NCBI GenBank assembly: GCA_905235455.1
Contig: CAJOLL010000010.1
Span: 1-35,166 of the forward strand
From: an uncultured Clostridia bacterium
GTDB lineage: Bacteria; Bacillota; Clostridia; Saccharofermentanales; Saccharofermentanaceae
Direction of reading: 5' to 3'
DNA length: 35,166 bases
Numbering within the stretch: position 1 is the first letter of the stretch; every line of letters begins with the position of its first letter. This document shows positions 1-35,166 of the stretch, one piece after another. The notes beneath the pieces were generated by a model. That model was not told the DNA's origin. It did no database searches and saw nothing but the letters and a program-made list of their open reading frames with translations. Made by a program: the position numbers and the translations under genes.

Positions 1-819
1 GTTATACAGTTCCTTAAAGGTCGTATAATCACACAGAAACGCCTCCTGCTCCATCACCTCTTCCTGCAGCTCCGCCTGCATTCTGTCGGTCTCATCCTGA
101 AGTCTTACGGACAGTTCGCGTACTTCATTATAGTATGCGATCACGCTCTCTTTCGCGGAGGCGTCCGGATCGGCTATCGATAGTCTTGCGATCTGTGCCT
201 CGAGTTCGATAAGCTCCGATGTGCCCGCAAGCTCAAGCGCCCTCTCGCAGACCTGTACTATCTTTGCCGGCTGGTTATCCTTCTTCAGAAGATCAATATA
301 CGCCATTACCGCTTCAACGTACATCTCCCTGTATGATGCCGACTTGGTGATCAGCCACGGTTCCGAAGAGAAATCCGGAAGAAGCGGACCCTCATACACG
401 TCTATCGCTTTTGACAGATACTCTTTTCTGCGTGTCGCGGATATTGTCGGATCAAGACCGGCTTCCGCCAGCGCGCTGAAATCAAGAGCATCTATTGAAA
501 CGTCGAGCTCACTGTTCCACTGGTAAGTTCCCCTGTGTGAGATAATAGCCCCCTGAAGCGCATCGGCACCTTCCCTGTCGATCATGGAGCGAAAACGATA
601 CAGTAATGTACGAAGCGCTGTTGACGGATTGGCGTAATCCTCTCCCGACCACAGCAGTTCAAACAATTCCTGATGTGATATCGGCCTGTCTCGATTAACA
701 AGCAGATACGCCACAAACAGCTTTGTCTTTCTCGTATTGGTCAGATTCGTGAGAATCGGCGTATCCCCCTTTATGATCTCAAATCTGTCAAATAGTCTGA
801 TATTAATCCTTTCACTCAT
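1..819 (-). CDS. SARP/BTAD-family transcriptional regulator (3' end beyond window)
   Basis: Reading from ATG at 819 to the window edge gives 273 open residues with no stop. The first ~95 residues look like an OmpR/SARP-type winged helix (it includes RPISHQELFELLW followed by a TALRTLLYRFR helix), and residues ~105-245 match the bacterial transcriptional activator (BTAD) TPR-like domain, with the typical LDVSIDALDF and YEGPLLPDFSSEPW segments. The last visible residues form a charged helix ending at FLCDYTTFKELYN, so a further C-terminal region continues outside. AAGGA lies 10 nt before the ATG. It follows the membrane protein gene at 867-2216 by 47 bp on the same strand and is probably cotranscribed with it. 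Family assignment is firm; the regulated genes are not known from this window. Confidence 0.8.
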   Translation of the reverse strand, partial: MSERINIRLFDRFEIIKGDTPILTNLTNTRKTKLFVAYLLVNRDRPISHQELFELLWSGEDYANPSTALRTLLYRFRSMIDREGADALQGAIISHRGTYQWNSELDVSIDALDFSALAEAGLDPTISATRRKEYLSKAIDVYEGPLLPDFSSEPWLITKSASYREMYVEAVMAYIDLLKKDNQPAKIVQVCERALELAGTSELIELEAQIARLSIADPDASAKESVIAYYNEVRELSVRLQDETDRMQAELQEEVMEQEAFLCDYTTFKELYN

Positions 820-866
820 ATTTATATAGTCCTTTCAATTCAGGTCTCGCCCGACCTTCTATGATT

Positions 867-2216
867 TTATCGATACGGAACTACATAATGATCCGGATCC
901 GTCAGCCCCGCGGCCTTCATCCCGCCTATGTAGTCTCCGATCATGACCCCGTATCCACTGTCGCTCTCATAGTCCAGTACTGTTCTGGCAACCGCCGCAT
1001 TCGCAACGATATTGTTGTTTCCCATCGCATATATCCTGTCGCCGCACAGTATCAGGCCTTCAACATTAACATCACTGTCAATTATCACATTTTTCGGGGT
1101 CGCGACGATCCCCGCAAAATCATCCCTGATCTCAATATCCGAATTGGACAGAAGCTTCCGGTACCTGCACTCATACCCTCCGTCATTGTCGGAATCATAG
1201 TACACCGATATCCCGTCAAGCCCGGACAATGATATCTCGATGAGATTGATCGCATTGTAATAATCTGTCAGGGTTTCCTCACTCATCTTATAGGTCGGAT
1301 AAAGCGTTCCGTCCATTGTATAGCTTGAATCCCTGTAGAATCCCTTTATCTCGTTAAGCCGCTGCGCATAGCACTTCATGTCGCCGGTATTCGGCGTAAA
1401 CATCACAAAGGAACCGTTTATGTTTATATCTCCGGTACTTACTACAATGTCGGATCTGACTCCAAGCTGCGTCGACAATATGTTGAGACCTCCGAACGTT
1501 CCGGTCTCCCCGTATACACTCTCGGCTTCGCGGCACTCCTCGGACGTATGTTTACCGGCAAAGATATCACCGATAACGGACGAAGTCTTACCGGTAATAT
1601 ATATACCTTTCTGTGACGCCATGCAATAACTGAACAGCTCATCCGAGCCGGAATGGAATACCGCATCGGGAAACTGTATCCTGTAGCTTATATTGTCACT
1701 TCTTCTTCCGCTTACCGGGGAATCATAGCATATTGTCACATTCCTGATAAGCAATGAGATCACGCTGCCGTTTTCATCTGTTACCGTATCTATCGCCGTA
1801 AGATCATTATCGTAAACAGATACATTATCGAGCCCGGCATCGGTAATATAGGAATTAAAGCTGGCACATATACTGCTGCTGTCCTCTCCTATCCCTGTCT
1901 TTATACTGCCGGCATAGCCGGTCCGGAACAGGCTCTCAAGCTCTCTTTCCGACATTTCATTGTCATCTTCAGCCCTGACAAGTTCCATGATACGGTCATA
2001 CTGCTCGCGTCCTGCACTCTTTGCTACTGCTCCGATCCTGTCGATTATCACATCCGAGGCGTTTGCAATTCCCTCGTCACTTCTCGCGATTGCCTTTTGA
2101 AAAGCGGTTTTGCGGTATATGATATATGACTCTTTGATCCCGGTAAAAGCAGTTAATGTAAACAATGTTACAATTAGAAGGAGCAGATATATCCTGACCC
2201 ACTGAAACTTTTTCAT
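867..2216 (-). CDS. unrecognised membrane-anchored extracytoplasmic protein
   Basis: 449 residues that I do not recognise as a named family. There is one clear N-terminal hydrophobic segment (about residues 8-27, VRIYLLLLIVTLFTLTAF), with positive residues before it and no lipobox, so a single-pass anchor or uncleaved signal with a large outside domain is likely. The rest is polar and Asp/Ser/Tyr-rich. Near the C terminus (about 375-425) a stretch with IIDSDVNVEGLILCGDR and a following MGNNNIVANAAVA resembles the beta-helical repeats of polymer-forming (bactofilin-like) or pilus-assembly-associated proteins, but this is only a resemblance. It is upstream of the BTAD regulator gene. No good Shine-Dalgarno is visible before the ATG (only AGGT directly adjacent); see the promoter entry at 2224-2252. 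Confidence 0.7.
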   Translation of the reverse strand: MKKFQWVRIYLLLLIVTLFTLTAFTGIKESYIIYRKTAFQKAIARSDEGIANASDVIIDRIGAVAKSAGREQYDRIMELVRAEDDNEMSERELESLFRTGYAGSIKTGIGEDSSSICASFNSYITDAGLDNVSVYDNDLTAIDTVTDENGSVISLLIRNVTICYDSPVSGRRSDNISYRIQFPDAVFHSGSDELFSYCMASQKGIYITGKTSSVIGDIFAGKHTSEECREAESVYGETGTFGGLNILSTQLGVRSDIVVSTGDININGSFVMFTPNTGDMKCYAQRLNEIKGFYRDSSYTMDGTLYPTYKMSEETLTDYYNAINLIEISLSGLDGISVYYDSDNDGGYECRYRKLLSNSDIEIRDDFAGIVATPKNVIIDSDVNVEGLILCGDRIYAMGNNNIVANAAVARTVLDYESDSGYGVMIGDYIGGMKAAGLTDPDHYVVPYR

Positions 2217-2223
2217 ACCTGTT

Positions 2224-2252
2224 ATATTAGTCTATTTGTGACAGATTCGCAA
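2224..2252 (-). promoter_or_regulatory. candidate promoter with overlapping inverted repeat, upstream of 867-2216
   Basis: On the minus strand TTGCGA (2252-2247) is separated by exactly 17 nt from TAATAT (2229-2224). The predicted start of transcription would fall at about 2217, almost on the ATG at 2216, so the mRNA may be leaderless, which fits the absence of a Shine-Dalgarno. An 8-bp perfect inverted repeat, ATTCGCAA (2245-2252) and TTGCGAAT (2272-2279), covers the -35 and could be an operator. Confidence 0.4.
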
Positions 2253-2489
2253 GGCAACTTTACTGTTCTTTTTGCGAATTTATATCATTTGTCACCTTGT
2301 ATACAATGTGCGACGGTGGATAGTAAATAATAACAAACCAACTCTTTACTCAAACGTTTAAGAGTCTGACATATTTGTAAACATTTACGATATTAACAAA
2401 TCAAAACCCGTGCAGTATGCTAATTATGCATTTCAGGCTTAATTCATCAGAAGGTCATTTCAATCATTCTTATGGGTTAACATCTTATT

Positions 2490-2533
2490 GGGGTCTTGGA
2501 AACGGGGATAATCCCTTATGTTCCGAAGACCCC
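2490..2533. repeat. long imperfect hairpin in the carB to membrane-protein gap
   Basis: GGGGTCTTGGAA (2490-2501) pairs with TTCCGAAGACCCC (2521-2533) with one bulged base, and GGGA-TAA-TCCC forms an inner hairpin. It lies about 130-170 nt beyond the carB stop. On neither strand is it followed by a T-run, so it is not a standard intrinsic terminator. It could be a 3'-end stabiliser or a binding element. The rest of the 443-bp gap 2217-2659 is AT-rich and shows nothing else that I can name. Confidence 0.5.
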
Positions 2534-2659
2534 CATTTCTCTTATCCTGTTGCATCGATCTGTATGAGTATACAATATGTCCGATTGTCAACGCAAGTTC
2601 CGCTCACCCGCACCATAAGAAGCGTGATAAGAAGTGTTATGATGAAAAGAGATAGATTT

Positions 2660-5600
2660 TCAGCAGAAGATCGTGGACACCTTTACCGTCAGTTCCTCAA
2701 GCACATCAAGAAGCACCCTTACCGTGTCGAGGGACGTAAACATTGTGACATTGTTCTCAATGGCGCAGCGTCTTATAGCGGCTCCGTCCTCATAGTGAAC
2801 GCCCGAGAGGACAGCGCGGCTGTTTATCACATAGGCGACATTTCCCGAGCGTATCGCTTCGAGTATCTCATCGCTTCCTTCGCTGAGCTTTTTTCTGATA
2901 CGTGTCTTGACACCGTAGTTTATCAGATACTCTCCCGTAAGAGACGTCGCCTCGATATTGAATCCCATATCATAGAACCGCTTGATGAGAGGCATACCCT
3001 CAACCTTGTCTTCATCTGCAAGAGATACTATTACGGTTCCGTAATTCCTGATCTTAAGACCTGATGCGATGAGCGCCTTGTACATCGCGCGGTGAAGCTT
3101 GTCATCATAGCCTATTGCTTCGCCTGTTGATTTCATTTCCGGCGACAGGTATGAGTCCATCCCGCTCAGCTTCGAGAACGAGAATGCCGGGACTTTGACA
3201 CACCAGCGGGATCTTTCATCGGGATAAACAGCAAATATCCCCTGTTCCTTCAGGCTGACACCGAGAATACATTTTGTTGCTATATCCGCAAGCGAATAGC
3301 CGGTCGCCTTTGAAAGGAACGGCACCGTTCTCGATGATCTCGGATTGACCTCGATTATATATACCTTATCATTCTCATCGACTATAAACTGAATATTGAA
3401 CAGCCCGACTATCCCTATACCGACACCGAGCTTCTTCGTGTATTCGAGTATCGTCCCCTTGACCTTGTCGGACAGTGAAAACGGCGGATACACGCTTATC
3501 GAGTCACCCGAATGCACACCCGTTCTCTCGACAAGTTCCATTATTCCGGGAACAAATACATCGATACCGTCGCACACGGCATCAACCTCGACTTCCTTGC
3601 CCTTGATGTACTTATCGACAAGTACCGGCTTATCGGAATCGATCTCCACCGCGGTCTTCAGGTAGCGGCGCATCTCCTCGTCTTTGGATACTATCTGCAT
3701 CGCCCTTCCGCCAAGAACAAAGCTGGGGCGTACCAGAACCGGATACCCTATCTCATTTGCCGCCGCGATACCGTCTTCCACGGTAGTTACCGCGCTTCCT
3801 TTCGGCTGTGGTATATCAAGGTCAAGCAGTACCTTTTCAAATGCATCCCTGTTCTCCGCGCGCTCGATGGCATCGCAACCCGTTCCTATGATTTTGACCC
3901 CGTATTCAAGCAGCGGCTCCGCAAGATTGATCGCAGTCTGTCCGCCGAGTATCGCGATCACGCCGTCAGGCTGTTCCATCTCGATGATATTGACAACATC
4001 CTCGACGCACAGCGGCTCAAAATACAGCTTGTCGGATGTTGTATAATCGGTTGAAACCGTCTCGGGATTGTTGTTGATTATTATCGCCTCATAACCCATT
4101 TCCTTTATGGTCATTACAGCATGGACAGTCGAATAATCGAATTCGACCCCCTGCCCTATACGTATCGGACCGGAGCCGAGAACGATGATCTTTTTGTTGT
4201 TGGTGATCTTTGATTCATTCTCGCTTTCGTATGTCGAATAAAAGTACGGCACATACGAACTGAATTCGGACGCGCATGTATCGATCATCTTGTAGACGGG
4301 CATGATACCGCTGCGTTTTCTCATATCGAAGATCATATGCGCACTCCTGTTCCATCTGCGCCCTATCTCCCTGTCCGAGAATCCCATGCGCTTCGCTTCC
4401 TTCAGCGTTTCAATGTCATCAATGTTGGCGGACAGTTTCTCTTCCATTTCGACTATATTCCTGAATTTGCCTATGAAGAATTTATCGATCCCGGTAACGC
4501 CGGCTATTTCCGAAACGGATACTTTCATCCGCAGAAGCTGCGCTATTGCGTATATCCTGTCATCGGTCCCGGTTCTGATATATTCCAGAAGATCATCAGC
4601 GCTGTAATCGTCGAACTTATCAAGATGCAGATGATATGCGCCAGCCTCAAGGCTTCTTACCGCCTTAAGGAGACTTTCTTCCACATCCCTTCCGACGCTC
4701 ATCGTCTCTCCGGTCGCCTTCATCTGCGTACCGAGGCTGTTTGAAGCATCCGTGAACTTGTCAAACGGGAATCGCGGCATCTTGGTCACAACATAATCCA
4801 TTGAAGGTTCAAATGCCGCGACGGTATTGGCCAGTTCAATCTCCTCAAGACGCATTCCGACGGCGATCTTGGCAGATACACGCGCTATCGGGTATCCGCT
4901 CGCCTTGGATGCAAGCGCGGACGACCTTGACACACGCGGGTTGACCTCTATGACGTAATAATCAAATGATCCGGGGTCGAGAGCAAACTGAACGTTGCAG
5001 CCGCCCTCTATACCAAGCGCTCGTATTATCCTGAGCGCGGAAGATCGCAGCATCTGGTAATCCTTGTTGGTAAGCGTCTGCGACGGACACACTACTATCG
5101 AATCCCCGGTGTGTATCCCGACGGGATCGATATTTTCCATATTGCAGACGGTTATGGCTGTATCGTTGGAATCCCTTATGACCTCATACTCTATCTCCTT
5201 GAAGCCTTTCACGCTCTTTTCCACAAGCACCTGATGTACGGGCGAGAGCGCGAGCGCGTTCTTCATTATCCGGACAAACTCCTCTTCATTATCGGCAAAG
5301 CCTCCGCCGGTACCTCCAAGCGTATACGCCGGGCGCAGCACAAGAGGATATCCTATTGTCCGGGCTGCTTCCAGTCCCTCCTCCATCGAATTGGCGATTA
5401 TTGACGGCAGAACGGGCTCGCCTATCCTCTCGCACAGCTCCTTGAACTGTTCCCGGTCTTCCGCCATTTCAATGCTCTTTGTATCGGTTCCGAGAAGCTC
5501 GATCTCGCACTCTTCGAGAACGCCCTTCTTGGCTAGCTGCATCGCAAGGTTAAGACCCGTCTGTCCGCCGATACCCGGAACGATGGCGTCCGGACGCTCG

Positions 5601-5839
5601 AGACGGCAGATGCGAGCGAGGAACTGCAGCGTCAGCGGCTCCATATAGACCTTATCCGCAATGGACGTATCCGTCATGATAGTCGCCGGGTTCGAGTTGG
5701 CGAGGATGACCTCGTAGCCTTCTTCTTTCAGTGCCAGGCAGGCTTGGGTACCGGCATAGTCAAACTCAGCCGCCTGACCGATGACGATCGGACCGGATCC
5801 GATCACGAGTACTTTCTTAATGTCGGTTCTCTTAGGCAT
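2660..5839 (-). CDS. carB: carbamoyl-phosphate synthase large subunit
   Basis: 1059 residues, full length for CarB. It makes carbamoyl phosphate from ammonia (delivered by CarA), bicarbonate and two ATP for pyrimidine and arginine synthesis in the cytoplasm. Both ATP-grasp halves are seen: N-terminal half starting [21 protein letters not shown] and the second starting at about residue 555 with [20 protein letters not shown]; each has its EVNPR motif ([21 protein letters not shown] and [16 protein letters not shown]). The last ~120 residues are the MGS-like allosteric domain. I use the ATG at 5839 (GAGG 9 nt upstream), which overlaps the carA end by 8 bp and implies translational coupling. A GTG two codons upstream is in frame but less likely. 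Confidence 0.97.
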
Positions 5840-6992
5840 TGTCACGCACCTCGCTTTCCTTCTTTGCGGCTTTTCCGAGGCGGGATGCGTCCGGATCAGT
5901 TTTCATGTCCAGATCCGCCTGCAAAATCGAAGTGAACTTCTCGAAAAGATAACTGCTGTCCTGCGGACCCGGCGCGCTTTCCGGGTGGTACTGCACGGAA
6001 AAAACCTTGTCTTCCACACACTCGACACCCTCGACCGTGTTGTCCAGAAGGTTGATGTGCGTAGCCGTAAGTTTCGTGTTTTTGAGGCTGTCGAGATCAA
6101 CAGCATAACTGTGGTTCTGCGAAGTGATCTCGATCTTACCTGTCGAAAGGTTCTTGACCGGGTGGTTACCGCCGCGGTGACCGAACTTAAGCTTATAAGT
6201 CTTTGCGCCATAGGCCAGAGAGATCATCTGGTGACCGAGGCAGATACCGAAGATCGGGAACTTGCCGACCAGTGCTTTTACCGTGGAAATAACGGGCGTA
6301 ACGTCCTCCGGATCACCCGGGCCGTTAGACAGGAAAATACCGTCCGGCTTCATGAATTCAATCTCCTCGGGAGTCGTATCAAAAGGCACGACGGTAACAT
6401 TGCAGCCATAGGAATTCAGTTTTCTGATGATATTGAGTTTGATGCCGCAGTCGATCGCGACGACGTTGAAACGCGGGTTCGGCGTTCTCGAGTACCAGCG
6501 CTTCTTGCAGGAGACTCGGCAGACCTGATCGTGCGGGACAGAAGTGACCGTAATCTTCGCAAGAGCGACCTCTATGGGAGTATCGATCGATGTCATGATC
6601 ACACGGCGGGAACCCAAGTCCCGGATGCTTCTTGTGATCTGTCGGGTATCGACGCCGTAGATACCGGGGATACCGTTTTCCTCCATCTCCTCGGAAAGGG
6701 TCTTGGTATATCGGAAGTTACTCGGCATGTCATTATAGTCACCTACGATCAACCCGCCGATGCTCGGATTCTTCGTTTCAAAGTCATCGTCCGCGATGCC
6801 GTAGTTGCCGATAAGAGGATATGTCATTACGACCATCTGGTCGGTATAAGAGGGGTCGGAGAGGATCTCCTGGTAGCCCACCATCGAAGTATTGAAAACG
6901 ATCTCACACACTCTTTCGGTGTCCGCACCGAATCCGTAGCCTTCGTAGAAGCTCCCGTCCTCAAGAACGATCTTCCGGTCTTTCTTTCTCAT
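5832..6992 (-). CDS. carA: carbamoyl-phosphate synthase small (glutaminase) subunit
   Basis: 386 residues, usual CarA length. It hydrolyses glutamine and channels ammonia to CarB. The N-terminal CPSase small-chain domain shows the [18 protein letters not shown] motif; the C-terminal class I glutamine amidotransferase has the nucleophile-elbow GICLGHQ and the [10 protein letters not shown] motif carrying the His/Glu of the triad. The Shine-Dalgarno GGAGG is 5-6 nt before the ATG. carA is the first gene of a carAB operon with its own promoter (7115-7143) and a leader hairpin with T-run (7008-7062), so expression is probably attenuated, presumably by pyrimidine or arginine status. Confidence 0.97.
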
Positions 6993-7007
6993 AACGCCCT
7001 CCGCATC

Positions 7008-7062
7008 TTAAAGAAAAAGACGTCCCCTACATGCTCTCGATCAAGCATATGCGAACGTCTTT
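7008..7062 (-). terminator. intrinsic terminator in carA leader (attenuator)
   Basis: On the minus strand AAAGACGT (7062-7055) and ACGTCTTT (7023-7016) form an 8-bp stem directly followed by a T-run (TTTTTCTTT) about 20 nt before the carA start. The long loop contains a nested ATGCT...AGCAT hairpin. Position between promoter and gene marks it as an attenuator. The PyrR binding-loop consensus is not clearly present, so the effector is open. Confidence 0.75.
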
Positions 7063-7114
7063 GTCCCTATATTCATTATACGTTGTAAGTCCCATATCAT
7101 TTTCATTTACGGGA

Positions 7115-7143
7115 ATTATAGTAATCTAATCTTTACCTGTCAA
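7115..7143 (-). promoter_or_regulatory. sigma-A type promoter of carAB
   Basis: Minus strand TTGACA (7143-7138), 17-nt spacer, TATAAT (7120-7115): a perfect consensus. Predicted transcription start about 7107 gives a ~115-nt leader that contains the attenuator. Confidence 0.8.
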
Positions 7144-7189
7144 TGCTAAGAAAGAAGATTTCTTTATCGTTTTTTCACGAAATGGGCGT

Positions 7190-7229
7190 AAAAGGACCTG
7201 TCCCCAAACATTCAGAAACAGGTCCTTTT
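7190..7229 (-). terminator. intrinsic terminator after the AhpD-like gene, possibly bidirectional
   Basis: Perfect 12-bp inverted repeat AAAAGGACCTGT (7190-7201) / ACAGGTCCTTTT (7218-7229) with a 16-nt loop, 30 nt beyond the stop at 7259. The A/T ends give a short U-tract in both directions. It closes the alcohol dehydrogenase-AhpD transcript and insulates the carA promoter. Confidence 0.75.
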
Positions 7230-7258
7230 ACAGATAAAGATATGAGAATCAAGACTGA

Positions 7259-7819
7259 TCAGCTATTCTTTAATGCATTTCTCCATGTAGCCGGCTTGAA
7301 CTCACCGAGAATCGGCAGAAGTCTCTGGTCGACATCGATCTTCAGTACGGAGTTGAAGTTGTTGGTCGCGATCATCTGGCCTGCAAAACCTACGATCACG
7401 ACGATCTCTACATCGTTGAAGAACTTTCTGAGGCGCTCGAAGATCTCATCGGATACGGATGTCGGATCCTTTACGATCGCCTGACCCAGATCGAAAAGCA
7501 CCTGTTCCTTCTCGTCATATACGAGATTGTTCGGATCAAGGCCTAATCCCTTAACGTCGCTGATGAAGAAAAGGGAGCACAGCTGGCAGGAGTTTGTCGT
7601 GGAGATCGCATGCGCATAAAGTACGGCATCCTTCTCGCCGATAACTTCTACGAGGCGGTTCCAAGAAGTATACCAGCCCATGTAAGCATCGTATGTTGCA
7701 GCGTCATTGAGAAGACCTCTCTTCATGTTCGTGACCGCATTTCTTCCTGCGAGCTCATCGAAACGCTCCTTCTCTGCACCCTTTGTTTCATTCTGTTCTA
7801 CCAATTTGATTCTAGCCAT
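7259..7819 (-). CDS. AhpD/carboxymuconolactone decarboxylase-like protein
   Basis: 186 residues from the ATG at 7819. The helical segment HAISTTNSCQLCSLFF carries the CxxC-type redox pair of the AhpD-like superfamily (alkylhydroperoxidase-like or carboxymuconolactone decarboxylase fold), so a thiol-disulfide or peroxide-reducing role is likely, although the substrate cannot be read from sequence. I prefer ATG 7819 (AGGAG 10 nt upstream) over ATG 7828, where the same Shine-Dalgarno would be only 1 nt away. It lies 97 bp after the iron alcohol dehydrogenase gene and ends in the terminator at 7190-7229, so both probably form one transcript. Confidence 0.75.
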   Translation of the reverse strand: MARIKLVEQNETKGAEKERFDELAGRNAVTNMKRGLLNDAATYDAYMGWYTSWNRLVEVIGEKDAVLYAHAISTTNSCQLCSLFFISDVKGLGLDPNNLVYDEKEQVLFDLGQAIVKDPTSVSDEIFERLRKFFNDVEIVVIVGFAGQMIATNNFNSVLKIDVDQRLLPILGEFKPATWRNALKNS

Positions 7820-7916
7820 TTTTCTCATTCTCCTTTTGAATTGTATTGTGTTGTGTGTTTGTTATATTGTTGCCGTTTGTTTTCCCGACCGGTGCTTTTC
7901 GCGCCGGATCAGGATC

Positions 7917-9077
7917 TTATACCGCAAGTTCCAGAACGGCCTTGAACTTTTCCTTATCCAGCGGATAGTAGTGACCGACAGGACCGTTTCTGGTGGCTCT
8001 GTCTGCCATGACGTCGAAGTCCTCCTTTCCGATACCAAGTTCAGTAAGTGTCGTCTTCAAGCCGATCTTTTTAAAGAAAGACTGAAGCTCGTTTGCAAAT
8101 TTCAATGCTCTTTCTTTCTCGCTGTAGTTATATGCATCCGCTCCGAATACGCGGGACGCCAGAAGTGCGGCTCTCCACGGTTTCTGCTCTGCGATATACT
8201 TCGTCCAGGCGGAGAATACGACCGCCATGCCTTCGCCATGTACGATGTTGTACTGGGCCGAGAGCTCATGCTCGATACGGTGAGATCCCCAGTCGGCTCT
8301 TCTTCCTGCATCGAGGAAATTGTTGTGGGCCACGCTTGCCAGCCACTGGATCTCGGCTCTTGCATTGACATCCTTAAGATCGATGAGAAGCTTATCGGCG
8401 TTTACCAGAAGCGCGCGGATCGCACCTTCGATCAGGTAGTCTGTCGTATCGGAATTCCTTTCGTCGCTGAAATATCTTTCGAGAAGATGTGTCAGTACAT
8501 CCGCGACACCGACAAATGTCGGATACGAAGGAAGTCCTGCCGTAAATCTCGGATTCATGATCGCAAACTTCGGGATGATGCGGTCATCTTCAAAACCGAG
8601 CTTCCACTCGCCGCTGGATAGGATCGCGCAGTTCGATGTTTCGGATCCGCTCGATGCGGTCGTCGCGATAACACCGATCGGAAGAACTTCCTCCGGAACG
8701 ACGCCCTTTTCAAAAAAGTCCCACGGATCTCCGTTATACGGGATACTGATCGCAACGGCTTTTGCAGTATCGATCGCGCTACCGCCGCCGACGGCAAGAA
8801 CGAAATCCACGCCGTCCTTTTTGCCCTGCTCTACCAGTTTTCTCACAAGATCGATGCTCGGGTTCGGAACTACTTCTCCGTTTTCCGAAAACTTAATGCC
8901 CAGTTCTTTTGCCGTATCGGAAACGACCTGATAGATGCCTAAGTCCTTGATAAAATCACCGCTGTAGACCAGAAGAAGCGATGTCACTTTGTTTGCTGAT
9001 AAAAGGTCCTTCAGCTTCTTTTCCGAATCTTCCCCGAAAACGATCTTCGCGGGGTTATAGTACTCAAATCCAATCAT
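7917..9077 (-). CDS. iron-containing alcohol dehydrogenase (YqhD/butanol dehydrogenase type)
   Basis: 386 residues, standard for class III metal-dependent alcohol dehydrogenases, which interconvert aldehydes and alcohols with NAD(P)H. The dinucleotide-binding motif GGGSAIDTAKA is at about 97-107; metal ligands are visible as D193 and H197 (VADVLTHLL), H266 (WGSHRIEH) and H280 (NIVHGEGMA), which matches the family's spacing. AGGAG is 9 nt before the ATG. The gene has a ~400-nt leader from the promoter at 9487-9515, with a small Cys-containing reading frame and an intrinsic terminator, so it is probably controlled by attenuation as well as by the operator shared with iscS. The substrate is unknown; a link to an aldehyde left by organosulfur cleavage is only speculation. 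Confidence 0.9.
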   Translation of the reverse strand: MIGFEYYNPAKIVFGEDSEKKLKDLLSANKVTSLLLVYSGDFIKDLGIYQVVSDTAKELGIKFSENGEVVPNPSIDLVRKLVEQGKKDGVDFVLAVGGGSAIDTAKAVAISIPYNGDPWDFFEKGVVPEEVLPIGVIATTASSGSETSNCAILSSGEWKLGFEDDRIIPKFAIMNPRFTAGLPSYPTFVGVADVLTHLLERYFSDERNSDTTDYLIEGAIRALLVNADKLLIDLKDVNARAEIQWLASVAHNNFLDAGRRADWGSHRIEHELSAQYNIVHGEGMAVVFSAWTKYIAEQKPWRAALLASRVFGADAYNYSEKERALKFANELQSFFKKIGLKTTLTELGIGKEDFDVMADRATRNGPVGHYYPLDKEKFKAVLELAV

Positions 9078-9204
9078 TTCTTTTTACTCCTGTTTTTGTT
9101 GTTATTAGTTGTGTGTTGTGTTGATACTGTGTCGTTGTGTTACTCTGCTCTTCGTTTCTTTTTCCAAAAGTCTTTACTTCCGAGGATCGGTCTGTTTCCG
9201 CCAT

Positions 9205-9239
9205 AAAAATGGGAGCTTCTGTTTTTTTGAGAAGCTCCC
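9205..9239 (-). terminator. intrinsic terminator in the alcohol dehydrogenase leader
   Basis: Minus strand GGGAGCTTCT / AGAAGCTCCC (10-bp perfect stem, 9239-9211, 9-nt loop) followed by ATTTTTA. It sits about 130 nt before the gene start, not after any gene, and only the minus-strand side has the T-run, so it is an attenuator-type terminator of the leader. Confidence 0.75.
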
Positions 9240-9270
9240 GGACATATGGCTCCATGATGAGTTTTAAGCC

Positions 9271-9387
9271 TCATCGTTTCACAGAAAGGCGCGAAGAATC
9301 AGTTCCACGTCCGGCCATAACATCCCGGGAGGACCACATTCGTCCGCACATGACGCAATAACATGTTCGGATAATTGAATGTTTCAT
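9271..9387 (-). CDS. candidate leader peptide, 38 aa, with CYCVMCGRMW core
   Basis: A small frame with an excellent Shine-Dalgarno (AGGAG, 8 nt before ATG 9387) located in the long alcohol dehydrogenase leader, upstream of the terminator at 9205-9239. The peptide begins MKHSIIRTCYCVMCGRMW and ends at TGA 9273-9271; it has three Cys and three internal Met within its first 25 residues. The stop codon falls within a GATGAG/CTCATC hairpin (about 9275-9257). The position and the MCGxM string shared with the leader peptide of the cysK-nif operon suggest a translation-sensing leader. I could not draw a clean antiterminator by eye, so the mechanism is uncertain. It could also be a real small protein. 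Confidence 0.5.
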   Translation of the reverse strand: MKHSIIRTCYCVMCGRMWSSRDVMAGRGTDSSRLSVKR

Positions 9388-9486
9388 CTTCGCTTCTCCT
9401 CTCTTTTGTTCTTTTTTCTTCGAAACACCGGCCATGTCAACTGTGGTACTTCAATTATTTACCGGCTGTCCCGCTCGAATGAGATA

Positions 9487-9526
9487 ACTATACTACTACT
9501 AACCTACTATGTCAATGGGTAAATAG
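9487..9526 (-). promoter_or_regulatory. promoter and palindromic operator of the alcohol dehydrogenase leader
   Basis: Minus strand TTGACA (9515-9510), 17-nt spacer, TATAGT (9492-9487). The -35 sits at the centre of a degenerate palindrome spanning about 9496-9526 that agrees with the iscS operator (33569-33599 core) in 25 of 31 positions, with the same TTGACA at the same place. A common repressor is inferred; no candidate repressor gene is in the window. Confidence 0.65.
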
Positions 9527-9538
9527 ATTTTTTATCGT

Positions 9539-10132
9539 TCACTCTTCTGTCATTTCCTTCTGGATCAGATCTTCGGTATCCGCCATCGCCTGCAGCGTCT
9601 GCTCAAGAAGCTTGTCCAGTTCCCATCCGAGCTGCTCGGCTCCGCGCTCGATCACTTCACGGGAGCATCCTGCCGCAAATCCCTTGCTTTTATATTTCTT
9701 TTTCAGGGATTTCAGCTCCATGTCCTTCGTGCTCTTGGACGGGCGCATCAGCGCGGCCGCCCAGATCAGTCCGGTCAGTTCATCCGCCGCGAAAAGCACT
9801 TTCTCCATTTCATGTACCGGCTCGACGTCGATCGTGACGCCGTTTCCTACCGTGATGCCGTATCCGTGGGAGCAGACGGCATGGATAATGTCATCGCCGA
9901 CTCCGTTTTCCTTAAGAAGTTCCGGCGCCTTCAGGCAGTGCTCCTCCGGATAAAGTTCGAAGTCCACATCGTGAAGAAGTCCGACATTTCCCCAGTATTC
10001 TTCTTCCTCCGCATATCCGAGTTTTCCGGCATACCATTTCATGACGGCTTCCACCGTATATGCATGCTGGATATGGAAAGGATCCTGATTATACTTTTTC
10101 AGAATAGTTAAAGCTTCGTCTCTTTTTACCAT
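9539..10132 (-). CDS. HD-domain hydrolase
   Basis: 197 residues. HIQHAYTVEAVMKWYA, GLLHDVDFELYPEEH (the HD doublet) and IIHAVCSHGYG show a compact HD phosphohydrolase domain with metal-binding His/Asp. This family includes nucleotide phosphohydrolases of several specificities, so no substrate is proposed. The C-terminal third is lysine- and glutamate-rich and helical. ATG 10132 has GAGG 8 nt upstream, which lies in the end of the preceding tautomerase-like gene (gap 10 bp), so the two are coupled. It ends 24 bp before the alcohol dehydrogenase promoter. Confidence 0.75.
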   Translation of the reverse strand: MVKRDEALTILKKYNQDPFHIQHAYTVEAVMKWYAGKLGYAEEEEYWGNVGLLHDVDFELYPEEHCLKAPELLKENGVGDDIIHAVCSHGYGITVGNGVTIDVEPVHEMEKVLFAADELTGLIWAAALMRPSKSTKDMELKSLKKKYKSKGFAAGCSREVIERGAEQLGWELDKLLEQTLQAMADTEDLIQKEMTEE

Positions 10133-10142
10133 AGAAATCGCC

Positions 10143-10370
10143 TCAGCAGGTGTATCCGGGCTTGACGTACAGTGCTTTTTCATCGGCAAAGATCTGGCCC
10201 TCAAATACCTGTTCCTTCCAGTTTTCTTTCTCTACTTCCTTGATCGCGACCGATACCGAAGTAAGATCACATCCAAGAAGCTCCGCGACATCTGCGGCTA
10301 CCTTATCAGCGCATTTCTGCTTCACTTCTTCTGTTCTTCCCGGATAACATTTGATTTCTACATGTGGCAT
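10143..10370 (-). CDS. 4-oxalocrotonate tautomerase-like small protein
   Basis: 75 residues. The start at 10370 is set by AGGAGG 8 nt upstream and by the sequence MPHVEIK, which leaves the amino-terminal proline required as general base in the tautomerase superfamily after Met removal. The length is close to that of single-domain 4-OT proteins (about 60-75), and the conserved beta-alpha-beta pattern is present. It follows nifK-like B by 135 bp and precedes the HD gene. Whether it belongs to the nitrogenase-like operon is uncertain because a stable hairpin and a possible promoter lie in between. Confidence 0.75.
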   Translation of the reverse strand: MPHVEIKCYPGRTEEVKQKCADKVAADVAELLGCDLTSVSVAIKEVEKENWKEQVFEGQIFADEKALYVKPGYTC

Positions 10371-10436
10371 TTTCGTTTCCTCCTTTAATCTGTAAAAAGC
10401 ATTCCTGTTCATTATTCTACCGCGCCGTTTCAGATA

Positions 10437-10471
10437 GAGGAAGAGACTGCTGAGATAGCAGCCTCCTCCCC
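10437..10471 (-). terminator. 15-bp hairpin after the nifDK-like operon
   Basis: Minus strand GGGGAGGAGGCTGCT (10471-10457), loop ATCTC, AGCAGTCTCTTCCTC (10451-10437) pair over 15 positions including three G-T wobbles. No T-run follows, so it is a poor intrinsic terminator; it may be a processing or 3'-protection structure at the end of the long operon. Confidence 0.4.
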
Positions 10472-10480
10472 ATAAGTGAG

Positions 10481-10509
10481 ATTATACGACGGATGGATCG
10501 TTCCGTCAG
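10481..10509 (-). promoter_or_regulatory. possible internal promoter for the tautomerase-HD pair
   Basis: Minus strand CTGACG (10509-10504), 17-nt spacer, TATAAT (10486-10481). The -10 is perfect and the -35 matches 4 of 6. A GACGGA/TCCGTC hairpin fills the spacer. Weak evidence. Confidence 0.35.
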
Positions 10510-11795
10510 TTGTTGTCGTAGATGTCTTCCGTAAACGTCAGACTGCCACGATAACCGGCATAAGTTCGGTTGAAGATCAGCCTCTCGCTCATCGGGAAAG
10601 AACCCAGGATGAACTGAATATCTTTCTCGAGCGCGATCTCCCTGTCATTACTCGAACCGACAAGGAGCGTGATCTCCTGTTCTTCCTCGCGGATCGCCTG
10701 ATTGATCTCATACTGATCCGTCAGAAAAAGCACTTTCGGCGGGCGGGCATATTCGAGGTCCGTGATTTCTTTAATGATCGCTTCCTTATCTTCCGGACGG
10801 AAAACAGGTTCGGACACGATGACCAGCACCGGCGTAAAACTATAGTCATTGGCGAGGTATCTTGTAAATCCAACAGCGTTATTCGCATCCGCGACGACTG
10901 CGAAGCGCTTCCAGCTCAGGACCCCGATGGCCTGACCGAGGTAGTTATATACATATCTTTCTTCATCTGCGATGACCTTCTCCACCAGATCCTTATCCAG
11001 GTTCAGAGCGTCGCCCACCGCACGGACGAATTTCGATGTATCGGTCGCACCGACGAAAAGTCCCGGGATACGAAGACTCGGTACACCGAATTTCGATTCA
11101 TATTTAGCTGCCGGACCCTTAAATATCCAGGGATTGACGATGATGTTCAGCGCCGCTGCAGAGCTCTTTTTTACGTCCTCGATACCCTGACCCTTGGTAA
11201 AGAACGTATTCACCCTAAGACCCAGACGCGAAAGGATACGGTCGATCTCTTCGAGCGTTCCGCTCCAGAACGGATCATGGTACGGGATGATGCCGAAAAT
11301 GTTGACGAGTTTTTCATCCTTTCGGACATCACTCTCGATTACTTTATCGATGAAAGTATTCCATACGGTCTCATATCCGAGAGTGCTGTCTCCGGTAAAG
11401 CCCGGTGTTTCGATCGGATAGACCGGGATGCCTTTCTCGAAGAATTCATTTGTGACACTTGCGATATCGTCACCGATGATGCCGGCCGTGCAGCCGGTCA
11501 GAACAAAGTAGGCATCGGCATCGATGATATCGACGGCACCCTGGATCGTCGTTCTAAGCTTATTCACGCCGCCGAAAACGACTTCCTTCTCGAGCATGTT
11601 ACTGGAAGGGATCGACACCAGGCTGACGAAGGACGAAGACTTGTGTCCGGACTGTCCCTGCTCGGAAGCAGAGGACTGCATGCAGCAGCCGGGACCGCTG
11701 TGAAAGATCGGGCAGACACGGTTGAGTGCACCTAAGACCGAGTTGATACCGGCCAGTGCGCATCCGCCCTTCGGAATTTCCATGATCTCTGACAT
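10506..11795 (-). CDS. nitrogenase component 1-like beta subunit, pair B (NifK-like)
   Basis: 429 residues from ATG 11795, one base after the TGA of nifD-like B, with a GGGGGAG Shine-Dalgarno upstream; the open frame continues upstream but inside nifD. All three P-cluster-type cysteines of a NifK fold are visible: C12 (GGCALAG), C37 in HSGPGCC (followed by an extra C38) and C102 in LTGCTAGIIGDD. It is ~90 residues shorter than Azotobacter NifK, lacking its N-terminal extension, as in other nitrogenase-like proteins. It would form a heterotetramer with pair B NifD and receive electrons from the NifH-like protein at 17732-18580. It is the last gene of the ten-gene operon. The reaction is unknown; organosulfur reduction is inferred from context. 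Confidence 0.9.
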   Translation of the reverse strand: MSEIMEIPKGGCALAGINSVLGALNRVCPIFHSGPGCCMQSSASEQGQSGHKSSSFVSLVSIPSSNMLEKEVVFGGVNKLRTTIQGAVDIIDADAYFVLTGCTAGIIGDDIASVTNEFFEKGIPVYPIETPGFTGDSTLGYETVWNTFIDKVIESDVRKDEKLVNIFGIIPYHDPFWSGTLEEIDRILSRLGLRVNTFFTKGQGIEDVKKSSAAALNIIVNPWIFKGPAAKYESKFGVPSLRIPGLFVGATDTSKFVRAVGDALNLDKDLVEKVIADEERYVYNYLGQAIGVLSWKRFAVVADANNAVGFTRYLANDYSFTPVLVIVSEPVFRPEDKEAIIKEITDLEYARPPKVLFLTDQYEINQAIREEEQEITLLVGSSNDREIALEKDIQFILGSFPMSERLIFNRTYAGYRGSLTFTEDIYDNN

Positions 11796-11796
11796 G

Positions 11797-13254
11797 TCAG
11801 TTCTCCCCCTCTCTAATGATGTATTTAAAGGCATCTTCCGAATACCAGGACTCCTTATACGGGAGCTTGACATGTTCGGCGATCTTCTTGTTAAAGCCCG
11901 GGTTTTCCAGCTGGTCGGCGATCTTATTGCCGAGGAACAGAAGTCCGTCATAGCCCATGGTCGGGCGCTTGCCGTCAAGTACGTGTGTTGTCGGAATGCC
12001 GAGTCTTGACGCCCAATCCGGCATGCCGATAAAAGCATCGGGCTTGAGTTTCTTAACGAGGTTGACCTGCTCAAACGGCTGCATGTTCGCGATATCCACG
12101 ACGAACTCTTTATGGATGCCGTTTAAGTATTCGATATCAACCTGGGCATCGTCATCGTAGGTCGGTGTCTCAAGGCCCACAAGTTCCATGCCGAAATCGT
12201 CGATCAGGGCCGCTGCGGCAAAAGAACGTCCAGTTCCGCCACAGATGAATACTCTTTTTCCCTGCAATCGCTCGCGGAGTTTTTTCACGAGCGGTTCGAT
12301 CCTCTCATGCTCTCTTGCGATAATCTCTTCGACTTCCTGTTCTTTTCCGACGACCTTCGCGATACCTCTGTACCACTTATCGGTATTTCGGATACCGATC
12401 GGCATGACGGTGTGCGAATACGGGATATCATATTCTTCGTAAAGGGTCTTCATGAATTCATCGGCGAAGACCTTACAGATCGAAGTGGAAGCTTCGGCAG
12501 CCGGGATCTTCTTGATCTTTTCGAGTGAACTGTAAAAAGGTATATAGTTTACTTTTGCGTCCAGGAGCCGGAGCATTCTCTCCATCTCTTTCTGGTCGGC
12601 ATAACTGACCGTCGTCGGCGCAAAAAGATTGATCAGTCCTTTTTCTTTCTCCACCTTCTGATGCTTCAGGATATACTTGTTGATCGAGATAAATGCCGCA
12701 TCGAAGCCGGATGCACAGATCTTCGACTTAAAGCCTTCGCAGTGGATCGGGATGATCAGGGGATCCGGATATTCGCTCTGAAGATCCGAGCAGATCGCAT
12801 CGATATCGTCACCGATGATGCCGGAAGCACAGGAAGCAAATACGAAGATGAGCTTCGGGGAATATCTTTCAACGGCCATCTTCACCGATTCACGGAGCTT
12901 CTTTTCTCCGCCGAAAACGACACTTTTCTGATCAAGGTTCGACACGATCAGACGCGGGTTCTTGATGTTTCTGATCCCTCTGTGGATCTGTCCGACACGG
13001 TACATATCGATTGCCATGATCGCACATCCCACACAGCCTTGCGGAGAATGGGAAATAAAGACAGCATCTTCCAGAGACATAAGTGCTGCAAGGCTGTTGA
13101 TCTGCTGGCACTGAAGGCCCTGTGCGAAACTTCTGTCGGCTCTTTTCAGGCAGCCTTTCTTAAAGTCCTCGCTGACTTCCTTTCCGGTCGTGCCAAGGTC
13201 ATTGACTCTTCCCGGTTTACTCTCTCTGACACCGGAATATGTCACTTTCGCCAT
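11797..13254 (-). CDS. nitrogenase component 1-like alpha subunit, pair B (NifD-like, full cofactor ligands)
   Basis: 485 residues. P-cluster-type cysteines: C49 (GLQCQQ), C74 (SHSPQGCVGC) and C142 (ASCASGIIGDD), with spacing close to NifD C62/C88/C154. By eye-alignment the cofactor ligands are both conserved: C260 in STSICKVF, upstream of EEYDIPY, corresponds to NifD C275, and H424 in GIPTTHVLDG, twelve residues before YDG, corresponds to H442. So this subunit looks catalytic and able to hold a NifB-derived cluster. The HCEGFKSKICASGFDAA segment occurs also in pair A. Start: ATG 13254 with AAGGA upstream; the preceding gap contains two tandem hairpins. TGA at 11799-11797 is one base from the nifK-like B start. 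Confidence 0.92.
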   Translation of the reverse strand: MAKVTYSGVRESKPGRVNDLGTTGKEVSEDFKKGCLKRADRSFAQGLQCQQINSLAALMSLEDAVFISHSPQGCVGCAIMAIDMYRVGQIHRGIRNIKNPRLIVSNLDQKSVVFGGEKKLRESVKMAVERYSPKLIFVFASCASGIIGDDIDAICSDLQSEYPDPLIIPIHCEGFKSKICASGFDAAFISINKYILKHQKVEKEKGLINLFAPTTVSYADQKEMERMLRLLDAKVNYIPFYSSLEKIKKIPAAEASTSICKVFADEFMKTLYEEYDIPYSHTVMPIGIRNTDKWYRGIAKVVGKEQEVEEIIAREHERIEPLVKKLRERLQGKRVFICGGTGRSFAAAALIDDFGMELVGLETPTYDDDAQVDIEYLNGIHKEFVVDIANMQPFEQVNLVKKLKPDAFIGMPDWASRLGIPTTHVLDGKRPTMGYDGLLFLGNKIADQLENPGFNKKIAEHVKLPYKESWYSEDAFKYIIREGEN

Positions 13255-13267
13255 ATAAACCTGTTCC

Positions 13268-13320
13268 TTTCTATCCGTTTCTACGGATCACTTCTTTGTT
13301 TCTATCCGATTTCCCGGATC
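13268..13320 (-). repeat. two tandem hairpin repeats between nifX2 and nifD-like B
   Basis: Two 22-bp copies (13268-13289 and 13299-13320, plus strand TTTCTATCCG-N6-CGGATC) with a 31-bp period. Each folds as ATCCG/CGGAT around a 6-nt loop. Outer parts are identical and only the loops differ. They occupy the intergenic leader of nifD-like B and may set mRNA processing or stability between the two nifDK pairs. Confidence 0.65.
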
Positions 13321-13336
13321 GTTTTTTCTTCTCGTC

Positions 13337-13804
13337 TTATTCTTCTTCTGAAAGCTTCTGCTGCCGGAGCGATTGGCGGTTATCGATCTTATAATAGTAG
13401 GAAGAGATCTTTTCGAGTGCATCTTCCACACTGACTTCGATATCAAATACCGAGATGGCTTTCTTTTCAAACTGTTTCTGTGCCTGAAATCCGATCTTCT
13501 TGCAGACGACGGCACGACAGTCTTCGATCAGTGCGACCTTACCGAGCACTTCGGTTCCGCCGCCGCAGCCGTGGCCGTTCCCGCCGCAGCCGGAACCGTT
13601 GCCGCAGGACCCGCCGGTCCCGCAAGAGGAAGCCTCAGCTGTGGCAGGTGCTTTTTCCGCGGTGTCAGACGAATCCACATGACGGATCTCCAGAAACTCC
13701 AGATCCTGTCCATCGACACGGTATATATAGAAACGGTCCGTCTCACCGAACTTCAGGTCAACATTGATTCCGTTGGATGAACCAAACGCGATATTGTATG
13801 CCAT
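13337..13804 (-). CDS. NifX/NifB-C-terminal-type cofactor-binding protein with Cys/Gly loop
   Basis: 155 residues from ATG 13804 (AGGAG 9 nt upstream; ATG 13810 has only 3 nt). The N-terminal half (MAYNIAFGSSNG...FYIYRVDGQDLEFLEIR) and C-terminal half (GKVALIEDCRAVVCKKIG...AISVFDIEVSVEDAL) are one dinitrogenase iron-molybdenum-cofactor-biosynthesis domain, as in NifX/NafY and the NifB C terminus, which carry cofactor clusters. Between them, residues 61-83 form a loop of Cys, Gly and His: C61, C67, C73, H78, C80, with spacing of six or seven residues. Further cysteines are C96 and C101. The loop is unusual and may bind metal or a cluster. The gene sits between the two nifDK pairs (79 bp after nifK-like A). 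Confidence 0.88.
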   Translation of the reverse strand: MAYNIAFGSSNGINVDLKFGETDRFYIYRVDGQDLEFLEIRHVDSSDTAEKAPATAEASSCGTGGSCGNGSGCGGNGHGCGGGTEVLGKVALIEDCRAVVCKKIGFQAQKQFEKKAISVFDIEVSVEDALEKISSYYYKIDNRQSLRQQKLSEEE

Positions 13805-13883
13805 ATCCATGGACTCCTTTCTTTCGTTTAAGAATATACCGAGCGCACCTCTCTGCACCTGGCATATCCCCACGCAACAGTTC

Positions 13884-15182
13884 TCAGTTAAAACGGGAAA
13901 CTGCTATCGTGTAGATATCTTCGATCAGGCGGATGCCGCCCTCGTATCCGGCATAGAAATTGTCGAATACGACCTTATCCTGTACCGGCCAGGAGATGTT
14001 GAGGAAGTTGCCCTTCAGATTCTCCGTGACTTCTTTTTCGTAGTAGCCGCCGAGTACGAGCGGATAACCGTGGTAGTCGTGGCCCTTGATCTCTTCGTGG
14101 ATCTTGTAACCGTCTGTCTCAAAAGAAACTTCCGCCTCGATACCGAAGTTCAGCTTCTTAAACTCTTCTGCGATGCGGTCACGATGGTTCTTCGGCGTAT
14201 CATCGACGACGAACTGCTTTGCCGGGATCAGTCCGAGGTCATTGACCAGGAACTTCGTCACGGCAAGCGAATACTGTGCATCTGCAACGACCGTGAACTG
14301 CTTGTTGATGACACGGTTCTCGAGGAACAGGTCCGCATAACGGCTGATGAGGTAGTAATAGTAATCCTCATGCTCCTTGATGACGGCTTCTACCTTCTCT
14401 TCCGGAACACCGGCGAACTTACCGACTTCCCTGAGGAACTTACTGGTCTCTGTTGCGCCGATCGGAAGATTCGGATAGTGAAGATACGGCGTGCCGAACT
14501 TCTTTTCCATCTTCTTGACGTTATTCAAGCCGACCCACGGGGAAACGAGAAGATTGAACTCTGCTTCCGGGATCTTGTTAATGTTTTCGATCCCGCGCTT
14601 ATAGCCGAAGATCGTATTCGGGGTAAGGCCCAGCTCAGCGATGAGCTTTTCGAGCTGACGGAGGTTACCGAGCCAGAACAGATCCTGATACGGAACATCT
14701 GCCCAGATATTAATCAGACCCTTCTGCTTCTTATCGGACTTCTTCAGATACTGGTCGACGATAGCATCCACTACCTGCTCGTGACCCTTATAGTTGTTGC
14801 CCTTAAAGCCTGCTGTCGGTGCGTAGACGACCGGCTTTTCCGCATCTTCGTATCTGGAAACGACTTCTCCGGAGTCATCACCGACGATCTCCGGGATACA
14901 ACCCGTGAGTACCACATAGAGGTCAGCATCAATGACCTTCAGTGCATTTTCGATCGTAGAATCCAGTTTCTTCACGCCACCGAAAACAACGTCTTTTTCG
15001 TTGATGCTGGTGCACGGAAAAATATTCGGGGAAAAGTATCCGGAGCTTCCTGTGGATTCCGAAAGTTTCTGTGCGCAGCCGGGGCCACTGTGAAGGATCG
15101 GGAGAGCGCGGTCGATCGCCTGAACGGTCTGCATCGCCCCCAGTGCGCATTTATATCTTTGCTTATCTAATAACTTCGCCAT
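13884..15182 (-). CDS. nitrogenase component 1-like beta subunit, pair A (NifK-like)
   Basis: 432 residues. Its ATG overlaps the TAA of nifD-like A as TAATG, with GGAGG 8 nt upstream, a tight translational coupling expected for 1:1 subunits. P-cluster-type cysteines: C12 (YKCALGAM), C36 (HSGPGCAQ) and C95 (LTGCIPEIVGDD), spacing 24 and 59 against 25 and 58 in NifK. Retention of all three argues against a NifN-type scaffold protein, which has lost part of them. It is a paralogue of nifK-like B (shared HSGPGC, VLTGC..IVGDD or IIGDD, ATETSKF/ATDTSKF, YAGYEGG/YAGYRGS). Function inferred as electron-relay subunit of pair A. Confidence 0.9.
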   Translation of the reverse strand: MAKLLDKQRYKCALGAMQTVQAIDRALPILHSGPGCAQKLSESTGSSGYFSPNIFPCTSINEKDVVFGGVKKLDSTIENALKVIDADLYVVLTGCIPEIVGDDSGEVVSRYEDAEKPVVYAPTAGFKGNNYKGHEQVVDAIVDQYLKKSDKKQKGLINIWADVPYQDLFWLGNLRQLEKLIAELGLTPNTIFGYKRGIENINKIPEAEFNLLVSPWVGLNNVKKMEKKFGTPYLHYPNLPIGATETSKFLREVGKFAGVPEEKVEAVIKEHEDYYYYLISRYADLFLENRVINKQFTVVADAQYSLAVTKFLVNDLGLIPAKQFVVDDTPKNHRDRIAEEFKKLNFGIEAEVSFETDGYKIHEEIKGHDYHGYPLVLGGYYEKEVTENLKGNFLNISWPVQDKVVFDNFYAGYEGGIRLIEDIYTIAVSRFN

Positions 15183-16648
15183 TATTTCGTTTCCTCCAGG
15201 AACTTATCAACATTCTGCAGGTACCACCAGTCTGTATAAGGAAGCTTGGTGCGCTTGGCCAGATTTTCTTCGAAGCTTCTGTTATTGATCGCATCGAGGA
15301 TCGTCTTGGCAAATTCCAGCGTGTGCTTATAGCCGAAGATCATGTACTCATCTGCTACATAGATCGCAGGGGTTCCGTTCTTGATCGCCCATACGGTAGA
15401 ACCCGGGTGACGGGAAAGATACATATCCGGCTGGTACTTATGCAATATGTTCATGACCTCGAAGTTCTGCTGATCGGCAACACTTGCTTCAAAGTCGATA
15501 TCGTTATCCAGAAGGTACTTCATGGACGGCGGTACATCGCCGTTTTCGTACTTCTTATCGTAATGCCATGCCAGTGCCCAGACGACTTTGATACCGAGTT
15601 CATTGAGAACACGGGAAACCTCAAATGTGTAGCCCGGACCCATACCGAGAACGGCGGTTTTTCCTTCGAGCTGCTTCTTCACTTCTTCGATCTGCGGCAG
15701 ATAGATCGCACGCTGCTCTTCGATATACTTTTCGATCGGCTCGGATCTTCCCGTGACTTTACCGATCTCACGGAGCCATGTCTCAAAACCGACAATACCG
15801 CACTGGTTGATCGTTCTTACATAAGGGACGCCGTACTTTTCTTCCAATGCATTTCCGAGATAGTTACCGAGCGTTCCGCATATGCATGTCGTCGCCAGGC
15901 TTTCGGAAATATGGGAGAGCTCTTCTACTGTGGAATTGCAGTAGAGGAATACCGGATCGAGATCGAAGTTTTTAAACATCTCGATGATCTCCGGACGGGC
16001 GCTCTCGAAGAAGTTCTTGAAGTTGATCTTATTCGTCTTCACGCCTTCTCTCGGGGGCTGAACGATCGACTGCAGTACCGCGTGGTCGGAAATGTCAAAG
16101 CCGGTTGCCCAGATACGGGACTTAAAGCCTTCGCAGTGAACCGCTGCTATCGGGACACCCACTTCCTCTCTGACTTCATCGACGATGCTGTCGATATCCT
16201 CACCGATGATACCTGTCGCGCAGGAGGAAGATACAAAGATCGCCTTCGGTGAATATCTCTTGTTGACCTCGAGGATAACGTTACGAAGTGCATTGGTGGA
16301 TCCGAAGATCGTGTCATTCTCGTTCATATCGGTTCCGACATAGATCGTATCACTGGTAACGCCGCGCTTTTTTGACATAACTTTCGACATGTAATAAGCG
16401 CCTGCTGCTGCTACGGAGCAACCGGCCGGGCCATGATGGATCAGGGCAACATCACGGATGCCGCAGAGCTGGCCGAGTGCGCACGAAGAAAGACATGTAC
16501 TGGACTGCGAGAAGCAGCGGGAACATCCTTTCAATGTTCCGCATTCACTCTGGGTCGCTAAGTCCTTGAGAGTTCCTACATAACCTGTGATCGAACCGAT
16601 ACGGTTTTCTCTGGTGGCAACATTCGAATTGGAAAGATTAATAGCCAT
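15182..16648 (-). CDS. nitrogenase component 1-like alpha subunit, pair A (NifD-like, His ligand not conserved)
   Basis: 488 residues from ATG 16648 (MAINLSNSN; AAGGA about 11 nt upstream); the frame is open further upstream but into cysK2. P-cluster candidates are C52 or C56, C77 (HHGPAGC) and C143 (SSSCATGIIGED); C77 to C143 is 66 residues, exactly as C88 to C154 in NifD. C257 (CICGTLGNYL...EEKYGVPY) is at the distance from EEKYG that NifD C275 has. The position of NifD H442 is occupied by Tyr, Ile or Ala (GTPAIYVADEY), not His. The N terminus has a cluster of cysteines: C36, C42, C45, C52, C56, C62. So pair A could bind a different cluster, or act as a scaffold in the manner of NifE, which also lacks the His. 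Confidence 0.9.
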   Translation of the reverse strand: MAINLSNSNVATRENRIGSITGYVGTLKDLATQSECGTLKGCSRCFSQSSTCLSSCALGQLCGIRDVALIHHGPAGCSVAAAGAYYMSKVMSKKRGVTSDTIYVGTDMNENDTIFGSTNALRNVILEVNKRYSPKAIFVSSSCATGIIGEDIDSIVDEVREEVGVPIAAVHCEGFKSRIWATGFDISDHAVLQSIVQPPREGVKTNKINFKNFFESARPEIIEMFKNFDLDPVFLYCNSTVEELSHISESLATTCICGTLGNYLGNALEEKYGVPYVRTINQCGIVGFETWLREIGKVTGRSEPIEKYIEEQRAIYLPQIEEVKKQLEGKTAVLGMGPGYTFEVSRVLNELGIKVVWALAWHYDKKYENGDVPPSMKYLLDNDIDFEASVADQQNFEVMNILHKYQPDMYLSRHPGSTVWAIKNGTPAIYVADEYMIFGYKHTLEFAKTILDAINNRSFEENLAKRTKLPYTDWWYLQNVDKFLEETK

Positions 16649-16667
16649 GTGTTTCGTTTTCCTTTTC

Positions 16668-17684
16668 TTAGAAAGCAAGATTTTCTTCCAGTTCCGGACG
16701 GATATTCTGAATATCCTCGGACAGGTAACGCTCACCGTTATCCGGCAGCAGCGGTACGATCAGTTTTCCTGCATTCTCTTCTTTCTGTGCAAGCTTAATG
16801 GCAACTGCCAGGGAAGCACCTGCAGAAGCACCGACGAAGATACCTTCGTACTTGGCAAGCAGATGGATCGCACGGAGTGTCTCAGCATAAGAGATGAAGT
16901 TATATTCATCGGCAAGATCTTCGTTGAAGTTCGTAGGAGCCATCGGTGTCAGGCCGTCGTCATTATGCACCTGATGGATACCGTGAAAACCGCCGTCCTC
17001 CGCACCTTGTACCTTCGTGTTAACAACGTCTTCCGGATCCGGCTGTGTAATCACTACTTTCACGTTCGGGTTCTTTTCCTTCAGGAACTTACTTACGCCG
17101 TGTGTGGATCCGCCTGTGCCGACACCGCCGACGAAGATGTCTACTTTTCCGTCGGTATCTTCCCAGATTTCCGGACCGGTGTACTTGTAGTGTGCATTTA
17201 TGTTATCCGGATTATCGAGTTGTTTTGTGGCGAACGGATGCTCGACACCTTTTTCCATGTATTCGAGTACATCGGCAAAAGCGGCGATACCTTTTTCGAA
17301 AACACCTGCGATCAGTTCCTGCGGAACCTCTGCGATCTCTGCCTGATATGCCTGCAGGAGCTTCCGTCTTTCGATGGATACACCGTTCTGAAGACCGATC
17401 TTGAATTTGTATCCCTTAGCTGCAGCAAAGGATGCCATGGCAACACCGGTATTACCGGATGTGAACTCGACAAGGGTTGTCTTATCCGGGCTGATCTCGC
17501 CGCGCTTCTCTGCGGCCTCGATGATCTCCAGAGCCATTCTGTCCTTATGGGATCCTGCCGGATTGAAGTATTCGAGTTTACCGGCGATTCTGCCCTTCAG
17601 ACCGAGCTTTTCCTCAAGTCTCTTAAATTCTACGATCGGGGTATGTCCGACCAGTTCTGTGATTGAATTGTAAATTTTTCCCAT
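16668..17684 (-). CDS. divergent cysteine synthase-family PLP enzyme inside the nitrogenase-like cluster
   Basis: 338 residues, fold type II PLP family of CysK/cystathionine beta-synthase. The Schiff-base lysine is K47 (NPAGSHKDRMA), and the substrate loop EFTSGNTGVAMA and phosphate-binding GVGTGGSTHG are present. It differs from the canonical CysK encoded at 19837-20772 at active-site surroundings: SHKDR for SVKDR, GASAG for GISSG, LPDNGERY for LPDSGDRY, and an insertion around 218-258 with GAEDGGFHGIHQVHNDDG. So it probably takes another sulfur donor or acceptor, or does beta-elimination. AGGAGG is 9 nt upstream. Its place between nifH-like and nifD-like A, 19 bp before the latter, suggests a step directly linked to the reductase product. 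Confidence 0.9.
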   Translation of the reverse strand: MGKIYNSITELVGHTPIVEFKRLEEKLGLKGRIAGKLEYFNPAGSHKDRMALEIIEAAEKRGEISPDKTTLVEFTSGNTGVAMASFAAAKGYKFKIGLQNGVSIERRKLLQAYQAEIAEVPQELIAGVFEKGIAAFADVLEYMEKGVEHPFATKQLDNPDNINAHYKYTGPEIWEDTDGKVDIFVGGVGTGGSTHGVSKFLKEKNPNVKVVITQPDPEDVVNTKVQGAEDGGFHGIHQVHNDDGLTPMAPTNFNEDLADEYNFISYAETLRAIHLLAKYEGIFVGASAGASLAVAIKLAQKEENAGKLIVPLLPDNGERYLSEDIQNIRPELEENLAF

Positions 17685-17731
17685 TTTTAAGTTCCTCCTA
17701 TATTTCCCATTCGGGTAATTTTTTTATCTGA

Positions 17732-18586
<855 letters not shown>

Positions 18587-18597
18587 TTATCCTTCTT

Positions 18598-18954
18598 TCA
18601 AATAAATAATTCATTCACTTGTTCATATTTGACCAGTTTGTCGATCGATTCGGAGATGATCCCCGGGATCTCATAACAACTGATACCCTTGCTTTCTAAG
18701 ACCGCCCTGGCGCCGTTTCCGACCCGGCTTACCAAAAGATGTGTGCAGTCCGAAAGTTTTTCGGCGTTTTCGAAAAGTCTTTTTTCATCGTGATCGCCCA
18801 TCTCACAGACGGGAGGAAGATTTCTGACTTCCAGAAGTTTCAGTTCATCGCCTGATACTTCATATATGTAAAAAGCTCTGGCCTTTCCGAAATGGTTATT
18901 CACTACGATCCCGTCGGAACTGGCCACCGCGATCCGGCAGATTCTATCAGCCAT
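18598..18954 (-). CDS. NifX-like iron-sulfur/cofactor carrier protein
   Basis: 118 residues, a single dinitrogenase iron-molybdenum cofactor biosynthesis domain (starts ICRIAVASSDG and has FYIYEVSGDELKLLEVR, then GARAVLESKGISCYEI). Proteins of this kind hold NifB-cofactor or cluster intermediates on the way to component 1; in many organisms the same domain is fused to the C terminus of NifB. Here it is separate but starts 8 bp inside the nifB-like gene (ATGGCTGA overlap), in line with coupled synthesis. Cysteines C6, C50, C70 and C92 are not in a known cluster motif. A second, Cys-loop-bearing paralogue is at 13337-13804. Confidence 0.9.
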   Translation of the reverse strand: MADRICRIAVASSDGIVVNNHFGKARAFYIYEVSGDELKLLEVRNLPPVCEMGDHDEKRLFENAEKLSDCTHLLVSRVGNGARAVLESKGISCYEIPGIISESIDKLVKYEQVNELFI

Positions 18955-19819
18955 GTGAGAAAGTCTCCTTTACGCCGAGTCTTCTCTGATAGATCTGATC
19001 ACCGAATTCCGATTTTCCCGGGACTCCTACCGCGTCGGCTCGGCAGTGCTGGCAGTGACGGAAGACATCGATATATTTTTCGGCTTTCCGTCTTGCTTCG
19101 TCGATCTGTGGGCAGGTCGGTGCTTTTACATCCTTGAGTTCATGCTGCGGGATCAAAGGGATGATATTGTAGATCTTCGCGCCTGCTTCTTTTACCGCTT
19201 TTGCGATCTCTTCGATATGGTCTCCGTTGATCTCCGGAACAAGCACTGTATTGACTTTGACCGTGATCCCTGCCGCGGCGACTTTTCTTATCCCCGCCAG
19301 CTGGTTTTCGATCAGGATCTTCGCGCCTTCGACGCCCTCGATCTTTTCGCCGTGATAGATGATGTAGGCATTCAGCTTATTCTCTATTTCCGGATCGACT
19401 GCATTTACGGTCACTGTCAAAGAATCGATCCCGATATCGATCACGTCCTGTGCTCTTTCATTCAGAAGAAGTCCGTTCGTGCTCATGCACTTGATGAGCT
19501 GCGGGAATTTTTCTTTCACGATCTTGAAAGTTTCCAGCGCGTAATCGGTCGCCAGAGTGTCGCCCGGACCTGCGATCCCGGCCACTTTGATGTCAGGGCA
19601 GATCTTCAGTGCTTTTTCCAAAAGCTCTTCGCATTCTGCAGGATTTAACACCTTCGATGTCACTCCCGGCCGTTCTTCGACGTCGTTGATGGCGCGGTCA
19701 CAGAAGCGGCATGCAATATTGCATCCCGGACTGACAGGAAGATGGATCCTTCCTGCATTATTCTTATGACCGCCGAAGCATGGATGGGAGTTCTGCAGAT
19801 CCTCGTATGTGTTTCTCAT
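18947..19819 (-). CDS. nifB: NifB-like radical SAM cofactor maturase
   Basis: 290 residues from ATG 19819 (CCGGAG 5 nt upstream; an in-frame GTG lies two codons earlier). NifB fuses two [4Fe-4S] clusters with a carbide and a sulfide into NifB-co, the precursor of all nitrogenase cofactors. NifB hallmarks are all present: HPCFGGHKNNAGRIHLPV at the N terminus (C14), the radical SAM CNIACRFC triad (C33, C37, C40), and the C-terminal CQHCRADAVG (C256, C259) that holds the auxiliary substrate clusters. It lacks the fused NifX domain, which is the next gene. Presence of NifB implies that at least one of the DK pairs uses a NifB-derived cluster. Gap to cysK is 17 bp. Confidence 0.93.
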   Translation of the reverse strand: MRNTYEDLQNSHPCFGGHKNNAGRIHLPVSPGCNIACRFCDRAINDVEERPGVTSKVLNPAECEELLEKALKICPDIKVAGIAGPGDTLATDYALETFKIVKEKFPQLIKCMSTNGLLLNERAQDVIDIGIDSLTVTVNAVDPEIENKLNAYIIYHGEKIEGVEGAKILIENQLAGIRKVAAAGITVKVNTVLVPEINGDHIEEIAKAVKEAGAKIYNIIPLIPQHELKDVKAPTCPQIDEARRKAEKYIDVFRHCQHCRADAVGVPGKSEFGDQIYQRRLGVKETFSHG

Positions 19820-19836
19820 CTGCACTCCGGTGCTGT

Positions 19837-20772
19837 TCAGTCTTTGAACAGCGGAGTGGAGAGGTAACGGTCGCCGGAGTCAGGCAGAAGTGCAACGATC
19901 ACTTTACCCTTATTTTCCGGTCTCTTTGCAAGGATCTCTGCGCCCTTAAGAGCAGCACCGGAAGAAATACCGACCAGAATGCCCTCGGAGATGGCGAATG
20001 CTTTTCCTTCTGCAAAGGCATCTTCGTTTTCAATCGCGATGATCTCGTCATAAATTTTCGTATTAAGAACTTCCGGAACGAAGCCTGCGCCGATTCCCTG
20101 GATCTTATGTGCGCCCGGCTTACCGGTGGAAAGAACTGCGCTTGTTGCAGGCTCTATGGCAACAATCTTGATGTTCGGGTTCTGGGACTTTAAGTACTCA
20201 CCGACACCTGTGATGGTTCCGCCGGTACCTACGCCTGCGACAAAAATATCTACTTTACCGTCGGTCTGTTTCCAGATCTCCGGGCCTGTTGTTTCCTTAT
20301 GCGCCTTCGGGTTTGCCGGGTTAACAAACTGGCCGAGGATTACGGATCCTTCGATCTCTTTATTCAGTTCTTCCGCCTTGGCGATCGCGCCCTTCATGCC
20401 CTTCGCACCCTCTGTCAGAACAAGCTCTGCGCCATAAGCATGAAGAAGGTTTCTTCTTTCAACGCTCATCGTATCCGGAAGTGTCAGGATGGCCTTATAG
20501 CCTTTGGCTGCAGCCACTGCTGCAAGACCGATACCGGTGTTGCCGGATGTAGGTTCGATAATTGTGGCTCCCGGTTTAAGAAGACCTTTATCCTCGGCAT
20601 CCTCGATCATGGCCAGTGCGATCCTGTCTTTTACGGATCCGGCCGGATTCAGATATTCCAGTTTACCAAGAACAGTCGCCTGCGTGATCTCTCTTTTTTT
20701 AGAATACGCATTCAGCTGAAGAAGCGGTGTATTACCGATTAATTCCAATGCACTTTGCTTAATCTCACTCAT
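19837..20772 (-). CDS. cysK: cysteine synthase A (O-acetylserine sulfhydrylase)
   Basis: 311 residues. It makes cysteine from O-acetylserine and sulfide. Canonical features: K48 in [35 protein letters not shown] and [11 protein letters not shown]. Shine-Dalgarno AGGAGG 8 nt before the ATG. It is the first structural gene after a Cys-rich leader peptide and attenuator, and heads the operon that contains the nitrogenase-like genes; cysE at 27360-28292 supplies its substrate. This ties the reductase to sulfide assimilation. Confidence 0.97.
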
Positions 20773-20792
20773 TTTAAATTCCTCCTATAGAT

Positions 20793-20857
20793 AAAAAAAT
20801 CAGTCGCTACCCTTTTGGTAACAACCGCATCAAAAAACCGTTGTTCTCAACAAAAGG
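20793..20857 (-). promoter_or_regulatory. transcription attenuator: terminator and alternative antiterminator before cysK
   Basis: Terminator: minus-strand CGGTTGTTACC (20827-20817), loop AAAAG, GGTAGCGACTG (20811-20801), an 11-bp stem with three wobbles, then A and seven T (20799-20793). Antiterminator: CCTTTTG (20857-20851) with CAAAAGG (20817-20811) and AACAAC (20845-20840) with GTTGTT (20825-20820), which use up the 5' arm, the loop and one base of the 3' arm of the terminator. A small GTTG-AGAA-CAAC hairpin (20851-20840) would block the antiterminator. The first antiterminator arm starts 8 nt after the leader-peptide stop, so a ribosome at the stop would cover it and one held at Cys codons would not. 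Confidence 0.8.
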
Positions 20858-20865
20858 TGTTTTCG

Positions 20866-20946
20866 TTATTTTCCGTTGCAACATGTCGAACACATACAAC
20901 ACATGCCACACATCTGCATGAATTTTCGATCCATCATATTCTTCAT
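20866..20946 (-). CDS. Cys/Met-rich leader peptide, 26 aa
   Basis: ATG 20946, TAA 20868-20866. The peptide starts MKNMMDRKFMQ and continues MCGMCCMCSTCCNGK, with six Cys (13, 16, 17, 19, 22, 23) and seven Met including the initiator. A GGGGG Shine-Dalgarno lies 8 nt before the ATG. The Cys codons occupy the last half, just before the terminator/antiterminator region (20793-20857). This is the classical layout of amino-acid biosynthetic leader peptides (trp, his, leu), here for cysteine, upstream of cysK and the nitrogenase-like genes. Low charged Cys-tRNA would stall the ribosome and favour read-through. Confidence 0.85.
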   Translation of the reverse strand: MKNMMDRKFMQMCGMCCMCSTCCNGK

Positions 20947-20999
20947 GTTTGCTACCCCCTTTTTGACGGTTTTTCTGGTGCTTTTCTCAAGCTGAAATA

Positions 21000-21055
21000 A
21001 TAGTAACACTAGCCGAAGGCTTTGAAAAATCGCTATTAATTATCGTCTGTGATAA
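21000..21055 (-). promoter_or_regulatory. promoter and activator box of the cysK-nif operon
   Basis: Plus-strand reading: ATAGTA (-10 TACTAT, 21000-21005), N16, TTGAAAAAT (21022-21030), N9, TTATC-N6-GATAA (21040-21055). The same elements at identical spacing occur before the importer operon (26346-26401) and the Cys/Met operon (30857-30912). The -35 (TTTCAA) is poor, as expected for an activated promoter, and the interrupted TTATC/GATAA palindrome fits a LysR-type site. The box begins 8 bp after the stop of the ATPase gene. Confidence 0.65.
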
Positions 21056-21062
21056 GCTTAAG

Positions 21063-21722
21063 TTATAACCCCGAAGCCGGTTTCCTTATATCAAAAACAC
21101 GCCCGGCACATTCTTTTACGTGATCATCGTGTGTCGCGACTAATACCGCATGCCCGGAAGCGACGTATTCCGAGAGGTATCCGAGAATGATACTTCCCGT
21201 TCCGCTGTCAAGGCCGGTGGTCGGTTCATCCGCGATCAGAAGCACGGGCTCCGTAAGAAGCGCCCTGGCGATCGCTGCGCGCTTGAGTTCCCCGCCGGAA
21301 AGCTCATGCGGAAATCTGTCAGTGAGATCGCCGATCCCGAGATTTTGAAGGTGGATCTTCGCCTTCTCCTCGTATTCCTCTCTCTCTTTCGACGGATCCG
21401 GAAGAAACGGCTCCACGATGTTTTCGAGGATCGTATAGTTTTTAAGAAAGAAATTACTCTGCGGCACATATCCGATTTTTCTTTTATGGATATCGGACAG
21501 TTCCTCGTCCGAAAGCCTATACAGATCTTTCCCCTCGAAAAGCACTTGTCCCTCGTCCGGGTCGAGTATACCCGCAAGGACTGCAAGGAGAGTGCTTTTG
21601 CCGGAGCCGGATTCGCCCATAACGGCGATGAACTCGCCTTCATCGATAGAGATCTCCAGAGAATCCAGGATCTTTCTTCGGTTTGATTTATAACTTTTAC
21701 TTATATTTTCTGCGGAAAGCAT
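21063..21722 (-). CDS. ABC transporter ATP-binding protein (MacB/LolD type)
   Basis: 219 residues from ATG 21722, four bases after the permease stop, with GGAG 7 nt upstream. Walker A GESGSGKST, Q-loop YVPQSNFF, signature LSGGELKRAAIARAL, Walker B VLLIADEPTTGLDS and the H-loop ATHDD are intact. It pairs with the FtsX-like permease at 21727-22929, forming a type VII (MacB/LolCDE-like) mechanotransmission ABC system that typically acts on membrane-associated substrates or exports. Last gene before the cysK promoter; no terminator is seen between them. Confidence 0.88.
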   Translation of the reverse strand: MLSAENISKSYKSNRRKILDSLEISIDEGEFIAVMGESGSGKSTLLAVLAGILDPDEGQVLFEGKDLYRLSDEELSDIHKRKIGYVPQSNFFLKNYTILENIVEPFLPDPSKEREEYEEKAKIHLQNLGIGDLTDRFPHELSGGELKRAAIARALLTEPVLLIADEPTTGLDSGTGSIILGYLSEYVASGHAVLVATHDDHVKECAGRVFDIRKPASGL

Positions 21723-21726
21723 CTCC

Positions 21727-22929
21727 TTACTCCTCCTTCCGTAGCGCAAGATACGGCTCGATATTTGTCGTGTGAATGATGAAGAACACCGATGACAGGA
21801 ATACGATCAGGCTCACAAGTCCTGCGATCAGAAGGATCTGAAGCAGAACGGATGCGATCCCGGGTCCAAGATACGGCATATCCAGGGACTTTCCGATATA
21901 TCTTCCGAACGGGATCACGATCAGGGCGCCTAAGAAGGATCCGCCCAGTGCTCCCGTCAGGCTGATGAGTCCCATTTCGGAAAGAAGTTTTCTGATGAGA
22001 TCCTTCTTTCTGTGGCCGAGTACGCGGAGAAGCGCGATTTCCGATTTTCTGCCTTTCATGATGATGCTGTTGATGATCAGAAGGATCGCGACCAGAAGGA
22101 TCCCCAGGGAAAGAGAGACCACGTTGACCACACCGGTGATTTTTCCGAGGCTTCCGGATAAGGACTCGTGAAGCTTCTTCGGATAGACGACATCGAAGAT
22201 ATCGCCGATCGTCTTATGCGCGGAGTCGATGATCTGCTCGGCCGTGTGGGAACTGTCCACATTGATGAAGATCGAAGAAAGGATGTCTCCCTTCTTCTGT
22301 TCCTCGGTGAGAAATGAGCCCTTCTCTTCGGCATTTTTCAGAAGCTCCGCTTTCGCACCGGTGGAAAAATACACCGAGCTGTCCAGCGCCGTTCCTGTCC
22401 TTGCCATCTGCGATGCGATCGTATATTCCTGCCCGAAAAGCTTGATCCTTCCGTCTTCACTGACGATGTCACTTCCGACGATGACCGCATTTCCCGAGAG
22501 CTTTTTCTTATACTCCGTCTCGATCCATGGTCCTACGACAAAGTCGCTTTCCGGGTCGAAGAAAACGATCTGCACTTCACTGCTGCAGCAGTCTGCAGAA
22601 AGGGATTTTAAGAAGCACTGCGGAGTGGAATCCGAGATCCCTTCGATCGTCTGCACTTTCTGATAGACTGCACCGTCGAAATAAAAGTTACTGCGGCTTC
22701 CCTCAAGAAGCATATTTTCCGCTTTCTCGCGTTCGCCCTTCGGGACGAGCATGATGTCTGCGCCGAGACGCTTCCTCATGTTATCCATCCCTTTTTTCAG
22801 GCTCCCGCTGATCACGGTGACGGAAAAGAGCATGACCGAAAGAATAATGACAGTTGCCAAAAGGCACGCGTTAAGAAACGCGTGTCTCTGGATGTCTTTT
22901 ATCGTGTTTTTCGTTCTTCTCAGGCTCAT
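21727..22929 (-). CDS. FtsX/MacB-family ABC permease
   Basis: 400 residues. One N-terminal membrane helix (about 19-42), a large outside domain (about 45-270) and three C-terminal helices (about 274-295, 318-345, 356-388), the MacB/FtsX topology; the MKGRKSEIALLRVLGHRKKDLIRKLLSEM loop between helices is characteristic. The outside domain contains a CC pair (DCCSSEV) and one further Cys. The start overlaps the DUF4418 gene by 4 bp. Its association with a sulfur importer and DUF4418 is conserved here but the transported compound is unknown. Confidence 0.85.
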   Translation of the reverse strand: MSLRRTKNTIKDIQRHAFLNACLLATVIILSVMLFSVTVISGSLKKGMDNMRKRLGADIMLVPKGEREKAENMLLEGSRSNFYFDGAVYQKVQTIEGISDSTPQCFLKSLSADCCSSEVQIVFFDPESDFVVGPWIETEYKKKLSGNAVIVGSDIVSEDGRIKLFGQEYTIASQMARTGTALDSSVYFSTGAKAELLKNAEEKGSFLTEEQKKGDILSSIFINVDSSHTAEQIIDSAHKTIGDIFDVVYPKKLHESLSGSLGKITGVVNVVSLSLGILLVAILLIINSIIMKGRKSEIALLRVLGHRKKDLIRKLLSEMGLISLTGALGGSFLGALIVIPFGRYIGKSLDMPYLGPGIASVLLQILLIAGLVSLIVFLSSVFFIIHTTNIEPYLALRKEE

Positions 22930-23324
22930 TTTCCATTTCCGCTTCTGGCAAGAAGAAAGATATCCGCTGCCGCAGAAACTGCCAGAAGGACGCTCAGCAC
23001 GATCAATGCCGGATAGGTCTTTACACGGCAGGCCATGCTACTCATTTTGCAAAGGCCGGTAAGCTTTGCCGGGAGAGCCAGTACCAAAGCCGCATTCAGA
23101 AGCTCTGCGATCGAAATTCCGAGACGGATATCTTTATTTTTCAGGAAGAAATAGATCACGCCGAGCGCTGCGATCACAAGACCTACGCCGATCTCTGCTT
23201 CTTTCGTATAGAAGCAGGCCATCTTCATCTCGCTTTCGCACACCGGGAAAAGCACCGTCGGCGCGAGTATGACGAGAAGTCCGAAAAGGACAAATGCGGA
23301 TGCAAAAATAATTCTGTTTTTCAT
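22926..23324 (-). CDS. DUF4418-family membrane protein
   Basis: 132 residues with four hydrophobic helices (about 7-27, 45-62, 71-90, 106-126). The outside loop VCESEMKMACFYTKEAEIGVG, with two conserved Cys, and the later GLCKMSSMACR, with two more, match my memory of DUF4418, a family of unknown function often next to MacB-type transporters. AAGGAG precedes the ATG. It is the first gene of the MacB-type unit and overlaps the permease gene by 4 bp; the importer ATPase gene ends 43 bp upstream. Confidence 0.75.
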   Translation of the reverse strand: MKNRIIFASAFVLFGLLVILAPTVLFPVCESEMKMACFYTKEAEIGVGLVIAALGVIYFFLKNKDIRLGISIAELLNAALVLALPAKLTGLCKMSSMACRVKTYPALIVLSVLLAVSAAADIFLLARSGNGK

Positions 23325-23367
23325 ATATATTTTCTCCTTCTATTTAAACTTTTTCTTTACAACTTTT

Positions 23368-24153
23368 TTATAGGAAGTACTCGACTTCATCCACTTTGCC
23401 GCCGAGATTTAATACGTTCAGGATCTTCGTCCTGTACACCTGGAAAGTGTCCTGTGCACGGGCACGCGGACGCGGGAGATTAATATCGAAGATCGCCTCT
23501 ACTTTCGATGGTCTTGCCGACATGACGACCACCTGATCCGACATATAGATCGCTTCATCCACATCGTGGGTGACCATGAGCATCGTCATGTTGTGTTTCT
23601 TCCAGATATTGAGGATCTCATCCTGAAGATTCATCCTGGTAAAGGCATCAAGTGCACCAAGAGGTTCATCAAGAAGCAGTACGGACGGATGTCCCACGAG
23701 TGCTCTTGCAAGAGATGCCCTCTGCTGCATACCTCCGGAAAGCTGGTGCGGATAGGACTTTTCAAAGCCTTCCAGTCCGACAAGTTTAATAAAATCCGCA
23801 ACTTCCTTTTTCTGCTCTTTATAAATATGTCTGGCCTTAAGTCCGAATGCGATATTCTTTTCGACCGTCAGCCACGGAAAAAGGTTACTTCCCTGAAATG
23901 CAAAGCCTCTGTCACTTCCCGGCTTTTTAATTTCTTTGCCGTCTAATTCGATCGTGCCTTTCGTCGCTTTATCGAGTCCGCCGATGATTCGGAGGAGTGT
24001 CGATTTACCGCAGCCCGAAGGTCCGATGAGACTTACGAAGGATCCCGGTTTAATATTCAGTGAAAACCCGTTTAATGCGACGATATCTTCTTTGGTAGGA
24101 TCGGTATTCGGAAACTGTTTGTATACATCTGTAATATGGATCTCGCCTACCAT
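23368..24153 (-). CDS. sulfonate/taurine/nitrate-type ABC importer ATPase (SsuB/TauB-like)
   Basis: 261 residues. Walker A GPSGCGKST, signature LSGGMQQRASLARAL, Walker B VLLLDEPLGALDAFTR, and the PGSDRGFAFQGSNLFPWLTVEKNI segment typical of the NitT/TauT branch. It energises the permease 24147-25109 with the lipoprotein 25127-26209. The ATG overlaps the permease stop (ATGGTAG), with AGGAG 7 nt upstream. The family carries sulfonates, taurine, nitrate, riboflavin or thiamine precursors; the neighbourhood favours an organosulfur compound. Confidence 0.92.
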   Translation of the reverse strand: MVGEIHITDVYKQFPNTDPTKEDIVALNGFSLNIKPGSFVSLIGPSGCGKSTLLRIIGGLDKATKGTIELDGKEIKKPGSDRGFAFQGSNLFPWLTVEKNIAFGLKARHIYKEQKKEVADFIKLVGLEGFEKSYPHQLSGGMQQRASLARALVGHPSVLLLDEPLGALDAFTRMNLQDEILNIWKKHNMTMLMVTHDVDEAIYMSDQVVVMSARPSKVEAIFDINLPRPRARAQDTFQVYRTKILNVLNLGGKVDEVEYFL

Positions 24154-25109
24154 TTAATGACTCCTTTCTGCCATGTCAAAACTTTGTCACGAACCTTAAA
24201 CAGGATCGTCAGTGTCAGTGAACAGATCACGGCGATGATGATAAGTCCGGCATACACGCCGTCATAAAGCATGACGGATTTCTGCCAGTTGATATACCAG
24301 CCGATCCCGCTAGAATTACCATTCATCTCGACCGCCATCAGTGTCGCAAAAGAAGACACCGTTCCGTAAAATGCACCGAGGAAAATACTCGGCATCGCGG
24401 CAGGAATCGCCACGTGGATGATCTGGTACAAGGTCGAAGCACCTAAAGTTCTGGACACCTCAAAGTTGACATTATTAATGCTCTGGATTCCGGAAGATGT
24501 CATCAAAGTGACCGGGAACCACACGGCAAACGCGATAAGAAATACATTTGCCGAATGCGTTGTCGGGAAGGTCGACAGCGCCAGAGGGATCCACGCCGTG
24601 GTCGGGATCGGTCCGATGATCTTCGTGATCGGATTGAGCCAGTATCCTACGATCTTAAAGTAACCGAGCATAAGGCCCGTAAAGAATCCGACGACCGCTC
24701 CCCAGGCAAAGCCGGTGGCAAGAAGCCGGAGGGAATCTCCGACATTTTTCAGTAGGAAGACCCTGCTCTCCACCAGAAGTCCGATGATACGATCCAGCGA
24801 CGGGAAATAAAGCGTCGGCAGCATCGTGGTCTTCGTCGTGACGAAATTCAAAAGAAGAAGGAATACGATCACGCCCGTCAGAAAAGGAGCTTTGTGGATG
24901 ATCCTTTTTCTGATCTTTTCATTAAACAGACCGATCAGGATCTCAAGGAGGATCACCACTCCGATCACACCCAGAAGATAGAGGTAATAAGGATGATCCA
25001 TCTTCTTTTGTTTTCCGTTATCTTCAATGTTGTAGTAGATCAGAACTGAAATTGCTATTGCGAGGAAAGGCAATAGCAACTTCAGGACTGTAAAAAGTTT
25101 CTTGTTCAT
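24147..25109 (-). CDS. sulfonate/taurine/nitrate-type ABC importer permease (SsuC/TauC-like)
   Basis: 320 residues. About seven or eight hydrophobic segments; two extra N-terminal helices (about 7-25 and 43-63) precede the BPD_transp_1 core, which shows IGPIPTTAWIPLALSTF and the EAA-type loop SGIQSINNVNFEVSRTLGASTLYQIIHVAIPAAMPSIFLG. The Shine-Dalgarno GAGG is 5 nt before the ATG. Gap to the binding-protein gene is 17 bp. Confidence 0.92.
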   Translation of the reverse strand: MNKKLFTVLKLLLPFLAIAISVLIYYNIEDNGKQKKMDHPYYLYLLGVIGVVILLEILIGLFNEKIRKRIIHKAPFLTGVIVFLLLLNFVTTKTTMLPTLYFPSLDRIIGLLVESRVFLLKNVGDSLRLLATGFAWGAVVGFFTGLMLGYFKIVGYWLNPITKIIGPIPTTAWIPLALSTFPTTHSANVFLIAFAVWFPVTLMTSSGIQSINNVNFEVSRTLGASTLYQIIHVAIPAAMPSIFLGAFYGTVSSFATLMAVEMNGNSSGIGWYINWQKSVMLYDGVYAGLIIIAVICSLTLTILFKVRDKVLTWQKGVIKW

Positions 25110-25126
25110 GAAATCCTCTTTAACAG

Positions 25127-26209
25127 TTACTTAGTCACCTCGACGAATTCGCCGTTCTCATACTTATATGAATCCGGGACACCTTCAAATCGGGTGAATG
25201 CCTTATCGATAAATACTTTCGGATCGTCTGCCTTCAGTTCTCCGATCCTTACCAGTTCCGTCGCCGCATTCTCGATCGTATCTGCCGCGATGCTAACGGA
25301 CGGGCCGTAGTTATAAGATGCAAGAAGTGAAGCATTGACCTCAACGTCACCGGAACACTGATTGTTGTCGATCTGGATCTTTGCTGCTTCTTTCGGATTT
25401 GCCTGTACAAAAGCACTGGCCTTCAGCATGGCTCTTGTATATGCAGCGGCAGCTTTCGGATTCTCATTGGCAAGTCTTGAAGTAACGAATGCCATACAGC
25501 AATATTCATTTTCGAACTTCTCATCGGTACTCAGATCCAGGATCTTTCTGAAGCCGTATTCCTGTTCTGCGCTGTATGCGACCGGATCGTGAAGTGCAAC
25601 TACATCGACCGCGCCGTTTTCCAGTGCCAGCGGAAGATCCGCAAGTCCGTATACGACCCACTCGACTTCGAGGTTTTCGGTCGTAACGCCGATGCCGTTA
25701 TCAAAAAGAAGTCTTTTCAGGGCGATGACCGAGGAATCTCCGATACCCGGAACACCGATCTTCTTTCCTTTCAGATCCGCAACGGATTTGATCTCGGAAT
25801 CGGGCTTGACGTAGTACTTCGTACATCCTGTATGAAGACCTGCGGTAAATGTGATTTCCAGTCCGTTATCGATCTGCGGGATCATTGCGCCGGCGAGCTG
25901 TGTCGATGCATCTACCTTATTGGAAGCGACCAGGTCCGAAAGATTATTCAGGTCGATCTCCTCGACTCTCCATGAGATACCTTCTTTACTGAACTCTTCT
26001 TCGAAGTATCCGTTGTCGATCGCGATGTGCAGAGGCGCCAGGCAGAGCGAACCATTTGCTGTTCCGATAATGATGTCTACGTCACCGCTGCTCTGTCCGC
26101 CGGCAGCTGTCGTTCCTTCGCTGCTCTTTTTCTTGCTACAGGCTGCCATACTCGATATCATCAGTACTGCGGTCATCACAGATAGTACTTTTTTTAATGA
26201 TTTCTTCAT
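25127..26209 (-). CDS. ABC importer substrate-binding lipoprotein (SsuA/TauA/NMT1-like)
   Basis: 360 residues from ATG 26209 (GGAGG 10 nt upstream; ATG 26218 is only 1 nt from it). A lipoprotein signal with LMISSMAAC (lipobox Cys 23) is followed by a Ser/Gly linker. The mature part is a NitT/TauT periplasmic-binding fold (APLHIAIDNGYFEEEF, ADLKGKKIGVPGIGDSS, ENGAVDVVALHDP). The frame is open upstream to 26350, but that stretch is a structured RNA leader. First gene of the importer operon, with its own activated promoter at 26346-26401 and an attenuator-like leader. No monooxygenase (SsuD/TauD) gene accompanies it, which fits an anaerobe. Confidence 0.9.
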   Translation of the reverse strand: MKKSLKKVLSVMTAVLMISSMAACSKKKSSEGTTAAGGQSSGDVDIIIGTANGSLCLAPLHIAIDNGYFEEEFSKEGISWRVEEIDLNNLSDLVASNKVDASTQLAGAMIPQIDNGLEITFTAGLHTGCTKYYVKPDSEIKSVADLKGKKIGVPGIGDSSVIALKRLLFDNGIGVTTENLEVEWVVYGLADLPLALENGAVDVVALHDPVAYSAEQEYGFRKILDLSTDEKFENEYCCMAFVTSRLANENPKAAAAYTRAMLKASAFVQANPKEAAKIQIDNNQCSGDVEVNASLLASYNYGPSVSIAADTIENAATELVRIGELKADDPKVFIDKAFTRFEGVPDSYKYENGEFVEVTK

Positions 26210-26242
26210 GTGTTTCATTCCTCCCTTATTCATAGCAGAAAG

Positions 26243-26330
26243 AAAAAACCGGCGATTCTTATTCACCGGCTTTTTTCTGTTGCTGCCGGCGAGCTTTCCG
26301 TCACCGGTCTTGTAGTTTTGACCGGCGCTC
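26243..26330 (-). promoter_or_regulatory. structured leader with intrinsic terminator before the importer operon
   Basis: Minus strand: GAGC (26330-26327) pairs with GCTC (26294-26291) around a CCGGTC/GACCGG hairpin (26325-26304) and a GACGGAAA strand. Then comes a self-complementary GCCGGC (26290-26285) and a terminator CCGGTGA (26269-26263), 7-nt loop, TCGCCGG (26255-26249), T6 (26248-26243). Several GCCGG/CCGGC copies can swap partners, so the upstream domain can compete with the terminator. It looks like a riboswitch or protein-binding attenuator; I do not recognise the class. Confidence 0.6.
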
Positions 26331-26345
26331 TTTCTGCTTGCAAAG

Positions 26346-26401
26346 AGCATATCATTGATCTCCGGTCTTGAATAATGCTTAACTTTTATCGTTTGCGATC
26401 A
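26346..26401 (-). promoter_or_regulatory. promoter and activator box of the importer operon
   Basis: Plus-strand reading: AGCATA (-10 TATGCT, 26346-26351), N16, TTGAATAAT (26368-26376), N9, TTATC-N6-GATCA (26386-26401). Same layout as at 21000-21055 and 30857-30912. Transcription would start near 26339, giving a ~130-nt leader. Confidence 0.65.
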
Positions 26402-26449
26402 CTTGTTTTTATCACGCGAAAAGGACTTCTTTTTATCGGAGTTTTGAGA

Positions 26450-27352
26450 TCACTCCTTATATTTCAATAATTCATCGATATACCGCTGGCCGATCTCGCT
26501 TAGCTTGTGATTGGCGCGGACGATGTATCCGATTGTCAGCGGATCCTCTTCTTTCAGTTTGATCGTCACGAAATCCCGCTTGAGCGCGTAGCTGTCGGTC
26601 ATGACACCTGTGCCGATCGAATAGCCGTTCATGGCCGCCATAAGTTCCGCCGAAGTTGCTCGGTCGTTGGTCTTAATGAGTTTTTCAAAAGCATAGTCGC
26701 CGAGTGCTTCCTCCGTCAGGTAGAAATCATTCTCGCTGCTCTGGTCAAAAGAGATACACGGATAGTCTTTCAGGTCTTCGAGCGAAAGAGCCCGTGCAGA
26801 AGCAAGAGGGTGGCTTTTCCATACATAAACGAACGTCTCTCTCGTGATCAGCGGGGTAAACTCCAGCTGGTATTCGCGCAAGAGTTTTTTCATTACCTTT
26901 TCGTTCGTTTTGGAAAAAGCAACGACGCCGACTTCACTGTCGAGGCTTCTGACATTCGAGAGCACCTCGTCCGTCCGCGTCTCATGCACGGCAAACGTGT
27001 ACTTACCGTTATCGTATTCTTTGACGACATTGATAAAAGCATGCACCGCAAACACATAGTGCTGCATCGACACGCTGAAATGCTTCTTGTCCAGATCCCG
27101 GTCGAGATAGCGGTCTTCGATGAGCTCATACTGGCTGACGGCTTCCTTCGCATATGTGAGAAATTCCTTTCCCGGATCTGTCAGGCGGATACCCTTGTTC
27201 GTACGCTCGAAAAGCTGGATGTTCAGTTCTTCTTCGAGTTCGCGGATCGTCGAGGACAGCGCCGGCTGAGATACGAACAGGCGGCTGGCTGCCTCGCGGA
27301 AAGACTTGGAATTTGCGATCGCAATTACATATTTCAGCTGAAGAATCGTCAT
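26450..27352 (-). CDS. LysR-type transcriptional regulator 1
   Basis: 300 residues. N-terminal winged helix (LQLKYVIAIANSKSFREAASRLFVSQPALSSTIRELEEEL) and a LysR substrate-binding domain. It has the same ILQLKYVIA/LNQLKYVIA start and overall similarity to the second regulator at 30933-31844, so they are paralogues of a CmbR/CysB-like type. It is the last gene of the Cys/Met operon, 7 bp after cysE, and directly upstream of the importer promoter; it probably activates the promoters with the TTATC-N6-GATAA box in response to O-acetylserine or another sulfur signal (inference). Confidence 0.92.
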   Translation of the reverse strand: MTILQLKYVIAIANSKSFREAASRLFVSQPALSSTIRELEEELNIQLFERTNKGIRLTDPGKEFLTYAKEAVSQYELIEDRYLDRDLDKKHFSVSMQHYVFAVHAFINVVKEYDNGKYTFAVHETRTDEVLSNVRSLDSEVGVVAFSKTNEKVMKKLLREYQLEFTPLITRETFVYVWKSHPLASARALSLEDLKDYPCISFDQSSENDFYLTEEALGDYAFEKLIKTNDRATSAELMAAMNGYSIGTGVMTDSYALKRDFVTIKLKEEDPLTIGYIVRANHKLSEIGQRYIDELLKYKE

Positions 27353-27359
27353 ACCGATA

Positions 27360-28292
27360 TCACTTCTCCTTTGATGTTTTCTTTGCCCCTGCTTTCTTAT
27401 TTACATATTTCAGTTCCTGTTTTTTGGCACTGACCAGCGTGCCGTTTTCGACGGAGTTGACAAGGAACGTATTACCGCCGACCGTGACATCGTCTCCGAT
27501 CACGGTCTCACCGCCCAGGATCGTCGCGCCGGAGTAGATCGTAACATTATTTCCGATCGTCGGATGGCGTTTGACACCGCTTAATTTTTGGCCGCCGCGG
27601 GTAGAAAGACCGCCGAGTGTCACGCCTTGGTAGATCTTTACGTGCTCGCCGATGATCGTCGTCTCACCGATAACGATACCTGTACCGTGATCGATGAAGA
27701 AATGCTTGCCGATCGTAGCTCCCGGATGGATATCGATACCGGTGATGCTGTGGGCATACTCGGTCATCATGCGGGGGATCATGGGCACGCGGAGAAGATG
27801 CAGTTCATGCGCGATGCGATAGACCGAAATGGCGAATAATCCGGGATACGAGAAGATGATCTCCGCTTTACTCTTTGCCGCCGGATCCCCTTCGAAACCT
27901 GCATCGACATCTGTCTCCAGACTCGCTCTGATCTCCGGGATCTTCTTCATAAACGAAAGTGTCAGTTCCTTCGCTTTTTCATCCAGGACATCCTGCGGAG
28001 CGGCCGCAAATTCATCCGTGTATTTCAGTACGATCGTGATCTGCTTTTTCAGATGGAAGATCACATCTTCGATCGTTGCGGACATCGTATTCTTCAGGGT
28101 ATAGATACGGAACACCTTGTCGCTTAAATACCCCGGGTAAAGCACCTTCAGAAGATTGTCCACCACATTGATGACCACCTCTTTATCCGGCTGGTGATGG
28201 ATATCGATCGCATTGATCGTCCGCTCATCCTCATAGTCTTTTAAGATCAGATCCACAACATTCTGGACCTCTTTATCGTTATATTTTCCCAT
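27360..28292 (-). CDS. cysE: serine O-acetyltransferase
   Basis: 310 residues. It acetylates serine with acetyl-CoA to O-acetylserine, the substrate of CysK. The C-terminal left-handed beta-helix of hexapeptide repeats is clear (GIDIHPGATIGKHFFIDHGTGIVIGET, IGEHVKIYQGVTLGG, RHPTIGNNVTIYSGATILGG); the catalytic His/Asp lie in that first stretch. The long helical N-terminal domain and Lys-rich tail (KKAGAKKTSKEK) resemble the EpsC-type SATs of anaerobes. GGGAG precedes the ATG by 7 nt. It lies between patB-like and lysR1. Confidence 0.93.
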   Translation of the reverse strand: MGKYNDKEVQNVVDLILKDYEDERTINAIDIHHQPDKEVVINVVDNLLKVLYPGYLSDKVFRIYTLKNTMSATIEDVIFHLKKQITIVLKYTDEFAAAPQDVLDEKAKELTLSFMKKIPEIRASLETDVDAGFEGDPAAKSKAEIIFSYPGLFAISVYRIAHELHLLRVPMIPRMMTEYAHSITGIDIHPGATIGKHFFIDHGTGIVIGETTIIGEHVKIYQGVTLGGLSTRGGQKLSGVKRHPTIGNNVTIYSGATILGGETVIGDDVTVGGNTFLVNSVENGTLVSAKKQELKYVNKKAGAKKTSKEK

Positions 28293-28376
28293 AATGGTTC
28301 TCCCTTTTTACTTCCTCAACAGCCCGGCAAATATACTTTCACGACTGCCGTGCACTTTCTTTTGATCGCCCTGTTT

Positions 28377-29579
28377 TCAGGCTTTCTCCACCACGTGATC
28401 GCGGATTTGATCCATACACTTCGTGAGGGTTGCTCTCGGGACGGCGACATTGATCCTTTGGAAACCTTCACCGGTCTTTCCGAAGATCTTGCCGCTGTCG
28501 AGCCACAGCTTCGCTTCGTGGATGATCCTTCTGTCGATCTCCTCGGGGGATAGTCCTGTCCCGCGAAAATCCATCCACATAAGATACGTGCCTTCCCCGT
28601 CGACGACTTTGACGCCGGGAAGATTCTCCGATGTATATTTCTTTACAAAAGCAATGTTCTCCTTGATGTAAGTGATCACATGCTCATACCATTCCTCGCC
28701 ATGTTCATAGGCGGCCTGTGTCGCCGTAATTCCAAGAGCCGAAAGCTGGCTGATACCCGCCGCATCGACCTGCATTTTAAATGGTCTTCGGATCGTTGCA
28801 TTCGGGATGAAGATATTACTTATGAGCATACTGGCGAGATTAAATGTCTTACTTACGGAAGTACAGACGATACAGTGATCCTCGAACTCCTTTTTCACTT
28901 TCGCAAAGACGGTATGCTCACCGTAGAGCGCGAAATCGTTATGGATCTCGTCGGCCACGACGAGGACATCGTGCTTTAAACAGATGTCTCCCAGTCTTTC
29001 CAGTTCTTCTCTTGTGAAAACGCGGGATGTCGGGTTGTGCGGGTTGCAGAGCAGGAACAGTCTGATGTTGTTATCAACGATCTTCTTCTCAAAGTCTTCA
29101 AAGTCGATATGGTAACGGTTATCGTCTCCGAGCACGAGATCATTACTAACGATAACGCGCTTATTGTCTTCGATGACTTCGGAAAAAGGATAGTAGACCG
29201 GCTGCTGGATCAGGACCGGATCGCCTTCTCGGGTAAACGCTTTGACCGCCATGGCAAGCGCGAAGACGACGCCGGGGGTCTTTACGAGCCATCTCGGATC
29301 AACGTCCCAGTCATGGTGTCGCTTCATCCAACCGGCGACCGCATCAAAATACGCATCGTTATGGATGTCCGCACCGGTCTCCGTATATCCGAAGATCGCA
29401 TGCTTCGTCCGCTCGATAACTGCATCCTCCACATAGGAGCTGGTCTTAAAATCCATGTCCGCGACCCACAGTGGCAATACATCCGCCGGCATGCCTCTTC
29501 GTACGGCAAAATCATATTTCAGGCTGTCTGTGCGTCTTCTCTCAATTACTTCGTCAAAATTCAGATTCCGTTCCGGCAT
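28377..29579 (-). CDS. MalY/PatB-family pyridoxal phosphate C-S lyase or aminotransferase
   Basis: 400 residues, fold type I PLP enzyme. The MalY/PatB signature LPLWVADMDFKT at the N terminus, CNPHNPTSRVFT, VVADEIHNDF and the PLP lysine in SVSKTFNLASM are present. Members cleave cystathionine to homocysteine or release thiols from cysteine conjugates. In the operon with the gamma-synthase/lyase-like gene it can complete transsulfuration, or release sulfide. AAGGA precedes the ATG. Start at MPERNLNF, 71 bp after the upstream gene. Confidence 0.9.
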   Translation of the reverse strand: MPERNLNFDEVIERRRTDSLKYDFAVRRGMPADVLPLWVADMDFKTSSYVEDAVIERTKHAIFGYTETGADIHNDAYFDAVAGWMKRHHDWDVDPRWLVKTPGVVFALAMAVKAFTREGDPVLIQQPVYYPFSEVIEDNKRVIVSNDLVLGDDNRYHIDFEDFEKKIVDNNIRLFLLCNPHNPTSRVFTREELERLGDICLKHDVLVVADEIHNDFALYGEHTVFAKVKKEFEDHCIVCTSVSKTFNLASMLISNIFIPNATIRRPFKMQVDAAGISQLSALGITATQAAYEHGEEWYEHVITYIKENIAFVKKYTSENLPGVKVVDGEGTYLMWMDFRGTGLSPEEIDRRIIHEAKLWLDSGKIFGKTGEGFQRINVAVPRATLTKCMDQIRDHVVEKA

Positions 29580-29650
29580 CGTTTATTCCTTCTTTCTCGT
29601 TTCTTTTTCGGATGGCGTGACACTCCGTGATCCGGAACCGGCCTTCTTTT

Positions 29651-30799
29651 TTATACTCCGGCAAAAGCACTTTCCAGGTCTTCGATCAGATCCTCTGCAT
29701 CTTCGATCCCCGTTGAAAGGCGGAGCGTGCAGGGCGTGATGCCGTTTCGTAGTCTTACTTCTTCTTTTACATCCGCATGCGTCTGTGTCGTCGGATATGT
29801 GATCAGGGACTCCGTACCGCCGAGGCTCTCTGCGAATTTGATGATCCTGACATTTTTCAGGATCTCCAAAGCCTGTTCCTTCGTCTCCACTTCAAAGGTG
29901 ATCATGGTGCCGAAGCCTCTTGCCTGCTTCTTCATGATCTCGTATCCGGGATGTTCGGGGAGTCCCGGATAATAAACCTTCTTGACCACCGGCTGTTCCT
30001 TCAGCCAGTTCGCGATACAGATCGCATTTTTCTGCGCTTTTTCCATTCTTATCCCAAGTGTCTTGATCCCGCGGATCAAAAGCCAGCTGTCAAAAGGAGC
30101 AAGTCCTGCCCCTGTTGTCTTGATCAGGAATCGAAGCTTCTCAGAGATCTTCGGATCCTTCGTCACGATAAATCCCGCCAGCGTGTCGTTATGTCCGCCG
30201 AGGAATTTTGTGCCGCTATGAATCACCACGTCTGCGCCGAGCTTTAAAGGATTCTGGAAATACGGTGAAAGGAACGTATTATCCACGATCAGTAAAAGCC
30301 CTTGCTCCTTTGCGATCTTCGATATCTTCTCGATATCCGATACACGCATCATCGGATTTGTCGGTGTTTCGATATAGATCGCTTTTGTATTCGGCCGGAT
30401 CTCTTTTTGAAGATCCGCGGAAGAACAGTCCACAAATGAAAATTCATATCCGTTCTTCTTCGATACGTTGTCAAATAACCGGATGCTCCCGCCGTATAAA
30501 TCCGCCTCGGAAATGATGTGATCGCCCGGCTGAAACAGTTCAAACAGAAGTGTGATCGCCGCCATTCCCGTAGAGAGTGCAAAAGCATCGATGCCGTCTT
30601 CCAGGTCACAGATGATCTTTTCAAGATGCTCCCTTGTCGGATTCTGAAGGCGGCTGTAGTCAAATCCCGTACTTCTTCCGACCTCCGGATGCGCATAAGT
30701 TGCCGTCTGAAAGATCGGAAAACTCAGTGATCCGTAATGCTCCGTATTTTTCTCTTCATCATTTAAATGAAGACATCGTGTATTGATTCCTCTGGTCAT
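29651..30799 (-). CDS. cystathionine gamma-synthase/gamma-lyase-family PLP enzyme
   Basis: 382 residues from ATG 30799 (MTRGINTRCLH). Cys/Met metabolism PLP family: YSRLQNPTREHLE, the SGTKFLGGHNDT motif with PLP lysine, and SLGGTESLITYPTTQTHADV. By these motifs it groups with MetI/MccB-type enzymes that use O-acetyl- or O-succinylhomoserine, or cleave cystathionine; methionine gamma-lyase cannot be excluded. First gene of the Cys/Met operon. The last seven codons (ESAFAGV) are duplicated as a 20-bp exact repeat in the leader, so the frame seems open upstream to 30874 but is leader. The Shine-Dalgarno (GGGAG, ~12 nt) is rather distant. Confidence 0.9.
   Translation of the reverse strand: MTRGINTRCLHLNDEEKNTEHYGSLSFPIFQTATYAHPEVGRSTGFDYSRLQNPTREHLEKIICDLEDGIDAFALSTGMAAITLLFELFQPGDHIISEADLYGGSIRLFDNVSKKNGYEFSFVDCSSADLQKEIRPNTKAIYIETPTNPMMRVSDIEKISKIAKEQGLLLIVDNTFLSPYFQNPLKLGADVVIHSGTKFLGGHNDTLAGFIVTKDPKISEKLRFLIKTTGAGLAPFDSWLLIRGIKTLGIRMEKAQKNAICIANWLKEQPVVKKVYYPGLPEHPGYEIMKKQARGFGTMITFEVETKEQALEILKNVRIIKFAESLGGTESLITYPTTQTHADVKEEVRLRNGITPCTLRLSTGIEDAEDLIEDLESAFAGV
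29653..29672 (-). repeat. 20-bp direct repeat, copy 1 (3' end of the gamma-synthase/lyase gene)
   Basis: ATACTCCGGCAAAAGCACTT, identical to 30817-30836. This copy encodes SAFAGV and part of the stop. Confidence 0.8.
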
Positions 30800-30816
30800 G
30801 TGTTTTTCTTTCTCCC

Positions 30817-30836
30817 ATACTCCGGCAAAAGCACTT
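30817..30836 (-). repeat. 20-bp direct repeat, copy 2 (leader of the same gene)
   Basis: Exact second copy, 1164 bp from the first and in the same orientation; here it forms one half and the loop of a TCCGGCAA/TTGCCGGA 8-bp leader hairpin (30821-30842). It translates as SAFAGV in frame with the gene downstream, with TGG replacing the TAA stop. Likely a relic of a tandem gene duplication that collapsed. Confidence 0.75.
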
Positions 30837-30856
30837 GCCGGATCCTTTTGTATAGG

Positions 30857-30912
30857 AATATAACATCCGATCAATTTTTTGAATAATCGTCATTTCGTAT
30901 CACAGACCATAA
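30857..30912 (-). promoter_or_regulatory. promoter and activator box of the Cys/Met operon
   Basis: Plus-strand reading: AATATA (-10 TATATT, 30857-30862), N16, TTGAATAAT (30879-30887), N9, GTATC-N6-CATAA (30897-30912). Same spacing as at 26346 and 21000. The box starts 20 bp beyond the lysR2 stop. Confidence 0.65.
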
Positions 30913-30932
30913 TTAAAATCTATAACAAAAAG

Positions 30933-31844
30933 CTACTCCAGCACGTTCTCTCTATATTTTGCAAGCTCGGTGACATATTGCTCGGCAAGCTCACTTAGTA
31001 CGGAATTCTTTCTCGAGACATATCCGATTGTCATGGTCTCATCCGTGTCGAGCTTTACCGCACAGTAATCCGTGCCGTTAAGATCTTCGCAGATGATGCC
31101 GGAACAAAGCGTATATCCGTTGATGCCGACCATCAGGTTCAGAAGCGTCGCACGGTCATTGGCCCGGACGATCCTCTTATAGTCATAGGTACTGAGAACT
31201 TCTTCCGCATAGTAGAAAGAATTGTGTTCGCCTTGCGCAAATACCAGACACGGATACTCATCCAGATCCTGAAGAGTAATGAGTTTTTTCTTTGAAAGCG
31301 GATTGTTCTTACTCATATACGCATAGATCCCGCACTCGAAAAGCGGCGTGAACTGAAGTCCCGCCTCATTAAAGATCTTCGTCATGACGCTTCGATTAAA
31401 GTCGTTGACATAGAGAACGCCGATCTCGCTTCTCTGGTTTTTGACGTTCTCGATGACCTCATGTGTCTTCGTCTCATGGATCTCAAACTCGTATTCATCC
31501 ATACCGTACTGACGGATGACCTCGACAAAAGCATTGACCGCGAAGGTATAATGCTGCATGGAGACATGGAATGTATGCTTGACATCGGCACCCGAGACGA
31601 ACTTCCCTTCGAGGATGTCATACTGCTCGATCACGGACTTCGCATATCCCAGAAATTCACTGCCCTTGACGGTCAGCGAGATGCCGCTCTTGGTACGGAG
31701 GAAGATGTCGAAGCCGACCTCTTCCTCGAGGGATTTCAGTGCAGCCGTCAGCGCCGGCTGCGAGATAAAGAGTTTCTTCGCGGCCTCATTGATCGAATTT
31801 TCTTCCGATAGCGCGATTACGTATTTTAACTGGTTGAGTGTCAT
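30933..31844 (-). CDS. LysR-type transcriptional regulator 2
   Basis: 303 residues. Winged-helix N terminus (LNQLKYVIALSEENSINEAAKKLFISQPALTAALKSLEEEV) and LysR effector domain, a close paralogue of the protein at 26450-27352. It lies 6 bp after iscU, with no clear Shine-Dalgarno, so translation is probably coupled. Divergence of the two paralogues in the effector domain suggests two related signals. It directly precedes the activated promoter of the Cys/Met operon. Confidence 0.92.
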   Translation of the reverse strand: MTLNQLKYVIALSEENSINEAAKKLFISQPALTAALKSLEEEVGFDIFLRTKSGISLTVKGSEFLGYAKSVIEQYDILEGKFVSGADVKHTFHVSMQHYTFAVNAFVEVIRQYGMDEYEFEIHETKTHEVIENVKNQRSEIGVLYVNDFNRSVMTKIFNEAGLQFTPLFECGIYAYMSKNNPLSKKKLITLQDLDEYPCLVFAQGEHNSFYYAEEVLSTYDYKRIVRANDRATLLNLMVGINGYTLCSGIICEDLNGTDYCAVKLDTDETMTIGYVSRKNSVLSELAEQYVTELAKYRENVLE

Positions 31845-31850
31845 GAAAAA

Positions 31851-32228
31851 TCACTTGTTCTGTTTGCTCTGGTAGTCTTCGAGCGCGTTCTTGATCGCTT
31901 CTTCTGCCAGGACCGAACAGTGCATCTTATGTGCCGGAAGTCCGTCAAGCGCCTCGGCAACTGCCTTATTTGTCAGTTCCAGAGCCTCGGAGACCGGCTT
32001 TCCCTTGATCATCTCGGTCGCCATTGAGCTCGATGCGATCGCAGAACCGCAGCCGAAAGTCTCGAACTTCACGTCCGTGATAATGTCATTATCGATCTTC
32101 AGATAGATCTTCATGATATCGCCGCACTTCGCGTTGCCGACTTCGCCGACGCCGTCCGCATCCTCGATCACACCGACATTTCTCGGGTGAAGAAAATGAT
32201 CCATTACCTTTTCACTGTATAAAGCCAT
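31851..32228 (-). CDS. iscU: iron-sulfur cluster scaffold IscU/NifU-N type
   Basis: 125 residues from ATG 32228 (GGAGG 9 nt upstream). Starts MALYSEKVMDHFLHPRNVG, typical of clostridial IscU, with three cluster-ligand cysteines: C35 in GNAKCGD, C61 in FGCGS and C104 in HKMHCSVLA. It builds [2Fe-2S]/[4Fe-4S] clusters with sulfur from the desulfurase encoded just upstream, and would serve the many Fe-S proteins of the nitrogenase-like system. The frame extends upstream to 32348 but into the iscS end, which is not the real start. Confidence 0.93.
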   Translation of the reverse strand: MALYSEKVMDHFLHPRNVGVIEDADGVGEVGNAKCGDIMKIYLKIDNDIITDVKFETFGCGSAIASSSMATEMIKGKPVSEALELTNKAVAEALDGLPAHKMHCSVLAEEAIKNALEDYQSKQNK

Positions 32229-32310
32229 AGTTTTGTTCCTCCAATGATGTGTGATTTCGCTTTTCTTTCCGAAAAGCACTTGTCGTTTCTTCTTTTGTTT
32301 TCGCCGCAGC

Positions 32311-33495
32311 TTACAAAATGAATTGCTTCTTTCCGGCCACCAGGTCACGCCAGATCGGCGAGAAAGATCTCAGATATGTGACGACTTCCTTGACAGCGTT
32401 GATCATGTAGTCGATATCTTCGTCCGTGATGTCTTCGCCGAGACTCAGACGCAGAGATCCGTGTGCGACATCATGTACACGCCCGATCGAAAGAAGCACG
32501 TGGCTCGGATCGAGAGATCCGGATGTGCATGCACTTCCCGAAGACGCCGCGATCCCCTTCTCGTCCAAAAGCAGAAGAAGCGACTCTCCCTCGATGCCCT
32601 CGAAGCAGAAATTGACGTTACTCGGAAGACGCTTCGTTCTGTCACCGTTCAGTGCGGAATGCTCGATCTCCGAAAGACCTGCGATCAGGCGGTCACGCTT
32701 GGCAGAGATTTCTTTTGCCGTTTCGGGCATCTTTTCTACGATCTCCTTAAGGGCTACAGCCATTGCCGCGATGCCCGGAACATTCTCGGTACCTGCGCGC
32801 TTACCTCTCTCCTGGGCACCGCCCTCGATGAGGTTGCTGAGCTTGATGCCCTTCTTCGCATAGAGGAAGCCGGTGCCCTTCGGACCGTGGAACTTATGTC
32901 CGGATGCCGAAAGAAGATCGATATTCTGCTCGACGACATTGATCGGAAGATGTCCGATCGCCTGTACCGCGTCCGTATGGAAAAGCACTTTCTTCTCACG
33001 GCAGATCTTTCCTATTTCAGCGATCGGCTGAATGGTGCCGATCTCGTTATTGGCATACATGACCGTTACCAGCGCGGTCTTATCCGTAATTGCGGCCTCG
33101 ACTTCCTCCGGACGGACCAGGCCGTCTTCGTGAACATCGAGAAGCGTGATCTCAAAACCTTCCTTTTCCAGCTTATCCAGAGTATGCAGTACCGCGTGGT
33201 GCTCAAACTTCGTCGAAATGATGTGGTTCTTGCCCTGAGCTTTTCCGAGAAGAGCCACGGAACGGATCGCCTGGTTATCTGCTTCCGATCCGCCGGAGGT
33301 AAAGAGGATCTCACGGGGCTCGGCGCCGATGATTGATGCCACCGTCTCTCTTGCGAGCTCGAGCTCTTCTTTTGCCTTCTGACCGAAACGGTAAAGGCTC
33401 GAAGGATTGCCGTATGTGTCGTTCATCAGGGACACCATCTTATCGATAGAAGCCTGACTCATTTTTGTTGTCGCTGCATTATCTGCGTAGATCAT
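32311..33495 (-). CDS. iscS: cysteine desulfurase (IscS/NifS type)
   Basis: 394 residues. It takes sulfur from cysteine as enzyme persulfide for Fe-S assembly. MIYADNAATTKMS start, PLP lysine in SASGHKFHGPKGTGFLY, and the catalytic Cys loop SSGSACTSGSLDPSHVL. AAGGGA lies 6 nt before the ATG. Head of an iscS-iscU-lysR2 operon with a promoter that lies within a 35-bp palindrome, so the operon is probably repressed by an Fe-S or cysteine sensor not encoded here. Confidence 0.95.
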   Translation of the reverse strand: MIYADNAATTKMSQASIDKMVSLMNDTYGNPSSLYRFGQKAKEELELARETVASIIGAEPREILFTSGGSEADNQAIRSVALLGKAQGKNHIISTKFEHHAVLHTLDKLEKEGFEITLLDVHEDGLVRPEEVEAAITDKTALVTVMYANNEIGTIQPIAEIGKICREKKVLFHTDAVQAIGHLPINVVEQNIDLLSASGHKFHGPKGTGFLYAKKGIKLSNLIEGGAQERGKRAGTENVPGIAAMAVALKEIVEKMPETAKEISAKRDRLIAGLSEIEHSALNGDRTKRLPSNVNFCFEGIEGESLLLLLDEKGIAASSGSACTSGSLDPSHVLLSIGRVHDVAHGSLRLSLGEDITDEDIDYMINAVKEVVTYLRSFSPIWRDLVAGKKQFIL

Positions 33496-33558
33496 ATAAA
33501 TTCCCTTTTATACACGTACAAGCAGTTGTGCTGCACGCGCCTTTCTGATTGCGAACAC

Positions 33559-33601
33559 ATTATATTGCCTATTCACCTATTGTGTCAATAGGTGAATAGG
33601 C
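33559..33601 (-). promoter_or_regulatory. iscS promoter within a perfect 16-bp inverted repeat
   Basis: GCCTATTCACCTATTG (33567-33582), TGT, CAATAGGTGAATAGGC (33586-33601) is a perfect palindrome. On the minus strand its centre supplies TTGACA (33588-33583), and 18 nt on is TATAAT (33564-33559). An operator occluding the -35 is inferred. A related palindrome covers the -35 of the alcohol dehydrogenase promoter (9496-9526). Confidence 0.8.
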
Positions 33602-33691
33602 TGTTTTTTCTTTTCCTGAAATCTTTTCGATCCTTCTAAAAAAGCACCTGTATCCTGCAACAGATCCGCTTCTTTTCTCGTCTGATATATA

Positions 33692-33720
33692 AAAGAGAAA
33701 AAGGCGACACATTATGTCGC
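33692..33720 (-). terminator. minus-strand intrinsic terminator between serpin and iscS
   Basis: Minus strand GCGACA (33720-33715), loop TAATG, TGTCGC (33709-33704), then C and TTTTTCTCTTTT. It faces away from the serpin gene toward iscS, so it would stop antisense transcription from the serpin region and protect the iscS promoter. A role for an unseen small RNA is possible. Confidence 0.55.
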
Positions 33721-33751
33721 TTCTAAAAAACGACAAAAAAGCGGAAATGGT

Positions 33752-33763
33752 TCCGATATCGGA
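33752..33763. promoter_or_regulatory. 12-bp palindrome upstream of the serpin gene
   Basis: TCCGATATCGGA, 33 bp before the serpin start. It could be an operator; no convincing promoter is visible around it. The rest of the 300-bp gap 33496-33795 holds the iscS promoter palindrome and the minus-strand terminator. Confidence 0.25.
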
Positions 33764-33795
33764 TCTTTTCTGAAAATAAAGAAAGAGAAAAAAAT

Positions 33796-35094
33796 ATGAA
33801 AATGACAAAATTATCGGCCGCACTCCTTTCGTGCTGTATGCTCTTTTCGACAGCCGCCTGTACCAAGAAATCTGACGATTCCGGGAATAACGTCCGTTCC
33901 GGAAAAGATCACCCCGCCGATCCGACGGCGATCTTCGAACTTACTGACGCCAAGCTTCCTGCAAACTCCGTAAGCGAAGATGAACTGAAAAAAGCATATT
34001 CCAAGTTCGTTTTCGGCGTACTGCAAAAATGTCTTGAAAATGCGGGCGACCAAAACGTCCTCATCTCTTCCGACTCGATCCTTTTCGCTCTGGAGCTGGC
34101 GGCCGCAGGCGCAAGCGGCGATACCCTCGACCAGATGCAGAATACCATGATCCCCGGTGTTCCGAATGAGCAAGGCTTTCAGTTTGCCGTTGACCGCATG
34201 GATGCTCTTTCCGGAGATCAGATCTCGATCGCCAATTCCGCGTGGCTGAATAACAAAATGGAGGCCGATGTCTATGACGATTATCTTACCTTTGTGCAGA
34301 AGCATTTCGATGCTGAAGTACAGTCCGTGACATTTGACAGTAACGCAGTAAAGACCATTAATAAATGGGTCGAAGAAAAGACCGACGGCATGATCGATCA
34401 ACTCATCGACAGCATTTCTTCCGACGATCTGATGATCCTCATCAACGCAATCTGCTTCGATGCCGAATGGGAAGATCCGTTCAAAGAAAGCCATGTGAAT
34501 GACGGCTATTTCTATGAAACAGACGGCACTGAACACGAGGTCAAATTTCTCTCCGGGAACCAGAAAGATGCCAAGTATCTCGAAGGAGATACCGCCACGG
34601 GCTTTCTTAAGGAATACGAGGGAGGCAAATACGCTTTCCTGACGATCCTTCCAGATGATGAGGAAGCAGATATCAACGAATTCATGCAGAACTTCTCTTC
34701 TGAAGAATACTGGGAACTCTGGGAAAGCAGAACCGGTGATGTAGTTCTCAGCTACCGCTTCCCGGAATTTAAAACCGAATATTCGGCAAGCATGAAAAAG
34801 CCCTTAATGGAAATGGGCATGGAAGAACCGTTCGGAAGAAATGCAGACTTCACCAACATGACATCCGAGCCTGTACTGATCGACGATGTCATCCATAAGA
34901 CCTATATTGAGGTTACCTCCAAGGGCACGCGTGCCACAGCGGCGACCGCCGTCGAGATCAGAGCGTACGGCATGGCGATCAGCGATCCGTTTGAAGAGAT
35001 CAAGTACGTCATCTGCGACCGTCCGTTCGCCTATGCGATCGTCGACACCGAAACGGGACTTCCGGTATTCTTAGGCACCGTCGAGACCGTCTGA
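33796..35094 (+). CDS. serpin (serine protease inhibitor) lipoprotein
   Basis: 432 residues, the only plus-strand gene. A lipoprotein signal (KLSAALLSCCMLFSTAAC, lipid Cys 22) anchors it on the cell surface. The serpin fold is recognisable from NVLISSDSILFALELAAAGASGDTLDQM, INKWVEEKTDGMI, LMILINAICFDAEWEDPF and the C-terminal DRPFAYAIVDTETGLPVFLGTV. The reactive-loop hinge KGTRATAATAVEI has small residues and Thr at P14 and P8, as in inhibitory serpins; counting from Gly as P15 puts Tyr-Gly at P1-P1', so a chymotrypsin-like target is inferred. The Shine-Dalgarno is weak (GAAAGAG). Such proteins in gut bacteria are thought to counter host or rival proteases. Confidence 0.92.
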   Translation: MKMTKLSAALLSCCMLFSTAACTKKSDDSGNNVRSGKDHPADPTAIFELTDAKLPANSVSEDELKKAYSKFVFGVLQKCLENAGDQNVLISSDSILFALELAAAGASGDTLDQMQNTMIPGVPNEQGFQFAVDRMDALSGDQISIANSAWLNNKMEADVYDDYLTFVQKHFDAEVQSVTFDSNAVKTINKWVEEKTDGMIDQLIDSISSDDLMILINAICFDAEWEDPFKESHVNDGYFYETDGTEHEVKFLSGNQKDAKYLEGDTATGFLKEYEGGKYAFLTILPDDEEADINEFMQNFSSEEYWELWESRTGDVVLSYRFPEFKTEYSASMKKPLMEMGMEEPFGRNADFTNMTSEPVLIDDVIHKTYIEVTSKGTRATAATAVEIRAYGMAISDPFEEIKYVICDRPFAYAIVDTETGLPVFLGTVETV

Positions 35095-35166
35095 AGCTTG
35101 GAGCGCAGAAAATCACGAGTTACGGATCTTTTCCCGTAAGACTGCCGTAAAACTATCTGTCAAACT

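Follow-up and report, generated by a model that had tools for sequence, protein, structure and literature searches.

A Cys-codon leader with the anatomy of a transcription attenuator in front of cysK and a nitrogenase-like operon of Clostridia

Amino-acid genes of the Firmicutes are usually controlled by T-boxes or riboswitches, and regular leader-peptide attenuators have, to our knowledge, rarely been reported in this phylum. In the window analysed here, i.e., a whole stretch of 35,166 nucleotides from an uncultured Clostridia bacterium (contig CAJOLL010000010.1), a short Cys-rich ORF followed by a terminator is found upstream of cysK and a set of nitrogenase-like genes, which raises the question of how the transcription of these genes is controlled. 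The leader is very probably a ribosome-mediated transcription attenuator that senses charged tRNA-Cys, located behind a conserved and presumably LysR-controlled promoter.

Leader and operon in the window

All the elements of the attenuator lie on the minus strand of the window and are given below, together with those of the promoter, in the direction of transcription.

21040..21055, minus strand: operator-like inverted repeat TTATCACAGACGATAA, presumed LysR-type site, recognised from sequence
21000..21028, minus strand: likely promoter TTTTCA-17 nt-TACTAT, recognised from sequence, its spacing kept in relatives
20955..20960, minus strand: Shine-Dalgarno AGGGGG of the leader ORF, 8 nt 5' of the ATG, recognised from sequence
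20866..20946, minus strand: leader peptide ORF MKNMMDRKFMQMCGMCCMCSTCCNGK, 26 codons and TAA, with 6 Cys (5 TGT, 1 TGC) and 7 Met
20840..20857, minus strand: antiterminator 5' arm, composed of CCTTTTG (20857-20851) and AACAAC (20845-20840)
20841..20853, minus strand: small hairpin TTGTT-GAG-AACAA, which could block the antiterminator, recognised from sequence
20811..20825, minus strand: antiterminator 3' side, composed of GTTGTT (20825-20820) and CAAAAGG (20817-20811), overlapping the terminator
20801..20827, minus strand: intrinsic terminator stem-loop, 11 bp with a loop of 5
20793..20799, minus strand: T7 run of the terminator, after one A, recognised from sequence

The sequence-only reading of this locus had described a 26-aa peptide with six Cys codons, an 8-nt gap between its end and the antiterminator arm, and an 11-bp stem plus T7 that is mutually exclusive with the antiterminator. 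The peptide is real (20946-20866 on the minus strand, preceded by a Shine-Dalgarno sequence), and the gap, which is 8 nt from the stop codon to the arm, the stem with its T run and the exclusive pairing are all present. In the antiterminator, CCTTTTG pairs with CAAAAGG, and AACAAC with GTTGTT. A sequence AGGAGG is found between the terminator and the cysK start at 20772, and a scan with a consensus promoter returned a weak site overlapping TTTTCA-17-TACTAT.

RNA folding of 20793-20946, proposed earlier as a check, bears out a structure on the minus strand only: the leader RNA is more stable than its shuffles (z -2.81), while the plus strand at the same coordinates has no structure beyond shuffles (z 0.65). 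When the upstream region of the window was shuffled 5,000 times, an ORF with a Shine-Dalgarno sequence and at least 6 Cys codons never appeared, and one with at least 4 appeared seven times.

The genes located downstream of the leader are the following.

19837..20772, minus strand: cysK, cysteine synthase A, first gene of the operon (NCBIfam TIGR01139, 446 bits, cutoff 351)
18947..19825, minus strand: NifB/MarB-like radical SAM protein
18598..18954, minus strand: NifX-like protein
17732..18580, minus strand: NifH-like Fe protein
16668..17684, minus strand: second PLP enzyme of the cysteine synthase superfamily, divergent, below all equivalog cutoffs
15182..16735, minus strand: MarD-like nitrogenase-like subunit, likely start 16645
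13884..15182, minus strand: MarK/NifK-like subunit
13337..13873, minus strand: Cys/Gly-rich NifX/NafY-like protein (weak NifB/NifX matches)
11797..13254, minus strand: NifE/D-like scaffold or second component-1 subunit (Pfam PF00148)

The best PDB match of the D subunit is MarD (9fmg, 295 bits), whereas the best true NifD reaches 123 bits, and His413 of this subunit (numbered from the 16645 start) aligns with MarD His429, described as a cluster ligand on a MarD-specific loop (PMC12552129). Since the D subunit is closest to MarD and its His413 is aligned with this ligand, the operon is, judged by sequence, methylthio-alkane-reductase (Mar)-like and not that of a true nitrogenase, and its enzyme should release methanethiol. 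The second PLP enzyme sits between the NifH-like and the MarD-like genes.

Conservation of the leader among relatives

A DNA search within the family retrieved 13 leaders of the same type in the genus of the window and 2 in the sister genus, all of which keep 5-6 Cys codons and the terminator, and an equivalent Shine-Dalgarno sequence is present in every aligned leader. Covariation, proposed earlier as a check, was analysed in an alignment of 16 window-type leaders, and changes on both sides of a pair were found in the two structures. In the terminator, 95.5% of the cells are paired and there are nine two-sided changes, a result that none of 500 shuffles equalled; in the antiterminator, 86% are paired and four pairs have changed on both sides, with a covariation score that was reached in 2 of 500 shuffles.

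Within the genus of the window, leader codons 1-22 are 94% identical at degenerate codons of the same amino acid, compared with 64% in cysK, and the Cys codons, mostly TGT, are 97% identical, compared with 72% for the two-fold codons of cysK. Taking into account that such identity exceeds what a simple counter of Cys codons would need, it points to a constraint on the RNA or on codon identity beyond Cys counting. The leader ORF at 20866-20946 and its counterparts L003-L015 are nearly frozen in nucleotides, MKNMMDRK included.

For a wider survey, 80 named loci carrying the D subunit were collected; they come from Lachnospiraceae, further rumen Clostridia and Bacteroidales, and 77 upstream regions were scanned. 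An ORF led by a Shine-Dalgarno sequence and containing at least 4 Cys codons precedes cysK in 20 of these 77 operons, as against 7 of 7,700 shuffles, and a terminator is present in all 20. Several of the leader peptides cannot be aligned with that of the window except at their Cys clusters, e.g., MNKRLMCRGMCMRMLMCRCSRHKT and MKTNNMVVNKRNNNCCCCHTVYINTVCFSCV, and show an identical layout. Thus, the Cys codons, the terminator and the exclusive antiterminator recur in many relatives within changed surrounding sequence. Complete leaders lacking the Cys codons or the alternative pairing, which the sequence-only reading had named as evidence against attenuation, were looked for among the relatives and none was found. 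The statistical excess of these elements, the conservation of their layout and the compensating changes are matters of observation, and the same kind of switch would precede cysteine genes in dozens of relatives among the Clostridia of gut and rumen.

The predicted antiterminator arm begins between -19 and +9 nt from the stop codon in 28 of 28 leaders (in the so-called type-2 leaders it overlaps the end of the ORF), so that it would be hidden under a ribosome terminating there and left exposed by one that has stalled earlier, on the Cys codons. When arms and terminators of 20 diverse leaders were permuted, the cognate partners had a mean energy of -14.2 kcal/mol, compared with -10.6 kcal/mol for the permuted ones (sd 0.67), a difference found in 0 of 20,000 permutations; for the nine leaders that are not of the window's type the figure was 48 of 20,000. 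Within the leader type of the window alone, no significance was reached (2,822 of 20,000); these leaders are probably too similar to one another for the test.

Mechanism and alternative explanations

In the attenuators of the trp and his operons of E. coli, stalling at regulatory codons selects the antiterminator over the terminator. The clostridial leader would follow the same stall logic, with Cys as its regulatory codon instead of Trp or His. Thus, RNA polymerase would start at the promoter with the LysR-type operator, about 45-50 nt before the leader ORF, and a trailing ribosome would translate the 26-codon peptide. When Cys-tRNA is scarce, this ribosome would stall on the Cys codons (20910-20878), so that the arm (20857-20840) stays available for pairing with the emerging 5' half and loop of the terminator; once the antiterminator had formed, transcription would run into cysK and the nitrogenase-like operon. 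With ample cysteine, the ribosome would reach the stop codon and cover the start of the arm, the terminator would form and transcription would end at about 20793.

From the anatomy of the leader we infer the direction of this regulation, with read-through upon starvation, and stalling, co-transcriptional timing and the size of the effect are put forward in the same conditional sense. Folding of nascent RNA, in which the 3' arm of the terminator has not yet emerged, agrees with this mechanism: with the ribosome at the last Cys codon the mean energy is -13.6 kcal/mol, and with the ribosome at the stop codon it is -6.3 kcal/mol, the terminators themselves having -13.8. These folds were used instead of equilibrium probabilities, which did not separate stalled from released ribosomes: at equilibrium, the complete leader favours the terminator at nearly every ribosome position and shows no switch, and two leaders (L016 and L017) go opposite to expectation. 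Therefore, the order of events during transcription would be essential, as in known attenuators.

The earlier claim that all three elements of classical attenuation are present stands for the ORF and for the mutually exclusive terminator and antiterminator, and is weaker for the small blocking hairpin. The small hairpin that would block the antiterminator exists in the window; its sequence, however, is not kept in window-type relatives in the leader alignment, and for this reason its role as a third element is tentative at best. No conserved 1:2 pause hairpin was found in the leader type of the window either, a difference from the E. coli trp and his leaders. In type-2 leaders (L045, L053, L089-L109), an inverted repeat ACTGTA..TACGGT lies right 3' of the Cys codons, and could possibly act as a pause hairpin for RNA polymerase.

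An alternative that deserves some weight, although we regard it as unlikely, is a general sensor of sulfur amino acids in which both Met and Cys codons stall the ribosome. In the leader type of the window, Met and Cys codons occur at similar frequencies (seven and six, respectively, among the 26 codons of its own leader), type-1 leaders retain the Met-Cys repeat, and a Mar-like operon would fit the use of methanethiol for methionine. By contrast, Cys runs (CCCC, CCCCC, CCCQAVC) are kept in the leaders of type 2 and of genus g163, and little or no additional Met lies near them; the Met codons at positions 4-5 lie at too great a distance upstream to work alone.

The high conservation of a Cys-rich peptide within the genus would also be expected if the ORF encoded a working small peptide that binds metals or thiols, in which case the terminator would be incidental or would serve to end the peptide gene's own transcript. 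This is very improbable, taking into account that the peptides of related operons have only Cys clusters in common, that the conservation within the genus is at the nucleotide level, that every leader has its antiterminator arm either after the stop codon or overlapping it, and that the leader peptide of the window has no Pfam or NCBIfam match. Equally little credence is given to a stall element of the ermC/TnaC type, sensing a nascent peptide or an antibiotic and with incidental Cys codons: the MKNMMDRK start and the MC repeats are strongly kept in genus g1, but the leader types have no peptide motif in common except Cys, and the genes that follow them are cysteine genes and not resistance genes. 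Both peptide-based explanations were set aside.

Least plausible of all is a leader in which a protein, a tRNA or another RNA sensor (T-box, S-box) governs the terminator and the ORF is a coincidence, since Cys ORFs are far above chance and no T-box, S-box or other relevant Rfam covariance model matches the leader at gathering or lax thresholds, although a terminator-like hairpin lacking a Cys ORF does occur in four relatives (L048, L054, L055 and L067). In these four, a hairpin GCAGTTGCC..GGTAACTGC and a T-run lie between the promoter and cysK, and may represent a reduced attenuator or a sensor of another kind.

Promoter, distribution and known systems

Of 57 relatives, 32 have a TTATC-GATAA box together with the promoter before cysK, as against 49 of 2,850 shuffles, and this arrangement is kept both with and without a Cys leader. 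At 21040-21055 and in relatives L033-L085, the repeat takes the form TTATCAC-N4-GATAA, with TTTTCAAA and a -10 box between it and cysK; it is probably the operator of one of the LysR genes of the cluster. In the window, LysR regulators are encoded at 26450-27352 and 30933-31844. In many relatives the gene comes directly after the promoter, with no leader. Since the box and the promoter persist irrespective of the leader, the attenuator looks like a cassette that has been acquired or dropped downstream of a regulated promoter, which presumably depends on LysR. It had been predicted that the reductase is made only when cysteine is short; the dependence on cysteine agrees with the attenuator, but "only" overstates the case, given the conserved LysR-like operator and promoter located upstream.

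A profile of the type-2 leader peptides, searched against 391 clostridial genomes, returned mostly noise and one real new case (L144). At this locus of G351 (L144/L172), one Cys leader precedes cysK and another precedes a GST-like gene (glutathionyl-hydroquinone reductase type), after which a predicted cystine-type ABC transporter operon follows. The genus is Lachnospiraceae-like and its Cys-run leaders are unrelated in sequence; it contains 16 further cysK leaders, with a CCCQ core, and transporter leaders in 11 genomes, with runs such as MCCCCKC and variable flanks. A terminator-like hairpin accompanies all the transporter leaders and most of the cysK leaders. This second Cys-leader attenuator, at the transporter operon, is seen in L144/L172 and in L265-L278. 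Among 60 cysK upstream regions of other clostridial genomes, no convincing Cys-rich leader was found. The device is thus tied to cysteine genes and confined to some lineages, because two cysteine operons carry leaders and these 60 cysK genes do not. A scan of the window genome with GGAG..ATG..TGYTGY gave chance-like matches only, and is uninformative on other leaders, as the pattern cannot match a leader with an AGGGGG Shine-Dalgarno sequence.

Cysteine leaders had been expected to be new in this setting. No open-access paper or Rfam family describing them in Clostridia was found, and the clostridial switch seems not to have been described before, but leaders of this kind are known elsewhere. 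Cys-codon leaders were predicted in Actinobacteria, without a conserved terminator (Seliverstov et al. 2005, PMC1262725). In mycobacteria, leaderless polycysteine sORFs are reported to be cysteine-responsive (Canestrari et al. 2020, 10.1111/mmi.14498, cited in PMC9094748); they share with the clostridial leader a short Cys-rich ORF before cysteine or sulfur genes and a cysteine-responsive attenuation, but differ in being leaderless and in having no conserved terminator hairpin, whereas the clostridial leader has a Shine-Dalgarno sequence, an intrinsic terminator and an antiterminator. The leader of the window falls outside the mycobacterial type on account of its Shine-Dalgarno sequence and its terminator.

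Ribosome-mediated attenuation has also been predicted for the uORFC-8-2 motif upstream of cysS in Rhodobacterales (PMC8632094). Compared by its description only, this motif is similar in its uORF with tandem Cys codons, its stems and its terminal U run, and differs in belonging to Alphaproteobacteria, in preceding a tRNA synthetase gene and in having the Cys codons inside the first stem. Within the Firmicutes, a His leader peptide of hisS*/hisZ was predicted in bacilli and reported as the first regular case outside Proteobacteria and Actinobacteria (Naville and Gautheret 2010, PMC2965389); it is likewise a regular leader-peptide attenuator, although it senses His and precedes other genes.

Taken jointly, these data incline us, with moderate confidence, to propose that a cysteine regulon (cysK, the cystine-type transporter and the nitrogenase-like C-S reductase operon) is controlled in Lachnospiraceae and neighbouring Clostridia by Cys-codon attenuators. 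These would be cassettes inserted between a LysR promoter and its gene and removable from there, would have arisen or diverged several times, and would take the role of T-box, S-box or CymR in other Firmicutes. If so, the phylum would have here its first cysteine regulon that senses translation and relies on intrinsic terminators. The leaders would couple the charging of Cys-tRNA to a nitrogenase-like enzyme with which gut and rumen bacteria scavenge sulfur, and cysteine supply could therefore set the activity of that enzyme. Since several carriers of Cys leaders are named, non-metagenomic strains, including [Clostridium] polysaccharolyticum DSM 1801, Ruminococcaceae KHP2 and Lachnospiraceae 3-1, the prediction is directly testable.

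In five Bacteroidales MAGs (L102, L103, L105, L107 and L108) the D subunit is 86-87% identical, and either the operon has moved between phyla, which is probable, or these cases are binning errors.
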